From Roseovarius sp. ZX-A-9 (GTDB lineage Bacteria; Pseudomonadota; Alphaproteobacteria; Rhodobacterales; Rhodobacteraceae), in NCBI RefSeq assembly GCF_028369135.1, contig NZ_JAPWHW010000001.1, positions 62,001 to 126,000 of the forward strand: a stretch of 64,000 nucleotides of DNA, given 5' to 3'. Positions 1-64,000 of this stretch are shown here, in pieces. Under the pieces are notes generated by a model, which worked only from the letters and a program-made list of their open reading frames with translations, did no database searches and had not been told where the DNA came from. Each line of letters begins with the position of its first letter. The first letter of the stretch is position 1. A program made the position numbers and the translations under genes.

Positions 1-647
1 GCCGCCCCGCTGACCTCGAAAGGTGATGCCAGCGCGCGGCACAGCGCGGCAACCGCGCGGGTATCCTCCAGCCCCTGCAGGCGCAGCCCGCCGCAAAAGC
101 CCGGTTTCGGCAGCACCTTGAACGACAGTTCCGTCATCACACCTAACGTGCCACGGCTGCCCGCCAGCAGCTTGACCAGATCATAGCCGGTCACGTTCTT
201 CATCACCCGTCCGCCGTTGGACACGATCTGCCCCGCGCCATCGACAAACCGCACCCCCAGCAGAAAGTCGCGCGCGGCCCCGACCTGAATGCGGCGCGGA
301 CCAGAGACATTCGCGGCGAACACGCCGCCGATCGTCGGCTCGCCTTCGGTTCCCAGCAGCGGGCGGTGATCCATCGGTTCAAAGGCCAGGCGTTGTCCCT
401 CTTTCTCCAGTGCCGTCTCCACCTCGGCGAGCGGTGTCCCGGCCCGGGCCACCATCGTCAGCGCGCCCGGCTCGTAAAGGTCGATCCCGCGCAACGCCTG
501 CGTGCTCAGCAAGGCCCCCTCACGCAGCCCGCCAATGGGGCGCGTACCACCCCCCTCGATCCGCAGCGGGCCGTCTGCGGCCTTGATCATCTCCGCCAGT
601 GCGGCTTCTGTCTCTGGGCGCATCATTGTCATCTTCTGGCTCGACAT
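1..647 (-). CDS. glcE: Glycolate oxidase FAD-binding subunit GlcE (C-terminus outside window)
   Basis: The minus-strand frame is open from the ATG at 647 to the window edge, so only about 215 N-terminal residues are present. The protein begins MSSQKMTMMRPETEA and contains an FAD-binding core: EGGGTRPIG near residue 31, then a stretch matching GlcE with GTEGEPTIGG, RDFLLGVRF, NGGRVMKNVTGYDL and GTLGVMTE. GlcE is the second FAD subunit of the membrane-associated glycolate oxidase GlcDEF, which oxidises glycolate to glyoxylate. It lies 52 bases downstream of glcD on the same strand, the usual glcDEF order. glcF would be expected just outside the window. Four ATGs lie close together, so the exact start is uncertain by a few codons. 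Confidence 0.9.
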   Translation of the reverse strand, partial: MSSQKMTMMRPETEAALAEMIKAADGPLRIEGGGTRPIGGLREGALLSTQALRGIDLYEPGALTMVARAGTPLAEVETALEKEGQRLAFEPMDHRPLLGTEGEPTIGGVFAANVSGPRRIQVGAARDFLLGVRFVDGAGQIVSNGGRVMKNVTGYDLVKLLAGSRGTLGVMTELSFKVLPKPGFCGGLRLQGLEDTRAVAALCRALASPFEVSGA

Positions 648-699
648 ATCCTGGGGTGAGCCTTGAAACCGTCAGGTTCCAAGGTGAGGGGCAAGGCCG

Positions 700-2166
700 C
701 TATTCGGCGGCGATCCGGCGCGGCGCGCTTTCGGCCAATGGAAATACCTTGGCCGGGTTCAGCAGCCATTGCGGATCGAACACATCCTTGACCGCCATCT
801 GCATTTCCAGATCAACAGGCGCATATTGATGCCCCATCAGATCGCGTTTTTCGATGCCGACGCCATGTTCGCCTGTCAGGCAACCGCCCACTTGGACGCA
901 GAGCTTCAGGATATCGGCCCCGAACGCCTCGCAAAGCTCCAGATCGCCGGGCTTGTTGGCATCATAGAGGATCAGCGGGTGCATGTTGCCGTCGCCCGCA
1001 TGAAACACATTGCCCACGTCCAACCCGTATTCGCGGCTCATCTCGCCGATGCGGCGCAGCACAAAGGGCAACTGGCTGACCGGGATCGTGCCATCAAGGC
1101 ACATGTAATCATTGATCTGGCCCATCGCGCCAAAGGCGGATTTGCGCCCCAACCAGATTTTAGCGCTCTCCTCGGCGGATTTGCTCTCGCGCAGTTCGAC
1201 CGGATCGTGACTGCGGGCAATGCGGGTGATGGTTTCCAACTGCTCGTCAATTTCGGCCGGGCTGCCTTCGACCTCGACAATCAGCAACGCCTCGCAGTCG
1301 GGATAGCCCGCCCCGGCGAAGGCTTCGGTGGCGCGGATGCAGGGACGGTCCATGAATTCGATTGCCACCGGCAAAACGCCCGCCTTGATGATGTCCGACA
1401 CGCAGGCACCCGCCACCTCGTTGCTGTCAAACCCGATCAGCACGGGGCGCGCCCCCTCGGGCTTGTGCAGAATACGCAAGGTTGCTTCGGTCACGACGCC
1501 CAACTGCCCTTCAGAGCCGCAGATAAGACCCAGCAGGTCATAGCCCGCCGCATCCAGATAGGCGCCGCCGATCTCGATCACGGTGCCATCCATCAGCACC
1601 ATGGTCACGCCCATCAGGTTGTTGGTGGTCACGCCGTATTTCAGGCAATGCGCCCCACCCGAATTCATCGCAATGTTGCCAGCGATAGCGCAGGCCAACT
1701 GGCTGGACGGGTCCGGCGCATAGAAGAACCCCTGCTCTTCCACCGCGCCCGTCACGCTGAGATTCGTGCGCCCGGTCTGCACCCGGATAAAACGGTTCTC
1801 GTAATCGGTCTCCAGCACGGCATTCATCCGCGCCACGCCGAGGATCACGCAATCGCCCGTGGGCAACGCCCCGCCCGCCAGCGACGTGCCCGACCCGCGC
1901 GGCACCACCGGCACGCCCATTTCGTGGCAGACCCGCAGCACATCGGACACTTCGCGCGTGCTTTCGGGCAACACGACGGCAAGCGGCGGGCATTTGTAGG
2001 CGGTCAGCGCGTCACATTCATAGGCACGGGTTTCCGCTTCGTCCGAGAGCACCGCGCCTGCGGGCAAAACCGCGGCCAGTCTGCTGACGATCTCCGGCTT
2101 TCGGGCCAGGATCCTCGGGTCGGGCTCCGGCATTTCCATCCTGTGCGCCTCCTGTTTGCCTGACAT
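700..2166 (-). CDS. glcD: Glycolate oxidase subunit GlcD (FAD-linked oxidase)
   Basis: This 488-residue protein has the normal GlcD length. The N-terminal half carries the vanillyl-alcohol-oxidase-type FAD domain, with PRGSGTSLAGG at residues 89-99 binding the FAD pyrophosphate and NIAMNSGGAHCLKYG following. The C-terminal half has the FAD-oxidase cap with HAGDGNMHPL and the terminal GEHGVGIEKR motif. GlcD carries the substrate oxidation of glycolate (or D-lactate) to the keto acid and passes electrons to GlcE/GlcF. It is the first gene of a leftward operon with glcE. The start at 2166 (MSGKQEAH) is supported by an open frame only; a second ATG at codon 10 (MEMPEPD) is possible. Confidence 0.93.
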   Translation of the reverse strand: MSGKQEAHRMEMPEPDPRILARKPEIVSRLAAVLPAGAVLSDEAETRAYECDALTAYKCPPLAVVLPESTREVSDVLRVCHEMGVPVVPRGSGTSLAGGALPTGDCVILGVARMNAVLETDYENRFIRVQTGRTNLSVTGAVEEQGFFYAPDPSSQLACAIAGNIAMNSGGAHCLKYGVTTNNLMGVTMVLMDGTVIEIGGAYLDAAGYDLLGLICGSEGQLGVVTEATLRILHKPEGARPVLIGFDSNEVAGACVSDIIKAGVLPVAIEFMDRPCIRATEAFAGAGYPDCEALLIVEVEGSPAEIDEQLETITRIARSHDPVELRESKSAEESAKIWLGRKSAFGAMGQINDYMCLDGTIPVSQLPFVLRRIGEMSREYGLDVGNVFHAGDGNMHPLILYDANKPGDLELCEAFGADILKLCVQVGGCLTGEHGVGIEKRDLMGHQYAPVDLEMQMAVKDVFDPQWLLNPAKVFPLAESAPRRIAAE

Positions 2167-2243
2167 GCACCCGGACAGGGCAGCGACCGGTCAGGCCTCA
2201 GTCTGCGCGGCTTCCCCGGGGGCTGGCAACGCATAATGCTGGT

Positions 2244-2264
2244 TTGGTAATAAAATATAACCAA
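2244..2264. promoter_or_regulatory. AT-rich palindrome upstream of glcD, candidate operator
   Basis: A 21-base near-palindrome with outer arms TTGGT and ACCAA matches at 8 of 10 symmetric positions. It lies about 80 bases upstream of the glcD start in otherwise GC-rich DNA. FadR/GlcC-type GntR regulators bind TGGT/ACCA half-sites, but usually with closer spacing, so the regulator is inferred and not identified. No regulator gene is adjacent. Confidence 0.35.
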
Positions 2265-2450
2265 TTCTCGCCCTGAGACAAGCCCCGGCTGCAGATCGCG
2301 GCGGCGCTGTCACCCTGCCCGATCCCCTTCCGGCGCGCCATCGCACAAACCCCGCGCATCCCGGTGTCGCCGGAAACGGGTGAAGCCCTTGACACCATGC
2401 ACACACAGACGTGAAAGCATGTCAGACCGACATCGCCTATATCTGGGATC

Positions 2451-2825
2451 ATGACTCGTTTTACCCTGACCCTCTGCGCAGCGCTTCTGGCTGCCCCCCT
2501 TCTGACGGATCCTGCTCTGGCGGATGCCCCGAACATCACCGACGTGCGCGTGGAAAAGGACGGAATGGCGTGGCGCTTCCATGTCACGATCCTGCATCCC
2601 GACACCGGATGGGACCACTATGCCGACGGCTGGGAAGTGCTGGACGCGGACGGCAATGTCCTGGCCTATCGCAAGTTGCATCACCCGCATGTGCGCGAAC
2701 AGCCCTTTACCCGCAGCATGAGCAACGTGATGTTGCCCGATGGCACGCGCGAGGTCTATGTGCGCGCGCATTGCTCGGTCGAGGACTGGAGCGGAGAGCC
2801 TGAACCCGTCACCGTGCCCTACTGA
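2451..2825 (+). CDS. Small secreted protein of unknown function
   Basis: This 124-residue protein begins with a clear Sec signal peptide: MTRF, a leucine/alanine-rich core and a likely cleavage site after PALADA near residue 26. The mature part of about 98 residues contains DTGWDHYADGWEVLD, a HHPHVREQPFTRS stretch and a single cysteine, and ends in VTVPY. Similar short periplasmic proteins with a WDHYAD-type motif occur in Rhodobacteraceae, but I know of no function. It stands alone between two leftward operons. The start is the only ATG that gives a signal peptide; no strong ribosome binding site is visible. Confidence 0.7.
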   Translation: MTRFTLTLCAALLAAPLLTDPALADAPNITDVRVEKDGMAWRFHVTILHPDTGWDHYADGWEVLDADGNVLAYRKLHHPHVREQPFTRSMSNVMLPDGTREVYVRAHCSVEDWSGEPEPVTVPY

Positions 2826-2858
2826 CCGCGACAGTCGGCCCCGGCAACCGCGTGCCGC

Positions 2859-4907
2859 TTACCGCCGCCCTTCGCGCAGCCAGCCACCGATCACCAGCGT
2901 CGACACCAGCAACAGCACCAGCCACGCGGGCAAGAGCGCCGATTGTGTCACGCTCTGCGTCCGGTAGGCACCGCGCGGCGTGATCCCCAGCCAGCCACGC
3001 CCAGCAGCCGGGCGGCCACTGCGCACCGCGCGGATGCCCGGCACGCCATCCTCCAGCGCGCGCACACCGCCATTCGTCGCGGCGATCACATCCGCAAGGG
3101 GTGCGCCGCTGGCAATGGTCTGCTCGAATTCCACCGGCGCGGCAGGCCCAAGGCCGATCACCGCCGTCTGATCGTCGTTCTCCAGCCGATAAAGGCCGAT
3201 CACCGGCCCGTCATAAAGCGCCTCGAACCGGCCCGGAGACGTCTCGACCAGCGGCAGATCAAGCGTGTCACCCAGCGGCGTCGTGATCGTGACCGGCCCG
3301 ACCGATGGCGCCAGGCTGCGGCGGATGATGCGCATCTGCTGGCCGGTTGCCTCGGCCCACAGCGCCTCTTCCTCCAGTTCCGGCTCTTTCATCATCCAAT
3401 GGGCGAGACGGCGCAGCAACTCCAGCTGCGGGCCGCCGCCCTCGTAGCCGCGATTCCACAGCCATGCGTGATCCGATGCCAGCAGCGCCACGCGCCCCTC
3501 GCCCACCCGGTTCAAGATCAGCAGCGGCGCCTCTTCGGCCCCCGTCATCACCACGTCTCCGGTTTCTTCGGTCACTTCGATCTGGCGCAGCCACCGGCCC
3601 CATTCGCCCGCATGCAGCTCTGTCAGGCCCGCCGTCACCGGATGACGCTGCCCCAGATCGGTCACGGTCGGGCGATACCCCTGGTCGATCACCCGCGCCG
3701 TGGGGCGGGCGGGCACGATCGCTTCCAGCGGCGAGCGGTAGAGGCTGTCGGCGCTGGCAAAATCCGGCCCCGCCGCGATCAGCACCGCACCACCGCCCTC
3801 AACGTAGTTGCGCACATTGTCGAGATAGAGCGACGGCAGAATGCCGCGCCGCTTGTAGCGGTCAAAGATGATCAGATCGAAATCATTGATCTTCTCCAGA
3901 AAAAGCTCCCGCGTGGGAAAGGCGATCAGGCTCAATTCGCGCACTGGCACGCCGTCCTGTTTTTCGGGTGGGCGCAGGATAGTGAAATGCACCAGGTCCA
4001 CCGAACTGTCGGATTTCAGCAGGTTGCGCCACGTGCGCCCGCCCGGATGCGGCTCGCCAGAGACCAGCAGCACGCTGAGCCGGTCACGCACGCCGTTGAT
4101 CTGCACCAGCGCGGAATTGTTCCGGTCTGTCAGCTCGCCCGGTGCCTCGGGGACGGTGAATTGCAGCACGTTGCGGCCGCCATGCGGCAACACCAGAGGC
4201 AAGTCGATATCGCGCCCGATGGGCACTTCGAAGCGTTGCGGCGTTTCGCCATCAACCGAGATATCAAGCTGCGCGTTGCCGACATCGGCGGGCACGTCAC
4301 CGCTGTCCTCGATACGGATGGTCAGGGTGATCTCTTCGTCCAGAATGGCAAAGGCGGGGGCGCCCGCGATGATCAGCCGCCGGTCCCAATCGCCGCTGCG
4401 CCCGGTATGCAGCAGGTGCATCGGCGCGGGCAGGTTCGGCGCACGGTCCAGATCGTGCAACCGTCCGTCGCTGAGCAGGAAAACGCCCGCGATGCGTCCT
4501 TGCGGCTCTTCGGCGATTGCCCCGGCCAGCGCGCTCATCAGTTGCGTTCCGCTGTTGTCGGCCCCGTCGGGGACGGTGACGCGGCGCACCTCGGTATTCT
4601 CGCGCGCCTCCAGCCGGGCGGCCAGCGTATCTGCCGCCTCTTTCGTCATCTCGGCGCGCGTGCCGAGGCGCTGGCTGGCGCTGGCATCCTCAACGATCAT
4701 GACGATATCGCTAAGCGGCGCGCGATCCTCTTGCTGGTAAACTGGCCCGGCCAACGCCGCCAGCACGACCAAAGCCCCCAGTGCCCGCAACGCCCAGCCC
4801 GACAGGCCGCGCCACAGAGCCAGCGCCGTGGCGCAGATCACCATGCCCGCCAGCACCGCGATCAGCCAAACCGGCAGCAGCGGATCAAATACCAGCGCCC
4901 CGGTCAT
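2859..4907 (-). CDS. Membrane protein with VWA-like and glutamine-amidotransferase-like domains
   Basis: This is a 682-residue protein with two N-terminal membrane segments (about residues 10-30 and 38-56) and a C-terminal one (about 655-677). The central part starts as a VWA-like fold with an intact metal-site motif DASAS (DxSxS). It is followed by a long beta-rich region and then a class I glutamine-amidotransferase-like domain (FDLIIFDRYKRRG, GGGAVLIAAGPDFAS) of the kind seen in COG5426 proteins, without an evident catalytic Cys triad. It is the last gene of the MoxR-DUF58-DUF4159 operon and its ATG overlaps the upstream stop by 4 bases, which argues for stoichiometric production. The role, probably a periplasm-facing partner in a MoxR/VWA assembly, is inferred. 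Confidence 0.75.
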   Translation of the reverse strand: MTGALVFDPLLPVWLIAVLAGMVICATALALWRGLSGWALRALGALVVLAALAGPVYQQEDRAPLSDIVMIVEDASASQRLGTRAEMTKEAADTLAARLEARENTEVRRVTVPDGADNSGTQLMSALAGAIAEEPQGRIAGVFLLSDGRLHDLDRAPNLPAPMHLLHTGRSGDWDRRLIIAGAPAFAILDEEITLTIRIEDSGDVPADVGNAQLDISVDGETPQRFEVPIGRDIDLPLVLPHGGRNVLQFTVPEAPGELTDRNNSALVQINGVRDRLSVLLVSGEPHPGGRTWRNLLKSDSSVDLVHFTILRPPEKQDGVPVRELSLIAFPTRELFLEKINDFDLIIFDRYKRRGILPSLYLDNVRNYVEGGGAVLIAAGPDFASADSLYRSPLEAIVPARPTARVIDQGYRPTVTDLGQRHPVTAGLTELHAGEWGRWLRQIEVTEETGDVVMTGAEEAPLLILNRVGEGRVALLASDHAWLWNRGYEGGGPQLELLRRLAHWMMKEPELEEEALWAEATGQQMRIIRRSLAPSVGPVTITTPLGDTLDLPLVETSPGRFEALYDGPVIGLYRLENDDQTAVIGLGPAAPVEFEQTIASGAPLADVIAATNGGVRALEDGVPGIRAVRSGRPAAGRGWLGITPRGAYRTQSVTQSALLPAWLVLLLVSTLVIGGWLREGRR

Positions 4908-7648
4908 TGGCCCAACCTGTCAAGCAAAGCGGGCACATGCACCTGGTCGGATTTGTAGTTGCCGGTCAGCACATGCATCACAAGATTGACGCCAAAGCGG
5001 TAGGCCAGTTCGCGCTGCCGTTCGCCGGCATAGCCGCGCCCCACGGGGAACATCGCGTTGCCACGCCGGTCCACGGCCCAAGCCGCAGCCCAGTCATTGC
5101 CGCCGATCACCACCGGCGTCACCCCGTCGTTGAGGTTGCGGAACGGCATGCCCTCGATTTGTTCGGCATCCGGCGGCGAAGCCTCGACCCAGACGGGACG
5201 CCCTGCATGACGGCCCGGAAAATCCTGAAGCAGATAGAATGTGCGCGTCAGCACGTGATCCTTGGGCACCTGCTCCAGCGGTGGGATATCCAGCGGTGCC
5301 GCAAGCCGTTGCAGCTTGGCCCCGTTGGGAGAGGCGGCACCGAAACTGGCGATATCGGCATCACGCGTGTCAAACACGATCATGCCGCCGGTGCGCAGAT
5401 AATGGTTCAGCTTCACATAGGCCGCTTCCGAGGGCTGCGGCTGATCGGGGGTGATCGGCCAGTAGAGCAACGGAAAGAACGCCAGTTCATCCGTCTCAAG
5501 ATCGACGCCGACCGGCTCCACAGGTTCGACCGACGTGCGAAAGAACAGCGTTTCGCTGAGGCCGCGCAGCCCCGCCTGCGCCATCTCGTCCAGCTTTCTG
5601 TCGCCGGTGATGACATGCGCCAGCGCCAGTTCCGACGCCAGCACCTCTGGCGTCTGCTGTGCCGCGCCGGGATCGGGCAGCATCAGCGCCGCGACCAGGA
5701 TCAGCGCGGCGCGCGCGGGCAACAGGCGCCCCGACAGGGCCAGCGCAGCCAGGATATCGGCGCTCAGCAGGACCAGCGCCAGAGCCAGCAGCCAGCCCCC
5801 CAGCGGCGCCTCGGCGGCACGGTCAAAACCGGCGACGGTGACACGCGCGGGCCAGACGGCTGGCGCAAGCGTGTCATCCGCGCCGATCACGTTGCGGGCA
5901 AGGCGGCGGTCGGCGCTGTCATAAAGTCCGGGCTGCATAGTCCGGCCAAGCGGCGCCTCGACCAGCGCCTCGCCCGCGATGCCGGGCAGGTTGCCTGCAT
6001 CCCCCAGCACGCCGAAACCGTCCAGAACCTGCACCGGTTTCCATGTGGTGCCCGTCAACTCTGCGGCGGCGGGCATCTCGGCTGCAGCGGAAATCGCCAA
6101 CCGTTCCAGCATCCGCACGAAAAGGCCCGACAGCGGCAAGGTGGACCATTCGGCGTTGGCCGTGACGTGAAACAGCACAACCTGCCCCGCGCCGACGGGT
6201 TTGCGCGTGACCAGCGGCGTGCCGTCGCTCAACTGCGCGATGACGCGCTCGGCAAGTGTCGGGTCGGGCTGCGCCATCACCTGCGAGCTGACCGTCACGT
6301 CCGCCGGGATATCCAAGCCATAGAACGGGCTTGCCTCGGGGAATGGCGCCAGCGATTTGGGCGATCCCCAGCTCATCGCGCCGCCTACCGTGCGCCCACC
6401 TGCGCGCAGACGCACCGGCATCAGCGGCGCTTCTTCGCTGCGCGACACGTCGCTGCCCGCAAGGCGCGGCCCGGCAAAACGCAGCAGCATTCCGCCCGCT
6501 TCGACCCATTCCAGCAACGCCGCCTCTTCGGCCCCCGAAAGCGTCGCCACATCGGCCAGAACTATGACATTGGGGCTGGCCGGCAGCACATCCATCAAGG
6601 CGCCGCCCATCAGATCGGCTGACGGTTGCAGCGCACGTTCGAGATAGTGCAGCGGTGATAGAAGCTCCAGCCCCTCGCGATCCTCGCGACCCGCGATGAG
6701 GGCAACTTCGCGACGCTTCAACCCGTCATCGGTCAGGCTGACCGCGCCTGCATGGTTCTGCCCGGCGATCTCGAACCGGGTCAGGCGGGCGCGCAGTTCG
6801 GCAGGCATCGCCAGCGTGCCCGTGGCAGTGCTTTCGCCCGGCTCGAATCGCAGCGGCAGTTCCGCCAGAACGCGCGGCGTGCCCGACGGGTCGCGGCCAT
6901 GTGCCAGTACGGTGATGTCGCGCGCCAGCTCGGTCTGCGCCCGCTGCGCCGTCAGCATCAATGCACCATCTTCGATCCGCGCCGGGCCAAGCGCCAGCGT
7001 CGGCCGCGCGCTCTGGTACACCGTGACCGAGCCGCGATCCTCCAGCGCCTCCAACAACACGCCGCGCCCCTCGCGCGCCAGCCCGTCCGACAGCCAGCGC
7101 GTCTCGAACGCGGCATCGCCCAGCATCGTCGCGGCCTGCGCCATGTCCTCGGCACTTGGTTGCCACGCGGCGGGCGCGAGGCCCGGCAGGCGGCTGCGCC
7201 AGCTTTCGGCAGACTGGAACACCGGCGCTGCAGGCTCTGTCAGACGCAACAGCGCAACGGGCCGCGCCTCGCGCCCGGCCTCCGCCAGCATCGCGGCCAG
7301 AAACTCTTGCTGCGCGGGCCAGTCTCGGGCGCTAGCCCAACTGGCGTCCATCACGATCAGCAGCGGCCCGGTCTCGCGCTCGGCCACATCGTTATTCGGA
7401 TTCAGAACCGGCCCGGCAAGGCCAATGATCACCGCCGCGACCGCCAGCATCCGCAACAGCAACAACCACCACGGCGTGCGGTCGGTCACGCTGTCGTCGT
7501 CCTTCAGCCCCAGAAGCAGCGCAACACCGGGAAACCGGCGGCGAACGGGGGCCGGCGGCACGGCGCGCAGCAACAGCCACAGCACCGGCAGCAAGGCGAG
7601 CGCGACCAGCAACCAAGGCGCGGCAAACCCGATGGGGCCGATCATCAT
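4904..7648 (-). CDS. BatA-like membrane protein with DUF4159 domain
   Basis: This is a 914-residue protein. The N-terminus has two BatA-type membrane helices (about residues 8-27 and 60-80) separated by the RRRFPGVALLL stretch. A VWA-like domain begins at LLIVMDAS; the metal-site motif is DASWAS instead of DxSxS. Further hydrophobic segments lie near residues 615-660. The last 220 residues, from ELALAHVITGD onward, form DUF4159 with FFPLLYWP and GGMIVFDTRD. The family always travels with MoxR and DUF58 proteins; the exact job is unknown, with stress tolerance or metal and protein maturation proposed for relatives. Both ends overlap neighbouring genes by 4 bases. Confidence 0.85.
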   Translation of the reverse strand: MMIGPIGFAAPWLLVALALLPVLWLLLRAVPPAPVRRRFPGVALLLGLKDDDSVTDRTPWWLLLLRMLAVAAVIIGLAGPVLNPNNDVAERETGPLLIVMDASWASARDWPAQQEFLAAMLAEAGREARPVALLRLTEPAAPVFQSAESWRSRLPGLAPAAWQPSAEDMAQAATMLGDAAFETRWLSDGLAREGRGVLLEALEDRGSVTVYQSARPTLALGPARIEDGALMLTAQRAQTELARDITVLAHGRDPSGTPRVLAELPLRFEPGESTATGTLAMPAELRARLTRFEIAGQNHAGAVSLTDDGLKRREVALIAGREDREGLELLSPLHYLERALQPSADLMGGALMDVLPASPNVIVLADVATLSGAEEAALLEWVEAGGMLLRFAGPRLAGSDVSRSEEAPLMPVRLRAGGRTVGGAMSWGSPKSLAPFPEASPFYGLDIPADVTVSSQVMAQPDPTLAERVIAQLSDGTPLVTRKPVGAGQVVLFHVTANAEWSTLPLSGLFVRMLERLAISAAAEMPAAAELTGTTWKPVQVLDGFGVLGDAGNLPGIAGEALVEAPLGRTMQPGLYDSADRRLARNVIGADDTLAPAVWPARVTVAGFDRAAEAPLGGWLLALALVLLSADILAALALSGRLLPARAALILVAALMLPDPGAAQQTPEVLASELALAHVITGDRKLDEMAQAGLRGLSETLFFRTSVEPVEPVGVDLETDELAFFPLLYWPITPDQPQPSEAAYVKLNHYLRTGGMIVFDTRDADIASFGAASPNGAKLQRLAAPLDIPPLEQVPKDHVLTRTFYLLQDFPGRHAGRPVWVEASPPDAEQIEGMPFRNLNDGVTPVVIGGNDWAAAWAVDRRGNAMFPVGRGYAGERQRELAYRFGVNLVMHVLTGNYKSDQVHVPALLDRLGQ

Positions 7649-8532
7649 CGCGCCCGCCCTCCGTCCTCGATTGCCCGATACAGCCAGAGCAGCGCCGATT
7701 GCGCGCTTTCGGACGTGTGGTGGCAGCCATAGCGCCAGCCCGTTGCGGCGCAGAGATGTTCCAGCTCTGCCTTGCGCGTTGCCAGACGCTCCAGATAGCG
7801 GTCGCGCAGGTCGTTCGCCTTCAGCGTTTCATGCGCCAGCGTGCCGCCCACGGATTCAAAAATGGCGCGCCCCCGGTAGGGAAATGCCTCTTCCACCGGG
7901 TCGAGCACCTGCAACAGCACCCCGCGAACACCGCGATCCGCCGCCTTGGTCAGGGCCGCGCGCACCGGTTCCACATCGCCCATGAAGTCCGAAATAAACA
8001 GCGCGCGCGAATGCGGCAGCATGCCCCGCGCCTCGGGCGTGCCGTAATCCTCTGCCGCCGCGTCCTCAGACAGGATCACCGCCAGCCGCGCGATCTGCGC
8101 TTCACCCCGGCGCGGAGGCAGTGCGCTTCCGGTCAGGCCCACGCGTTCGCCGCTGCGCAACAAAAGCACTGCGGCGGCAAGCCCGATCAGCCGCGCACGA
8201 TCCGCCTTTTCCGGCAGGTCGGGGTCAGATGAAAACCGCATCGAGGCGGCACTGTCGACCCAGAGCATCACGCTCTGCGCGATCTGCCATTCGCGCTCGC
8301 GCACGAACTGCACGTCACTGCGGGCCGAACGCCGCCAATCAATCAGCCGCCGCGGGTCGCCTTGCTGCAAGGGGCGGTATTGCCAGAAATCATCGCCCAT
8401 CCCCGCCCGTCGGCGGCCATGTTCGCCCAGAAGGACGGACCCCGCCAACCGTTCGGCCCGCGCCAGCAGCGGCGGAAAGCGCGCCGCCTCGGCCTCGGCC
8501 CGGCCACGAAGAGAGGCGGGTGTGGCTGTCAC
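7645..8532 (-). CDS. DUF58 domain-containing protein
   Basis: This 295-residue protein carries the DUF58 signature: a basic N-terminus, then GDDFWQYRPLQQGD and the invariant IDWRRSAR segment (about residues 45-70). A VWA-like core follows (VMLWVDSAASM, ALFISDFMG). The protein has no membrane segment and is probably cytoplasmic. DUF58 proteins pair with MoxR ATPases, which are thought to act on them as chaperones. Its start overlaps the moxR stop (ATGA) and its stop overlaps the DUF4159 start, so the four genes are translationally coupled. Confidence 0.9.
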   Translation of the reverse strand: MTATPASLRGRAEAEAARFPPLLARAERLAGSVLLGEHGRRRAGMGDDFWQYRPLQQGDPRRLIDWRRSARSDVQFVREREWQIAQSVMLWVDSAASMRFSSDPDLPEKADRARLIGLAAAVLLLRSGERVGLTGSALPPRRGEAQIARLAVILSEDAAAEDYGTPEARGMLPHSRALFISDFMGDVEPVRAALTKAADRGVRGVLLQVLDPVEEAFPYRGRAIFESVGGTLAHETLKANDLRDRYLERLATRKAELEHLCAATGWRYGCHHTSESAQSALLWLYRAIEDGGRAR

Positions 8533-9536
8533 GCTGCCGCCTTGGTCCGGCTCAGACCTGCGGTCGTCTCTTCAATCAGCTGGCTCAGGCTGTCGCCGCG
8601 CGCCCGCGCCGAGAAGTTCAGCGCCATGCGGTGAATCAGCACCGGTTCGGCCATCGCGGTCACGTCCTCGACATTCGGGGCCAGCCGGCCCTGCAACAGC
8701 GCGCGCGCGCGAACCGTCAGCATCAGCGCCTGCGCCGCGCGAGGGCCCGGCCCCCACGCCACGGTATCGCGCACCCGGTCGGATGCATTGGCATCCTCGG
8801 GCCGGAAGGCGCGCACCAGATCGAGGATCAGCTCCAGCACCCCTTCCCCCACCGGCATCCGGCGCAAGAGCTGTTGCGCTGCCAGCAGATCGGCAGCCGT
8901 GAAGACGCCATGCGCCTCCTCCTCGGTGGCCCCGGTCGTGGCCAGCAGGATGTCGCGCTCGGTGTCGCGGTCGGGATAGGGCACGTCGATCTGCACGAGG
9001 AACCGGTCCAGTTGCGCCTCGGGCAGCGGATATGTGCCCTCCTGCTCGATCGGGTTCTGGGTAGCCAGCACGTGAAACGGCGCTTCCAGCACGCGGTCTT
9101 CGCCTGCCACCGTCACCTGACGTTCCTGCATCGCCTGCAACAGCGCCGACTGGGTGCGCGGGCTGGCGCGGTTGATCTCGTCAGCCATCAGCAACTGACA
9201 GAACACCGGACCGGGAATAAACTTGAACGCGCGGCTGCCATCCTTGCCGGTTTCCAGAACTTCGCTGCCCAGAATATCGGCCGGCATCAGGTCCGGTGTG
9301 AACTGAATGCGATTCGCCGCAAGCCCCATAACGACGCCCAGCGTTTCGACCAGCCGCGTCTTGCCCAGTCCGGGCAGACCCACCAACAGGCCGTGCCCGC
9401 CGCACAGCAATGCAGACAAAGCGAGGTCCACAACCCGGTCCTGACCAATGAAACGGCGAGTAATCGACGCGCGCGCCGCTGCCAGCTTGCCCTCAAGCGC
9501 CTCGATCTCGGCCACCAGATCGGTCGGATCAGTCAT
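8529..9536 (-). CDS. MoxR family AAA+ ATPase
   Basis: This 335-residue AAA+ protein has all main motifs: Walker A GLPGLGKT near residue 55, Walker B LLMADEINR, the LLQAMQERQVT segment and sensor 1 ATQNP. The C-terminal lid has the GPGPRAAQAL motif. MoxR ATPases act as chaperones for assembling or activating VWA-containing partners. The partners here would be the DUF58, DUF4159 and VWA/GATase proteins encoded immediately downstream. It is the first gene of the operon. The divergent DUF1285 gene starts about 70 bases away, leaving a short shared promoter region. Confidence 0.93.
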   Translation of the reverse strand: MTDPTDLVAEIEALEGKLAAARASITRRFIGQDRVVDLALSALLCGGHGLLVGLPGLGKTRLVETLGVVMGLAANRIQFTPDLMPADILGSEVLETGKDGSRAFKFIPGPVFCQLLMADEINRASPRTQSALLQAMQERQVTVAGEDRVLEAPFHVLATQNPIEQEGTYPLPEAQLDRFLVQIDVPYPDRDTERDILLATTGATEEEAHGVFTAADLLAAQQLLRRMPVGEGVLELILDLVRAFRPEDANASDRVRDTVAWGPGPRAAQALMLTVRARALLQGRLAPNVEDVTAMAEPVLIHRMALNFSARARGDSLSQLIEETTAGLSRTKAAA

Positions 9537-9606
9537 GGCAATGCTCCCTGCTCATTCTATATGTCTGTCTAAGAGTGTATCGCGCAGAACGGAAATGGCA
9601 AAAGCA

Positions 9607-10197
9607 ATGAGCGGAGAAAAGATCACGTCGCCGTCAGCGACAGGGATAGAGGCAGCAGCCCGCGCCGCCGGCAAGGCCGCCAAGACGCGCGGCCTGCCGC
9701 CGGTGCATTTGTGGAATCCACCCTTCAGCGGCGACATGGATATGCGCATCGCCCGCGATGGCACATGGTTTCACGAAGGCACGCCGATCAACCGGGCCGA
9801 ACTGGTCCGGTTGTTCTCGACCATCCTGCGCAAAGATGGGGATGATTATTTCCTCGTCACGCCGGTAGAGAAGGTCGGCATCACCGTCGATGACGCGCCC
9901 TTTGTCGCAGTGGATTTCGATGTGGCAGGCAGCGGCCCGGACCAGATCCTGACCTTCGTGACGAATGTCGGCGACAGCGTTGCCGCCGGGCCCGACGCCC
10001 CAATCCGGGTCGAACGCGACGCCGAGACGGGCGAGCCTTCGCCCTACGTCATGGTCCGCGCGGGGCTGGAGGCGCTGATCGACCGCAAGAGTTTTTACCG
10101 CCTCGTGGACATCGGGGCGCATCACGAGGGCTGGTTCGGCCTGTGGTCGGGCGGCACCTTCTTTCCGCTGATCCCCTCGGACGAGATGACAGGATAG
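9607..10197 (+). CDS. DUF1285 domain-containing protein
   Basis: A 196-residue soluble protein reading MSGEKITSPSA at its start. The conserved DUF1285 core runs from PPVHLWNPPFSGDMDMRI through LVRLFSTILRKDGDDYFLVTPVEK to PSPYVMVRAGLEALIDRKSFYRL and GHHEGWFG-like residues near the end. The function is unknown. In alphaproteobacteria this gene usually sits divergent from or next to the moxR/DUF58 operon, as here. The frame is open upstream to 9448, but the codons before 9595 look non-coding. A second ATG at 9595 adds four residues; GGAAATGG in front of 9607 is the better, though weak, ribosome binding site. Confidence 0.85.
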   Translation: MSGEKITSPSATGIEAAARAAGKAAKTRGLPPVHLWNPPFSGDMDMRIARDGTWFHEGTPINRAELVRLFSTILRKDGDDYFLVTPVEKVGITVDDAPFVAVDFDVAGSGPDQILTFVTNVGDSVAAGPDAPIRVERDAETGEPSPYVMVRAGLEALIDRKSFYRLVDIGAHHEGWFGLWSGGTFFPLIPSDEMTG

Positions 10198-10202
10198 CGC
10201 GA

Positions 10203-10301
10203 CGAGCCGGACGCCGGCGTGCCTATCCGGACCTGATCCGGCAGGGCCGCAGCGCATGGTTCGACGAATTGACGCTGCGGCCTTGGGTCGAATCGTTCTG
10301 A
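10203..10301 (+). pseudogene. Possible C-terminal gene remnant
   Basis: Just after the DUF1285 stop, a frame without a start reads ...RAYPDLIRQGRSAWFDEL and ends LRPWVESF before TGA at 10299-10301. The residue composition and the aromatic-rich ending look like the tail of a real protein and not random DNA. No start codon or upstream body is present. It may be what is left of a gene lost from this locus; I cannot name the family. Confidence 0.3.
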
Positions 10302-10304
10302 GCG

Positions 10305-11009
10305 TCAGACCGACGCGGTCAGTCCACCATCGACGCGCCAGTTCTGGCCCGTGACGTAACCGCCGCCTTCGGATGCCAAGTAGGAAATCAGCGAAGACAC
10401 CTCTCCTGCGCGGCCGTAGCGGCCCATCGGGATGCGCGCCCGGCGGTCTTCTGCCTCGGGCAGGCTGTCGATAAAGCCGGGCAACACGTTGTTCATCCGG
10501 ATATTGTCGGCGGCGTATTTGTCAGCATAAAGCTTGGTAAACGCCGCTAGGCCCGCGCGAAAGACGCCCGATGTGGGAAACAGCGGGTCAGGCTCGAACG
10601 CGGCGAAGGTCGAGATGTTGATGATCGCGCCGCCACCGTTCGCCTGCATGATCGGCGTGACCATCCGCGTCGGACGGATCACGTTCATCAGGTAGACATC
10701 CATGCCGGTGTGCCAGTCCTCATCGCTGATCTCCAGGATCGGCCCCTTGGGCCCGTGCCCGGCGGAATTGACCAGAACATCGATCCGGCCCCAGCGATCC
10801 TGCGCACCCTTGACCAGACGTTCCAGATCATCCGGGTTCTGGTTCGAGCCGGTCACGCCCAGCCCGCCCAGTTCGTTTGCCAGCGCCTCGCCCTTGCCCG
10901 ACGACGACAGGATGCCGACGTGAAACCCGTCCTGCGCCAGTTGCCGTGCCGCGTCCGCTCCCATGCCGCTGCCACCTGCGGTGATGAGCGCTACTTTTCC
11001 TGCTGCCAT
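10305..11009 (-). CDS. Short-chain dehydrogenase/reductase with altered active site
   Basis: A 234-residue Rossmann-fold SDR. The nucleotide-binding loop is TAGGSGMG at residues 10-17 and NSAG lies at 81-84. At the catalytic site the classical Tyr-x-x-x-Lys is replaced: S147-G-V-F-R151 stands in its place, and the usual serine is T134 in NISTF. The cofactor is probably NAD(H); substrate and activity cannot be inferred because the general acid is missing. The downstream part (NNVLPGFIDSLPE, GYVTGQNWRVDGG) is typical SDR. The start at 11009 follows a good AAGGGGAA site, so the nine codons further upstream are excluded. A LysR regulator is divergent at 11097. Confidence 0.88.
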   Translation of the reverse strand: MAAGKVALITAGGSGMGADAARQLAQDGFHVGILSSSGKGEALANELGGLGVTGSNQNPDDLERLVKGAQDRWGRIDVLVNSAGHGPKGPILEISDEDWHTGMDVYLMNVIRPTRMVTPIMQANGGGAIINISTFAAFEPDPLFPTSGVFRAGLAAFTKLYADKYAADNIRMNNVLPGFIDSLPEAEDRRARIPMGRYGRAGEVSSLISYLASEGGGYVTGQNWRVDGGLTASV

Positions 11010-11096
11010 GATCGTTCCCCTTTTACGGTTTCCCAATTGCTGTCCAGCTTGTTTTACAGATCGACCGCAGGAATTGCGCGCTATATCCTCTGTGCC

Positions 11097-11996
11097 ATGA
11101 CTGTAGAAAATCTACTGCAAGAGGGTGAACTCCCCCCGCTCAACGCGCTGCGCGCCTTCGATGCGGCAGGCCGACACCTGAGCTTCAGCCGCGCCGCCGA
11201 AGAGCTGGGCGTGACGCAGGGTGCCGTGGCCCAACACGTGCGCGCGCTCGAAGCGCGTTTCGGGACAACGCTCTTTGAACGCCAACCGCGCGGTCTGGTC
11301 TTTACCGAAACGGGGCGCGCCTATCACGGGCAGGTTGCCCGCGCTTTCCGCCTGCTTCGCGAAGCGTCGGCGCAGATCGCCCCGCAACCCGCACGGGTCA
11401 CGATCAGCGTTACACCGACATTTGCATCACGCTGGCTGATCCCGCGCCTGTCGCGGTTCACCGAAACCGAGGCCGGGATCGACCTGCGCATTCTGGCGAC
11501 CGAGCGGGTCTCAAGCTTTCATTCGGACGGCATTGATATCGCCGTGCGGCAGGGACAGCCCCCCTTTGGGGCGAGCCTGCGTGCCGAACGGCTCTTTGCC
11601 CACGACGTCATCGCGGTCTGCGCGCCGCAGCTATGCGCGGCAGATGCGGGATGGGCGGCATTGGGGCAACTGATGCTCTTGCACGACGCCCACAATCTGT
11701 GGCCGGAATTCCTGCGCGACGCGGGCCATCCCAGCCCGGGCGGTCCAGGCAAGACCGGGCTGCGGTTCAACCAGACATCGCTGGGCATCGAGGCGGCATT
11801 GTCCGGGCAGGGTGTGGCTCTGGCCAGCCGGTTTCTGGTGGCGCGCGATCTGGCCGCTGGGCGTCTGGTGCAACCGGTGCACCATTGCCTGCGGGCCGAA
11901 CGCGATTTTTACCTGTTGGCGCCCCGGTCAAAAACCGCAAGCGGCCCGGTTCAGGCCGTCTGGAACTGGCTTTGCGCAGAGCGAGATCAGGCGTGA
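11097..11996 (+). CDS. LysR family transcriptional regulator (GcvA-like)
   Basis: A 299-residue LysR protein. The winged helix-turn-helix occupies about residues 14-73: LNALRAFDAAGRHLSFSRAA, then ELGVTQGAVAQHVRALE as the recognition region. The rest is a type 2 periplasmic-binding-like effector domain (VTISVTPTFASRWLIPRL) of the GcvA/AmpR subgroup. It is divergent from the SDR gene with about 87 bases between the starts, the classic layout for a LysR regulator and its target. The ATG at 11097 opens directly into the conserved region; the long upstream open frame crosses the SDR gene and is not real. Confidence 0.9.
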   Translation: MTVENLLQEGELPPLNALRAFDAAGRHLSFSRAAEELGVTQGAVAQHVRALEARFGTTLFERQPRGLVFTETGRAYHGQVARAFRLLREASAQIAPQPARVTISVTPTFASRWLIPRLSRFTETEAGIDLRILATERVSSFHSDGIDIAVRQGQPPFGASLRAERLFAHDVIAVCAPQLCAADAGWAALGQLMLLHDAHNLWPEFLRDAGHPSPGGPGKTGLRFNQTSLGIEAALSGQGVALASRFLVARDLAAGRLVQPVHHCLRAERDFYLLAPRSKTASGPVQAVWNWLCAERDQA

Positions 11997-12246
11997 CGCC
12001 CCCAAACAAAAGCGCTCTGGATGTATCCAACACTCAGGAGCGGATCATGGGGGAAATACGGATATGGATTCCGGCGATCTGGCGGTTGGGCACTCGTGAG
12101 GACGCGCATCCGCTGCCCGGCAGTGGCCTGCCTGCAAACAAAGAGGGGTCGCCCCCAACCGCCCGGGCGATCGCAAGGCGGCCTTGGTATCCTCTTCAGG
12201 GAAGACCGACTCGGTGAGCCTATCGCACAGAGCAACAGGCGTGAGG
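11997..12246. other. Intergenic spacer without recognisable gene
   Basis: 250 bases between the convergent LysR and CobW-like genes. Short frames exist on both strands but none has a ribosome binding site or a recognisable product. The only structure seen is a small GGGG...CCCC fold near 12147-12156. Confidence 0.5.
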
Positions 12247-13176
12247 TCAGGCGGTGGTTTCAGCGTGTTCGTTCGTCAATGAAGCAAGCACATCTTTTGC
12301 CGCATCAGCCTCCGTGCTGATGGTCACCAGTCTGGATTCGGGCTTGCCGTCCCAGATCGGACCCTTTTGGAATTCCATCCGCGAGCCGACCTTTTGGAAA
12401 ATGATCTTCTGTTCGGGAAATTCCGAGCAATAGAGCACGCCTTTGGCACGGTAGACGCTCAGCGGGAACGCCTCGAATGCGGCACGAAAGGCCGAGTGGC
12501 TGATCAGCGTCGCGGATTGCCAGCTGTCGGTGTGAAATCCGGCGTAGGATTGCCCCGTCAGGCTGGTGGCCGCATCCGGGTTGTGTCTGCCGGTATCCAA
12601 AAGAAATTCGGCCGGAATATCGCCCATGATCGCATGATAGGCAGGCAGGTTCGGGAACAGCCAATCCTGACGCAACTGGTCCAGATCGGTTTGGTCGACC
12701 AGATCTGGTTTGGTCAAAACCACGATGTCAGCGGCCTCTATCTGGGCTTGCATGAGCCTTTTGACGTCGGCAGATGCATAAGCCACATTCGCGGCATCCA
12801 GCAGCGTCACAACCGCGTCCAGACGGGCATAATTGCGCAGCTGAGGATACCCGAAAACCGATGCTATACGACCGGGCTGCGAAATCCCGCTGCCCTCGAT
12901 CAGCAGGTATTCGGGCGGATTGTCGGATTTGAACATGGCCTGAAGCTGCGCCACCAGATCGCCCTGGATTGAACAACAGACACAGCCATTTGACAGCTCC
13001 ATCACTTCACGTTCGCGCCGCAGGATCAGTTCGGCGTCGATGTTGATCGCGCCGAAGTCATTGACGAGAACGGTGATATTCAATCCGTGATCGGCTTCAA
13101 GAAGTCGATTGATCAGCGTGGTCTTACCTGCCCCGAGAAAGCCCGCGATGATGGTGACAGGGCAGCGCTGATCCAT
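12247..13176 (-). CDS. CobW/COG0523 family metal-binding GTPase
   Basis: A 309-residue G3E GTPase. Walker A is GFLGAGKTT near residue 12. The CxCC metal motif GCVCCS follows near residue 64, then the LIEGSGISQPG segment and the base-recognition motif TKPD. The C-terminal CobW_C domain runs from about residue 205. COG0523 proteins act as metallochaperones or insertases, often for zinc, delivering metal to a partner enzyme. Here the gene directly follows and shares one base with an amidohydrolase that has a dinuclear-type metal site, so that enzyme is the likely client. This pairing is inference from position. Confidence 0.9.
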   Translation of the reverse strand: MDQRCPVTIIAGFLGAGKTTLINRLLEADHGLNITVLVNDFGAINIDAELILRREREVMELSNGCVCCSIQGDLVAQLQAMFKSDNPPEYLLIEGSGISQPGRIASVFGYPQLRNYARLDAVVTLLDAANVAYASADVKRLMQAQIEAADIVVLTKPDLVDQTDLDQLRQDWLFPNLPAYHAIMGDIPAEFLLDTGRHNPDAATSLTGQSYAGFHTDSWQSATLISHSAFRAAFEAFPLSVYRAKGVLYCSEFPEQKIIFQKVGSRMEFQKGPIWDGKPESRLVTISTEADAAKDVLASLTNEHAETTA

Positions 13177-14924
13177 CAGATTTCCACCGGCGTGAAATCT
13201 GGCGCCGCCTCCTGGAACCGTGTTTCAAAAGGCGTACCATTCAACCAGCCCAGCGGATCATGCATCACCTCACCATCCATTACGGTCAGGTTTACCTTGC
13301 TCTTGTGCCAGTTCCCCTTGGGGTCGATCTCAAGAAGGTTACGATCCAGCACAATAATATCGGCGGACTTGCCGACGCTGATCGAGCCGGTAGTATCCTC
13401 GCAACCCATCGCATAGGCGCCATTGATGGTGACCATACGGATGGCCTCTTCGGGGGTGACTGGCTTGCCCAATTTGCCTTCCATTTCACCGCGCGGGTTT
13501 TCGCGGGTGGTCAACGCCTCGAAGCCGAACCAGGGATCAATGCTGCTGACCGGCCAATCGGTCCCCATGACCGCGACACCGCCTTCGTCCAGAACACCGC
13601 GAACGTTGTACGCCTCTTGCAGTCGTTCACCAAAGGATGAGCGCGCACCAAGGGTGAATTCCGACGGGAACCAACCGACGGGTGAAAACTCTGCAATCAC
13701 ATCAAGCTCGGCAAAGCGTTTCAGATTGGCCTCGTCCAGCAGCGTGGAATGCGCGCATTGGTGACGCATCCCACCGTGGCCATTGCGGCGACGACATTCG
13801 GCCACGGCATCCAGGAAAATGTCGGACGCCCCATCTCCGGTACAATGGGCAATCACGCGGATGCGTTTGCGATCCATTTCCGCGACCATGTCATAGATAT
13901 GTTCGGGAGTCATGTTCAGGCTGCCCTGCCAGGTCGCCTCGTTTGGCCACGGCGAAATCAGGTAAGAGGTGCGCGGTTCAGCGGTGCCGTCAAAGTGGAA
14001 CTTGACTGCATTCGCGTTCAGGCGGCGTGAACGATAGAAATGCCGTTCGCCAGCCAGCAGCTCCCAGCGGCGTTTGACGGGGAAAATGTCGTCTTGCCAG
14101 CTGATTGCGGCCTCGACCCGAAGCGGCAGGTCGCCGGAACGGTCAATCGTCCGCAGCGCTTCGAGCCGCTGTTCGCAGACATGGACATATTTGGTCGCCA
14201 CGACCCCGCGACTGGACTGAAAGCGTGCACCCTCGCGATAGGCGCGCGTTAGCGCCTTCAGCGGCGGCGGGGGCATGGCTGCCATGATCAGGGCATAGGC
14301 GCCATCGACCAGAATGCCATTCGGCTTGCCCGACAGGGGATCGCGGACGATATAGCCATTGTTGGGGTCGATCGAATCGGTCGAGACCCCCGCCAACTCC
14401 AGCGCCTTGGAGTTTGCCATGCAGCTGCCCCACATCCGGTCCATGATGGCCACGGGCCGGTCAGGAATAAAGCTGTCCAGCCAGTCACGCCCCGGTTCCA
14501 GCCCGGCCTTGCGGAAGGCGAAGTGAACGAAATGTTTACCAAAAATCCAATCATCGCCGGGATTCGCGCTGGCATAGGCCAAGATTGCCTCGCGGACTTC
14601 GTCAGGAGTTGGCGTGTCAATGCCAACGTCCAGATACTCCGAGTATTTCGGCCCGAGCGCCAAGTCTGGGTGGGTATGCATATCGTGCAAACCCGGCATG
14701 GCAAACGCACCATTCAGATCATGCACATGCGTGTAATCCGCAGTCAGCTTTTCGATTTCGGCATTGCTGCCGACGGCGATGAATTTACCGTTCTTTATCG
14801 CAACCGCCTCCGCCCACGGCGTGTCGAAATCAACTGTGTAGATACGACCGTTGCGCAAAACCAAATCGGCGGCGGGCAGTCCTTCGGGCGAATTTGTTGA
14901 TCGAATTCCTAAGTTTTCTACCAT
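13176..14924 (-). CDS. Amidohydrolase family protein, YtcJ-like
   Basis: A 582-residue cytoplasmic protein of the amidohydrolase_3 group. It begins with the beta-sandwich part (ADLVLRNGRIYTVD). The metal-binding MHTHPD follows near residue 81 with no signal peptide before it. HCTGDGA near residue 356, HQCAHS near 382 and the catalytic aspartate in GTDWPV complete the site. GYAMGCED-type and GSISVGKSADIIVLD segments close the fold. Relatives hydrolyse amides such as N-substituted formamides, but the substrate here is unknown. Upstream is AAGAAAGGT, a usable ribosome binding site. The gene is divergent from a LysR regulator and coupled to the CobW-like gene. Confidence 0.9.
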   Translation of the reverse strand: MVENLGIRSTNSPEGLPAADLVLRNGRIYTVDFDTPWAEAVAIKNGKFIAVGSNAEIEKLTADYTHVHDLNGAFAMPGLHDMHTHPDLALGPKYSEYLDVGIDTPTPDEVREAILAYASANPGDDWIFGKHFVHFAFRKAGLEPGRDWLDSFIPDRPVAIMDRMWGSCMANSKALELAGVSTDSIDPNNGYIVRDPLSGKPNGILVDGAYALIMAAMPPPPLKALTRAYREGARFQSSRGVVATKYVHVCEQRLEALRTIDRSGDLPLRVEAAISWQDDIFPVKRRWELLAGERHFYRSRRLNANAVKFHFDGTAEPRTSYLISPWPNEATWQGSLNMTPEHIYDMVAEMDRKRIRVIAHCTGDGASDIFLDAVAECRRRNGHGGMRHQCAHSTLLDEANLKRFAELDVIAEFSPVGWFPSEFTLGARSSFGERLQEAYNVRGVLDEGGVAVMGTDWPVSSIDPWFGFEALTTRENPRGEMEGKLGKPVTPEEAIRMVTINGAYAMGCEDTTGSISVGKSADIIVLDRNLLEIDPKGNWHKSKVNLTVMDGEVMHDPLGWLNGTPFETRFQEAAPDFTPVEI

Positions 14925-15091
14925 TTTGCGACCTTTCTTAGCCGGGCGCTCAGGGAACGGGTCATCGTTCTGCGCAAGCGCGAAATCACACTGGCGTCAT
15001 CCTTTATTGAAGATTTACTCATGTCAAATGAGATAAAGTATTCCACAACGAGAGAAATATTCACTCAAACAACTCCGAAAGAGGCTCTTAA

Positions 15092-16030
15092 ATGGCTGAC
15101 CCCATCGATGTTACCGCTCGCTCTGTCTATCCTTCGATCACCGCGCTCAGAATGCTTGAGGCCGTGGCGCGTCTGGGCACTCTTCAACGCGCAGCCGAAT
15201 GGATTTGCGTGACGCCCAGTGCAGTTTCACATCAGTTGCGAAAGTTGGAGGACAGTCTCGGGGTCAAGCTCATCAATCGTATAGGGCGCAAAGTCGAACT
15301 GACCTCTGCCGGGAATCGCTATGTCAAAGAGATCCGCAAAGCGCTCAAGATCGTCGAACTTGCCAGCTTGCCGTTGGGCGGATCAGAACCATTTGGCAGG
15401 CTTAGAATCCGAAGCGCTTCAGGTCTGGGCAGTTTCTGGCTGGCACATCACATCGGTGAATTCCTTGAACTCTATCCCAATATTGATCTCGAGCTGAGCA
15501 GTCAGAACGACTACAGCGATCTGTCCAGCGATAACGTTGATTTCTCGATTGTCTATGGCGATGGCGCGTGGCCAGGGATGTATGTGAAACACCTGTTTAC
15601 CCCCCATGCCTTTCCGGTCTGTTCACCAAGCTTTCTGGATCGAGTCGGCCGCATTCCGAAACCCGAAGCACTGGCCAATTTCCCGTTACTGCATCATTGC
15701 AATCAGGGCGATTGGGTCAAATGGCTGTCAGCCGCAACGACAAAAAGCATCCAGTTGAACAAGGGGATCATCTTTTCCGACATCACTCATTGCCTGAATG
15801 CCGCCGTGGCGGGCACCGGTATTGCAATGGGCGATGACGTGCTGGCTCGCGATGCCCTGATCGAAGGTAAACTGATCCGCCTGTTCGAGACCCAGATCGA
15901 AGGGCCTTCCGCCTATTTCATCGTAGGCCCGAAAGAGCGCGTTGACCGCCGCGCCAGTCGGCTGGCCATAGACTGGATGTCACAGTGGTTTGCCGAATTC
16001 TCGCTCGGTCAGCACATCCGCGCGGAATAG
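15092..16030 (+). CDS. LysR family transcriptional regulator (GcvA-like)
   Basis: A 312-residue LysR protein with its helix-turn-helix at about residues 16-76 (ALRMLEAVARLGTLQRAA, then TPSAVSHQLRKLED). The effector domain has FGRLRIRSASGLGSFWLA and the GIAMGDDVLARD segment common to GcvA-type regulators. Its start is 167 bases from the divergent amidohydrolase start, and it is followed by the ABC transporter genes on its own strand. It is therefore the likely regulator of the whole 12.2-21.4 kb block. The ATG at 15092 is preceded by GAAAGAGGC. Confidence 0.9.
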   Translation: MADPIDVTARSVYPSITALRMLEAVARLGTLQRAAEWICVTPSAVSHQLRKLEDSLGVKLINRIGRKVELTSAGNRYVKEIRKALKIVELASLPLGGSEPFGRLRIRSASGLGSFWLAHHIGEFLELYPNIDLELSSQNDYSDLSSDNVDFSIVYGDGAWPGMYVKHLFTPHAFPVCSPSFLDRVGRIPKPEALANFPLLHHCNQGDWVKWLSAATTKSIQLNKGIIFSDITHCLNAAVAGTGIAMGDDVLARDALIEGKLIRLFETQIEGPSAYFIVGPKERVDRRASRLAIDWMSQWFAEFSLGQHIRAE

Positions 16031-16143
16031 GTGAATTTTCGTCACGCTACTGTCTACTTTCTTTCATTTGACTTGAATATTGTTTCTTGCAACCCTTCCG
16101 CCTCAGATGAGCAATCTGACCTGGCGCAAGAAGGGCAAGTAAC

Positions 16144-17211
16144 GTGTCGCAAATAACCGCAAACAATATCTGCAAACGTTACGGCGACTTTGATGCGCTG
16201 AAAAACGTGAACATGGAAATCACGAAAGGTGAGTTTCTGACCTTTCTCGGACCATCGGGTTCGGGGAAAACCACCCTGCTGATGATTTTGGCGGGTTTCA
16301 CGGTTCCAACATCCGGTCAGTTGATCAAAGAGGGCGTTGATATCAGCGCCATGCCCGCGGAAGAGCGGAATTTTGGCATGGTGTTCCAAGGCTATGCCCT
16401 GTTTCCCCACATGACCGTCTGGCAAAATGTCGACTACCCACTGCGTATCCGCAAGGTGGATGCGTCCACGCGCAAGGAGCGCGTGGGCCGGATCATCGAA
16501 ACCGTCGGCCTTTCGGAACATGCCCACAAGAAGCCGTCACAGTTGTCCGGCGGCCAGCAGCAACGAGTGGCGCTGGCGCGATCACTGGTGTTTCAACCCG
16601 ACATGTTGTTGCTGGACGAACCGCTGTCCGCCCTTGATCGCAACCTGCGTGAACAAATGCAGGTCGAGCTGAAACGCGTCCACGAGGAAACCGGCACCAC
16701 CTTTGTTTTCGTGACCCACGACCAGGGCGAAGCTCTGGCCTTGTCTGACAATATCGCGATCTTCAACAAAGGCCAGGTGATGCAACTGGACACCCCGGAC
16801 ACGATCTACAATGCGCCGAATTCCCGATTCATCGCGGAGTTTCTGGGAAAAATCAACCTGTTCCCGGTCTCGGACACGGCCCTTGACGGAGGTGTCCTGC
16901 GGGGGCGGTCCGTTGATGGGCCCCTTTCGGCCAGCACTGGCAACCTGAGCGGGCCGGTGTCGGCCATCGCCGTGCGTCCAGAAAATATGACGCTGACGTC
17001 CGAGAAGGTTGATGCGACCGAAAACTGCTTCAAAGCAAAGGTAATGCAATCGACCTATCAAGGGTCGCATATTGACCTGACGCTTGCCACCGCATCGGGG
17101 CAGGCAATCGAAGTTTCAACACATAGTTCACATACAGACATTGACCCGGCCATCGGCTCCGAGCTGTGGGTCTCGTGGTCCCCCAACGACAGTATCATCA
17201 TCGCCGACTGA
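16144..17211 (+). CDS. ABC transporter ATP-binding protein, PotA-like
   Basis: A 355-residue ATPase beginning at GTG (MSQITANNICKRYG). It has Walker A GPSGSGKTT near residue 37, the signature LSGGQQQRVALARSL, Walker B LLLDEPLSALD and the H-loop FVTHDQGEAL. The last 120 residues form a TOBE-type regulatory domain (AIAVRPENM). This is the energising subunit of a Pot/Fut-type importer. It is followed at 52 bases by the solute-binding protein and then the two permeases, a complete set on one strand. The substrate is not readable from the sequence. Confidence 0.92.
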   Translation: MSQITANNICKRYGDFDALKNVNMEITKGEFLTFLGPSGSGKTTLLMILAGFTVPTSGQLIKEGVDISAMPAEERNFGMVFQGYALFPHMTVWQNVDYPLRIRKVDASTRKERVGRIIETVGLSEHAHKKPSQLSGGQQQRVALARSLVFQPDMLLLDEPLSALDRNLREQMQVELKRVHEETGTTFVFVTHDQGEALALSDNIAIFNKGQVMQLDTPDTIYNAPNSRFIAEFLGKINLFPVSDTALDGGVLRGRSVDGPLSASTGNLSGPVSAIAVRPENMTLTSEKVDATENCFKAKVMQSTYQGSHIDLTLATASGQAIEVSTHSSHTDIDPAIGSELWVSWSPNDSIIIAD

Positions 17212-17262
17212 AACATTTCCCGGCACGGATAGGGCCGCACTGAAAAAATGGGAGGAAATAAA

Positions 17263-18366
17263 ATGAGTAACTTTCAAAGAGATTGCTGTGAAATCCTGGC
17301 AGAGCGGTTCCGCTCAGGCAAGCTGGACCGCCGTTCATTCCTGACCGGCCTTGCTGCATTGGGTGCCGTCACTATCGCGCGTCCTGACGCGGCTTTGGCC
17401 GCAGAGAACGAGCTTGTGGTCGTGAACTGGGGCGGCGACGCGATTGACGCCTACTCAGCCGCATTTGCCGAAGCTTTGCAGTCCGCTACCGGACTGAAAC
17501 TGAAACTTGACGGGTCCGGTCCACTGGAAGGCTCGATGAAAACCCAGTTCGAAAGCAACGCCGTCCGTTGGGATGTGTGCGATGCCGAGCCCTATTCCGC
17601 ACTGCGCCTGGGCCGCGAAAACATGATGGAACCGATCAACTATGACATCGTTGATCGTGCCAAGGTGCAGCCCGGTTTTGATGCTGAATTCAGCGTTCCA
17701 TCCTACTTCTTTAGCTATGTCATGGCCTATGACACCAACCGTTTCGACACGGCCCCGGCGACCTGGGCCGATTTCTGGGATGTAGACAAATTCCCGGGCA
17801 AGCGCACGCTCTACAAATGGATGACCGGCGTACTCGAAGCCGCACTTCTGGCAGACGGGGTATCCCCGGCCGAGCTGTATCCGCTGGATGTCGACCGGGC
17901 GCTGGCCAAGATCGAGGCCATCAAGCCGCATGTGGTTTCCTTCTGGCAGTCGGGAGCCGAGAGCCAGCAGCTGCTACGTGATGGCGAGGCTTCCATGGGG
18001 CTCTTGTGGCACACGCGCGCCAATCTGACCAAGATGGATACGGAAGGCGAAGTCGACTGGACCTTTGATCAAGGCCTCGTAACGCCGTCTGGGTGGTGCA
18101 CAATCAAGGGCAACCCGGCAGGCGCTGAAGCCGCGATGCAATTCATCGAACTTTCACAGACCCCCGAGCATCAGCTGATCCTGCTTGAACAGCTCGGCAA
18201 CGGCCCGGCCAACCCTGCCGCGCACGCGATGGTGCCCGACGAACACAAGGCGATCGATGCCAGTTCCGCGGAAAATCTGGAACGTCAGGTTGCCCTTCAG
18301 TCCGAATGGTATGCCGATCACTTCGGACCCGCGCTGGACAAGTATCTGGCTCTGGTAAGCGATTGA
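17263..18366 (+). CDS. ABC transporter substrate-binding protein, PotD/PotF-like, Tat-exported
   Basis: A 367-residue periplasmic binding protein. The N-terminus carries a twin-arginine signal, DRRSFLTGL near residues 23-31, a hydrophobic stretch and a likely cleavage after ALAAE. The mature protein is of the spermidine/putrescine-binding fold (NWGGDAIDAYSAAF, WDVCDAEPYSALRLG, WADFWDVDKFPGK). Tat export suggests folding before export. GGAGG at 17251-17255 sets the start at 17263, not the ATG five codons earlier. It serves the neighbouring ATPase and two permeases. Polyamines are the family's usual ligands, but related proteins bind other organic cations or acids. Confidence 0.9.
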   Translation: MSNFQRDCCEILAERFRSGKLDRRSFLTGLAALGAVTIARPDAALAAENELVVVNWGGDAIDAYSAAFAEALQSATGLKLKLDGSGPLEGSMKTQFESNAVRWDVCDAEPYSALRLGRENMMEPINYDIVDRAKVQPGFDAEFSVPSYFFSYVMAYDTNRFDTAPATWADFWDVDKFPGKRTLYKWMTGVLEAALLADGVSPAELYPLDVDRALAKIEAIKPHVVSFWQSGAESQQLLRDGEASMGLLWHTRANLTKMDTEGEVDWTFDQGLVTPSGWCTIKGNPAGAEAAMQFIELSQTPEHQLILLEQLGNGPANPAAHAMVPDEHKAIDASSAENLERQVALQSEWYADHFGPALDKYLALVSD

Positions 18367-18388
18367 TCTAAAGGAAAAGGGCAGCACC

Positions 18389-19216
18389 ATGTCGTCTAGA
18401 ATAAACATTCATACCGTTGCGATGTGGATGCTGCCCGTTCTACTTCTGGCAGTGTACCTGCTGCCTCTGGCGGGCGTGTTCGGGTGGTCCGTATCGCGCC
18501 CCGAGGCGGGCCTCGAAAACTACGCCCGGGTTTTGACAGACACTGATACGCTAAACATTCTCTGGCGCACCGCTCGTATCTGCCTGACGGTGACCGTGGT
18601 CTCGGTCATGCTGGCCTACCTGATGTCCTATCATTGGGTCTACGGGTCGCCGGCACGCAAGTTCTTCATGGAACTTTGCATCTTCATCCCGTTTTGGATT
18701 TCGGTGCTGATCCGTGCGTTCGGCTGGGTCGTGATCCTGAGAAACAAGGGTATTGTGAACACGTTCCTCCTGGATCTCAACTTGATCGCAGAGCCTCTTA
18801 CGCTGGTGCGTACCGAATTCTCGGTCATCCTGGGGATGGTACATTTCATGGTGCCGTTTGCGGTGTTCCCGATTGCGGCCTCGATGCGCCAGATAGATGC
18901 GCGCGTCCTTTTGGCGTCGCGCGGCATGGGGGCCACACCGGGTTTCACATTCTGGAACGTATTTCTCCCCCTGACTATCCCCGGTGTTCTGGCGTCGGCG
19001 ATCATTGTCTTTGTCTTTGCACTGGGTTTCTTCATCACCCCTGCCATCCTCGGCGGTGGCAAGATCGTGATGGTGGCCGAGTACATCTACATCCAGATGT
19101 TTCAAACCGCGAACTGGGGTTTCGGCGCTGCACTTAGCATCTTCGTGCTGGCTATCGTCGGAGCGCTCGCAGGGCTGCTGTTCAAAGTCATCCGCCCGGA
19201 AAGGCTGGTCAACTAA
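18389..19216 (+). CDS. ABC transporter permease, PotB-like
   Basis: A 275-residue inner-membrane protein with six predicted membrane segments, the first at about residues 8-30 (MLPVLLLAVYLLPLAGVF). The conserved permease loop is ASRGMGATPGFTFWNVFLPLTIPG near residues 172-195, which contacts the ATPase. It is the first of two permeases and its stop overlaps the start of the next gene (TAATG). The fold matches the PotB/PotH group. Confidence 0.9.
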   Translation: MSSRINIHTVAMWMLPVLLLAVYLLPLAGVFGWSVSRPEAGLENYARVLTDTDTLNILWRTARICLTVTVVSVMLAYLMSYHWVYGSPARKFFMELCIFIPFWISVLIRAFGWVVILRNKGIVNTFLLDLNLIAEPLTLVRTEFSVILGMVHFMVPFAVFPIAASMRQIDARVLLASRGMGATPGFTFWNVFLPLTIPGVLASAIIVFVFALGFFITPAILGGGKIVMVAEYIYIQMFQTANWGFGAALSIFVLAIVGALAGLLFKVIRPERLVN

Positions 19217-20007
19217 TGAAACCGATCCAGAATCTTCAGAGCCTTTCATTGTGGATCGCCGTCTACCTGACCGGGCTGTTCATGCTGTTCCCGCTGATCG
19301 CAGTGATCCCGGTCTCGTTCACGCCGAAACGCTTCCTGTCCATGCCGCAAGGCGAATGGTCGCTGCGCCACTACAAGGCGTTGTTCTCTGACGAGGTCTG
19401 GCTGGCCAGCATCAGCGATAGTGTTTTCGTGGCGCTGATCAGCAGCGTGGTCGCGACCTTCCTGGCGGTTTCCTTCACGCTTGGCCTTTGGTTTCGACAG
19501 CCCAGGTTCGGGCCCGTTTTGGTGGGCTTTTCGCTGTTGCCCATGGCAGTGCCACCTGTCGTTTCCGCGGTCATTATCTACTTTCTCGAAGCGCGCATCG
19601 GCCTGCTGGACAGCTATGCCGGGCTGATCCTGACACATGTGATCATGGTCACTCCCTTTGCCGTCATCGTCATGCTGACAGCAACGGCAAGACTGGAGAA
19701 ATCGCTGGAACTTGCGTCCCGCAATCTGGGTGCGACACGGATGCAGACCACCTTCATGGTGATTCTGCCGAACCTGAAATTCGGGATATTCTCGGCCTGG
19801 TTCCTCAGCCTCGTGTTGTCCTGGGAGGAAATCGCCGTGACCCTGTTTGTCAGCGGCATCGACGTGATCACGCTGCCCAAACGGATCTGGGACGGGCTGC
19901 GGCTGAACGTGGACCCCATCATCGCGGCGGTGTCAGTCCTTCTGATGGTTCTCACGACGATCGCAATCATCGCCAAGACCGTGCACGAATACCGCCAAAA
20001 GAAATAA
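19216..20007 (+). CDS. ABC transporter permease, PotC-like
   Basis: A 263-residue inner-membrane protein with six hydrophobic segments. The EAA-type loop is LASRNLGATRMQTTFMVILP near residues 169-188. It starts within the stop of the preceding permease (ATG at 19216), so the two subunits are translationally coupled and form the membrane channel of the importer. The PotC/PotI group is the nearest match. Confidence 0.9.
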   Translation: MKPIQNLQSLSLWIAVYLTGLFMLFPLIAVIPVSFTPKRFLSMPQGEWSLRHYKALFSDEVWLASISDSVFVALISSVVATFLAVSFTLGLWFRQPRFGPVLVGFSLLPMAVPPVVSAVIIYFLEARIGLLDSYAGLILTHVIMVTPFAVIVMLTATARLEKSLELASRNLGATRMQTTFMVILPNLKFGIFSAWFLSLVLSWEEIAVTLFVSGIDVITLPKRIWDGLRLNVDPIIAAVSVLLMVLTTIAIIAKTVHEYRQKK

Positions 20008-20038
20008 TATCTATCCGATCAAATAGAAGTTGTGATTT

Positions 20039-21424
20039 ATGCAAGTGACTGACATTTGCGACCTGTTCGCAGGCTGTATCGGCGTGGAAAACGTTGTATC
20101 CGGTGAACGCCTCGCTTTGCGGAACCCGGGCTATTGTGAAGACAGCTTCGTCTCCGGCGTTCTGCTCACGCCCATATCGACCGAACAGGTCAGCCAGATT
20201 TGCAAACTGGCACAGGCGCACCAGATTCCGATTGTGCCTCATGGCGGGTTAACCGGGCTGGTGCAGGGAACAGCATCTAAGCCCGGTCAGGTTGCGCTTT
20301 CACTGGAGAACATGAACAGCGTCCGCGAAGTCGATCCCATTCAGGGTATGATTGTTGCGGATGCCGGGGTTGTCTTGCAGCAGGTGATTGATGCGACCGA
20401 GCCGCATGGCATGCATGTGGGGGTTGATCTGCCTTCTCGCGGCAGCCTGACCCTGGGCGGGATGGCATCGACCAATGCGGGCGGCATTCAGGCGCTCCGC
20501 TACGGAATGGCCCGCGACAATATTCTTGGTCTCGAGGTGGTTCTGCCTGACGGCACTGTTCTGGATTTGACCAATCGGTTGGTGAAGAACAATGCGGGCT
20601 ATGACCTCAAGCAGTTGTTCATTGGTGCTGAAGGAACGCTGGGGATCATCACCAAGGTGGTCATGCGCCTGCACAGCAAACCGGCCGGTATCGGGACAGC
20701 ATTGATTGGGTGCCCCAGCGCAGATGCGTTGTTTGATGTGTTGCTGTCTGCAAAACAGAGCTTTGGCGGCGGGCTGATCTCTTTCGAGGCGATGTGGCCG
20801 GATTATTTCAACCTGACAACTGGGCATTTGGGAAACCGACTGCTTGAGACCGAATGCGCAATCTACGGCATAATCGAAATTGGACAGTGGGGTGCCGGCG
20901 ACGCCCAGGAATTGCTGACAGAGTTTCTGGCGGACGGGTTCGAACGAGGAACCATTGCCGATGGCGTCGTGGCGCAGTCGGACACGCAGCGTCAGGCAAT
21001 TTGGCAAATTCGGGAAGACTCCGACATCGTTGATACAGCCCATGGCCCCAGCCTGTCCTATGATGTCGGATTGCTCTTGCGAGATATCCCCGACTATGTA
21101 GCGCGGATCAAGTCACGACTCTCGGCGGAATGTCCCGAGATGGAATCATTCGTGTTCGGCCATCTGGGCGATGGTAACCTGCATGTCATGGTCGGCCCGG
21201 CACCTGCCCCCGGACAGCATGCAACAGTGGACAATATCATCTATGGCGCGCTCGAGGCTTTTCACCACACTACCGTGTCAGCAGAACATGGCATTGGACT
21301 CGAGAAGAAATCTCACCTGAGCCAGTCCCGGTCGCCGGAGGCCATCTCGACCATGCTCGAAATCAAGAAAGCCCTGGACCCCTCGAACATGGCGAACCCT
21401 GGCAAGATCCTAAGTGGTCAGTAA
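20039..21424 (+). CDS. FAD-linked 2-hydroxyacid dehydrogenase (GlcD/D2HGDH-like)
   Basis: A 461-residue FAD-binding oxidase. The FAD domain has PHGGLTGLVQG near residues 67-77, then LPSRGSLTLGGMASTNAGG and GAEGTLGIITK. The C-terminal substrate domain has GHLGDGNLHVMVGP and the closing EHGIGLEKK. Relatives oxidise D-lactate, glycolate or D-2-hydroxyglutarate. It differs from the glcD at the left end of the window and has no GlcE partner beside it, so it probably acts alone with another electron acceptor. It lies 31 bases after the permease and looks like the last gene of the transporter operon, which suggests that the imported or hydrolysed compound yields a hydroxy acid. Confidence 0.87.
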   Translation: MQVTDICDLFAGCIGVENVVSGERLALRNPGYCEDSFVSGVLLTPISTEQVSQICKLAQAHQIPIVPHGGLTGLVQGTASKPGQVALSLENMNSVREVDPIQGMIVADAGVVLQQVIDATEPHGMHVGVDLPSRGSLTLGGMASTNAGGIQALRYGMARDNILGLEVVLPDGTVLDLTNRLVKNNAGYDLKQLFIGAEGTLGIITKVVMRLHSKPAGIGTALIGCPSADALFDVLLSAKQSFGGGLISFEAMWPDYFNLTTGHLGNRLLETECAIYGIIEIGQWGAGDAQELLTEFLADGFERGTIADGVVAQSDTQRQAIWQIREDSDIVDTAHGPSLSYDVGLLLRDIPDYVARIKSRLSAECPEMESFVFGHLGDGNLHVMVGPAPAPGQHATVDNIIYGALEAFHHTTVSAEHGIGLEKKSHLSQSRSPEAISTMLEIKKALDPSNMANPGKILSGQ

Positions 21425-21697
21425 CAGGTTTTCATCGGGGAAACTTTCTGACCGTCAGACGCCTGCACAAACCCACCCGCATGAGCCAAATTGTGATCCG
21501 AAACAGTACCATCCATTTGGCTGGGCAATGTCGATACATTGCTGGTCGTACGGCTGAAAGATCGCCAGACGAACCATGTGCGCGGTGCCCGTATCACCCA
21601 CAATCCCTGAGCAAGAGCACCTGCGCAAAGCCGCCAGCGCGTAGGAGCAAGGCTGACTTCTCAAGTTCATCGAACCTCAGAGCTATGCCTTGAAAGG
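21425..21697. other. Intergenic region between the FAD oxidase and tRNA-Pro
   Basis: About 270 bases with short frames on both strands, the longest about 70 codons. None has a ribosome binding site or a recognisable product. The minus-strand frame around 21455-21670 has a fairly protein-like composition (GDTGTAHMVRLAIF, GWYCFGSQ) and might be decayed coding DNA, but I cannot assign it. Confidence 0.4.
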
Positions 21698-21722
21698 AAA
21701 AAAGGCCCCGTGAGGGACCTTG
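21698..21722 (-). terminator. Rho-independent terminator of tRNA-Pro
   Basis: Read on the minus strand, AAGGTCCC and GGGGCCTT form a stem around TCAC with one mismatch, followed by a run of T. It lies seven bases past the tRNA-Pro 3' end. Confidence 0.7.
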
Positions 21723-21728
21723 TTTCAT

Positions 21729-21805
21729 TGGTCGGAGTGAGAGGATTCGAACCTCCGGCCCCTGCCTCCCGAAGACAGTGCTCTACCAGGCTGAGCTACA
21801 CTCCG
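21729..21805 (-). tRNA. tRNA-Pro(CGG)
   Basis: A 77-base cloverleaf on the minus strand. The acceptor pairs CGGAGTG with CACTCCG. The D-arm reads TAGCTCAGCCTGGTAGAGCA. The anticodon loop TTCGGGA gives anticodon CGG for proline codon CCG. The T-arm contains GGTTCGAATCC. The 3' CCA is encoded. A promoter and a terminator flank it. Confidence 0.96.
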
Positions 21806-21817
21806 ACACTGGCGCGG

Positions 21818-21846
21818 CAAATACCGAATGCGCGGCGGCTTTGCAA
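21818..21846 (-). promoter_or_regulatory. Promoter of tRNA-Pro
   Basis: On the minus strand TTGCAA and TATTTG are separated by exactly 17 bases. The -10 hexamer lies 12 bases before the tRNA 5' end, so transcription would begin close to the mature end. Confidence 0.6.
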
Positions 21847-21956
21847 GCGTTCTGTGGGGGCGCGCGGACAGCAATTTGCCTGCGCGCATCACCCCACGGG
21901 ACGGATGGTGCAGAACGGCGCAGCAGGTGGCTGCCGCGCCGCAAAACCATCTGGCC

Positions 21957-23063
21957 TCAGAGGCTGGCGTCGAGCGCAGCCAGGATCGCATCCCCCATTT
22001 CCGAAGTGGCCATCGGCGTGCCGCCTTCGGGGCCCATCAAATCAGCAGTGCGCGCACCGCTTGCCAGCACCGATTCCACGGCCTGTTCCAGACGGGCGGC
22101 CTCGTCGCCTTGATCAAACGAATAGCGCAGCGCCATGGCAAAGCTGAGGATACAGGCGATCGGGTTTGCCTTGGCCTGCCCCGCGATGTCAGGGGCCGAG
22201 CCGTGTACCGGCTCATAAAGCGCCTTGGGGCGACCGTTGGCCATCGGCGCGCCAAGGCTGGCCGAGGGCAGCATCCCGAGGCTACCGGTCAGCATCGCTG
22301 CGCAATCCGACAGGATGTCGCCAAAGAGGTTGTCGGTCAGGATCACGTCGAACTGCTTGGGCGCGCGTACCAGCTGCATCGCACCATTGTCGGCATACAT
22401 GTGGCTCAACTCGATATCGCTGTAGCTCTCTTGATGCACGCGGTTGACCACCTCGCGCCAGAGGATGCCGCTCTCCATCACGTTGGCCTTTTCCATCGAG
22501 CACACCTTGTTGCCACGGCGGCGGGCCAGTTCGAAGGCCGAGCGCGCGACGCGGTCGATCTCGCTCTCGGTATAGCGCTGGGTGTTGATCCCGACGCGCT
22601 CGTTGCCTTCATTGAAGATGCCGCGCGGTTCGCCGAAATAGACGCCCGATGTCAGCTCGCGCACGATCATGATGTCGAGGCCGGCAACAATGTCCTTCTT
22701 GAGGCTGGAGAAATCGGCCAGCGCGTCAAAGCATTGCGCCGGGCGCAGGTTGGCGAACAGGTCCATTTCCTTGCGCAGCCGCAACAGGCCGCGCTCGGGC
22801 TTCACGGAAAAATCCAGATCGTCGTATTTCGGCCCGCCCACGGCGCCCAGCAGAACGGCGTCCACCTCCTGCGCCTTGGCCATCGTGTCGTCATGCAGCG
22901 GCGTGCCGTGTTTGTCATAGGCGGAACCGCCCACCAGATCCTCGGACACGTCGAACGATATGTCACGCTTGGAGCCGAACCAGTCGATGATCTTGCGGAC
23001 CTCGGCCATCACTTCGGGGCCAATCCCGTCACCGGGCAGAATGAGAAGCGAGTGCGTGGTCAT
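21957..23063 (-). CDS. leuB: 3-isopropylmalate dehydrogenase
   Basis: A 368-residue enzyme that oxidises and decarboxylates 3-isopropylmalate with NAD+ in leucine synthesis. It opens with [15 protein letters not shown]. The LeuB-specific segment [20 protein letters not shown] lies near residue 90. KANVMESG and [11 protein letters not shown] supply the metal- and substrate-binding residues, and [14 protein letters not shown] is the nucleotide-binding loop. Length and motifs are those of LeuB and not of isocitrate or tartrate dehydrogenase. ATG at 23063 matches the family start; the frame stays open further upstream without coding character. leuC and leuD are not in the window. Confidence 0.96.
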
Positions 23064-23206
23064 GGGATACGGTCCTTTTGCGTGTCTGACGTTCGGCAAT
23101 CGGGTAGCGCGTAGGCGACGGGGCGTCAATAAAGGTTGGACAGCAATGCCCGCGCGCCACGCGAAAACACCGGCCCACCGGGGCCGCGACACCTTCAGCG
23201 CGATGC

Positions 23207-23236
23207 AAAAAGGCCCCGCACATTGGGCGGGGCCTT
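23207..23236 (-). terminator. Rho-independent terminator downstream of the OmpA-type lipoprotein
   Basis: On the minus strand AAGGCCCCGC and GCGGGGCCTT form a ten-base stem around a seven-base loop, followed by a T run (A run at 23207-23211 on the plus strand). It begins 18 bases after the lipoprotein stop. Confidence 0.85.
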
Positions 23237-23254
23237 CCTGCAAATCATGACGGA

Positions 23255-23923
23255 TCAGGCGCTTGGCAGGATCACGATCTCGACCCGGCGGTTCTGGGCA
23301 CGGCCATCGGGCGTCAGGTTGGACGCGATGGGCTGATGCTCGCCCCGGCCGTAGGTCTGGATGCGGCCGAATCCAACGCCGCCATCCATCAACACATCGG
23401 CCACCGCATTGGCGCGGCGTTCGGACAGGGCCTGATTATACGCGGCCTCGCCAGTGTTATCGGTGTGACCGACCACCTGCACGGTGGAATTGGGATAGGA
23501 TTGCAGGCTGTCCGCCACGGTCAGCAGATCCCCCCGCAGGCTGGAATTGACCCGCGCGCTGTCAACGTCAAACAGAATGTCCTGCGGCAGCGTCACGATC
23601 AGCCGGTCGCCGGTATTGGTGATCTGGACCCGGTCGTTGTCCAGATCGCGGCGCAGTTCCGCCTCCTGCTTGTCCAGCGCGTTGCCGATGGCCGCACCGC
23701 CCAGCGCGCCGACGGCCCCGCCGATCACTGCACCCTTGCCTTTCTTGTCGCTGGCGACCGCACCGGTCAGCGCGCCAAGCACCCCGCCGATCAGCGCGCC
23801 CTGCTTCGCCTTGCGGTTGGGGTCGGTGCCGCTGCCTTCAAGATAGGCCGGCTCTGAACAGGCGCTGACCAGCGCCAGCGAGGATGCGGCGAGAAAAAGA
23901 ATAGGTTTGGATGCTCTTATCAT
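23255..23923 (-). CDS. OmpA family lipoprotein with glycine-zipper domain
   Basis: A 222-residue outer-membrane lipoprotein. The signal ends in the lipobox VSAC near residue 22. A glycine-zipper domain follows ([31 protein letters not shown]). The OmpA peptidoglycan-binding domain spans about residues 105-220, with [24 protein letters not shown] and LSERRANAV, including the aspartate and arginine that bind diaminopimelate. It resembles YiaD-type proteins and is probably an anchor between outer membrane and peptidoglycan. ATG at 23923 is chosen because it gives the lipoprotein signal; the frame extends upstream without coding character. Confidence 0.9.
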
Positions 23924-24177
23924 GGGGTATGCCTCTTCATTGCGCCCGTTGGTCCGGGATGGGGTGACTATAGGCGGTGCACCGCGTCTGCCCAATACGC
24001 AACAGAGGGGAAATCGGCGGCAATTCGCGCAATTTTCCATTTCGTATGACGTCTTGCGCCCTGGCGCAGCAAATGGACGGCGGCCCCCGTCCGGGGTCGC
24101 CGTAATTGCCAAACAGGTCCGATGCCCCTACGCTCGACCTTTCAAACAAATAAAAAATGAAACTTGGGGGGATAGCT

Positions 24178-24654
24178 ATGATGATGAGACTGGCAATTGC
24201 AGCGTTTGCCGTGGCCGCGGCCACACAAGGGCATGCCGAAGCGTTCAACAGCGATGGCGTCGCCTCCGGGCAGTCGACCTCGGAGTTGATCGAATTCGGC
24301 CCCGATCACAAGGTTCTGAATTCACGCATCACTTATACCAAGTTCGAAATGGCAAACAAAAGCCACCCGATGAACCAGTTGTCCGGGCGGTGTTTTGGCA
24401 CGGTGGAATTGCGCGGTGGCGCAGCCGACGGCAACGGTGTTTGCGTGCTGGACGGGTTGGAGGGCGACCGCGTGCTGATGGGCTGGGTGGCACGGCGGAT
24501 GAACCCCAAGGGCGAAATAATCGGCTACTGGACCGTGAACAGCGGCACCGGCCTGTACCTGCAGGCGTCAGGCGGCGGGACGTTCACCTCCAATGTGAAC
24601 CAAGCCAATGGCACGGCCGTCAACACGCTCAGAGGCGCCGTAACACTTCGCTAG
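24178..24654 (+). CDS. Secreted protein of unknown function
   Basis: A 158-residue protein beginning MMMRLAIAAFAVAAA, a Sec signal with likely cleavage after GHAEA near residue 22. The mature part is beta-rich and glycine-rich, with two cysteines (GRCFGTVELRGG, GVCVLDGL) that could form a disulfide. It ends in TLRGAVTLR. A GGGGGGA ribosome binding site supports the start at 24178 over the upstream ATG at 24157. No known family is recognised. It stands alone, convergent with the Ogt-type gene. Confidence 0.7.
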   Translation: MMMRLAIAAFAVAAATQGHAEAFNSDGVASGQSTSELIEFGPDHKVLNSRITYTKFEMANKSHPMNQLSGRCFGTVELRGGAADGNGVCVLDGLEGDRVLMGWVARRMNPKGEIIGYWTVNSGTGLYLQASGGGTFTSNVNQANGTAVNTLRGAVTLR

Positions 24655-24708
24655 GGGCGGCGCTGTCCTCTCGGCAAGCGTGGTTGGAGAATGGAAATGC
24701 TCCCTGCC

Positions 24709-24727
24709 GGAATTGGGGAGCAATTCC
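24709..24727. terminator. Hairpin between convergent genes
   Basis: GGAATTG and CAATTCC form a perfect seven-base stem around a five-base loop between two convergent genes. There is no T run, so terminator function is only likely. Confidence 0.4.
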
Positions 24728-24729
24728 GC

Positions 24730-25572
24730 TCAGGCCTCTGCGCGCGCGCTTTCCCATGCTAGGATTGACCGTTTCACCGGCAATCCCCAGTGATACCCCC
24801 CCAGCCCGCCTGATTTGCGCAGAGCCCGGTGGCACGGAATAAGCAGGCTGATCGGATTGCGGCCCACCGCCGTGCCCACGGCGCGCACCGCGCGGGGGCT
24901 GCCGATGGCGCCCGCGATTTCAGAATAGGTGGTGACGTGGCCGGTGGGAATGCGCAGGAGAGCCTCCCATACCTTGATCTGGAACGGTGCGCCGATCAGG
25001 TAAAGCGGCGCAGGCTGGGCGGCATCCGCGCCATAGGCGGCCAGCACCCAGGGGCGCAGCATCGCTTCGTCCTCGATGAATATCGCCTTGGGCCAGCGCC
25101 CCATGAGGTCCTGCATGGTTGCTTCGGCCCCTGTCTCGGCGGCGAAACCGATGCCGCAGATGCCGCGCTCTGTTCCCATCACCAGACTTGGCCCGAACGG
25201 GCTGTCGAACCATCCCCAGCGGATCGTCAGCCCCGCGCCCTTGCGGGCAAACTCTCCGGGGCTCATCGCCTCCCACCGCAGGAAGAGGTCATGCAGGCGG
25301 CCCGTCCCTGACAAGCCCGCCGCATCCGCCGCCGCGAGCGTGGTGAAACGATCTTCCAGCAGCGCCTTGGCGTGGCCCAGCGTCAGGTATTGCTGATAGC
25401 GCTTGGGCGACACGCCCACCCATGCTGAAAACAGGCGCTGGAAATGGGCCGGGCTCATGCCCATCGCACCCGCCAGTTGATCAAGCGTCATGTCGGCACC
25501 TTCCGCATCGATAAGCTCGATCGCGCGGCGCATAACCTGAAAGTGATACCCCTCATCGGCCTGAACATTCAT
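24730..25572 (-). CDS. AraC-type HTH / methylated-DNA-protein-cysteine methyltransferase
   Basis: A 280-residue two-domain protein. Residues about 10-105 form an AraC-type helix-turn-helix (LDQLAGAMGMSPAHFQRLF, SPKRYQQYLTLGHA). The C-terminal part is an Ogt alkyltransferase with VGRNPISLLIPCHR, whose cysteine accepts the alkyl group from O6-alkylguanine. The N-terminal zinc/phosphotriester domain of full Ada is absent, so it cannot sense methyl phosphotriesters in the Ada way. ATG at 25572 follows GAGGAG; the ATG nine codons upstream is less likely. It is divergent from nth, another DNA repair gene. Confidence 0.9.
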   Translation of the reverse strand: MNVQADEGYHFQVMRRAIELIDAEGADMTLDQLAGAMGMSPAHFQRLFSAWVGVSPKRYQQYLTLGHAKALLEDRFTTLAAADAAGLSGTGRLHDLFLRWEAMSPGEFARKGAGLTIRWGWFDSPFGPSLVMGTERGICGIGFAAETGAEATMQDLMGRWPKAIFIEDEAMLRPWVLAAYGADAAQPAPLYLIGAPFQIKVWEALLRIPTGHVTTYSEIAGAIGSPRAVRAVGTAVGRNPISLLIPCHRALRKSGGLGGYHWGLPVKRSILAWESARAEA

Positions 25573-25674
25573 GTCTCGCGCTCCTCTGGTTCGTGTCACT
25601 CAAACTAGTCTCGCGCGGCGCACCATGCGACCCGAATGTTGCGCATATATGTTTTTGCGGGCATAGCAGCCTGC

Positions 25675-26319
25675 ATGACAAGGCAACTCGACTATCACAC
25701 CATCCGCGCCATTTTCGAGCGTTTCCAGGCCGCCGAGCCAGAGCCCAAGGGCGAGCTGGAGCATGTGAATGCCTATACGCTTGTGGTGGCCGTGGCGCTC
25801 AGCGCGCAGGCCACCGATGCCGGCGTGAACAAGGCGACGCGCGCCCTGTTTGCCATCGCCGACACGCCGCAGAAGATGCTCGACCTCGGGATCGAGGGGC
25901 TGACCGAGCACATCAAGACCATCGGCCTGTTTCGACAGAAGGCGAAGAACGTCATCAAGATGAGCCAGATTCTGGTTGATGAATATGGCGGCGAGGTGCC
26001 CAATTCCCGCGCCGCGCTGCAATCGCTGCCCGGCGTCGGCCGCAAGACCGCGAACGTGGTGCTGAACATGTGGTGGGGCATGCCCACGCAGGCGGTCGAT
26101 ACCCATATCTTTCGCGTCGGCAACCGGACGGGGATCTGTCCGGGCAAGGATGTGGTGGCCGTTGAACGCGCCATCGAAGACAACATTCCCGCCGATTTCC
26201 AACACCACGCGCATCATTGGCTGATCCTGCACGGACGCTACCATTGCAAGGCGCGCAAACCCATGTGCGGATCGTGCCTGATCCGTGATCTCTGCGAATT
26301 TGAGGACAAGAACCTATGA
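25675..26319 (+). CDS. nth: Endonuclease III
   Basis: A 214-residue DNA glycosylase/AP lyase that removes oxidised pyrimidines. The helix-hairpin-helix carries LPGVGRKTANVVLN with the catalytic lysine; the catalytic aspartate is in VDTHIFRVGNR. The C-terminus binds a 4Fe-4S cluster through C-x6-C-x2-C-x5-C (CKARKPMCGSCLIRDLC). Length is normal. The ATG at 25675 (MTRQLDYH) is chosen over one at 25636, which adds a non-conserved stretch. Its stop overlaps the kinase start by 4 bases. Confidence 0.95.
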   Translation: MTRQLDYHTIRAIFERFQAAEPEPKGELEHVNAYTLVVAVALSAQATDAGVNKATRALFAIADTPQKMLDLGIEGLTEHIKTIGLFRQKAKNVIKMSQILVDEYGGEVPNSRAALQSLPGVGRKTANVVLNMWWGMPTQAVDTHIFRVGNRTGICPGKDVVAVERAIEDNIPADFQHHAHHWLILHGRYHCKARKPMCGSCLIRDLCEFEDKNL

Positions 26320-27302
26320 GCAAATACCAGGCTGTCGGCATCGGCAACGCGGTCGTCGACGTTATCTGTCAAAGTGACGATTCCTTCCTCACGCGGATGG
26401 GGATCGAAAAAGGCATCATGCAACTGATCGAACAGGAGCGCGGTGAAGCCCTGTACGAGGCGATGGAAAACCGCCGCCAGATGGCGGGCGGGTCGGTGGC
26501 CAACACCATCGCGGGGCTTGGCGCGCTTGGCCTGTCGACCGGGTTCATCGGACGGGTCTGCGATGATGCGCTGGGGCAGTTCTATGCCACGGGCATGGCC
26601 GATGTGGGCTGCGATTTCGTCAACCCGCCGGTGGCCGGAGGCGATCTGCCCACGTCGCGCTCGATGATCTTTGTCTCGCCCGATGGTGAGCGGTCGATGA
26701 ACACCTATCTGGGCATCTCAACCGAGCTGGGCCCCGAGGACGTGCCGGGCGATGTTGCAGGCGGCGCCGGCCTGCTGTTTCTCGAAGGCTATCTCTATGA
26801 CAAGCCGCGCGGCAAGGCCGCCTTTACCGAGGCCGCGCGGGCCTGCCGCGCAGGCGGCGGCATGGCCGGGATTTCGCTCAGCGATCCGTTCTGCGTCGAC
26901 CGCCATCGCGATGATTTCCGCATCCTCGTGCGCGAACTGGATTACGTGATCGGCAACGAACACGAGTGGCAATCGCTCTACCAGAGCGACGATCTGGGCG
27001 CCGCGCTGGAACAGGCCGCCGCCGAGAGCGGGCTGGTGGTCTGCACCCGGTCAGGGCAGGACGTGGTGATCGTCCAGCGCGACGAGACGGTGACAGTGCC
27101 GGTGGATACGATCACACCGGTAGACACCACCGGCGCGGGCGATCAGTTTGCCGCCGGATTCCTCTACGGGCTGGCGACCGGGCAGAGCCTCGAGGCATCA
27201 GGGCGCATGGGCTGCATCGCTGCCGCCGAGGTGATCGGCCATTACGGCGCGCGCCCCGAGACAGATGTCAAAGCGCTCTTCGCGGCGCAGGGACTAATCT
27301 GA
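26316..27302 (+). CDS. Adenosine kinase-like PfkB family kinase
   Basis: A 328-residue ribokinase-fold enzyme. The N-terminal GNAVVDVI motif and MAGGSVANTIAGLGALG form the PfkB signature 1 region. TPVDTTGAGDQFAAGFLYGL near residue 265 is signature 2, with the catalytic aspartate and anion hole. Alphaproteobacterial proteins of this type are annotated as adenosine kinase, but sugar kinase activity is not excluded. ATG at 26316 overlaps the nth stop, so the two are co-translated. Confidence 0.88.
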   Translation: MSKYQAVGIGNAVVDVICQSDDSFLTRMGIEKGIMQLIEQERGEALYEAMENRRQMAGGSVANTIAGLGALGLSTGFIGRVCDDALGQFYATGMADVGCDFVNPPVAGGDLPTSRSMIFVSPDGERSMNTYLGISTELGPEDVPGDVAGGAGLLFLEGYLYDKPRGKAAFTEAARACRAGGGMAGISLSDPFCVDRHRDDFRILVRELDYVIGNEHEWQSLYQSDDLGAALEQAAAESGLVVCTRSGQDVVIVQRDETVTVPVDTITPVDTTGAGDQFAAGFLYGLATGQSLEASGRMGCIAAAEVIGHYGARPETDVKALFAAQGLI

Positions 27303-27323
27303 GGAAACACGCGCAACATCGAA

Positions 27324-27390
27324 GGACGAAAGGCGGCTTGGCTTACCCCTGACGCTACCGCGCAGGCCCATTTTCACACGCCTTTCGTCC
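27324..27390. repeat. 12-base perfect inverted repeat with 43-base spacer
   Basis: GGACGAAAGGCG at 27324-27335 is exactly inverted at 27379-27390. It lies 22 bases after the kinase stop in the 348-base gap before the amino acid ABC genes. No T run follows. It may be a distant terminator-like fold or a small relic; the rest of the gap (27391-27650) holds no recognisable gene. Confidence 0.6.
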
Positions 27391-27650
27391 GCTTCTCACC
27401 GCGCATGGTCAGCCAGCAGGCCCCGGTCGCATATCCCGTTTTCCGCCCCGCCCGCTCAACCGGGCCGCACCGCGCCGGACAGCCCGATTCCCCGGGCCAT
27501 TTCAGGACAATTCCTTTCTGGAAAACGCGCGTTTCAAAGAACAGCGTTCCAACAAAACTGACAGTTTCGTCACGGCAGACCTGTCTTGAATCCCGCCATT
27601 GCAGCGCGTTTCGGCGATATTACCTGCCTCTCGAACACACGGAGTCAGTC

Positions 27651-28403
27651 ATGAAAAATATCACCAAAATCGCCGCTCTCTTGCTAGCCTCGACAATTGG
27701 CACGGCGCAGGCGGATACCCTGAATGTCGGCATGTCCGGCGGCTACTTTCCTTTCACCTTCGTCCAGCTGGACAAGTTGCAGGGATTCGAAGTGGACTTC
27801 ATCAACGCCATTGCGGCCGAAACCGGCGACGAGGTCAATTTCGTCACCATGTCCTTTTCCGGCCTGATCGGTGCGTTGGACTCGGGCCGTATCGACACGA
27901 TCGCAAATCAGATCACCATCACCGAGGAACGCGAGGCGAAATTCGCCTTTTCGCAGCCTTACGTCTTTGACGGGGCGCAGGTCGTCGTCAAGGCAGGTAA
28001 CGAGGCCAGCATTCAGAGCGTCAGCGACCTGAGCGGCAAGACCGTTGCCGTGAACCTCGGCTCGAACTTCGAAGACTTGCTGAACACATTGCCGAATGCC
28101 GGAGAGATCGACATCCGCACCTACGAAAGCAATATCGCCCAGGATACGGCTCTGGGTCGCGTCGATGCCTTTGTGATGGACCGGGTTTCTTCCGCACAGC
28201 TGATCGCCGAGAGCCCCCTGCCCCTGGCCCTTGCGGGCAAGCCCTTCAGCGAGATCCGCAATGCGCTGCCATTTCGCGACGATGCCGAAGGCAGGGCGCT
28301 GCGCGACAGGGTCGACGCCGCAATCACGACGCTGAAGGAAAACGGCACCCTGACCGAGATTTCCGAAAAGTGGTTCGGCGCTGACATCACGGCGGCAGAG
28401 TAG
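27651..28403 (+). CDS. Polar amino acid ABC transporter substrate-binding protein
   Basis: A 250-residue periplasmic protein with a Sec signal (MKNITKIAALLLASTIGTAQA). The mature part has the amino-acid-binding SBP_bac_3 fold: GGYFPFTF, LQGFEVDFINAIAAETG, GLIGALDSGRIDTIANQITITEER and a C-terminal GTLTEISEKWFG. Cystine, glutamine or a related polar amino acid is the likely ligand; the TcyA/FliY group looks nearest. ATG at 27651 follows GGAG. The permease and ATPase follow immediately. Confidence 0.92.
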   Translation: MKNITKIAALLLASTIGTAQADTLNVGMSGGYFPFTFVQLDKLQGFEVDFINAIAAETGDEVNFVTMSFSGLIGALDSGRIDTIANQITITEEREAKFAFSQPYVFDGAQVVVKAGNEASIQSVSDLSGKTVAVNLGSNFEDLLNTLPNAGEIDIRTYESNIAQDTALGRVDAFVMDRVSSAQLIAESPLPLALAGKPFSEIRNALPFRDDAEGRALRDRVDAAITTLKENGTLTEISEKWFGADITAAE

Positions 28404-28408
28404 ACATC

Positions 28409-29083
28409 ATGCGGGCGCTCGACCTGGAATATATGTGGGATCTGGTGCCCGTCTTGGTCGGCTATATCCCGCTGACGCTGTTCATGGCCTTGGTCGGCAT
28501 GGCGTTTGCGCTGGTGCTTGCCTCGGTCATGGCCGTCGAGCGGGTGTTTCGCGTGCCGGTGGTGGATCTCTTCGTGCGGCTCTTCATCAGCTTCTTTCGC
28601 GGCACGCCGCTTCTGGTGCAGCTGTTCCTGTTCTACTACGGCCTGCCGCAGGTGCTGTCCTTCCTGACCAATATCAACGGCGTGACCGCCACGATCATGG
28701 GCCTGACGCTGCATTTCTCCGCCTACATGGCAGAGAGCATCCGCGCGGCAATCCTTGGCGTGGACCGAAGCCAGTGGGAGGCGGCGCAGGCCGTCGGCAT
28801 GACCCAGTTGCAGATGATGAGACAGATCATCCTGCCGCAGGCCGCACGGGTCGCAGCCCCCACATTGGTCAATTATTTCATCGACATGATCAAGGGCACG
28901 TCGCTTGCCTTCACGCTCGGGGTGACCGAAATGATGGGCGCGGCACAGAAAGAAGCCGCCGGCAGCTTTCTCTATTTCGAGGCGTTTCTGGTCGTCGCCG
29001 CGATCTACTGGATCCTGGTCGAGGTGCTGGCCTACGTACAGCGCCGGTTGGAGACCCACCTGAACAAGGCGCATGCAAGATGA
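28409..29083 (+). CDS. Polar amino acid ABC transporter permease
   Basis: A 224-residue inner-membrane protein with about five membrane segments. The HisM/TcyB-type signature FFRGTPLLVQLFLFYYGLP lies near residues 62-80, and the cytoplasmic loop EAAQAVGMTQLQMMRQIILPQA near 128-149 contacts the ATPase. It lies five bases after the binding-protein gene and its stop overlaps the ATPase start (ATGA). Confidence 0.93.
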   Translation: MRALDLEYMWDLVPVLVGYIPLTLFMALVGMAFALVLASVMAVERVFRVPVVDLFVRLFISFFRGTPLLVQLFLFYYGLPQVLSFLTNINGVTATIMGLTLHFSAYMAESIRAAILGVDRSQWEAAQAVGMTQLQMMRQIILPQAARVAAPTLVNYFIDMIKGTSLAFTLGVTEMMGAAQKEAAGSFLYFEAFLVVAAIYWILVEVLAYVQRRLETHLNKAHAR

Positions 29084-29826
29084 CTTCGGACAGCGGAATT
29101 TCAATCAAGGGTCTGACCAAGACATTCGGCGACACCAGCGTTCTCAAGGACATCTCGCTGGATATCAAACCGGGTGAGCGCGTGGTCGTGATCGGCCCGT
29201 CCGGCACCGGCAAATCGACCCTGCTGCGTTGCCTGAATTTCCTCGACCGCCCCGACGCCGGACTCATCCGGGTGGGCGATCTGAGCGTCGATGCCGGCAC
29301 CGCCTCGCGCGCCGAGATTCTCGCGTTGCGGCGCCGCACGTCGTTCGTGTTTCAGAACTACGGACTTTTCGCCAACAAGACGGCGCGCGAAAATATCACG
29401 CAGGCGCTGATCACGGTGAAAGGCCAAAGTAAATCCGACGCGAATGCCCGTGCCGATGCCATCCTGCGTGAAACTGGCCTGTCCGCAAAGGCCGATGCCT
29501 ATCCCGCCGCATTGTCGGGCGGGCAACAACAGCGCGTCGGGATCGGCCGGGCAATGGCGCTGGATGCCGACCTGATGCTGTTTGACGAACCCACCTCGGC
29601 GCTCGACCCCGAATGGGTCGGCGAGGTGCTCGACCTGATGCGCCGGGTGGCCGAGAACCGCCAGACCATGTTGATTGTCACCCATGAAATGCAATTCGCC
29701 CGCGAAATAGCGGACCGGATCATTTTCATGGCCGATGGTCATATCGTCGAACAGGGACCGCCCGAACAATTGCTGGAACACCCACAAGACCCACGCACTC
29801 AGGCCTTCTTGCGGCGCGTCGGGTGA
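29080..29826 (+). CDS. Polar amino acid ABC transporter ATP-binding protein
   Basis: A 248-residue ATPase with Walker A GPSGTGKST near residue 38, Q-loop VFQNYGLF, signature LSGGQQQRVGIGRAMA, Walker B LMLFDEPTSALDPE and the H-loop VTHEMQFA. It is typical of the GlnQ/TcyC group. The ATG at 29080 overlaps the permease stop, completing a three-gene importer. Confidence 0.94.
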   Translation: MTSDSGISIKGLTKTFGDTSVLKDISLDIKPGERVVVIGPSGTGKSTLLRCLNFLDRPDAGLIRVGDLSVDAGTASRAEILALRRRTSFVFQNYGLFANKTARENITQALITVKGQSKSDANARADAILRETGLSAKADAYPAALSGGQQQRVGIGRAMALDADLMLFDEPTSALDPEWVGEVLDLMRRVAENRQTMLIVTHEMQFAREIADRIIFMADGHIVEQGPPEQLLEHPQDPRTQAFLRRVG

Positions 29827-29852
29827 ACTCCGGCCCGCACTCTCGGGGAACA

Positions 29853-29929
29853 TGGTGATCCCGGCAGGATTCGAACCTGCAACCTGCCCCTTAGGAGGGG
29901 GCTGCTCTATCCAGTTGAGCCACGGGACC
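29853..29929 (-). tRNA. tRNA-Arg(CCT)
   Basis: A 77-base cloverleaf on the minus strand. The acceptor pairs GGTCCCG with CGGGATC (one G-T). The D-arm has TGGCTCAACTGGATAGAGCA. The anticodon stem GCCCC/GGGGC encloses CTCCTAA, giving anticodon CCT for arginine codon AGG. GGTTCGAATCC forms the T-arm. CCA is encoded. Confidence 0.96.
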
Positions 29930-29939
29930 ACGCTGCCAT

Positions 29940-29968
29940 TTCTTAGCGCGCGAAATCGAGGATGTCAC
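29940..29968 (-). promoter_or_regulatory. Promoter of tRNA-Arg
   Basis: On the minus strand GTGACA and TAAGAA are separated by 17 bases, with the -10 hexamer ten bases before the tRNA 5' end. Confidence 0.5.
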
Positions 29969-30050
29969 CCGTGCAATAGACCCGTGGAGCTTGATCCCGG
30001 CGATCTGTTCGCGCTAACGTTGGCGCAAGCAATTTCAGGAACACACCGCC

Positions 30051-31076
30051 GTGAGCAATCAAGTTAATCGCCCGTTGACGCTGCGTGATGTGTCCGAGGC
30101 ATCTGGTGTATCCGAGATGACCGTCAGTCGCGTTCTTCGCAATCGCGGCGACGTATCAGACGCCACGCGCGCCCGCGTCCTGGCCAGCGCCAAGGAGCTA
30201 GGCTACGTCCCCAACAAGATCGCCGGCGCGCTTGCCTCCAGCCGGGTCAATCTGGTGGCGGTGATCATCCCGTCGCTGTCCAATCTGGTCTTTCCCGAGG
30301 TATTGACCGGGATCAACGATGCGCTTGACGACACAGGGCTGCAACCGGTCGTCGGTGTCACCGGCTATTCGCGCGAGAAAGAAGAGAAAGTCCTCTACGA
30401 GATGCTGTCCTGGCGCCCCTCCGGTGTGATCATCGCCGGGCTGGAGCATTCCGAAGCATCACGCGCAATGTTGAAAGCCAGCGGTATCCCGGTGGTCGAG
30501 ATCATGGATGTGGACGGCACCCCGGTCGATTCCGTGGTCGGTATCTCGCATCGCCGCGCAGGGGAAAAGATGGCGAACGCCATCCTGCGCGCGGGCTACC
30601 AGCGGATCGGGTTTCTGGGCACCAAGATGCCGCGCGATCACCGCGCCCGCAAACGGTTTGAAGGCTTTACCGACGCGCTGGCCAAGGGCGGCGTCGAGAT
30701 TGCGGATCAGGAGTTCTACGAAGGTGGCTCGGCCCTCGTGAAGGGGCGCGAAATGACCCAGGATATCCTGAAACGCGATCCCGAGTTGGACTTCCTTTAT
30801 TATTCCAACGACATGATCGGTGCGGGCGGATTGCTCTGGCTGCTGGAACAGGGCGTGGAAATCCCCGGCCAGATGGGGCTTGCCGGGTTCAACGGGCTCA
30901 ACCTGCTCAAGGGCCTGCCGCGCGAACTGGCCACCATGGACGCCTGCCGCAACGAGATCGGCCGCCGCGCCGCCGAGATCATCGCAGCCCGGCTGCATGG
31001 CGATGCCGACCACTCCCCAGTGCGCGTGGCGCTGGAGCCAACCATCAGCTACGGCGACACCCTGCGCCGCCCGTAA
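30051..31076 (+). CDS. LacI family transcriptional regulator (GntR-type)
   Basis: A 341-residue repressor starting at GTG. The LacI helix-turn-helix is TLRDVSEASGVSEMTVSRVL near residues 10-29, followed by the hinge LGYVPNKIAGALASSR. The sugar-binding domain has VAVIIPSLSNLVFPEVLTGI and DFLYYSNDMIGAGGL. It is most like GntR gluconate-type repressors. No sugar gene is adjacent, so its target lies elsewhere. Confidence 0.92.
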   Translation: MSNQVNRPLTLRDVSEASGVSEMTVSRVLRNRGDVSDATRARVLASAKELGYVPNKIAGALASSRVNLVAVIIPSLSNLVFPEVLTGINDALDDTGLQPVVGVTGYSREKEEKVLYEMLSWRPSGVIIAGLEHSEASRAMLKASGIPVVEIMDVDGTPVDSVVGISHRRAGEKMANAILRAGYQRIGFLGTKMPRDHRARKRFEGFTDALAKGGVEIADQEFYEGGSALVKGREMTQDILKRDPELDFLYYSNDMIGAGGLLWLLEQGVEIPGQMGLAGFNGLNLLKGLPRELATMDACRNEIGRRAAEIIAARLHGDADHSPVRVALEPTISYGDTLRRP

Positions 31077-31204
31077 GCCCCTGAAGTCAATCAAAGCGTA
31101 ATAGGCCGCCTGTGGCCTCGGCACGGCTTTCGGCTGGCTTGCCCCAAAACCGATTCCCACAACCTGCCTTGCCCGAAGGGTCGCCGGGCCAGAGGCTGGC
31201 CACG

Positions 31205-31236
31205 AAAAAACCCCGCTCGCGGTGCGAACGGGGTTT
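31205..31236 (-). terminator. Rho-independent terminator of petABC
   Basis: On the minus strand AAACCCCG and CGGGGTTT pair, with an inner TCGC/GCGA stem and a GGT-type loop, followed by six T. It lies about 25 bases past the petC stop. Confidence 0.88.
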
Positions 31237-31260
31237 CAACAGCATCGCGGTGTTGACCGA

Positions 31261-32112
31261 TCAGCTTGTCTTCTTGTTCTTACCCTTGATCGGGCCCCAG
31301 ATCCGCTTGTTCGTCAGATAGAGCAGCACCGACAGGACCGTGAGGAAAATCACACCAGTCAGGCCCGCGGTCTTGCGCGCCATCATCTTGGGTTCTGCCG
31401 TCCACATCAGGAAGGCCGAAACATCCTCGGCGACGTGATGCAGGTCATTGTCGTGCCCGTCATCAAAGTCGACATCCTCGCCATAGAGCGGCTGGGCCAT
31501 CGCGATCCAGCTACCCGGCACCATGTGGGATCCGTCTTCGTTCTTGCACGAGTCGGGAAAGCCGCCCGCAGCAAAGACCGCGTTATACGATCCGGGGAAG
31601 TCCTCGGGAGCGCATTCGGGTGCTTCATGATAGCCGGTGAGCAGGGAATAGATATATTCCGGCCCGCCCATGCCCTTGAACATCTGGTTGATACCAGACC
31701 CCAGCGGCCCGTGGAATCCGGCCCGTTTCTTCGCCATCAGCGAAAGGTCGGGGGCATTGTCCAGCGTGGAACCGGGGAAATGATCGACCGGTTTCGCCGG
31801 GCGGAAATCATCCAGTTCAGCATCGAACACCTCGTAGCGTTCCGCATAGGCGCGGACCTGATCTTCTGGCAGGTGCGGCCCGCCCTCATCGGACAGTGAC
31901 CGGATCGGGACGTATTGCAGCCCGTGGCAGGACGAGCAGACCATGGTGTAGACCTTGAGTCCGCGTTGCAGCTGGTTCTGGTCGAACTTGCCGAATGGAC
32001 CCTCAAAGGAGAAATCCACATCTTCGACATGCCCCCCGCCGCCGGCGGCGAAGGCGCCCCCGGCCGAAAGGGCCAGGGCTGTGACTGTGGCTAGGCCAAG
32101 TGCTTTGAACAT
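31261..32112 (-). CDS. petC: Cytochrome c1
   Basis: A 283-residue subunit of the bc1 complex. A cleavable signal ([22 protein letters not shown]) is followed by the haem c motif CSSCH near residue 58. The likely sixth ligand is a methionine in the C-terminal half; [29 protein letters not shown] and a C-terminal membrane anchor ([18 protein letters not shown]) near residue 250 follow. It accepts electrons from the Rieske protein and passes them to cytochrome c. Last gene of petABC. Confidence 0.95.
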
Positions 32113-32127
32113 TCCTCTGGTCCTTTC

Positions 32128-33450
32128 TTATTCAGCCGGTGTTTCGGCTTTGCCGTAATGCGCCTTGAAATCGTCTTCGATTGTCTCGGGCTGCGGCAGT
32201 GGTTTTTCGATCACGCCAAGAAGCGGCAGGATCACGAGGAAATAGGCGAACCAATAGGTCGATCCGATCAGCGAGATGGTCGAGAATGGCGGCTCTGCCG
32301 GCATTGCCCCCGCCCACATCAGGACGATGAAATCGAGCACCAGCAACGCGAACCACCATTTGAACATCGGCCGATAACGCCCGGAGCGCACCGAAGAGGT
32401 ATCGAGCCAGGGCGCCAGCGCCATCACCGCGATCGCGCCGAACATCGCCAGCACGCCAAAGAACTTGGCATCGACGATGCCGCCGGTGATCCAGCTGGCA
32501 AACATCACCACCCAGACATCGCCGGTAAAGGCACGCAGGATCGCGTAGAAGGGCAGGAAGTACCATTCAGGCACGATATGCGCAGGCGTCGAAAGCGGGT
32601 TCGCCTCGATATAGTTGTCGGGGTGACCCAGGTAGTTCGGCATGAAGCCAACGATGGCAAAGAAGATCGCGAGGATCACCGCCAGGGCGAACAGATCCTT
32701 GATCACGAAATAGGGCCAGAACGGGACCGTGTCCTTTTCCGCATCGGCCTTGGACGTGCGGCGCACTTCGACCCCGGTGGGGTTGTTGTTGCCCGTGCTG
32801 TGGAAGGCCCAGATATGCACCGCCACCAATGCCGCAATCACGAAAGGCAGCAGGTAGTGCAGGCTGAAGAAGCGGTTCAGCGTAGCGTTGTCCACCGCCG
32901 GTCCGCCCAGCAGCCATGTCTGGATCGGCTCGCCGATGAACGGGATCGCGCCGAACAGGCCGGTGATCACCGTAGCACCCCAGAAGGACATCTGTCCCCA
33001 AGGCAGAACATAGCCCATGAAGGCCGTGCCCATCATCGCAAGATAGATCAGCATGCCGATGATCCATGTGATCTCACGCGGGGCCTTGTAGGACCCGTAA
33101 TAAAGACCACGGAAGATGTGCATGTAGACCGCGACAAAGAACAACGAGGCACCGTTCATATGCAGATAGCGCAGGAAGTGCCCGCCATTCACGTTGCGCA
33201 TGATGTGTTCGACCGACGCAAAGGCCAGATCGACATGCGGTGTATAATGCATCGCCAGGATGATGCCGGTGACAATCTGCAGCACCAGGCAAAAAGTCAG
33301 GATGATGCCCCAGATCCACATCCAGTTCAGGTTCTTGGGTGTGGGGATCATGATCGTGTCATAAAGCAGCCCGACAATCGGCAGACGGCTGTGAAGCCAT
33401 TTCTCGGCGCCTGTCTTGGGCTCGTAGTGGTCGTGCGGAATTCCAGCCAT
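32128..33450 (-). CDS. petB: Cytochrome b of the bc1 complex
   Basis: A 440-residue integral membrane protein with eight predicted helices. The histidines in the second and fourth helices ([42 protein letters not shown]) bind the two b haems. The quinol-oxidation loop has [13 protein letters not shown]. The length and C-terminal extension are as in Rhodobacter cytochrome b. It lies between petA and petC, 11 and 15 bases from each. Confidence 0.96.
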
Positions 33451-33461
33451 TGCGCGTGTCC

Positions 33462-34046
33462 TTATCCCAGTTTGATCGTCGAAGCGTCGACGAATTCAGC
33501 CGGGGGAACCGGCAGGTTTTCAGGTGCGGGGCCTTTGCGGATGCGCCCTGCGGTATCGTAATGCGAGCCGTGGCAGGGGCAGAACCAGCCGCCGAAATCG
33601 CCAGCGCCGTCACCCAGCGGCACACAGCCAAGGTGGGTACAGACGCCCATCATCACCAGCCACTCACCGGGTACGGCATCGCTGCCTTCGGGCGGGGTCA
33701 GGACGCGGTTGTCATCGGTGCCCGGCGAACCTGCTTCGATATTGGCGTTGCGGGCCAACGGATCCGGCAGGGTCGAGACGTCCACTTTTTCGGCGGCCTC
33801 GATCTCGGGCGCGGTGCGACGACGAATGAAAACCGGCTTGCCCAGCCATTTGACCGTGATTTGCGTGCCGGGTTCGACACCATCGACCGGCACCAGGATC
33901 GAGCTGAGAGCCTGCACATCGGCCGAAGGGTTCATCTGATTGACCAGCGGCCAGACGGCGGCACCAGTTGCGACGACACCGGCGCCGGCGGTGGCGTAGT
34001 AGAGGAAATCTCTCCGGGTGCCTTCGTGATCATCTGCGTGGGACAC
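33462..34046 (-). CDS. petA: Ubiquinol-cytochrome c reductase Rieske iron-sulfur subunit
   Basis: A 194-residue protein. An N-terminal Tat-type anchor has [20 protein letters not shown], which stays as a membrane helix. The 2Fe-2S cluster is held by CTHLGC and CPCHGSHYD near residues 130-155. The start is GTG at 34046: GGAG lies eight bases before it and the protein then reads [13 protein letters not shown], matching the Rhodobacter family start. The frame is open further upstream but the 39 extra residues look non-coding. First gene of the leftward petABC operon. Confidence 0.95.
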
Positions 34047-34271
34047 GAGGTATTCTCCATTGGTTGCGGCGGGCAATCGCCCCATAGGGTGACGGGTCGC
34101 GGACACCCGCAACCTTTCCAAGGCGATCTTTAGCGGGCGTAACCGAGGGCGTCCAGTCTGCAATCACACCGAATTGACTCCGCGCGCTCTTGTGTCGCGC
34201 TTGAGGCCGCCCACGCACGGGTGTATGCAGGTCCTCATCAAGTAAACCCCACAAATCGAAAGCCCGCCAAT

Positions 34272-34958
34272 ATGCTGAGATCCTGCAAGACCGCTCTGGC
34301 CGCGATTTTCCTGATGGCCGCCCCGGCCGCCGCCGAAGTTGAACTGAGCCTGTATATGGGCTTGCAAAGCGTCGATGACAGCACCGTTTCGGGCGCGCTG
34401 CCCAACGGTACGGTGGTGAACCGTAAATTCAAGTGGGACGGCAATCCTCTGGATAACCCTTATTATTACGGCGCTCGGGCGACGTGGTGGACCGCCAACA
34501 ACCTTGGCTTCGGGATCGAGGGAACCCATGCCAAGGCCTATGCGAGTGCCGCGGATCAGGCAATCATCGGCACCAGCCGGTTCGAGCTGTCCGACGGGCA
34601 CAACATCATTACCGCAAACGTGCTGAAGCGCTGGCCCGATGCCTTTGCGGGGTCGAAATTCACCCCCTATATCGGTGCAGGCCTCGGGATTGCCGTGCCG
34701 CATGTGGATATTCAGGTGATCGGCTCGGCCGGGCGCACTTTTGGCTATGAGCAGACGGGGATCGCCGCACGCGGGATCGCGGGCATGAAATACGCCATCA
34801 ATGATCGTTGGGGGCTGTTCGGCGAGTACCAGATCATTTGGTCGGACAACGATATCACCGTAGACCCCAATCCTGCCATCCCGGCCCAGACGCCCACGAA
34901 GCTGAGAACCGAGCTGGTGATGCACGCGGTGAATATCGGGATCAGCTACAGCTTCTGA
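34272..34958 (+). CDS. Outer membrane beta-barrel protein
   Basis: A 228-residue protein with a signal peptide (MLRSCKTALAAIFLMAAPAAA). The mature part shows alternating hydrophobic/polar beta strands and ends in the outer-membrane signature GISYSF with terminal phenylalanine. An eight-stranded OmpA-like or OmpW-like barrel is likely (FTPYIGAGLGIAVPH, WGLFGEYQIIWS). The ligand is unknown. It is divergent from petABC with 225 bases between. ATG at 34272 gives the signal; the frame is open 17 codons further up. Confidence 0.8.
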   Translation: MLRSCKTALAAIFLMAAPAAAEVELSLYMGLQSVDDSTVSGALPNGTVVNRKFKWDGNPLDNPYYYGARATWWTANNLGFGIEGTHAKAYASAADQAIIGTSRFELSDGHNIITANVLKRWPDAFAGSKFTPYIGAGLGIAVPHVDIQVIGSAGRTFGYEQTGIAARGIAGMKYAINDRWGLFGEYQIIWSDNDITVDPNPAIPAQTPTKLRTELVMHAVNIGISYSF

Positions 34959-34972
34959 ACCGCACCACTCTT

Positions 34973-35005
34973 CCCCCGAATCTTTGATCGCAGATGATTC
35001 GGGGG
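34973..35005. terminator. Strong hairpin between convergent genes
   Basis: CCCCCGAATC at 34973-34982 is exactly inverted as GATTCGGGGG at 34996-35005. It lies between the barrel-protein stop and the convergent GST stop, so it probably ends transcription from both sides. No T run is present. Confidence 0.6.
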
Positions 35006-35031
35006 CGATGCGGCGAGAATCGCTCGGCGCA

Positions 35032-35634
35032 TCACTCCGGCGCGGTCGCCTTCATGCTCTCGCGCTCTGCAAAGACGCCGTACCACGCAGCAAGCTGCGG
35101 GCGCGCCGCGCGCCAGTCGCGGTTCGCATGGCGGAAATCGAGATAGCCCAGCGCGCAGCCGGTACTGATCTGGCCCATGTCCAGCGGTCCGGCCAGATGG
35201 CTCATCCAGCGGGCCTCCAGCGCGTCGAGCGCCCGTGTGACCTTGGCCCATTGCGCATCAAGCCAACCGTCGAACTGTTTTTCCTCGGGGCGAATTCGCA
35301 GCTCGTACACCATCGAAATCGCCGCATCTATGATCCCGTCGGCCGTCGCCTCCAGCGTCAGCACATCCCACAGCCGCGCCTCGGGATACATGCCCGCCTC
35401 TGCCTGCGCATCGAGATAGCGACAGATCACCCGGCTGTCATAGAGCGCCGGGCCATCGTCGCGAATGAGCGCCGGGATCTTGCCCAGCGGATTGGCGGCA
35501 GCAACCGTCGAGTCGGTGTTGACCGGCGTGGTGGCGACCAGCACCACCTCTACCCTGTCGGTCTGACCGATCTCGTGCAGCAATGCCTTGACCTTGCGAC
35601 CATAGGGGGACGGGATGGCGGAAATCAGTTTCAT
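35032..35634 (-). CDS. Glutathione S-transferase family protein
   Basis: A 200-residue GST. The thioredoxin-like domain begins MKLISAIPSPYGRKVKALL; serine or tyrosine in this first segment (SPYGRKV) would activate glutathione. NPLGKIPALIRDDG carries the cis-proline and DSRVICRYLD binds the glutamyl part. The C-terminal helical domain has DMGQISTGCALGYLDFRH. ATG at 35634 is used because the fold starts there. The substrate is unknown. Confidence 0.9.
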   Translation of the reverse strand: MKLISAIPSPYGRKVKALLHEIGQTDRVEVVLVATTPVNTDSTVAAANPLGKIPALIRDDGPALYDSRVICRYLDAQAEAGMYPEARLWDVLTLEATADGIIDAAISMVYELRIRPEEKQFDGWLDAQWAKVTRALDALEARWMSHLAGPLDMGQISTGCALGYLDFRHANRDWRAARPQLAAWYGVFAERESMKATAPE

Positions 35635-35749
35635 CGCGAGAGGTTCCTTCACCGCTGGTTTGACCAAGCTTAGACTGGCCTGCACCCCATTTGAAGCACC
35701 AAGTGACGCGGTTTCCGGCCCGCGCCGCGGCCTCAAAGACGCCATGAGG

Positions 35750-36373
35750 TCACGCCGGCCCCGCGCCTCGCATCAGCGCCGCCAGCAGGCGGGTTTCCAT
35801 ACCCATCCCGTACCCGTCCACATGATCCGCCGCGCACAGCCGCACATCGTCCGGCTTGTTCTGGTTCAGCTTCCATGTGCCCTGCACGTCCGTCACCGTC
35901 ATCCGGCACGGCACGATCTGGCGCATCATCCGTTCCAGCACCTCTGCCGTCATCTTTTCCGTGGTCCAGGGGGCCTTGGGCAGCAGACGCTGCTCGAACG
36001 CCGCCGATTGCCGATCCAGCAGGGCGCACAACTCGGCCTGAGGGCGCAGTTCCGCCATGCCGGTCAGATGCACTGCCACATAGTTCCAGGTCGGCACCTG
36101 ATCCTCGGTCCCGTACCAGTCGGGCGAAATGTAGCCATGCGGCCCCTGCACCGCCAGACGCACGGGGCTGGGATTTGCCAGCACCCGAACAATGGGATTC
36201 GATCGCACGAGATGAAATTCGGCGGCATCGCCGGTTTCGCTCAGGATAAACGGGATATGGCTGATCAGCGGCGCGCCGTCAGCGCATACCGCCAGAGCCC
36301 CAAACCCCTGTTCGCGCGCAAAATCTAGGTTCTGCTCTACGGCCTCGGTACGGTAGGCGGGGTTGGGATGCAT
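35750..36373 (-). CDS. FMN-binding PaiB-like protein
   Basis: A 207-residue protein with the PaiB split-barrel fold: MHPNPAYR at the start, then SHIPFIL, HGYISPDWYG and VPTWNYVAVH. The last 50 residues (WKLNQNKPDDVR) are also conserved. The family binds FMN or haem and was named for a negative effect on sporulation and protease genes in Bacillus, but DNA binding is not shown by the sequence. Its start overlaps the mtaB stop at 36373. Confidence 0.88.
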   Translation of the reverse strand: MHPNPAYRTEAVEQNLDFAREQGFGALAVCADGAPLISHIPFILSETGDAAEFHLVRSNPIVRVLANPSPVRLAVQGPHGYISPDWYGTEDQVPTWNYVAVHLTGMAELRPQAELCALLDRQSAAFEQRLLPKAPWTTEKMTAEVLERMMRQIVPCRMTVTDVQGTWKLNQNKPDDVRLCAADHVDGYGMGMETRLLAALMRGAGPA

Positions 36374-37623
36374 CAGGCCGCGTTGAGGCCGGTCGCGCTG
36401 ACCCCGGTGATATGCGCGGGCACGATACTGCCCTCAGGCTGAGCGGCCTCGAAATGCACTTCGGTAAACTGCTCGGTTCGCCCCATATGCGGGCTTTCCA
36501 TCAGAACGCTGTGATCCCGGCCCACCTGCGCCGCCAGATGCCGCGTGACCTGCGCCGCACCTGCCGCGCGCAACCGCGCGGCCCGCGCCTTGATCTGGCG
36601 CCCGTCCACCTGCGGCATGCGCGCGGCAGGCGTGCCCGGCCGCGGCGAATAGGGAAAGACGTGCAGCCAGGTCAGATCGCACTCCTCGACCAGCCGCAGG
36701 GCGTTTTCGAAATGCGCCTCGGTCTCGGTCGGGAAACCGGCGATGATATCGGCCCCGAATGTCATGTCGGGCCGCAGGCGGCGCGCCTCCTGCGCAAAGC
36801 GGATGGCATCCTCGCGCAGATGCCGCCGCTTCATCCGCTTGAGAATCAGATCGTCACCATGTTGCAGCGACAGATGCAGATGCGGCATCAGTCGCGATTC
36901 GGTCGCGATGGCGCACATCAGGTTCTCGTCCACCTCGATACTGTCGATCGAACTGATCCGCAGGCGCGGCAGGTCGGGCACCAGCCGCAGGATGCGCATG
37001 ACCAGATCGCCCAGCCGCGGCGCGGCCGGCAGGTCCGCCCCCCAGCTGGTCAGATCGACGCCGGTCAGCACCACCTCGTTATAGCCCGCATCCACCAGCC
37101 GCCTGATCTGGTCCACCACCACGCCAGCCGGGACGCTGCGCGAATTGCCGCGACCGTAAGGGATGATGCAGAATGTACAGCGATGATCACAGCCGTTCTG
37201 GACCTGCACATAGGCGCGACTGCGGGTGCCGAACCCGTCGATCAGGTGGCCCGCCGTTTCGGTCACCGACATGATGTCATCAACCTGTATCGGCTCCGTG
37301 CCGAAATCACCCGCCAGCCCCGCCCATGTGCTGGCTTGCATCTTTTCGGTGTTGCCGATCACCGCGTCGACCTCGGGCATGGCGGCAAACGTCTGAGGCT
37401 CGGTCTGTGCGGCGCACCCGGTCACGATCAGCTTCGCGTCCGGATTCTCGCGGCGCAGGCGGCGAATGTCCTGGCGTGCCTTGCGCACCGCCTCGGCGGT
37501 GACAGCGCAGGTGTTGATCACCACCGCGCCCTCCAGCCCGGCACTGGCCGCCAGCTCCTTCATCGCCTCTGTCTCATAGGCGTTCAGGCGACAGCCGTGA
37601 TTCGAGAAGACCGGCACGCTCAT
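36373..37623 (-). CDS. mtaB: tRNA t6A37 methylthiotransferase MtaB
   Basis: A 416-residue radical SAM enzyme that adds the 2-methylthio group to t6A at position 37 of tRNA. The N-terminal cluster cysteines are C11, C39 and C70 ([19 protein letters not shown]). The radical SAM cluster is C145, C149 and C152 (CDHRCTFC), followed by [28 protein letters not shown] is typical of MtaB. The C-terminal TRAM-like part is near residues 350-415. The start at 37623 overlaps the dapF stop (ATGA). The open frame continues upstream through dapF but is not coding. Confidence 0.95.
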
Positions 37624-38456
37624 TGCGCGGCCTCGATGAATTGGGCGGTCAGCGTGCCGTCGGCCACATGCATGGTCGGGCCGGTCATCCACACGCCGTC
37701 GTCGCGCCAGTCCACCATCAGCGTCCCACCATCCAGATCGATGCGCACCGCGCGCCCCGTCAGCCCGCGCCGCGCCGCCGCCACCGCCACGGCACAGGAC
37801 GACGACCCCGAGGCCAGCGTGATGCCTACGCCACGCTCCCACACCCGCATGCGCAGGTGATCGGGGCCGACCAATGAAGCGACCTGCACATTGGTCCGCT
37901 GCGGAAACAGCGCGTGATGCTCGTGACGCGCGCCGAATTCCTCCAGCGGGACCGTCCCGGCATCCTCGACAAAAAATGTGCAATGCGGATTGCCCATGCC
38001 GGTCGCGACCGGCGCACCGTCGATCGGCAGCGCCAGCGTATCCATTTCCGAGGCCAGCGGGATGTCCTGCCACGCCAGCTGCGGCGCGCCCATGTTCACC
38101 GAGGTCAGACCATCGCCCGCATCGCGGGCATACAGATCGCCGCGTTCGGTGGTCAGGTGCAGCGCGTCCTTGCCCCCCTCATCCATCAGGTAGCGCGCGA
38201 TGCAGCGGGTGGCGTTGCCGCAGGCCGCAGAAGTGCTGCCATCGGAATTGTAGAAGGTCAGATGCGCGTCGCCCGCGCCCGCATCGATGACCGCCAGCTG
38301 ATCGAAACCGATGCCGCGATGCCGGTCGCCGATGGCGATGGCAAGCGCCGGGGTGACGGTGATCGCACGCGCGCGCGCATCAACGACGACAAAGTCGTTT
38401 CCCAGCCCATGCATCTTCATGAAGGGCCAACCATTATCTGCGCGAGTGTCCATCAT
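37620..38456 (-). CDS. dapF: Diaminopimelate epimerase with Ser at one catalytic Cys position
   Basis: A 278-residue enzyme that interconverts LL- and meso-diaminopimelate for lysine and peptidoglycan. The first catalytic cysteine is present at C79 (ACGNATR) with [10 protein letters not shown] near residue 13. The second, expected in ACGSGACA, is replaced by serine: the protein reads ASGSSSCA at 215-222, giving S216; C221 is the other cysteine of that motif. The fold is otherwise complete ([17 protein letters not shown]). Either of two adjacent ATGs (38456, 38453) may be the start. Confidence 0.92.
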
Positions 38457-38522
38457 CGCCGCATATAAACCCCGATCTCGGGTGAATCCAGCATCTGTCT
38501 GCAATATGAGGCGGATTCGGGG

Positions 38523-38551
38523 TTGACCACCCCGCGCGCTCTTTCTAGATA
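38523..38551 (+). promoter_or_regulatory. Promoter of tRNA-Lys
   Basis: TTGACC and TAGATA are separated by exactly 17 bases. The -10 hexamer ends ten bases before the tRNA start. Confidence 0.75.
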
Positions 38552-38561
38552 CGCCGCTAGT

Positions 38562-38637
38562 GGGCCGTTAGCTCAGTTGGTAGAGCAACTGACTTTTAAT
38601 CAGTGGGTCGCAGGTTCGAATCCTGCACGGCTCACCA
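38562..38637 (+). tRNA. tRNA-Lys(TTT)
   Basis: A 76-base cloverleaf. The acceptor pairs GGGCCGT with ACGGCTC. TAGCTCAGTTGGTAGAGCA is the D-arm. The anticodon stem CTGAC/GTCAG (read as CTGAC and the following ATCAG) encloses TTTT with anticodon TTT. GGTTCGAATCC is the T-arm and CCA is encoded. Confidence 0.97.
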
Positions 38638-38680
38638 CTGAAATCAGATACTTAGCAAGTGTATACTCGTTCTTGCGCGC

Positions 38681-38702
38681 CGCAAGATAAGCGCAAGATA
38701 AG
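38681..38702 (+). repeat. Two tandem copies of an 11-base unit
   Basis: CGCAAGATAAG occurs twice in a row, starting at 38681 and 38692, 44 bases past tRNA-Lys. No open frame uses it in a recognisable way. Confidence 0.7.
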
Positions 38703-38729
38703 CTTTTAGTCGTAAAATTCTGTGATTTC

Positions 38730-38771
38730 CCTCCCATAGGTTGCGTCAGCCTTGACGCAACCTATGGGAGG
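38730..38771. repeat. Perfect 19-base inverted repeat with 4-base loop
   Basis: Bases 38730-38748 are exactly inverted at 38753-38771 around GCCT, giving a 42-base hairpin beginning CCTCCCATAGG. It lies about 93 bases past tRNA-Lys. There is no T run on either side. The remainder of this gene-free stretch (38638-39011) holds no gene I can name. Confidence 0.85.
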
Positions 38772-39011
38772 ATTCACTCGGCCATATCAGGTTCGGAACG
38801 CTGCACCGGTCGAAAAAGTGGCATGATGTTGTGAGCTTGATTGATTCTGATGCCTCCGGCGACGAGGTCGCCGAGACAGCTGTGAGTCGAAGCGGATCAG
38901 CAGATAGGCGTTGAGTCGCACCGACAATTCGCAGTCGAGATGCCTGATCGGGATCACATTTTCCGGGATCGGGCAGACAGACGCAAATGAAGCGCGCCAG
39001 CCGCCCTGTGG

Positions 39012-39230
39012 TTATGCGGTGGGCACCCGCACATGGGCGCAGGCCTCCAGCGCCAGCGCAGACATCCCCTTGCCCCCGGCTGCGGCATGATCGGCCAGTT
39101 TTTCTCGCATGCGCGGCTCCCAGAAGTCGTTGATATGCTCCGCGATACAGCGCGCCTGATCCACGCCGGGCTGGGTCGAGAAAAATGTGGCGATCTGATT
39201 GATCATCATGACCATCTTTTCAGGCTGCAT
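39012..39230 (-). CDS. fdsD: Formate dehydrogenase subunit delta
   Basis: A 72-residue protein matching FdsD: MVMMINQIATFFSTQPG, then AEHINDFWEPRMREKL. It is a small accessory subunit of the NAD-dependent formate dehydrogenase and is needed for cofactor insertion or stability in relatives. Its start overlaps the end of fdhD by 11 bases. It is the last gene of the fds operon. Confidence 0.92.
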   Translation of the reverse strand: MQPEKMVMMINQIATFFSTQPGVDQARCIAEHINDFWEPRMREKLADHAAAGGKGMSALALEACAHVRVPTA

Positions 39231-40041
39231 CAGAGGCTCCGTTCAGGATACGTTGGGGGTGGGCATAGACATCGAAACCGCCAGCGCGGGCAAAGGCGGC
39301 CAGGGTAAGTTTTGCGTTTTGTGCAAGGCGCAAGGCATGGGCCGTGGGGGCCGACACGGCAATGAGCACAGAGCAGCCCGCAATCACTGTTTTCTGCACC
39401 ATTTCCACTGACACGCGCGAGGTCAGGACAATCGCGCCCTGCGCCGCGTCGATGCCTGCAAGCGTCAGCGCTCCGATCAGCTTGTCCAGTGCGTTGTGCC
39501 GGCCCACATCCTCGCGGGCCAGAATGATCCCCTTGCCGGGCATCAAAAACCCGGCCGCGTGAACGGCGCGGGTCTGGTCATGCAGCGGCTGGTGATCACG
39601 CAGCGCATCGGTCGCCGTGGCCACGTCCTGCCGCGATAGAAGCGGACCGAATCCCGTCAGCACCGGCAGGGGTCGGATGGCCTGCTCCAGGCTGTCGATA
39701 CCGCACAGCCCGCACCCCACGGGGCCAAGCATGTTGCGCCTGCGGCTCTGCATCGCCTGCGCCTGATCATCGACGAGCCAGAACCGCGCCTCGACCCCGG
39801 CTGGATGGGTCACGACCTCGAAGGTTTCGACCTGATCCAGATTGGTGATGAACCCTTCGGTAAAGGCAAAGCCAAAGGCGAAATCACGCAGATCGGCGGG
39901 CGTCACCATCATCACCGCCGCGGTGGTCCCGTTAAAGACCAGCGCCACGGGCGTTTCCTCGGGCAGGCTGCGCAGGACGTCGCGCCCCCCCTCGCGCTGG
40001 ACCGAAAGACCGGTCATGCTGTGTGTGGTCTGCACCGCCAT
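39220..40041 (-). CDS. fdhD: Formate dehydrogenase accessory sulfurtransferase FdhD
   Basis: A 273-residue protein that delivers sulfur to the molybdenum cofactor of formate dehydrogenase. The active loop is GCGLCGIDSLEQA near residues 110-122 with the C-x2-C pair. LAREDVGRHNALDKLIG and LTSRVSVEMVQK are the other conserved segments. It lies two bases after fdsA and overlaps fdsD. Confidence 0.95.
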   Translation of the reverse strand: MAVQTTHSMTGLSVQREGGRDVLRSLPEETPVALVFNGTTAAVMMVTPADLRDFAFGFAFTEGFITNLDQVETFEVVTHPAGVEARFWLVDDQAQAMQSRRRNMLGPVGCGLCGIDSLEQAIRPLPVLTGFGPLLSRQDVATATDALRDHQPLHDQTRAVHAAGFLMPGKGIILAREDVGRHNALDKLIGALTLAGIDAAQGAIVLTSRVSVEMVQKTVIAGCSVLIAVSAPTAHALRLAQNAKLTLAAFARAGGFDVYAHPQRILNGASDAA

Positions 40042-40043
40042 GG

Positions 40044-42965
40044 CTATTCCGCCGCCGGCAGAATGCGCCGGGATTGGGCGGCTTGCGCGTTATAGTCCTC
40101 TTGCCAGTCCGTTGGCCCGTTCGAGGGGCTGACCTGCACCGCTGTCACCTTGTATTCAGGGCAGTTCGTGGCCCAATCGCTGAAGTCGGTGGTGATGACA
40201 TTGGCCTGTGTGTCGGGGTGGTGGAAGGTGGTGTAAACCACCCCCGGCGACACGCGGTCACTGATCTTGGCGCGCAATGCGGTTTCACCCGAGCGCGACG
40301 CCAGCTTGACGAAATCACCGTCCTTCACGCCGCGCAGTTCAGCATCATGCGGGTGGATCTCCAGCACGTCCTGATCATGCCATGCCACGTTGGCTGTGCG
40401 GCGGGTCTGTGCCCCGACATTATATTGCGACAAAATCCGCCCGGTGGTCAGCAACAGCGGAAAGCGCGGCCCGGTCTTTTCGTCGGTGGCCACATATTCG
40501 GTGACGATGAACCGCCCCTTGCCACGCACGAATCCATCGACATGCATCAAGGGCGTGCCCTCTGGTGCGCTTTCGTTGCAGGGCCACTGCACCGATCCGC
40601 GCTCTTCCAGCATCGCATAGTCCACGCCTGCAAAACTTGGCGTGGTGGCGGCGATCTCGTCCATGATCTGCGAGGGATGGGTATAGTGCCAATCAGCGCC
40701 CATGGCCTTGGCCAATAGCTGCGTCACTTCCCAATCCGCATAGCCATTGCGCGGCTCCATCACCTTGCGAACGCGGTTGATGCGGCGCTCGGCGTTGGTA
40801 AATGTGCCTTCCTTTTCCAGGAAGGTCGAACCGGGCAAGAAGACATGCGCGTAGTTTGCCGTCTCGTTCAGGAACAGGTCATGCACGATGACACATTCCA
40901 TCGCCGCCAGCCCTGCGGCGACGTGTTTCGTGTCGGGGTCTGATTGCAGGATATCTTCGCCCTGACAGTAAAGCCCCTTGAAGGTGCCCTCTACTGCGGC
41001 GTCCAGCATGTTGGGGATGCGCAGCCCCGGCTCGGGGTCAATTTTGACACCCCATGCCTGCTCAAAGATATTCCGAACCTCGGCGCCTTTGACATGGCGA
41101 TAACCGGGCAGTTCATGCGGGAACGATCCCATATCGCAAGAGCCCTGCACGTTGTTCTGACCGCGCAACGGGTTCACACCCACGCCCTTGCGGCCCACGT
41201 TGCCGGTCAGCATGGCAAGGTTGGCGATACCGATCACGGTGGTCGATCCCTGAGAATGTTCGGTCACACCGAGCCCGTAATAGATCGCGCCATTGCCGCC
41301 GGTCGCAAACAGCCGTGCCGCCGCGCGCAGGTCGGCAGAGGGAACGCCGGTCAGCATCTCGTTCGCCTCGGGGCTGTGGCGTGGGTCGCTGATGAACGCG
41401 GCGTATTCCTGGAATTCGTCCCAGTCACAGCGCTCGCGGATGAAATCCTGATCCATTAACCCTTCGGTGACGATCACATGGGCGATGGCAGACACCACAG
41501 CCACATTGGTGCCGGGGCGCAGGGGCAAATGGTGCGCCGCCCCGATATGTGCCGATTTCACCAGGTCAATCCGGCGCGGGTCGATGACGATCAGCCTGGC
41601 GCCCGCCCGCAGGCGTTTTTTCAGGCGGCTGGCAAAGACGGGATGGCCGTCGGTGGGATTGGCCCCGATGACGATCACGACGTCGGTATGCTCAACACTA
41701 TCGAAATCCTGCGTGCCGGCCGAGGTGCCGAATGTCTGGCCCAGCCCATAGCCGGTGGGCGAATGGCACACGCGCGCGCAAGTGTCGGTGTTGTTGTTCA
41801 TGAACACGCCGCGCGCCAGCTTCTGCACCAGGTATGTTTCCTCATTGGTGCAGCGCGACGAGGTGATGACACCGATGGACTGACGGCCATATGTCTCTTG
41901 CAGGCCACGCATCCTGGTCGCGGCAAAGGTCAATGCCTCGTCCCAGCTGACCTCTTGCCAGGGCTGGTCGATACTGTCGCGGATCATCGGCTTCAGGATA
42001 CGGTCCGTATGGGTGGCATAGCCGTAGGCAAAGCGCCCCTTGACGCAGGAGTGGCCGCGATTGGCCTTGCCGTGCTTGTAGGGCACCATGCGCACCAGAT
42101 CGTCGCCGTTCAGCTCTGCCTTGAACGAACAGCCCACACCGCAATAGGCGCAGGTCGTGATGACCGAACGTTCCGGCGTGCCCATTTCAATGACCGAGTT
42201 TTCCTGCAACGTCGCCGTTGGGCAGGCTTGCACGCAGGCCCCGCAGGACACGCAATCCGACTGCATGGCATTGTCGGTTTTCGCGCCAAAGGACACGCGG
42301 CTGTCAAAGCCACGGCCCTCGATGGTCAATGCAAACGTCCCTTGCACCTCTTCGCAGGCGCGCACGCAGCGCGAGCAGACGATGCATTTGGCCGGGTCAT
42401 AGGTGAAATAGGGGTTGGACGTGTCCTTGGGGATGTACTGTGGATTTCCCAGATCGCCCATATGCGCGCGGGCGCGGGCATCACCTTGGGCCAGCGTACC
42501 GTTGCCGGACGCATCATAATGGTTCGCCCCGGCCTGATAGCGCACGTCGCGCAACCCCACCATGCCGGCCATGTCTTGCAACTCGCAATCCCCGTTGGCC
42601 GCACAGGTCAGGCAATCCAGTGGGTGATCCGAGACATAAAGCTCCATCACGCCGCGGCGGAGTTTCTTGACCTTGCTGGACTGGGTACGCACCACCATGC
42701 CTTCGGCCACGGGGGTCGTGCAAGAAGCAGGCGTACCGCGCCGCCCCTCGATCTCGACCACGCACAGGCGGCAGGAACCGAACGCCTCGATGCTGTCGGT
42801 CGCGCAAAGTTTGGGGATTTGCAGCCCGGCCTCGGAGGCAGCGCGCATGACAGAGGTGCCCGCAGGCACCGTCACGGCGAATCCGTCAATCGTCAGCGTG
42901 ACGGGTGCGCCCGTCCGTGCAGGCGTGCCCATGTCGCGGTCGTCGGGGATGATAAAGTCTTTCAT
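40044..42965 (-). CDS. fdsA: NAD-dependent formate dehydrogenase alpha subunit
   Basis: A 973-residue molybdenum iron-sulfur protein and the catalytic subunit that oxidises formate to CO2. The NuoG-like N-terminus holds a 2Fe-2S site (CRLCVVEIEG), the HPLDCLTC and DCELQ segment, and two 4Fe-4S sites (CIVCSRCVRAC, CVSCGACVQAC). The FdhF-like part has a further cluster (CAYCGVGC) and then the molybdenum region NTDTCARVCHSPT, where cysteine replaces selenocysteine as metal ligand. The C-terminal guanine-dinucleotide-binding domain follows. Its ATG overlaps the fdsB stop by 4 bases. Confidence 0.96.
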   Translation of the reverse strand: MKDFIIPDDRDMGTPARTGAPVTLTIDGFAVTVPAGTSVMRAASEAGLQIPKLCATDSIEAFGSCRLCVVEIEGRRGTPASCTTPVAEGMVVRTQSSKVKKLRRGVMELYVSDHPLDCLTCAANGDCELQDMAGMVGLRDVRYQAGANHYDASGNGTLAQGDARARAHMGDLGNPQYIPKDTSNPYFTYDPAKCIVCSRCVRACEEVQGTFALTIEGRGFDSRVSFGAKTDNAMQSDCVSCGACVQACPTATLQENSVIEMGTPERSVITTCAYCGVGCSFKAELNGDDLVRMVPYKHGKANRGHSCVKGRFAYGYATHTDRILKPMIRDSIDQPWQEVSWDEALTFAATRMRGLQETYGRQSIGVITSSRCTNEETYLVQKLARGVFMNNNTDTCARVCHSPTGYGLGQTFGTSAGTQDFDSVEHTDVVIVIGANPTDGHPVFASRLKKRLRAGARLIVIDPRRIDLVKSAHIGAAHHLPLRPGTNVAVVSAIAHVIVTEGLMDQDFIRERCDWDEFQEYAAFISDPRHSPEANEMLTGVPSADLRAAARLFATGGNGAIYYGLGVTEHSQGSTTVIGIANLAMLTGNVGRKGVGVNPLRGQNNVQGSCDMGSFPHELPGYRHVKGAEVRNIFEQAWGVKIDPEPGLRIPNMLDAAVEGTFKGLYCQGEDILQSDPDTKHVAAGLAAMECVIVHDLFLNETANYAHVFLPGSTFLEKEGTFTNAERRINRVRKVMEPRNGYADWEVTQLLAKAMGADWHYTHPSQIMDEIAATTPSFAGVDYAMLEERGSVQWPCNESAPEGTPLMHVDGFVRGKGRFIVTEYVATDEKTGPRFPLLLTTGRILSQYNVGAQTRRTANVAWHDQDVLEIHPHDAELRGVKDGDFVKLASRSGETALRAKISDRVSPGVVYTTFHHPDTQANVITTDFSDWATNCPEYKVTAVQVSPSNGPTDWQEDYNAQAAQSRRILPAAE

Positions 42966-44479
42966 TCCGCGGCCTCCTTGGTGGTGGCGAAATCATCTGG
43001 AAAATGGGTGAGGGCAGACATCACGGGAAAGGGCGTGAACCCGCCCAAAGCGCAAAGCGAGCCGTCTTTCATCGTCTCGCACAGGTCGGTCAGGATCGGG
43101 ATCGCATCCGCATCCCCCCGCGCGATCCGGTCGATCGTCTCGACCCCGCGCACGGAACCGATCCGGCAAGGGGTACATTTGCCACAGGATTCAACCGCGC
43201 AGAATTCCATCGCGAACCGCGCCATGCCCAGCATGTCGGCAGTGTCATCAAACACAACGATCCCGGCATGGCCGATCAATCCACCTTGCCCGTCGAATTC
43301 TTCGTAGCCAAACGGCGTGTCGAATTTTGAGCTTGGCATATAGGCTCCCAACGGCCCGCCCACTTGCACCGCCTTTACCGGGCGTCCCGTCGCGGTGCCG
43401 CCAGCAACATCATTGACCAACGTTCCCAAAGGCATCCCGAAGGCCGTTTCGAACAGCCCGCCGAATTTCACGTTGCCCGCGATCTGAATCGGCATGGTGC
43501 CTTTGGATCGGCCCAGACCGAATGCGGCGTAATGCGCCGCACCTTTTTCAAAGATCACCGGCACAGTTGCCAGGCTGATCACGTTGTTGACGACTGTAGG
43601 CTTGCCCAGAAAACCCTCAAGCGCCGGCAGCGGCGGCTTGGCGCGGACCACGCCGCGCTTGCCTTCGAGTGAATTGAGCAGCGAGGTTTCCTCGCCGCAG
43701 ACATAGGCCCCTGCGCCGACGCGGATTTCCATGTCAAACGCCTTGCCCGAACCCAGCACATCGGCCCCCAGCACAGCATTTTCCCGCGCGATCCGCACCG
43801 CCGCGTTCATCACCTTGATCGCATCGGGATATTCCGACCGCAGGTAGACATAGCCCCGCGTCGCGCCCACGCCGATGCCCGCAATGGCCATCCCCTCGAT
43901 CAGGGTGAACGGGTCACCTTCCATGATCATCCGGTCCGCAAAGGTGCCGCTATCGCCTTCGTCGGCATTGCAAACGATGTATTTCTGGTCGGCCACGGCC
44001 CCCAGAACGGTGTTCCATTTGATCCCCGTCGGAAAGCCCGCGCCGCCGCGTCCGCGCAGCCCGCTATCGGTCACTTCTGCAATGATTTCCTCACCGGTCA
44101 TCGCCAGCGCCCGGCGCAATCCACCAAGGCCGCCATGCGCCTGGTAATCTGCCAGATCCAGCGGATCTATGACGCCGCAACGGGCAAAGGTCAGACGGGT
44201 CTGGCGCGCAAAAAACGGGATATCCTCGACCGGGCCAAGCCCCGCGAGCGTCCCGTCAAGCAGGGCGGGAACATCGTCCACTGTCACCGGACCGAACGCC
44301 TTGCGCCCCTCGCCCGCATCCAGCTCGACCAGCGGTTCCAGCCAGATCATGCCGCGCGTGCCGTTGCGCACCAGCTCTACGTTGATCCCGCGACGGGCTG
44401 CCTCTGCGACAATCGCCTCGGCGACTGCATCCGCGCCAAGCGCCTTGGCGGCGCTATCCATTGGGACATAGATTTTCAT
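42962..44479 (-). CDS. fdsB: NAD-dependent formate dehydrogenase beta subunit
   Basis: A 505-residue NuoF-like flavoprotein. An N-terminal thioredoxin-like part precedes the FMN/NAD domain: DSGLRGRGGAGFPTG near residue 148, NADEGDSGTF, then GAGAYVCGEETSLLNSLEGKRG. The 4Fe-4S cluster near the C-terminus is ESCGKCTPCRIG. It takes electrons from FdsA and FdsG and reduces NAD+. It is coupled to fdsG and fdsA by 4-base overlaps. Confidence 0.96.
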   Translation of the reverse strand: MKIYVPMDSAAKALGADAVAEAIVAEAARRGINVELVRNGTRGMIWLEPLVELDAGEGRKAFGPVTVDDVPALLDGTLAGLGPVEDIPFFARQTRLTFARCGVIDPLDLADYQAHGGLGGLRRALAMTGEEIIAEVTDSGLRGRGGAGFPTGIKWNTVLGAVADQKYIVCNADEGDSGTFADRMIMEGDPFTLIEGMAIAGIGVGATRGYVYLRSEYPDAIKVMNAAVRIARENAVLGADVLGSGKAFDMEIRVGAGAYVCGEETSLLNSLEGKRGVVRAKPPLPALEGFLGKPTVVNNVISLATVPVIFEKGAAHYAAFGLGRSKGTMPIQIAGNVKFGGLFETAFGMPLGTLVNDVAGGTATGRPVKAVQVGGPLGAYMPSSKFDTPFGYEEFDGQGGLIGHAGIVVFDDTADMLGMARFAMEFCAVESCGKCTPCRIGSVRGVETIDRIARGDADAIPILTDLCETMKDGSLCALGGFTPFPVMSALTHFPDDFATTKEAAE

Positions 44480-44952
44480 GCGCCCGCCTCCGCCAGCAGG
44501 GCATTCATCCGCGCTTCGTCCACCCGGCCCACGACCTTGTCATCGACCATCACCGCCGGACCGCAGGCGCATAGCCCGAGGCAATACACCGGCTCCACCG
44601 TCACGGCGCCGTTAGCGGTGGTTTCGTGCCAATCCACGCCCAGTTTTGCCAATGTTTCGGCGGCCAGCCCGGTTGCTCCGACCGACTGGCAGGCTTCGGC
44701 GCGACAAATCTTGACGACATGACGCCCGGCGGGTGTCTCACGAAAATCATGGTAAAAGGAAATCACCCCATGCACCTCGGCCTTGGTGACGTTCAGGGCG
44801 TCGGCGATCAACCCAAGCGCAGTTGATGGCACATGACCAAAGGCCGCCTGAATGGCGTGCAGGATTGGCAGCAATGCGCCCTCAAGATGTAGGTGATCGG
44901 CAATAATTGCTTTGATTTCAGTTTCGTGCGGGGCTGGCTTCGGGATTTGCAT
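44476..44952 (-). CDS. fdsG: NAD-dependent formate dehydrogenase gamma subunit
   Basis: A 158-residue NuoE-like 2Fe-2S protein. Cluster ligands are in CRAEACQS and CLGLCACGP. The start at 44952 (MQIPKPAPHETE) has AAAAGG in front of it; the frame continues 17 codons upstream into DNA that looks regulatory. First gene of the five-gene fds operon. Confidence 0.94.
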   Translation of the reverse strand: MQIPKPAPHETEIKAIIADHLHLEGALLPILHAIQAAFGHVPSTALGLIADALNVTKAEVHGVISFYHDFRETPAGRHVVKICRAEACQSVGATGLAAETLAKLGVDWHETTANGAVTVEPVYCLGLCACGPAVMVDDKVVGRVDEARMNALLAEAGA

Positions 44953-44995
44953 GACTGGCCTTTTTGCTTTTCGGGCCAAGCTAGTCCGCAGCTTA

Positions 44996-45026
44996 ATTGT
45001 CAATCAATATTGGTAACTCGTTAACC
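44996..45026. promoter_or_regulatory. Candidate LysR operator upstream of fdsG
   Basis: ATTG and CAAT flank TCAAT (44996-45008), the T-N11-A type dyad that LysR proteins bind. A second dyad-like element, GGTAAC/GTTAACC, follows at 45012-45026. The site lies in the 109 bases between the LysR gene and fdsG, in AT-rich DNA. Confidence 0.45.
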
Positions 45027-45061
45027 GATAGGGATTTTCAATCGATCAAGGCAAAATGCGG

Positions 45062-45949
45062 TTATGTCATCTCGGACATCTTGCGGGCCTCGTTCAGCAG
45101 GGCTTGCAATGTTGGCGTGTGCGGCTCTCGGTAGGGGGCGACCAGTCCCACACTGGGGCTGAGGGTCGTTCCCGACAACTTTATAAGTTGTAACCCTTTG
45201 CCTTTGATCAGGAAATTGGCAATTTCTGACGGCACGATCGTCAGCCATTCACCACCTTCGACATTTGCCACCAGCGCGATCAGGGAATCGGATTCGATCC
45301 AGGCATCCGGCGTCGCACCGGCCTCGCGAAAGTGCCTGTTGATGATCCGCCTGTTCTGGTTTTCGGGCGTCAGCAGGCCCAGTTTCTCGCCTTCCAGTTC
45401 CTTCCAGCCGACGGCGGTCCGGCCTGCGAATTTCGAATGCTCGCTGCATACCAGCATGAAATGTTCGCGGTAGAGCGGCTCCGTGCTGACCCGCCCGGTC
45501 GGTTCGTTGTCGAGATAGGTAATCCCCGCATCGACATCGAGATTCTCCAACATTGATAAAATCTCGATGGACGTGCGCGACAACAGCGTGAAGCGAACCT
45601 TGGGGTGAATCTTGCTGAATCGCGCACTCAGTCCGGCGGCCCATGTCAGCGCGGTCGGGATGACAGCAATCCGCAATTGCCCGGCTAGCCCGTGTTTCTT
45701 TGCGCGCATCTCGTCCTTGAGCTGGCGCGCATCACCGACAATGCGGCGCGCCCAGACCAGCGCGCTTTGCCCCTCGGGTGTCAGCCCGCCATAGCGCGAC
45801 CCGCGAAACACCAGTTTGACACCCAACTGCCCCTCAAGCTGTTTGATCCCGGTGGACAGCGTCGGCTGCGTTATCCCAAGACTCTGGGCGGCCTGACCAA
45901 AATGTTGGGTTTTGGCGAGGGCGATAAACATGTTCAATTTGTCGAGCAT
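45062..45949 (-). CDS. LysR family transcriptional regulator, likely of formate dehydrogenase
   Basis: A 295-residue LysR protein. The helix-turn-helix is LNMFIALAKTQHFGQAAQSLG with TQPTLSTGIKQLE, near residues 4-40. The effector domain (LRIAVIPTALTW, DAGITYLDNEPTGRV, EGGEWLTIVPSE) resembles the CbbR/FdsR-type regulators seen upstream of fds operons. It precedes fdsG on the same strand by 109 bases. ATG at 45949 begins the conserved domain; the frame is open 45 codons further up. Confidence 0.9.
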   Translation of the reverse strand: MLDKLNMFIALAKTQHFGQAAQSLGITQPTLSTGIKQLEGQLGVKLVFRGSRYGGLTPEGQSALVWARRIVGDARQLKDEMRAKKHGLAGQLRIAVIPTALTWAAGLSARFSKIHPKVRFTLLSRTSIEILSMLENLDVDAGITYLDNEPTGRVSTEPLYREHFMLVCSEHSKFAGRTAVGWKELEGEKLGLLTPENQNRRIINRHFREAGATPDAWIESDSLIALVANVEGGEWLTIVPSEIANFLIKGKGLQLIKLSGTTLSPSVGLVAPYREPHTPTLQALLNEARKMSEMT

Positions 45950-46470
45950 CCGAATAAATTGTCGAATTATCTGGATTTTACAATCGGGAAATGCGCGCTT
46001 GATAGCGATCATCAATCGGCAGGCCCGGGCGGGCGCCCCCATACCCTCTGCGGTGGATGGTTGGCGCAGCAGGACAACGCCCAAGACAGCCAGCAGAACA
46101 GACCCGAAATTGTCTCAAGTGTTTTGTTGAAAGGGCCTTTGCCCCCCATCGCTGCACCTTCACACAAAATTTTTTTCACATCTCTTGACAGCATTTTGGC
46201 CCATTCCCAGATGATCGGATGCGGGATGCCGATTGAGGGTCCCGGAGATGATGGCAAAAGCGAAATGCGTGTGCAGATGTGCAGCACATAAGCCCCGTCA
46301 TCGACCGCAAGGTGCACAGAGTGGCCTTGCGCATCGAGATACGTGGTCGCCGCGCGGCTTCGCGCCGAACAATCTCCGAACCTCCATCCCTTCGTGACAT
46401 TCCCGCCTGGTACTTGTCCGCGCCTCGGCACGGACACCTGTTGTGGTGAAACCTGGAAAAGGAGGAAACA
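45950..46470. other. 521-base divergent promoter region of the fds regulator and the Hsp20 cluster
   Basis: No frame here has a ribosome binding site or a recognisable product; long frames are shadows of neighbours. TTGACA at 46185-46190 resembles a -35 box but has only a poor -10 partner at 17 bases. CCTCC at 46381-46385 is complementary to the GGAGG ribosome binding site of the first Hsp20 gene (46461-46465). The region probably carries the heat-induced promoter for the cluster. Confidence 0.45.
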
Positions 46471-46911
46471 ATGCTGAACTATGGACAGTCCGGGAGTCAG
46501 TGGGACCCGTTCGCCGAGCTGCGCCAACTGCAAACGCAGATGAACCGCATGTTCGATACCGGGTCGCGCAGCAGCCGGGACGGCAGCTGGCCACCCGTCA
46601 ACATGTGGCTGGGCGATGACAGCGTCGTCGTCACCGCCGAGATGCCCGGCGTCGCGCAGGACGATATCGACCTGACAGTGCGCGACAACATGGTGACCAT
46701 CGCAGGCAAGCGCAATCCGCCCACCGATGACGAAACCGCCGCGCGGCACCGCCGCGAACGCCCCTTGGGTGAATTTTCGCGCTCGATCCGCCTGCCGCTG
46801 CGTGTCGACCCCGACAAGGTCGAAGCGCGGGCAAGAAACGGCGTGTTGGAGATCGAGATGGGCCGCCCGGATGAGGAACGCCCCCGCAAGATCAAGGTCA
46901 AGTCAAACTGA
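46471..46911 (+). CDS. Hsp20/alpha-crystallin small heat-shock protein (first of three)
   Basis: A 146-residue cytoplasmic chaperone. The N-terminus is short (MLNYGQSGSQWDPF), then RQLQTQMNRMF. The alpha-crystallin domain runs from about residue 37 to 140 with DSVVVTAEMPGV, the VTIAGKR strand and FSRSIRLPLRVDPDKVEARARNGVLEIEM. The conserved A-x-x-x-x-G-V-L is present. Small Hsps hold unfolding proteins for later refolding. AAAGGAGG precedes the ATG. First gene of the rightward cluster that extends to htpX. Confidence 0.93.
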   Translation: MLNYGQSGSQWDPFAELRQLQTQMNRMFDTGSRSSRDGSWPPVNMWLGDDSVVVTAEMPGVAQDDIDLTVRDNMVTIAGKRNPPTDDETAARHRRERPLGEFSRSIRLPLRVDPDKVEARARNGVLEIEMGRPDEERPRKIKVKSN

Positions 46912-46938
46912 GGAGTGGAGAGGAAAGGAGCAAAGACC

Positions 46939-47340
46939 ATGGCGAACGAGTTGAAGAAAACCGGCGGCGAGGTCGCCCGGACCGACAGCGAAGACACGCG
47001 CGAAACCGGCCCCTTCTACCGCCCCGCGACTGATATCATCGAGAAGGGCGACAAGGTGACGGTGGTCATCGACATGCCGGGCGTTGCCCCCGAGAACGTC
47101 GATGTCTCGGTCGAGAACCGGTCGCTGACTGTGCGCGGCACGATCGACACGCCAGCACCCGAGGGCTACCGGCGCGTCTATGCCGAATACGCGCCCGGCA
47201 CCTTCGAGCGGGCCTTCAGCCTGCCCGAGACGATTGATGCCGACAAGATCGACGCCACCCTTCGCGACGGCGTGCTGACACTCTCGCTCAGCAAGAGCGA
47301 AGCCGCCAAACCGAAACAGATCGAGGTCAAGGCCGCCTAA
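46939..47340 (+). CDS. Hsp20/alpha-crystallin small heat-shock protein (second of three)
   Basis: A 133-residue chaperone whose alpha-crystallin domain fills about residues 25-130: VTVVIDMPGVAPENVDVS, LTVRGTID and FERAFSLPETIDADKIDATLRDGVLTLSL. It differs clearly from the first copy, so the three are not recent duplicates. AAAGGAGCAAAG before 46939 sets the start. It lies 27 bases after the first gene. Confidence 0.92.
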   Translation: MANELKKTGGEVARTDSEDTRETGPFYRPATDIIEKGDKVTVVIDMPGVAPENVDVSVENRSLTVRGTIDTPAPEGYRRVYAEYAPGTFERAFSLPETIDADKIDATLRDGVLTLSLSKSEAAKPKQIEVKAA

Positions 47341-47377
47341 GCGGCCCTGTCCAGCCAAAGAAAAGGAGGAAAGAGCA

Positions 47378-47863
47378 ATGGTATTCACGGATCTCATCCC
47401 CTGGGGCCGGGACCGCAACCGCGTCCCCGAGCGCAGAAGCGAAGACACCAACCCCATGGTGTCGCTCCAGCGCGATCTGAACCGCGTGTTCGAGGATTTC
47501 TGGAGGCATTTCGACGACCCGTTCGGGGCCACCCTGGCGGCGGGCACGCCACGCACCGACATCTCGGAAACCGATGATGCAATGCTGGTGTCGGTGGACC
47601 TGCCCGGCCTTGATGACAAGGATATCGAGGTAAACGTCACCGACGACATGCTGACGATCCGCGGTGAACGTGAGGAAAAAACCGACGCTGGCGGTTTCAG
47701 TTCGCAATCGCGGCGCAGCTTCCACCGGATGATCCCGGTGCCGCCGGGCGTTGACCCCGAGAAATCCGAGGCCGAATTCAAGCGCGGCGTGCTGACCGTG
47801 ACGCTGCCCAAGACCGAAGAGGCCAAGGCGCGGGTGAAACGGATCAGCGTGAAATCCGCCTGA
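47378..47863 (+). CDS. Hsp20/alpha-crystallin small heat-shock protein (third of three)
   Basis: A 161-residue chaperone with the longest N-terminal arm (MVFTDLIPWGRDRNRVP, then LQRDLNRVFEDFWRHFDDPF). Its alpha-crystallin domain (AMLVSVDLPGLDDKDIEV, LTIRGEREEK, SFHRMIPVPPGVDPE) ends in KRGVLTVTLPKTEE. It resembles IbpA-type class A proteins. AAAAGGAGGAAAGAGCA precedes the start, a strong ribosome binding site. Confidence 0.93.
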   Translation: MVFTDLIPWGRDRNRVPERRSEDTNPMVSLQRDLNRVFEDFWRHFDDPFGATLAAGTPRTDISETDDAMLVSVDLPGLDDKDIEVNVTDDMLTIRGEREEKTDAGGFSSQSRRSFHRMIPVPPGVDPEKSEAEFKRGVLTVTLPKTEEAKARVKRISVKSA

Positions 47864-47872
47864 CCCTTGGGG

Positions 47873-47890
47873 GCGGGCCTCGCGGCCCGC
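47873..47890 (+). terminator. GC-rich hairpin after the third Hsp20 gene
   Basis: GCGGGCC and GGCCCGC form a seven-base stem around TCGC, starting nine bases after the stop and enclosed by a wider GGGGG/CCCCC pairing. No T run follows, so it may only attenuate transcription into the next genes. Confidence 0.45.
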
Positions 47891-47961
47891 TCCAAACCCC
47901 CGAGGGCCGGACAAAGCCCTCATTCAGCAGGTTGATTTGCAGCGAAGGAGGTATGTTTGAG

Positions 47962-48462
47962 ATGAGAGGACACAACCGCCCCCCCTTCCGGCCGAAACTG
48001 CCCGGCACCGATATGACTTCGGCAGATGCGCCCACGGCGATCATCTATCGCCCGTCGCGCAGCCCGGTGCAGTCAGGGCCGCGCCCACGCCACTGGATCT
48101 TGGAATTCGAGCCCGCGGCACCGTCCGAAATCGAGCCGCTCATGGGCTGGACCGCGACCCGCGATCCCTATCGGCCGATCCGGCTCAGCTTTCCCGATTG
48201 CGAAAGCGCCATCAAGTATGCCGAGCGGAATGACTGGAACTACGTCATTCGCGGCGAGGGGAAAAGCAAGCCCCGCATGTCACTGGAACCAAAGTCTCGC
48301 CCGCATGAAAGCCTTGATGAACCACAGCCGCGCGGCAGGGTCGAGGCGAGGATGAACCACGCAGAGAGTGGCGACATCGACCCGGTGGAACTGGCATCGC
48401 TTGCGTCCTTCCCAGCCTCCGATCCTCCGGTCTGGACCGGAACCACCCTGGCAGCACGCTGA
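47962..48462 (+). CDS. NDUFS4-like protein (complex I accessory subunit family) with extended C-terminus
   Basis: A 166-residue protein. The middle, about residues 25-105, is the ETC_C1/NDUFS4 domain: AIIYRPSRSPVQSGPRPRHW, then LEFEP, PLMGWT and LSFPDCESAIKYAERN. Normal bacterial NDUFS4 proteins end soon after this domain; here about 65 residues follow, closing in DPVELASLASFPASDPPVWTG, a motif I have seen at the ends of small stress-related proteins. AAGGAGG lies ten bases before the ATG at 47962, favouring it over ATG 47953. It sits inside a chaperone/protease cluster, which is unexpected for a respiratory subunit. Confidence 0.85.
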   Translation: MRGHNRPPFRPKLPGTDMTSADAPTAIIYRPSRSPVQSGPRPRHWILEFEPAAPSEIEPLMGWTATRDPYRPIRLSFPDCESAIKYAERNDWNYVIRGEGKSKPRMSLEPKSRPHESLDEPQPRGRVEARMNHAESGDIDPVELASLASFPASDPPVWTGTTLAAR

Positions 48463-48641
48463 ATTCGGGCGCGCGGGATCCGGCCCGACCGGGCACGCAC
48501 CTGAGACACAGGCCGAAATCGGTGGCGCCGCCCTGAACACAAGGGGGCAGGATAGAGGCGTGTTTTGTCGCAAATCGCTCACCTGATCGGCTAGCGCCGC
48601 GGCGCTGGCCACCATTTGAATTGGTTTCAAGGAAACGGAAG

Positions 48642-50042
48642 ATGACTACTCTTGTTTCTAGACTTGGCTACACATTGGTGGCGCTTTGCGTTTTTTCGCT
48701 GACATTCGCAGCGCCAGCCGCCTCACAGACGGCCGATCACCCGCTCTTTCGCAATGACAATGGGTTGCCCACACTGGCACCGCTTCTGGCCGAAGTCACA
48801 CCGGCTGTGGTCAACATCTCTGTCGAAAGCCGCCAGACGGCCGAGATGAACCCGCTATTCAACGATCCCTTCTTCCGGCGGTTCTTTGACATGCCGCCGA
48901 TGCCGCAAACCCCCATGCCGCGCCAGATGAGCGCGGGGTCCGGCGTGATCGTCGATGCGAACAAGGGCTATGTGCTGACCAACCATCACGTGATCGAGAA
49001 CGGCGACCGGATCGTTGTCACCCTCAAGGATCGTCGCCAGTTCGATGCAGAGCTCATCGGCAGTGACCCCGGAACCGATATCGCGCTGTTGCGCATCAAG
49101 GCGCGGGACATTTCGGCGCTGGAGCTTGGCGACAGCGACCAGTTGCTCGTCGGAGACTACGTGCTCGCCATCGGCAACCCGTTCGGCCTCGGGCAGACCG
49201 TGACCTCTGGCATCGTCAGCGCCTTGGGGCGCAGCGGAATCAATGTCGATGGCTACGAGGATTTCATCCAGACCGATGCGTCGATCAACCCCGGCAATTC
49301 GGGCGGGGCACTGATCACGCTTGACGGGCGGCTCATCGGCATCAACACCGCGATCATCGCACCATCCGGCGGCAACGTGGGGATAGGCTTTTCCGTGCCG
49401 TCCAACATGGCACAGGCCGTCATGGACCAGCTTATCGAGTTTGGCGAAGTGCGCAGGGGGCGCCTTGGCGTGATGATACAGGATTTCACCCCCGATCTGG
49501 CTGACGCATTGGGCGTCAAGGCCGGCGATGGCGCAGTGGTCACGCAAGTCGAACCCGACAGCGCCGCCGAGGAGGCCGGATTGGAACCGGGCGATCTGAT
49601 CGTCGCCGTCGATGGCCGCCCCGTCGCGGGCTCCGCCGATCTGCGCAGCCAGATCGGGCTGAAACGGATCGGCAGCAAGGTCAAGTTGCAGGTCAAACGT
49701 GACGGCAAGGAGCTGACGCTGAAGGCAACCCTGCGCGAGGGCGGGCTGATCGCCGCGAGGACGGGCGAGCGCGCATTCGACCGCCTCTCGGGGGCAGAGC
49801 TGCGCGATCTGCAACCAGCCGATCCGTACTACGGCACCCTGTCCGGCGTCGTGGTTGCGCGGCTCGACCCCGGCAGCCGGGCGGCGCGTTCAGGGTTGGA
49901 AGCAGGCGACATCATCCTGGCCGTCAACCGCGTACCGATATCCTCGGTTGCGGACCTGCGTCAGCAACTGGCGGGTGTTGATGGGGCGCTTGCCCTGACC
50001 GTTCAACGTGGCTCCGCGCGCCTCTTTCTGGTCATGCGCTGA
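48642..50042 (+). CDS. DegP/HtrA-type periplasmic serine protease
   Basis: A 466-residue protein with a signal peptide (TLVALCVFSLTFAAPAASQ, cleavage near residue 29). The protease domain has the full triad: H116 in TNHHV, D146 in GTDIALL and S220 in NPGNSGGAL. Two PDZ domains follow (about residues 265-350 and 385-465) with GVMIQDF, GLEPGDLIVAVDGRPV and LEAGDIILAVNRVPI. HtrA proteins degrade or refold misfolded periplasmic proteins. The start at 48642 has AAGGAA eight bases upstream and avoids a charged extension. It belongs to the chaperone/protease cluster. Confidence 0.94.
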   Translation: MTTLVSRLGYTLVALCVFSLTFAAPAASQTADHPLFRNDNGLPTLAPLLAEVTPAVVNISVESRQTAEMNPLFNDPFFRRFFDMPPMPQTPMPRQMSAGSGVIVDANKGYVLTNHHVIENGDRIVVTLKDRRQFDAELIGSDPGTDIALLRIKARDISALELGDSDQLLVGDYVLAIGNPFGLGQTVTSGIVSALGRSGINVDGYEDFIQTDASINPGNSGGALITLDGRLIGINTAIIAPSGGNVGIGFSVPSNMAQAVMDQLIEFGEVRRGRLGVMIQDFTPDLADALGVKAGDGAVVTQVEPDSAAEEAGLEPGDLIVAVDGRPVAGSADLRSQIGLKRIGSKVKLQVKRDGKELTLKATLREGGLIAARTGERAFDRLSGAELRDLQPADPYYGTLSGVVVARLDPGSRAARSGLEAGDIILAVNRVPISSVADLRQQLAGVDGALALTVQRGSARLFLVMR

Positions 50043-50080
50043 TTGCCGCGCCTTTCTGGAGATTGAAAAAGGAGGGTCAT

Positions 50081-50797
50081 ATGTCCGAGATTCAGAAAAA
50101 TACGGAATGCAAAACTGACACCGAAGACATCGTCGAGGAGAGTACGAAATCCGGGACGGTGCCGGAAGCGACCGATGACATCGCCGGTGACAACACCACG
50201 AAATCCGAGGCGGCGCCGGAGGTGACCGATGACAGCCCCGACGACACCACAAAACCCGACGCGGCGCCGGAAGCGACCGGTGACACCACGGACAGCGGGG
50301 CGGAGCCCGAGGCCGAGGAAAAGAATCTGGAGGCCGAAGTCGCGCGCCTGACCGACAAGTGGAAGCGCGCGCTCGCAGACGCGGAAAACGCGCGCAAGGC
50401 TGCGAGAGCTTCTCATGCCGAAGGGCGCGAGAACGGCATCGCGGTAGCGGTGGCGGCCATCGCGCCTGCCCTTGACGCGCTGTCGCTCGGGATTGAAGCC
50501 GCGCGGAACAGCCCGGATGCAGAAGACCCAAGAATCGTTTCGCATCTGGAAGGTCTGTGCAGTATTCGGTCCGCCTTCGAGACCGGCCTCAAGGCCCTCG
50601 GCGTCAGAACAATCGCGCCCGAGAATACGCCCTTCGATCCGGCCCTGCACGAGGCGTTACAGATGCAGGAAACCGACCAGACCAAACCCGGTCAGGTCAT
50701 GGTTCTGCATCGTCCCGGCTTTGCCATCGGTCAGCGCCTGATCCGGCCCGCCCAAGTGACCGTGAGTGCGGCGCCTAGCAAAGCGGAGGAGGAATAA
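50081..50797 (+). CDS. grpE: GrpE-like nucleotide-exchange factor with acidic repeat N-terminus
   Basis: A 238-residue protein. Residues about 10-85 are acidic and threonine-rich with an imperfect repeat, roughly EATDD...TTKSEAAPE three times. A coiled-coil follows (EAEVARLTDKWKRALADAENARKAAR). The GrpE head is near residues 150-235: FDPALHEALQM, GQVMVLHRPGFAIGQRLIRPAQVTV. GrpE releases ADP from DnaK. No dnaK is nearby and this is probably a second GrpE of the cell. GGAGG before 50081 sets the start. It lies 38 bases after htrA and 3 bases before htpX. Confidence 0.88.
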   Translation: MSEIQKNTECKTDTEDIVEESTKSGTVPEATDDIAGDNTTKSEAAPEVTDDSPDDTTKPDAAPEATGDTTDSGAEPEAEEKNLEAEVARLTDKWKRALADAENARKAARASHAEGRENGIAVAVAAIAPALDALSLGIEAARNSPDAEDPRIVSHLEGLCSIRSAFETGLKALGVRTIAPENTPFDPALHEALQMQETDQTKPGQVMVLHRPGFAIGQRLIRPAQVTVSAAPSKAEEE

Positions 50798-50800
50798 GCA

Positions 50801-51718
50801 ATGCTGCGCCTTGGCCTCTATCTTGCTGCGAACCTCGCCATCCTTGCCGTTCTGTCGGTTTCGTTCCGGCTGCTCGGCATCGACAGCCTGCTGCAAGCCA
50901 ACGGCGTCGATCTCGATCTGACGGCGCTGCTGGTTTTCTCCGCGGCGATCGGTTTTGTCGGGTCGCTGACCTCGCTTTTCCTGTCAAAGACGATGGCGAA
51001 GGCCGCGATGGGCGTTCGGGTCATCACCGCGCCGCGCACGCCAAGCGAACGCTGGCTGGTCGATACGGTCCATGCCCAAGCCGACCGCGCGGGGATCGGA
51101 CGGCCCGAGGTCGGCATCTTCGATCATCCCTCACCCAACGCTTTCGCAACCGGGTGGAACCGCGACGAAGCCCTGATCGCCGTCAGCACCGGCCTTCTGC
51201 AGCATATGGCGCGCGGCGAGGTTGAGGCCGTCCTGGCGCATGAGGTCAGCCATGCGGCCAATGGGGACATGGTCACGCTTGCGCTGATCCAGGGCGTCGT
51301 GAACACCTTCGTCATCTTCCTGTCCCGCCTCGTGGGGCTGCTCTTTGACCGTCTGGTACTGCGGATCGAACGCGGTTTCGGCCCCGGTTTCTGGTTCGTG
51401 TCCCTGATCGCTGAACTGGTCCTTGGCGTGCTGGCGATGGCCATTGTCATGTGGTTCTCGCGCTGGCGGGAATACCGGGCCGATGCGGGCGGAGCCAGGC
51501 TGGCCGGGCGAGGCAACATGATCGCCGCGCTGGAACGGTTGAAACAGGCCCGCAACGCGCCGCCCCTGCCCGAAGAAATGCGCGCCTTCGCGATCACCGC
51601 CGGGCGGGTGCAGGCCCTGTTTGCCAGCCATCCCCCGCTTGAGAGCAGGATTGCCAAGCTCAAGGCAGGCAACACCCAGCCACGCGTGTCGCAAAGGAAG
51701 GTCGGCTTCATTTCGTAA
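50801..51718 (+). CDS. htpX: HtpX-type M48 membrane metalloprotease
   Basis: A 305-residue inner-membrane zinc protease. Two membrane helices lie at about residues 5-27 and 41-62. The zinc site is HEVSH at 147-151, with the third ligand E224 in EYRAD. Two more helices (about 160-180 and 196-220) sit between. HtpX cleaves damaged membrane proteins together with FtsH. Its start follows the grpE-like stop by only a few bases, so both are in one operon. Last gene of the cluster. Confidence 0.93.
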   Translation: MLRLGLYLAANLAILAVLSVSFRLLGIDSLLQANGVDLDLTALLVFSAAIGFVGSLTSLFLSKTMAKAAMGVRVITAPRTPSERWLVDTVHAQADRAGIGRPEVGIFDHPSPNAFATGWNRDEALIAVSTGLLQHMARGEVEAVLAHEVSHAANGDMVTLALIQGVVNTFVIFLSRLVGLLFDRLVLRIERGFGPGFWFVSLIAELVLGVLAMAIVMWFSRWREYRADAGGARLAGRGNMIAALERLKQARNAPPLPEEMRAFAITAGRVQALFASHPPLESRIAKLKAGNTQPRVSQRKVGFIS

Positions 51719-51827
51719 AGCAGCGCACTGACCGCCCTGCCGATCAGACGCGCGCCGCCGGGAGACGATACTGCCGTTTGTTTTCTGCCCCTCACCTTTC
51801 TAAAGTGAAGGCCGGAAGAGGAACAAA

Positions 51828-53558
51828 ATGCGCAGGCCGCTGGCGATACTTATTTTTCTGGGCTTCACGGCGCTGCTCTCGGGCGGGGCGTGGTGGCTGG
51901 GCTATCGCACCAGTCTGGCGCAGGTCGCAGAGCGCGGCGCGGCGGATCTGCGGCTGGCGGCGGATCGGTTGGAGGGGCAACTGGCGCGTTACCGGCTGAT
52001 CGCCGTGCGGCTGGCGGATCACCCCGATGTGGTCGCCCTGTCCCGCACTGGCGACGCGGCGGGCATCGAGGCGCTGTTTCTCAGCGTGGCCGATCAAAGC
52101 GGCGCGTTCGAGGTGGCCTATTTCGCCGCGGACGGCCAAGTCATCGCAACATCCAGCGACGGCCCGCCCATGGCCTATTCCGGCGACGAGACAGCCTTTG
52201 CCCGCGCCATGACCGGCGCGCTCGGCATGGATCACGGGCGCGCAGCGGATCAAAGAACACGCACCTTCACCTTCATGGCGCCGGTCTTTGCGGACAAGCA
52301 CCCGCAGGGCGCGATCGCGGTGCGCGTGGACATGGAGGCGGTCGAGGAAAGCGATTGGCGCGGTGCGCCGCAGGTCGTCTTCTTTACCGATGCTCAGAAC
52401 CAGATTTTCGTCACCAACCGCTCCGAGCTGCTGTTTCGCAGCGTCAACACCGGCAACCCGGCCGATTTCGCGCCGGAACGGATACGGCAGATCGGCGGAA
52501 TCGCCATCTGGACCAGCGCCGCAGGCCCCTACGTGCCGCGTCGCGCGGTCTACCGCGAACAGCCCCTGCCGGTGATCGCGCTGACCGGGCGCGCGCTGAT
52601 CAGCACCGCCCCGGCAGAGCGCATCGCGGGGCTTCAGGCCGCATTGGTCGCGGCACTCTGTCTGGCCTTCGGGGCGGTGCTGTTTCTGCTGCTGGAACGC
52701 CGCCGCGCGCTGGCGCTGGCCAATGCCGGGCTGGAACAGCGGGTGATGCGCCGCACGGCCGCACTGGCCACGGCCAACACCGCACTGCGCCACGAGGTGA
52801 GCGACCGCAAGGAGGCCGAGCACGCACTGCGCCGCGCGCAGGCCGATCTGGTGCAGGCGGCCAAGCTCAGCGCGCTGGGGCAGATGTCGGCGGGCATCAG
52901 CCACGAGTTGAACCAGCCGCTGATGGCGATCCGGTCATTTTCCGAGAACGCCACGCTGTTTCTCGACAAAGGGCGCACCGACGACGCGCGCGCCAATCTG
53001 GGCCGGATCGCGGACCTGTCGCGGCGCATGGCGCGGATCATCAAGAACCTGCGCGCCTTCGCCCGGCAAGAGAACGAACCGATGACAGAGGTGGATATCG
53101 TCGCGGTGATCGCCTCGGTGCTGGAGATGACCGAAAGCCGGTTGCGCGCCGAAGACGTCACGCTGGAATGGACGCCGCCAGCGGACATTCCCCTTGTTCA
53201 CGGCGGCGAAGTGCGCCTGCAACAGGTGGTCCTGAACCTCGTGACCAATGCGCTCGACGCCATGGCAGGCCGCGCGGACAAGCGGCTGGAAATCACGGTC
53301 ATCCCCGGCGCAGATCATGTCGAGGTCACGCTGCGCGATACCGGCCCCGGCCTTGATGACCCCGGCAAGATCTTTGATCCCTTCTACACCACCAAACAGG
53401 TCGGCGCGTCAGAAGAAGGAATGGGGCTGGGCCTGTCGATCTCCTACGGGCTGGTCCAGAGCTTTGGCGGCGCGATCCACGGGCGCAACCACCCGGACGG
53501 CGGCGCAATCTTTACCGTCCGACTGACCGCCACACCGGCCGCAGAGGTGGCAGCATGA
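51828..53558 (+). CDS. dctB: C4-dicarboxylate sensor histidine kinase DctB
   Basis: A 576-residue membrane kinase. Two membrane helices (about residues 5-25 and 258-285) enclose a periplasmic double-PAS sensor. The H-box GISHELNQPLMAIRSF near residue 362 contains the phosphorylated histidine. N-box (NLVTNALDAM) and G-boxes (DTGPGL, GMGLGLSIS) form the ATPase. The HELNQPL form is typical of DctB. The stop overlaps the dctD start (ATGA). It is expected to sense C4-dicarboxylates or a related acid and to control the TRAP genes just downstream. Confidence 0.92.
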   Translation: MRRPLAILIFLGFTALLSGGAWWLGYRTSLAQVAERGAADLRLAADRLEGQLARYRLIAVRLADHPDVVALSRTGDAAGIEALFLSVADQSGAFEVAYFAADGQVIATSSDGPPMAYSGDETAFARAMTGALGMDHGRAADQRTRTFTFMAPVFADKHPQGAIAVRVDMEAVEESDWRGAPQVVFFTDAQNQIFVTNRSELLFRSVNTGNPADFAPERIRQIGGIAIWTSAAGPYVPRRAVYREQPLPVIALTGRALISTAPAERIAGLQAALVAALCLAFGAVLFLLLERRRALALANAGLEQRVMRRTAALATANTALRHEVSDRKEAEHALRRAQADLVQAAKLSALGQMSAGISHELNQPLMAIRSFSENATLFLDKGRTDDARANLGRIADLSRRMARIIKNLRAFARQENEPMTEVDIVAVIASVLEMTESRLRAEDVTLEWTPPADIPLVHGGEVRLQQVVLNLVTNALDAMAGRADKRLEITVIPGADHVEVTLRDTGPGLDDPGKIFDPFYTTKQVGASEEGMGLGLSISYGLVQSFGGAIHGRNHPDGGAIFTVRLTATPAAEVAA

Positions 53559-54778
53559 ACGGGCAGGTTCTGGTGGTCGATGACGATCTCGCAGTGCGCG
53601 AGGCGCTGGGCCAGACCCTGATGCTGGCCGATATGCAGGTGCAACTGGCCGGCAGCTACATCGAGGCCAAGGATCATATCAAACCGGGTTTTGCCGGTGT
53701 GGTGGTCAGCGATATCCGTATGCCGGGCAAGGATGGCTTTGCCCTTCTGGACCATGCCCAGGCGACCGACCCCGATCTGCCGGTGATCCTGCTGACCGGC
53801 GAGGGCGATATCCCGATGGCGGTGCGCGGCATGTCGGCGGGCGCCTTCAGCTTTCTCGAAAAACCATGCGACCCGCAGGACCTGATCACCGTGGTGCAAA
53901 AGGCGCTGCGCACGCGCGGTCTGGTGCTTGAGAACCGCGCACTGAAGCGGGCGCTCGACTCGGGCGATGCCGCCGCACGCATGTTGATAGGCCGCTCGAA
54001 GCTGGCCGAAGAGCTGCGCGCACGGGTCCGGGCGGTGGCGCGTACCAATTCCGAGGCGCTGATCACCGGCCCGCCCGGCGCGGGCAATGCCAAGGTGGCA
54101 GAGGTCATCCACCTGCTCTCCGCCGGCTCAAAACACCCGTTCGAGAAACGCGCCGCCGCCGCGCTGAACCCCGAAGGGCTGCAATCCGCGGTGGCGCGAG
54201 CCGTCGGCGGCACGCTTTTTATCGACGAAGTCACGGCGCTGTCTGCCGAAACCCAGTTTGCCCTGCTCGACGCGCTGGACTGCGGGCCGGGCCTGCGGGT
54301 GATCGCGGGCAGCTACCGCAATCTGGACGCCGAGGCGCATGACGGCCGGTTCAACCCGGACCTCTATTATCGCCTGGGCGTGATGCATGTGCGCATCCCG
54401 GCACTGCGCGAGCGCCCCGATGATATCCCCCTGCTCTTTCGCCATTTCCTGTCGCTGGCCTGCGAGCAGGCCAACCTGCCGGAACCCGAGGTCACGCCCG
54501 ATGTCATTTCGCGGCTGATGGCGCAGGACTGGCCGGGCAATGCCCGCGCATTGATGAACGCGGCGATGCATTATGCGCTTGGCTTCGGCGGCACCGAGGC
54601 CGCTGTCGAGATGGGGCTGGCCGATCAGATGGCGGCAATCGAACGGTCGCTGCTCTGCGCCGCGCTGGAACGCCACATGGGCAACGCGACCGAAGCGGCG
54701 CGCGCGCTCAGACTTCCGCGCAAGACATTTTACGACAAACTGACGCGCCACGGGATCCGGGCAGAGCAATTTCGCTGA
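53555..54778 (+). CDS. dctD: Response regulator DctD with degenerate AAA+ domain
   Basis: A 407-residue response regulator. The receiver has D53 in SDIRMPG and K103 in EKPCD. The AAA+ part (about residues 143-330) keeps Walker B TLFIDEVT and the R-finger-type segment, but the Walker A position reads GPPGAGNAK, with N178 where lysine is expected, and no GAFTGA loop follows. The C-terminal Fis-type helix-turn-helix is HMGNATEAARALRLPRKTFYDKL. It therefore is unlikely to be an ATP-driven sigma-54 activator and may act with sigma-70, as Rhodobacter NtrC does. Coupled to dctB. Confidence 0.9.
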   Translation: MNGQVLVVDDDLAVREALGQTLMLADMQVQLAGSYIEAKDHIKPGFAGVVVSDIRMPGKDGFALLDHAQATDPDLPVILLTGEGDIPMAVRGMSAGAFSFLEKPCDPQDLITVVQKALRTRGLVLENRALKRALDSGDAAARMLIGRSKLAEELRARVRAVARTNSEALITGPPGAGNAKVAEVIHLLSAGSKHPFEKRAAAALNPEGLQSAVARAVGGTLFIDEVTALSAETQFALLDALDCGPGLRVIAGSYRNLDAEAHDGRFNPDLYYRLGVMHVRIPALRERPDDIPLLFRHFLSLACEQANLPEPEVTPDVISRLMAQDWPGNARALMNAAMHYALGFGGTEAAVEMGLADQMAAIERSLLCAALERHMGNATEAARALRLPRKTFYDKLTRHGIRAEQFR

Positions 54779-55025
54779 AGACTGTGCGGAATCCCGCACA
54801 CTCGCGCGCCGAATCCGTGTGGATTCCCGCCCACCGGGTACAGCCGCGATAATTTCCCTGCCTCGAAATCCTGCCAACCGCCTGAAAAGCGGGCAATTCT
54901 CGCGCTTTCCGCTCCGGAACAGCTTTTTCTTGCGATCAACTTACCGGCAGTGTTTGCTATTTCGCGAGGGCGCCGATGGGGCGCCCCCACGACATTTTGC
55001 TATACTCAGCCTGGGAGGAACCACT

Positions 55026-56030
55026 ATGAGATTCGTATCAGCAGTTGCCGCCGCCGCACTGGCGCTTGGCGCGACCGCGGGAACCGCATCAGCGGCCTGC
55101 GACGAAGGCGAGGTTGTCATCAAGTTCAGCCACGTCACCAACACCGACAAACACCCCAAGGGCATCGCCGCCTCGTTGCTGGAGCAACGCGTCAATGACG
55201 AGATGAACGGCAAGGCCTGCATGGAAGTGTTCCCCAACTCGACACTCTATGACGACAACAAGGTGCTTGAGGCATTGCTGCAAGGCGACGTGCAACTGGC
55301 CGCACCCTCGCTTTCGAAATTCGAGGCATTCACCAAGAAATACCGCCTCTTCGATCTGCCCTTCATGTTCAAGAACATCGACGCCGTCGATGCGTTCCAG
55401 GCCTCCGAAGCAGGCCAGAACATGAAGAACGCCATGCAGCGCCGCGGCCTTCAGGGTCTGGCCTTCTGGCATAACGGCATGAAGCAGATGTCGGCCAACA
55501 AACCCCTGATCGCGCCCAGCGATGCCAGTGGCCTGCGCTTCCGCGTCCAAAGCTCGGACGTGCTTGTGGCACAGATGGAGGCAATCGGCGGCATCCCGCA
55601 GAAGATGGCCTTTGCCGAAGTCTATGGCGCGTTGCAGCAGGGCGTCGTGGATGGTCAGGAAAACACCTGGTCGAACATCTACGGCAAGAAATTCTTCGAG
55701 GTGCAGGACGGCATCACCGAGACCAACCACGGCGTGATCGACTACATGGTCGTGACCTCGGTCGAATGGCTGGACAGCCTGGATGCGGATACCCGTGACC
55801 AGTTCCTGACCATCCTCGCGGAAGTGACCGAAACACGGAACTCCGAATCCTTCGCGGTCAACCAGGCGGCACGCCAGTCGGTCATCGACGCGGGCGGGGT
55901 CGTGCGCGAGCTTGACGCGGACCAGCGCCAGAAATGGGTCGACGTGATGAAGCCCGTCTGGGAACAGTTCGCCGATGACGTCGGTCAGGAAAACATCGAC
56001 GCGGCGCAGGAAATTAACGCCGGCATGTAA
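55026..56030 (+). CDS. dctP: TRAP transporter solute-binding protein DctP
   Basis: A 334-residue periplasmic protein with signal peptide MRFVSAVAAAALALGATAGTA and cleavage near residue 24. The mature part is the DctP fold: VIKFSHVTNTDKHPKG, FDLPFMFKN, GLRFRVQSSDV and QGVVDGQENTWSNIYG, including the arginine that binds the carboxylate. Ligand is probably a C4-dicarboxylate. GGGAGGAA precedes the ATG at 55026. The 247-base gap upstream has TATACT at 55001 as a possible -10. Confidence 0.93.
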   Translation: MRFVSAVAAAALALGATAGTASAACDEGEVVIKFSHVTNTDKHPKGIAASLLEQRVNDEMNGKACMEVFPNSTLYDDNKVLEALLQGDVQLAAPSLSKFEAFTKKYRLFDLPFMFKNIDAVDAFQASEAGQNMKNAMQRRGLQGLAFWHNGMKQMSANKPLIAPSDASGLRFRVQSSDVLVAQMEAIGGIPQKMAFAEVYGALQQGVVDGQENTWSNIYGKKFFEVQDGITETNHGVIDYMVVTSVEWLDSLDADTRDQFLTILAEVTETRNSESFAVNQAARQSVIDAGGVVRELDADQRQKWVDVMKPVWEQFADDVGQENIDAAQEINAGM

Positions 56031-56104
56031 GACGTGACAAACAGGGGCCCGGCGACAGCGCCGGGCTCCATCGCCCTTTGCAGGGCACGTGGGGAGGGAA
56101 AAAT

Positions 56105-56779
56105 ATGCATCCGAAACCGGGGCACAGCTTTGGCGACAAGATCGAGGAAAACCTGATCGCGTTTCTGCTGGGCGCAATGACCTTACTGACATTTGCCAAC
56201 GTCGTGGCCCGCAAGGGTCTAAATTCCAGCATCCTGTGGGGGCTGGAACTGACGGTTTTCCTGTTCGGCTGGCTGGTTCTGCTGGGCGCGTCCTACGCGG
56301 TCAAGAAAAGCGCGCATCTGGGCGTCGATGTCATCATCAACATGGTGTCGCCCCCCGCGCGCCGGGTGCTGGGCCTGATCTCGGTCGCGGTCTGCATCGC
56401 CTTTTCGTTCCTGCTGCTCAAGGGCGCTTGGGATTACTGGGCCAATTTCGCCAACCTGCCCGCCACCGAGGGCCGCTGGTTCCCTCTGGGGTTCGAGGAC
56501 AAGTTCCTGGCCAAAGGCTGGTACGAGGTGAATGACGTGCCGCTCCCCGGTATCCTGAAATGGATGGAAGACGCCTTCAACGAGGGCGAAGCCTATAACA
56601 AGATGCCCCGCATGATCCCCTATGTGGTGCTGCCCCTGTCGATGGCTTTGCTGATGTTCCGCTTCTGTCAGGCCGCCGTGCGGCTGTGGACCGGCAAGAT
56701 CGACCGGTTGGTGGCCAGCCACGAGGCCGAGGATGACATTGACGAGATGCGCGCCCGGCAAGAGGAGACAGGCCAATGA
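56105..56779 (+). CDS. dctQ: TRAP transporter small permease DctQ
   Basis: A 224-residue inner-membrane protein with four membrane segments (about residues 20-42, 52-72, 92-115 and 178-196). ELTVFLFGWLVLLGASYAVKKSAHLGVD is the conserved DctQ stretch. The periplasmic loop between the third and fourth helices is unusually long (about 55 residues). GGGAGGG sets the start at 56105. Its stop overlaps dctM. Confidence 0.93.
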   Translation: MHPKPGHSFGDKIEENLIAFLLGAMTLLTFANVVARKGLNSSILWGLELTVFLFGWLVLLGASYAVKKSAHLGVDVIINMVSPPARRVLGLISVAVCIAFSFLLLKGAWDYWANFANLPATEGRWFPLGFEDKFLAKGWYEVNDVPLPGILKWMEDAFNEGEAYNKMPRMIPYVVLPLSMALLMFRFCQAAVRLWTGKIDRLVASHEAEDDIDEMRARQEETGQ

Positions 56780-58170
56780 CCGTACTGCTCCTGTTTGTAA
56801 TGGTCATCGGCCTGATGCTGATCGGTGTGCCGATCGCAGTCTCGCTCGGCATGTCGTCCATCCTTTTCCTGCTGTGGTTCTCGGACACGACGATGGCATC
56901 GGTGGCGCAGACCCTGTTTCAGGCGTTCGAGGGGCATTTCACCCTGCTCGCCATCCCGTTCTTCATCCTCGCCAGCAGCTTCATGTCCACGGGCGGCGTG
57001 GCCCAGCGGATCATCCGCTTTTCCATCGCCTGCGTCGGGCATCTGCGCGGCGGCCTCGCCATCGCGGGTGTTTTCGCCTGCATGATGTTCGCCGCGCTTT
57101 CAGGCTCGTCACCCGCCACCGTGGTCGCCATCGGGTCGATCGTCATCGCCGCGATGACACAGGCGGGCTATTCCAAGGAATTCGCCGCCGGCGTCATCTG
57201 TAACGCTGGCACGCTGGGCATCCTGATCCCGCCATCCATCGTGATGGTGGTCTACGCCGCCGCGGTCGAGGTGTCGGTGGGCCGGATGTTCCTTGCCGGC
57301 GTCATTCCGGGCCTCCTGGCCGGTCTCATGCTGATGATCGCGATCTACGTCATGGCCCGGGTCAAGAACATGCCCGCAGGCGAATGGCGCGGCTGGGGCG
57401 AAATCGGGGCATCGTTCCGCGATGCTGCCTGGGGGCTGTTGCTGATCGTGATCATCATGGTCGGCATCTACGGCATTCCGGGCGTCACCGGCGCGTTCTT
57501 CACCCCGACCGAGGCCGCCGCCGTGGCATCGGTCTACGCCTTCATCGTGGCGTGTTTCATCTACCGCGACATGGGGCCGCTGGCCGCGCGTGGCGGGCAG
57601 CCGCGCAAGAACATCCTGCAAGCCCCACATGCCATCGTCACGGCGTTTTTCCACCGCGATACGCGGCAAACGCTCTTTGACGCGGGCAAGCTGACGGTCA
57701 CGCTGATGTTCGTGATCGCCAACGCGCTGATCCTCAAACACGTGCTGACCGAAGAGCAGATCCCGCAGATGGTGGCGGGCTCCATGCTCGCGGCGGGGTT
57801 CGGCCCGGTGATGTTCCTCATCGTGGTCAACGCGATCCTGCTGATCGGCGGTCAGTTCATGGAGCCTTCGGGCCTGCTGGTGATCGTCGCCCCACTGGTC
57901 TTCCCGATCGCGATCGAGCTGGGAATCGACCCAATCCATCTGGGCATCATCATGGTGGTGAACATGGAAATCGGGATGATCACCCCGCCCGTGGGCCTCA
58001 ACCTCTTTGTCACGTCGGGCGTGGCAGGCATGCCGATGATGGCCGTGGTCCGGGCGGCGCTGCCGTTCCTGATGGTACTTTTCGTGTTCCTGATCATGGT
58101 CACCTATATCCCGTGGATATCGACCTTCCTGCCCAACATGTTGATGGGCCCCGAGATCATCACCAAGTAA
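56776..58170 (+). CDS. dctM: TRAP transporter large permease DctM
   Basis: A 464-residue permease with about 12 membrane segments. Conserved TRAP segments are present: FILASSFMSTGGVAQRIIRF, GSSPATVVAIGSIVIAAM, GTLGILIPPSIVMVVYA, FTPTEAAAVASVYAF and EIGMITPPVGLNLFV. It couples solute entry to sodium or proton flow. It begins inside the dctQ stop (ATGA). Confidence 0.95.
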   Translation: MTVLLLFVMVIGLMLIGVPIAVSLGMSSILFLLWFSDTTMASVAQTLFQAFEGHFTLLAIPFFILASSFMSTGGVAQRIIRFSIACVGHLRGGLAIAGVFACMMFAALSGSSPATVVAIGSIVIAAMTQAGYSKEFAAGVICNAGTLGILIPPSIVMVVYAAAVEVSVGRMFLAGVIPGLLAGLMLMIAIYVMARVKNMPAGEWRGWGEIGASFRDAAWGLLLIVIIMVGIYGIPGVTGAFFTPTEAAAVASVYAFIVACFIYRDMGPLAARGGQPRKNILQAPHAIVTAFFHRDTRQTLFDAGKLTVTLMFVIANALILKHVLTEEQIPQMVAGSMLAAGFGPVMFLIVVNAILLIGGQFMEPSGLLVIVAPLVFPIAIELGIDPIHLGIIMVVNMEIGMITPPVGLNLFVTSGVAGMPMMAVVRAALPFLMVLFVFLIMVTYIPWISTFLPNMLMGPEIITK

Positions 58171-58177
58171 CCCCTGT

Positions 58178-58200
58178 TGCGGGCGCTCAGCGCGCCCGCA
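58178..58200. terminator. Hairpin between convergent dctM and DUF2064 genes
   Basis: TGCGGGCGC and GCGCCCGCA form a nine-base stem around TCAGC, starting eight bases after the dctM stop. It overlaps the end of the convergent gene. There is no T run. Confidence 0.5.
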
Positions 58201-58774
58201 CGTCCAGGTCTGCGGCGGTATCCACATCGCGCAGCGTGTCGACCAGCGCGATCCGCGCGCCGGGCAAGGTGGCGATACTGTCGCGCAGCGCATGTGCGCT
58301 CGACCAGCGGACATCCCCGTACAGGCCCGCAGGCACGGCGGCGCTGCGTTTCAGGCCGGTCAGCCAATAGCCGCCATCAGGTGCCGGGCCAAAGACCGCA
58401 TCATGATCCCCCAGCGCAGCAAAGGCGCGACCGACATGCGCGCGGGTGACACCGGGAATATCGCCACCGATGATGCAGACCGGGCCGGGCGGCAGAGTGC
58501 GCATGATCCGCGCCATCCGGTCACCAAGATCGCCCTGACCCTGCGCCAGACGCGGCAAATGCGCGGGCCAGACACGGCTTTGCATCCCGGCGCGATCCGG
58601 CGACACGGCAAGGATGAGCTCCCAGCGCGGATCGGCCAACCGCCGCAGCAGGCGCGCGGTCTGGTGGCGAAACCACCACGCAGCGGACACCATGCCGATA
58701 TCACGGCCCAGCCGGGTCTTGACCCGGCCCGGGCGTGGCTCTTTCAGCATGACAACGAGATACGCGCGTCTCAC
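58187..58774 (-). CDS. DUF2064 / TIGR04282-type glycosyltransferase-like protein
   Basis: A 195-residue protein of the DUF2064 group: VMLKEPRPGRVKTRLGRDIG near residue 10 as nucleotide-binding start, GGDIPGVTRAHVGRAFAAL and GPAPDGGYWLTGL as GT-A-fold motifs. Relatives are annotated as nucleotidyl- or glycosyltransferases (one branch in arsenosugar synthesis); the substrate here is unknown. The GTG at 58774 follows the dapE stop by about ten bases and fits a coupled start. The frame continues upstream into dapE. Confidence 0.8.
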   Translation of the reverse strand: MRRAYLVVMLKEPRPGRVKTRLGRDIGMVSAAWWFRHQTARLLRRLADPRWELILAVSPDRAGMQSRVWPAHLPRLAQGQGDLGDRMARIMRTLPPGPVCIIGGDIPGVTRAHVGRAFAALGDHDAVFGPAPDGGYWLTGLKRSAAVPAGLYGDVRWSSAHALRDSIATLPGARIALVDTLRDVDTAADLDVRAR

Positions 58775-58784
58775 AAGCGGAGTG

Positions 58785-59936
58785 TCACGCAAAGTAGGCG
58801 CGCAGGATGCGGGTATAGATCGCCTTGAGCTGGCCAATCTGTTCCACGCTCACACGCTCGTCCACCTGGTGCATCGTCCGGCCTACCAAGCCGCATTCGA
58901 CGACCGGGCAGTGATCCTTGACGAAACGCGCATCCGACGTGCCGCCCGAGGTCGACAGGACCGGACGCTGCCCGGTCTCGGCCTCAACCGCCTCCACGAT
59001 CAGATCAGAAAACGCGCCCGGCGGAGTGACAAAGCTCTCGCCGGAGTTCCTGACCTGCATCTCGCCCGTCACGCCGAATTCGGCACAGACACCGTCCATC
59101 TCGGCTTGCAGCCATTGCGTGAGGGACGCGCCGCTATGGGCGTCGTTGTAGCGGATGTTCAGCGTCGCACGACAGCTCGCCGGGATCACGTTGGTGGCCG
59201 GGTTGCCGGTGTCGATGGTGACAACAGCCAGCGTCGAGGGATCGAAATGCGCGGTGCCCTCGTCCAACACATGCGACGACAGCCGATCCACCAGCCGCGC
59301 CATCGCCGGCAGCGGATTGCGTGCGCGGTGCGGATAGGCCGAATGGCCCTGCTCGCCGGTGATGCTGACATGCGCGTTCAGCGAGCCGCGCCGTCCGATC
59401 TTGATCATTTCGCCCATCGTATCCGGGCAGGTCGGCTCGCCCACCAGACAGACCGACATCGCCTCGCCCGCACCCTGCATCCAGTCCAGCAGCGCGATGG
59501 TGCCGTCCTGTGCATCGCCCTCCTCGTCGCCGGTGATCGCCAGGATCACGGCACCGTCGGGCGGCGTCTCGCGCACGAAATCAATTGCGGCGGCGGCAAA
59601 GGCGGCAACGCCCGATTTCATATCCGTCGCGCCACGCCCCCACAGATAGCCATCCCGGATCTCGGCCCCGAAGGGCGGCACGCTCCACGCCGCCTCGTCG
59701 CCCAGCGGCACCACGTCGGTATGCCCGTTAAAGCCAAATGTGCGCTCCGCCCCCTTGGCCCCCCAGCGGGCAAAAAGGTTGGGCACGCCGCCCCGGTCCA
59801 CCCGCGTACAGGTGAACCCGGCAGGTTCCAGCAGCCCCTGCAAAAGGGTCAGCGCCCCGCCTTCTGCGGGGGTGACGGACGGGCAGCGCACCAGTGCTGC
59901 GGTCAGTTCGACGGGATCGGTGGGGGTGTTGTGCAT
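58785..59936 (-). CDS. dapE: Succinyl-diaminopimelate desuccinylase
   Basis: A 383-residue M20-type dizinc hydrolase that removes succinate from N-succinyl-LL-diaminopimelate. Zinc and catalytic residues appear in [32 protein letters not shown] and the terminal [12 protein letters not shown]. The family-specific GGTSDARF is present near residue 325. ATG at 59936 starts the conserved region ([15 protein letters not shown]); the frame is open 40 codons further up without coding character. Confidence 0.95.
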
Positions 59937-60117
59937 CGGGTCTCTCGCAGGGCATTTCCGGCTGCCCTCCGGGTAGCGCAAATCGCGGCCCGTAGCAAAC
60001 CCGCCGCACTCACGATCCCGCGTGCGGGCCTGCATGTGGATAAGTCTTAACAGCACGCAGAAAAATTGCTAAAAGCATTCTCAATAATAAAGTGACCCGA
60101 GGCAGGGCAACAGCAGC

Positions 60118-60190
60118 GGGGCCGCAAAAGGCCCCTGATCGAGCGGATCGCATCAGCGACCCACTAGGACAAGGCGGGAATTTTCCCGCC
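60118..60190. promoter_or_regulatory. Two palindromes upstream of the Hint-domain gene
   Basis: GGGGCC/GGCCCC (60118-60123 and 60130-60135) and GGCGGGAA/TTCCCGCC (60173-60190, two-base centre) lie within 120 bases upstream of the ATG at 60237. Either could be an operator or a terminator of antisense transcription. The remaining part of the 300-base gap (59937-60236) holds nothing else recognisable. Confidence 0.4.
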
Positions 60191-60236
60191 CGACTGCGTG
60201 TTTGCGCTGTCTCCGGCAACAGGGCTGGGGCAGGAC

Positions 60237-61820
60237 ATGGTTGCAGGCAAGGAATTACCAATCGACAGAAACGCCAGCGCGATAGAAATGGCGCAAGAGA
60301 TGTTCGGGAGCGACACCCAGATCATCAGCGCGTCCTATACCGGGGACCGCGACAGTTCCGGCATCTATTCCGACGGCGATGCAATCTCCGGCGCAGTGAC
60401 GCCCGGCGACACCGGCGTAATGTTCTCGACCGGCGACCTGCGCGGGTTTACCAACAACAACCGGTGGCAGTCGAACGAAAGCTCCAGCACAACGACCTCC
60501 TCCAGCGGCGAGAACGACAACGCGATGTTCAATGCTGCCGCCGGGGCGCGGACCTATGACGCGTCCTATATCGACGTGGATTTCGTCCCCGATGGCGACA
60601 TGCTGTCGATGCAGTTCGTCTTTGCGTCAGAAGAATATCCCGAATACGCCATCGGCTCTTTCCAGGATTTCGTCGGCGTCTGGATCAACGGCACCCAGAT
60701 CCATCTGAGCGTCGGCGACGGCGATGTTGACCCCAACAACCTGAACGCCGGGGTGAACCAGAACCTCTTTATCGACAACACCAGCGATCAGCACAACACC
60801 GAGATGGACGGCTTTACCGTCAACCTGACGCTGAAGATCCCGGTCATTGACGGCGTCGTCAACTCCATCCGGATCGGCATCGCCGATGTCACCGACAGCA
60901 ATTACGATTCCACCCTGCTGATCGCGGGCGGCAGCATTCAGGGCAGCGTGGTCGTCAATGATGACGACTACCGCCTCGACCCGGACGGCTCGCGCACCGT
61001 TGACGTTCTGGACAATGACACGGCGCCCTCAGGCGGCAGCCTGACGATCACCCATATCAACGGTCAGGAAGTGTCACCGGGCGACACGGTTGTGCTCAAC
61101 ACCGGGCAATCGGTCACGCTGAACGCCGACGGCACGCTCACCATGAACGGTGACGGCGACACCGAAGAGTTCAACTTCACCTACACGGCCGAGTCGGACA
61201 CCGGCATCAGCGATACCGGCTTCGTGCTGGTGGATTCAGTGCCCTGTTTCGTCGCCGGAACGATGATCGAAACCCCCGATGGCCCTGTCGCGGTTGAAAC
61301 CCTGAAACCTGGCGATCTGGTGATGACCCGCGACGAAGGCGCCCAGCCTCTGCGCTGGATCGGCGAGCGCCGGGTGCCCGCAAAGGGCGAATTCGCGCCG
61401 ATCTTCATCGCGCGCAACACTTTCGGCAAACATGGCGAACTCTTCCTGTCGCCACTGCACCGGGTGCTGATCCGCGATGCGCTGGCGGAACTCCTCTTTG
61501 GCGAGGCCGAGGTGCTGGTGGCGGCCCGGGATCTGGTCAATGACCGGTCGGTGCGCCAGATCGAGGGCGGTCTGGTGGATTACGTCCATATCCTCTTTGA
61601 CCGGCATCAGGTGGTCTATTCCGAAGGGCTGGAAACCGAGAGCTTTCTGCCCGGCCCGCAAACCACCAGCAGTTTCGAAGCCGAGATCGTCGATGAAATC
61701 TGCACCCTTTTCCCCGAGATCGACCGCGAGACCGGCGCAGGCTACAGCCCGGCGGCGCGCCGCACGCTCAAACGCTACGAGGCTCAACTGCTGCTCGGCA
61801 GCGCGCAGCTGGTGGCCTGA
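60237..61820 (+). CDS. Secreted-type protein with choice-of-anchor L-like domain and C-terminal Hint domain
   Basis: A 527-residue protein without a signal peptide. Residues about 10-235 form a choice-of-anchor L-like domain (MFGSDTQIISASYTGD, MQFVFASEEYPEYAIGS) rich in Asp and Asn, like calcium-binding type I secreted proteins. A bacterial Ig/VCBS-like linker follows (about 240-335, VDVLDNDTAPSGGSL). The Hint domain starts at C337 (CFVAGTMIETPDGPV) and continues to about 475. Hint domains can cleave or rearrange the protein chain at the leading cysteine. ATG at 60237 fits related proteins; GTG at 60198 is an alternative. Confidence 0.88.
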   Translation: MVAGKELPIDRNASAIEMAQEMFGSDTQIISASYTGDRDSSGIYSDGDAISGAVTPGDTGVMFSTGDLRGFTNNNRWQSNESSSTTTSSSGENDNAMFNAAAGARTYDASYIDVDFVPDGDMLSMQFVFASEEYPEYAIGSFQDFVGVWINGTQIHLSVGDGDVDPNNLNAGVNQNLFIDNTSDQHNTEMDGFTVNLTLKIPVIDGVVNSIRIGIADVTDSNYDSTLLIAGGSIQGSVVVNDDDYRLDPDGSRTVDVLDNDTAPSGGSLTITHINGQEVSPGDTVVLNTGQSVTLNADGTLTMNGDGDTEEFNFTYTAESDTGISDTGFVLVDSVPCFVAGTMIETPDGPVAVETLKPGDLVMTRDEGAQPLRWIGERRVPAKGEFAPIFIARNTFGKHGELFLSPLHRVLIRDALAELLFGEAEVLVAARDLVNDRSVRQIEGGLVDYVHILFDRHQVVYSEGLETESFLPGPQTTSSFEAEIVDEICTLFPEIDRETGAGYSPAARRTLKRYEAQLLLGSAQLVA

Positions 61821-61822
61821 CC

Positions 61823-62911
61823 ATGGGTTGGATCGGCATTTCCGACCATATGGGCGGGTGGTTCAACCGTGCCGGGCTCCCGGAGGCCGACAATCTGGAC
61901 CCTTCGATCCCCCTTGATGCCATCGCGCCGCGTGGCACGTTGCTGATCGAAACCCACCTGTCACCCGAGGGACGCCCACAAACCCTGCTGCGCTTCGACC
62001 GCCCGCAACCCTGGTCGGGCGGGCTGTCGCTGCAGGTCATGCCCAGCGGCGGCATCGTTCTGGTCGAGGCGATGGGCAACGATGTCCGTCATGCCGCGCT
62101 GCCCCACGACCTCGACAGGCGCAGCGACGAAGTGCGCGTCCGCTACAGCTGGGACGCACCGCGCCGCTGGGGCCGCCTGTCGCTGGAGCATCTGGCCGCA
62201 GGGCGCATCCGCAGCCGCAGCCTGCAACCGCCTCATCCCATGCCGCTCGAAGATCTGCGGATGATCACCCGCTACCCCGCGCGGCGCGAAATGGATCCCG
62301 ATGTCAGCTTTCTGGCGGTCTCCGATGAGGTCGAACCGATCGGCCCGATGCCGGGCCTGACCGCCGATGTCCCGATCGCAACGCCGCATGGCCCGGTCGC
62401 CGCCGCGCGGTTGCGGCGCGGCGACACGGTGCTGACCAGTACCGGCGACATCGTCCCCGTACTGCAAACCGTGTCCCAGACCGTGCCCGCCCGCGGCAGC
62501 CTGCGCCCGGTACGGCTGCGCGCGCCGTTCTTCGGGCTGGCGCATGACATCGTGCTGGCGCCGCATCAGCGGCTGGTGATCGATGGCAGCGAGGTCGAGT
62601 ACATGTTCGGCGCCGAGGCCGTGCTGGTCCCCGCCCGACATCTGGTCAACGGCGTGTCGGCCTTCTATTCCGACGGCCCCGATCTGGTGACATATCACCA
62701 CATCCTGCTGCCCGAACATGCGGCGGTCATCGCCGCCGGCTGCCCGGTCGAGAGCCTCTATATCGGCCGCTTGCGCCGCGATCCCGTCGCGCTGGCCGAA
62801 AGTGTCCTGCACGCGGCCCCGCGCCACCGCCTGCCCGAACATGCCAGCCCGGTCTGGCCGGTCCTGCGCCCGTTCGAGGCAGTCACCCTCGCCAAGCACC
62901 GCGCCGCCTGA
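61823..62911 (+). CDS. Hint-domain protein lacking the leading cysteine
   Basis: A 362-residue protein. The first 165 residues are beta-rich and resemble a lectin-like (concanavalin-type) domain: APRGTLLIETHLSPEG, LLRFDRPQPWSGGLSLQ. The Hint domain is at about 178-315 (VPIATPHGPVAAARLRRGDTVL, PHQRLVIDG, YHHILLPEHA). Aligned with the preceding protein, the position of its leading cysteine is glycine 178, so self-cleavage is unlikely. It starts two bases after the preceding stop and the two share the Hint architecture. Confidence 0.87.
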   Translation: MGWIGISDHMGGWFNRAGLPEADNLDPSIPLDAIAPRGTLLIETHLSPEGRPQTLLRFDRPQPWSGGLSLQVMPSGGIVLVEAMGNDVRHAALPHDLDRRSDEVRVRYSWDAPRRWGRLSLEHLAAGRIRSRSLQPPHPMPLEDLRMITRYPARREMDPDVSFLAVSDEVEPIGPMPGLTADVPIATPHGPVAAARLRRGDTVLTSTGDIVPVLQTVSQTVPARGSLRPVRLRAPFFGLAHDIVLAPHQRLVIDGSEVEYMFGAEAVLVPARHLVNGVSAFYSDGPDLVTYHHILLPEHAAVIAAGCPVESLYIGRLRRDPVALAESVLHAAPRHRLPEHASPVWPVLRPFEAVTLAKHRAA

Positions 62912-62938
62912 TGCGCGCCGCGTGCCCCCGGCCACGGC

Positions 62939-63328
62939 TCAATGCAATTGATGCCCGTCCCCGTCGCCCCGCGAGTCGTCGTCGAAAAACGGCGTCATCT
63001 GCGCCACGATGACCGCGTTCTCATCCAGCGCCCGCTGCATCAGCACGCGCTCTTCTTCGGGGATGTCATGGCCTTCGGCCTCGCGCTCGGCCAGGCTGCC
63101 ATAGCCGCTCACGTCCAGCGGCGCGGTATCGGCCTGCTTGAGGATCGCAACGGTCTCGCGCACCGCCTCGGCCTCGTCCACGCCCGAGGCATAGACCACC
63201 AATGCCGCACCGGTGGCCTTCTCCGGCAGGCCGTCGCCCGCCTTGCGCCCGATCTCGACCAGCAGGGTATAGACCTGCTGGCGATTCAGCTTCTTCGGCT
63301 TTTTCGCGTCAGTCACGCAGCAACTCAT
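62939..63328 (-). CDS. Conserved small protein of unknown function downstream of dapD
   Basis: A 129-residue hydrophilic protein. It is basic at the start ([20 protein letters not shown]), then acidic with [27 protein letters not shown] near the end. No signal or membrane segment. It overlaps the dapD stop by 20 bases if the ATG at 63328 is used; a GTG at 63316 gives a shorter overlap. I know no function; the close coupling to dapD suggests co-expression with lysine synthesis. Confidence 0.7.
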
Positions 63329-64000
63329 TGATCGAGGTCTTCGAGCGCGTGCGCGCGTCCACCCGCTTCACGATCACCGCGCAGTAAAGGTGAACACCAC
63401 CCTTGCTCGGCATCGAACCCGCCACGACGACCGAGCCACTGGGCACTTCGCCATACATGATCTCGCCGGTTTCGCGGTCCACGATCTTGGTCGACTGGCC
63501 GATGAAGACACCCATGCCCAGCACGCTGCCCTCACGCACGATACAACCCTCGACCACTTCCGAACGCGCCCCGATGAAACAATTGTCCTCGATGATCGTC
63601 GGCCCCGCCTGCATCGGCTCCAGCACTCCGCCGATCCCGACACCGCCCGACAGGTGCACGTTCTTGCCGATCTGCGCACAGCTGCCCACCGTCGCCCATG
63701 TGTCGACCATGGTGCCCTCGTCCACATAGGCGCCCAGGTTGACGAATGACGGCATCAGCACCACGCCGGGCGCGATATACGCACTCTTGCGCACCACGCA
63801 GCTGGGCACGGCGCGGAACCCCGCACCGGTCCATTCCGCCTCGCCCCAGCCCTTGAACTTGCTGTCGACCTTGTCCCACCAGCCGCCGCCCTGCGGGCCA
63901 CCCGGCTGCGCCTCCATGTCCTTCAGCCGGAAGCCCAGCAGAACCGCCTTCTTGGCCCACTGGTTCACATGCCACTGGCCGTCCTCGCGCGGCTCCGCCA
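63309..64000 (-). CDS. dapD: Tetrahydrodipicolinate N-succinyltransferase (N-terminus outside window)
   Basis: The minus-strand frame runs off the right edge, so only the C-terminal about 230 residues are visible. It has the left-handed beta-helix hexapeptide repeats ([20 protein letters not shown], then [20 protein letters not shown]), [15 protein letters not shown] and the closing [10 protein letters not shown]. DapD transfers succinate from succinyl-CoA to tetrahydrodipicolinate, two steps before DapE. The sequence shown to the left of the ATG at 63968 is still DapD-like ([12 protein letters not shown]), so that ATG is not the start. Confidence 0.96.

Follow-up and report, generated by a model that had tools for sequence, protein, structure and literature searches.

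Gene content and arrangement of the locus

The window, the full 64-kb stretch of DNA analysed here, contains seven genes in a row that encode small heat shock proteins, a nucleotide exchange factor, two proteases, and an NDUFS4-like protein (NDUS4L):

46471..46911, + strand: Hsp20 number 1, 146 aa (Pfam PF00011)
46939..47340, + strand: Hsp20 number 2, 133 aa (Pfam PF00011)
47378..47863, + strand: Hsp20 number 3, 161 aa (Pfam PF00011)
47962..48462, + strand: NDUS4L, 166 aa (PF04800; family alignments; matches in the PDB, by sequence and by fold, to NDUFS4 of complex I)
48642..50042, + strand: HtrA (Do family), 466 aa, with two PDZ domains and, on visual inspection, a signal peptide and His/Asp/Ser motifs
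50081..50797, + strand: second GrpE, 238 aa, sharing 28% identity with the genome's canonical GrpE
50801..51718, + strand: HtpX, 305 aa, with a visually identified HEVSH zinc motif

The open reading frames and their Pfam families confirm the first-pass annotation, which had described seven genes in this order on a single strand. Pfam cut-offs are exceeded throughout (HSP20 three times, NDUS4, trypsin/PDZ, GrpE, and M48), with the NCBIfam Do-family and HtpX models above cut-off and the GrpE and Hsp20 models below it. The likely start codons are at 46471, 46939, 47378, 47962, 48642, 50081, and 50801, leaving intergenic gaps of 27, 37, 98, 179, 38, and 3 bp in gene order. The ribosome binding sites had been described as strong; judged by eye, GGAGG or AGGAG precedes six of the seven genes, and the site at htrA is weaker. 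Terminator-like sites between 45800 and 52200 are no more frequent than chance predicts (6, against an expected 6.1). Other copies of GrpE, HtpX, and the Hsp20s in the same genome share only 28%, 24-27%, and 24-31% identity, respectively, with those at the locus. The ten flanking proteins are of the fdhD-fds-LysR and dct types, and none is mobile. In the congeners L153 (11.9 kb) and L154 (19.9 kb) no dct genes adjoin fds, and an empty site is not demonstrable there.

A conserved putative promoter and a predicted structured leader precede the hsp20 trio

Two further features lie upstream of the first hsp20 gene:

46184..46212, + strand: sigma32 (RpoH)-like promoter CTTGACA-N15-CCCAGAT, conserved in aligned loci
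46219..46470, + strand: conserved leader, with a core at 46219-46406 predicted to fold

We take the first of these to be a sigma32-like promoter from its resemblance to the sigma32 consensus. TTGACA and TTCCCA recur at constant spacing in all eight aligned loci, and likewise in a further genome, G117, while the strict pattern has a single match in the 64 kb when both strands are searched. The leader, of ~250 nt, is conserved and probably structured, judging from an alignment (A1), a consensus fold, pair counts, and a model (R1). On its own, the window's leader folds barely better than shuffled sequences (z -1.4). The ribosome site is predicted to be paired in 8/8 leader copies, with a probability of 0.53-1.0 at 37 °C.

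ROSE-type RNA thermometers occur with hsp20 genes. The window's leader is like them in preceding an hsp20 gene and in the predicted pairing of its ribosome site, but differs in its length, in having no Rfam family (a search of 45900-52000 gave no match up to E 5), and in a predicted ribosome-site pairing that is unmelted by 60 °C: in the model, pairing of GAGGA is nearly constant from 25 to 60 °C and increases in L069 and L063. A short open reading frame was considered as the cause of the leader's conservation and rejected. Short frames are found in every copy. A GTG frame (VVA.RLR...) is present in seven of the eight copies, L062 being the exception, and stops after anything from 22 to 47 codons; because its ends, judged by eye, differ among copies, it was not counted as a gene.

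Related islands carry additional genes around the same set

The close named relatives of the locus are the seven that have the hsp20 trio and the NDUFS4-like gene on one stretch; L061, on a contig without the trio, was left out, and L044 and L060 represent one species. In 7/7 of these relatives clpG and hdeD lie between the hsp20 trio and the NDUFS4-like gene, with a divergent ftsH upstream, and in 6/7 yfdX follows the NDUFS4-like gene. The island GrpE is found in three of the seven, as well as in L080 and L141. Across loci, NDUS4L, HtrA, GrpE, and HtpX recur in variable order. The likeness to transmissible heat-resistance loci that had been noted from the window is supported, as is the proposal that the genes form one island: relatives and a conjugative plasmid share their succession, which follows the conserved promoter and leader. 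All seven close relatives have this gene order with the additional genes interspersed.

The plasmid island (L141) is on CP021115 of Aestuarium zhoushanense. It has three hsp20 genes, NDUS4L, HtrA, GrpE, and HtpX ordered as in the window, but retains ftsH and yfdX and has extra DnaJ, MerR-like, omega, and CBS-domain genes. A ClpG match is absent from the whole plasmid, and its third hsp20 adjoins NDUS4L; this hsp20-NDUS4L junction does not align with that of the window. The htrA-htpX part of the window is 84-85% identical in DNA to L141 and 81-82% to L059, about as near one as the other, whereas the hsp20 part is far nearer L064 and L059 than L141. The island may consequently be a mosaic, and the adjacency of hsp20 and NDUS4L may come partly from recombination. 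Placement of the window in trees is not firm, with supports of 65 and 70 at the nodes beside it, so the trees do not fix the order of losses. Island-type NDUS4L has a patchy distribution: of 389 further genomes from the order, 12 have it.

The islands known as tLST or LHR have a core of dna-hsp20-clpG genes in the description given in PMC8290217, which also mentions alphaproteobacterial variants that comprise mostly the protein homeostasis part plus additional small heat shock genes. The locus resembles them, as portrayed in that article, in its Hsp20 genes, HtpX-type M48 and DegP-type proteases, core-gene xenologs, gene gain and loss, and, possibly, horizontal spread. Its GrpE, HtpX, and Hsp20s behave as xenologs when compared with the genome's other copies, and descent is indicated by gene remnants, described below, and by collinearity with a clpG-bearing island. 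However, the locus is not a tLST/LHR proper, as clpG is missing from the genome (best ClpG matches 40-50%). It also differs in having no matches in the window to clpG, ftsH, yfdX, hdeD, kefB, or trxC, and in possessing NDUS4L and GrpE. In the main text of PMC8290217, NADH, complex I, and ETC have no occurrences, and GrpE appears in the references only.

Gene remnants and a deletion junction

Comparison with the larger islands identifies three features:

46064..46111, - strand: 5'-end remnant of the divergent ftsH, with no start codon and an in-frame stop upstream
47926..47944, no strand: clpG-hdeD deletion junction, placed within ~20 bp by blastn against L062
48560..48616, + strand: 5'-end remnant of yfdX, interrupted by an in-frame stop and joined directly to the htrA upstream region

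DNA homology is near-continuous through the promoter, leader, and hsp20 trio and then ends abruptly at the deletion points. At the left edge of the island it stops at 46064. The ftsH remnant matches FtsH of L075 and L063 in tblastn (62-67% over 12-16 aa), with longer but weaker matches to FtsH of L064, L069, L062, and L060; at the DNA level 55/71 aligned letters agree with L064 (score 25, with none of 1000 shuffles scoring above 8). The yfdX remnant has 47 of 63 letters identical to the start of L064 yfdX (score 31, with none of 1000 shuffles scoring above 10) and a weak protein-level match (best E 0.04 among the matches listed). At the junction, the window up to 47925 pairs with L062 up to 5435, and from 47945 with L062 from 8977. 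Three deletions and two remnants lie within 5.7 kb. G117 has a separate trimmed copy, in which the leader and hsp20 trio are accompanied by a 56-bp remnant of the clpG start.

The earlier claim that ClpK, FtsH, YfdX, and KefB are absent stands in that the 64-kb window has no matches to ClpG (the query used), FtsH, YfdX, HdeD, KefB, or TrxC references, but the broken starts of ftsH and yfdX remain. In the source genome a YfdX query gave 0 matches, and a ClpG query gave just the 40-50% matches, in frames of 887, 794, and 383 aa, whose sizes suggest ClpB, ClpA, and ClpX. A second, non-canonical FtsH (C2), encoded elsewhere in the genome, was rejected as a displaced island gene: it is only 58-61% identical to island FtsH, compared with 67-90% among the island copies of L064, L059, L080, and L142, and its gene sits in another cluster.

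The seven retained genes look constrained. Against L064 and L059, dN/dS is 0.05-0.25 for all seven (NG86), about equal to that of L059 against L064, although HtrA of L064 is a different gene copy (69%) and its pair is little informative. For the hsp20 genes dN/dS is higher against the distant L141 (0.31-0.41, NG86).

NDUS4L is a recurrent partner of the islands

NDUS4L begins with a GHNRPP motif, followed by the NDUFS4 domain, a disordered linker, and an SFPASDPP end motif:

48379..48441, + strand: C-terminal motif DPVELASLASFPASDPPVWTG of NDUS4L, based on FPASDPP counts across loci

The PF04800 score is 74.8 bits, above the curated cut-off of 31.9. The best match in both sequence and fold is NDUFS4 of Paracoccus complex I (top Foldseek match 8qby_Q, E 1.9e-07, query TM 0.42 and target TM 0.65, from a model with a mean pLDDT of 66). 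A canonical NDUFS4 is also encoded in the genome and is 41% identical to NDUS4L over 81 aa. NDUS4L shares its core domain and fold with canonical NDUFS4 (PF04800; 8qby chain Q), but no canonical copy was seen to have its GHNRPP and SFPASDPP motifs or its disordered linker. The alignments of NDUS4L (A5 and A6) take in L016 and L022 and omit L025.

The NDUFS4-like protein is encoded at 22/22 island-type loci and 1/58 others, and FPASDPP is present at 17/22 and 1/58, respectively. NDUFS4-like and GrpE genes had been singled out as distinguishing the window; both are present, but the former belongs regularly to the alphaproteobacterial lineages of these islands and the latter to some of them. Among the matches listed from open-licence PMC literature, none described an NDUFS4-like gene in islands of this type.

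Two roles for NDUS4L can be weighed. It may work on the chaperone side rather than in complex I, as an adaptor delivering holding chaperones or GrpE to their clients, with the NDUFS4 fold as docking domain and the SFPASDPP tail as tether, a proposal that we make tentatively. It is consistent with the linkage of NDUS4L to Hsp20 and to both kinds of disaggregase, ClpG and ClpB-DnaK-GrpE, and with an Azospirillum island GrpE that bears the same tail motif near its N-terminus. The gene has also been carried into Acinetobacter, where it is found on plasmids with DNA recently shared with an alphaproteobacterium, and Acinetobacter complex I is not known to contain NDUFS4. However, the match is split or short in 6/10 listed gammaproteobacterial records (H17, H18, and H23-H26), as though the gene served no purpose in these hosts, and unrelated small proteins also end with SFPASDPP, which excludes the motif as a tag exclusive to islands. 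Alternatively, NDUS4L could be a stress spare part for complex I that substitutes for canonical NDUFS4 and keeps the NADH module in place during heat or oxidation. This role is possible rather than probable: the Paracoccus match, the canonical NDUFS4 in the same genome, and the gammaproteobacterial decay argue for it, and the long disordered tail and start motif, both absent from canonical NDUFS4, argue against it.

Discussion

The ftsH and yfdX remnants and the sharp clpG-hdeD gap point to a larger island that shrank, and we consider it highly likely that the locus descends by shrinkage from a heat-resistance island of Alphaproteobacteria that belonged to the tLST/LHR kind. The first-pass annotation had the direction wrong in proposing a minimal alphaproteobacterial version. 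A true minimal island built from single genes, with clpG, hdeD, yfdX, and ftsH added in other lineages, would fit the varied orders in which NDUS4L, HtrA, GrpE, and HtpX recur, and the clpG-free hsp20-NDUS4L neighbourhood of L141. The broken ftsH and yfdX starts, which sit where relatives have whole genes, lead us to reject it as very unlikely; G117 retains a remnant of the clpG start, and the 1000-shuffle test contradicts chance matches in the window. The three deletions and two remnants could instead mark a dying island whose remaining genes are being lost and have no present role. We regard this as unlikely, given seven open genes with readable catalytic motifs, dN/dS well under 1 as in relatives, and a retained promoter and leader, although slow decay of the whole island may be occurring.

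For the shrunken island, the ancestor would have carried ftsH and, divergently, three hsp20 genes, clpG, hdeD, NDUS4L, yfdX, htrA, grpE, and htpX. Deletions would have taken clpG-hdeD, yfdX, and most of ftsH, leaving what the sigma32-like promoter and long folded leader suggest is a heat-inducible operon, with parts that would require no ATP motor of their own. We infer a role for the seven genes in heat survival. The three Hsp20 holding chaperones would capture unfolding proteins, refolding would now fall to host DnaK and ClpB, and the extra GrpE would accelerate nucleotide exchange, while HtrA and HtpX, judging from their families, would remove damaged periplasmic and membrane proteins. More speculatively, the NDUFS4 fold of NDUS4L probably serves to bind an alphaproteobacterial partner, for which complex I is the simplest candidate, and NDUS4L might guard or tether that partner under stress.

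A broader and doubtful extension is that alphaproteobacterial mobile heat-resistance islands bring with them a guard for the respiratory chain, in the form of a neofunctional NDUFS4 whose portable tail connects complex I with the holding chaperones of the island; that their hsp20 operons are controlled by long structured leader RNAs of a new class; and that leader and holding chaperones are kept longest on trimming. The leader RNA before hsp20 is a concrete candidate, and the NDUFS4-type protein is an addition to the parts list of these islands. The remnants show the course of erosion of a transferable heat-resistance island within its host genome and which of its parts persist longest, here in two genomes, the window's and G117, that have lost the disaggregase at the centre of these islands.

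Seven genes and their surroundings

In a frame search, the + strand of the window shows seven ORFs between 46471 and 51718, separated by gaps of 3-179 bp. Pfam models above cut-off identify three Hsp20s, an NDUFS4-domain protein (NDUS4L), a trypsin-PDZ protein (HtrA), GrpE, and an M48 protein, and the Do-family and HtpX models of NCBIfam are also above cut-off, bearing out the seven genes named on one strand in the first-pass annotation. Probable starts are shifted slightly from the longest frames for three genes; the htrA ATG is common to the window and the Roseovarius halotolerans locus L059.

46064-46111, remnant of ftsH
46184-46212, sigma32-like promoter (CTTGACA-N15-CCCAGAT), predicted from its fit to the sigma32 consensus
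46219-46470, leader
46471-51718, + strand, seven genes; probable starts 47962 (NDUS4L), 48642 (htrA), and 50081 (grpE)
48560-48616, remnant of yfdX

The minus strand upstream carries fdhD, genes of the fdsA-B-G type, and a LysR gene, whose longest frame opens within the ftsH remnant and whose proper start is probably 45949, with the HTH placed at residue 2. A two-component pair and a TRAP transporter lie downstream. Elsewhere in the host assembly (62 contigs, 4.69 Mb) are a canonical NDUFS4 (C62), 41% identical to NDUS4L over 81 residues, another GrpE (C15), 28% identical to the island GrpE, two further Hsp20s, and three further M48 proteins. At 238 aa, the island GrpE exceeds in length the frames of its counterparts in L059, L064, L075, and L141 (195-209 codons), and its N-terminus (50081-50320) is an acidic, repeat-like stretch. 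Within the region L157:6020-10547 (contig C2:12519-17046), the host also encodes a second, non-canonical FtsH of 621 aa that resembles island FtsH more than canonical FtsH. Nearby are a DnaJ-like match and genes resembling, by eye, acetate kinase and enoyl reductase; this region is perhaps another stress cluster.

Probable remnants of a larger island

Named-species genomes were scanned (80 of 149 loci kept), and phmmer searches with the seven island proteins plus 20 reference proteins taken from relatives served to rebuild the gene orders. Pfam checks covered eight of these 20 (ClpG, FtsH, HdeD, YfdX, KefB, omega, and two small ones); among the others, one hypothetical protein lacked a convincing Pfam match, MFS was named by eye, and the rest carry their record annotation. 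The closest lineage comprises seven loci: R. halotolerans (L059), R. azorensis (L069), R. spongiae (L075), Thalassorhabdomicrobium (L064), Salipiger aestuarii (L060), Palleronia (L062), and UBA6141 (L063). All seven have divergent ftsH, three hsp20, clpG, hdeD, and NDUS4L in that order; yfdX occurs in six, HtpX in six (a fragment in L060), GrpE in three, and window-type HtrA in one (L059); further genes of L060 and L062 may lie beyond their contig ends. In L064, a different HtrA follows the third hsp20. Of two more distant loci, NDUS4L directly follows the third hsp20 in L141, and in L080 it lies ahead of ftsH, with clpG behind htpX. At about 14.8-17.3 kb, loci L066-L073 contain a second Hsp20 and NDUFS4-domain pair within the same island; behind it, L067 and L068 have a DnaJ and a MerR-like gene.

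DNA alignment to these relatives extends from 46064 through the promoter, leader, and hsp20 trio to 47858-47925 (for L062, L063, and L075 the long match starts at 46182-46221), and then jumps to sequence just upstream of NDUS4L, at 47945. The relatives' clpG and hdeD sit within the jump, about 3.5 kb in L062. The yfdX remnant consists of the first yfdX codons with an internal stop and is joined to the pre-htrA stretch at a shared GGCCACC; it is identical to L064 at 47 of 63 letters (score 31; the highest among 1000 shuffles was 10) and matches weakly at the protein level alone. At the left edge, the ftsH remnant retains the beginning of ftsH but lacks the start codon, with identity at 55 of 71 aligned letters and a score of 25 (8 in shuffles). 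Neither ClpG nor YfdX was found elsewhere in the host genome. In another genome of the family, G117, the leader and hsp20 trio alone are kept, followed by a 56-bp clpG remnant.

The two remnants and the alignment jump indicate that the island shrank, contrary to the earlier suggestion that it may be a minimal alphaproteobacterial version, and the locus is very probably a trimmed descendant of a tLST-type heat-resistance island. By the hsp20-clpG definition it is outside tLST. That the island was minimal from the outset is highly improbable. The htrA-htpX part is 84-85% identical to the conjugative plasmid CP021115 (L141) and 81-82% identical to L059, so a mosaic origin is possible, which slightly lowers our confidence in trimming and slightly raises the minimal alternative. 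CP021115 carries ftsH, three hsp20, NDUS4L, yfdX, htrA, grpE, and htpX, with no ClpG; its hsp20-NDUS4L gap does not align with that of the window, so its clpG loss looks separate.

For the seven genes, NG86 dN/dS is 0.09-0.25 between the window and L064 or L059, and 0.10-0.30 between L059 and L064, individual figures being rough at dS of 0.46-1.5. Low dN/dS and recognizable catalytic motifs in HtrA and HtpX argue for constraint on the retained genes, whether from before or after the deletions.

Promoter and leader

The strict promoter pattern has its sole match within the window at 46184-46212 and fits a sigma32 promoter. The distance from the first base of TTGACA to that of TTCCCA is 19 in all eight aligned loci and in G117. 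A sigma70 scan of 45800-52200 found none.

The leader has a mean identity of 78% across eight loci. Its RNAalifold structure has 65 pairs, and 94.6% of cells pair vs 33-44% when slid, a partly circular control as the structure derives from the same sequences. Compared with shuffles, covariation (0.163 vs 0.135; reached by 1 of 500), cells with double changes (11 vs 4.8; 0 of 500), and pairs with double changes (7 vs 3.8; 10 of 500) are raised, but additional pair types are not in excess (337 of 500). The folding z-scores vary between loci (-4.5, -3.8, -3.7, -2.9, -2.0, -1.4 for the window, -1.15, and -0.6). The ribosome site is predicted to be paired (probability 0.53-1.0 at 37 °C), in six of eight loci chiefly to a CU-rich segment some 80 nt upstream. 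It does not open by 60 °C in the model, so an RNA thermometer is at most a candidate role for the leader.

Across 50 sources, a leader covariance model matches strongly solely before this lineage's hsp20 trio (154-204 bits; of these nine sources, eight built the model and the ninth is of the same species as one of them). The match upstream of the CP021115 trio is weak (22 bits), and three others (17-21 bits) are probably chance. Among 394 family genomes, only the host and G117 match; Rfam gave no match.

Distribution and role of NDUS4L

As expected from canonical NDUFS4, the NDUS4L query matches all 390 genomes of the order. The distinct island type, set apart by E values of 1.3e-33 or better (next best 1e-18), is carried by the host and by 12 of the 389 others, including none of 11 congeners in this draw; a congener outside it, G394, carries one. 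Among 14 control genomes, PF04800 matches in one (Caulobacter). In the 80 named loci, 22 carry the island type (score 90 or more), and for 22 of 22 the fetched stretch contains two or more of Hsp20, Clp, FtsH, YfdX, HdeD, and GrpE, vs 1 of 58 others (Fisher 8e-19, indicative only, as the cut was set after scores were seen and several of the 22, L066-L073, are near-copies). FPASDPP ends 17 of the 22 (absent from L076-L080) and 1 of 58 others (L082); a motif search finds the [RKQ]GHNRP start in 16 and 0, respectively. The longer ESFPASDPP (window 48379-48441, L144:965, L167, L171, and L172) is a portable short motif: it occurs at the end of NDUS4L, near the N-terminus of an island GrpE in Azospirillum, and at the end of unrelated small alphaproteobacterial proteins.

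A plasmid search matched 98 records, 22 with 80% cover. NDUS4L lies alongside tLST-type genes in eight of 11 stretches examined (L140, L141, L142, L162-L166; L162 is nearly unannotated, with one yfdX call and DNA matches to clpG and ftsH stretches) and alongside GrpE-DnaK-ClpB-Hsp20 in L144; L139 and L143 have cut-short copies with few island-type genes nearby. In L142 (10379-10999) and L140 (10310-11014), of another island lineage, a conserved hypothetical gene (about 206-234 aa) without a convincing Pfam match directly precedes NDUS4L. The island of G394 is complete and belongs to a different lineage from the window's. A 3.4-kb part of it (L173; hdeD, mscS, a hypothetical gene, NDUS4L, and one end of kefB) shares 96.9% identity with plasmids of Acinetobacter ursingii and A. 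lwoffii (L140, L165). Unless the G394 contig is a contaminant (contamination of this genome is given as 2%), this points to a recent transfer between classes.

The structure model of NDUS4L, with a mean pLDDT of 66 (77-88 in the core blocks, below 50 in the linker), matches NDUFS4 chains of complex I. Gammaproteobacterial complex I is not known to contain NDUFS4. Among the 40 plasmid matches listed, NDUS4L is one full-length piece in four of ten gammaproteobacterial rows (H19-H22) and split or short in six (H17, H18, H23-H26). This decay favors work with an alphaproteobacterial partner on the complex I side, a tentative proposal. The transfer of NDUS4L together with chaperone genes favors a chaperone role, which we likewise put forward with some doubt.

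Implications

The review PMC8290217 already names variants from Alphaproteobacteria that hold chiefly the protein homeostasis part, which lowers the novelty of this island; what is new, as far as open-licence literature shows, is NDUS4L, the leader, and the gene remnants. The remaining parts of the trimmed island would hold and degrade proteins, and aggregates would have to be dissolved by the host's own machinery; its genome contains a frame of ClpB size.
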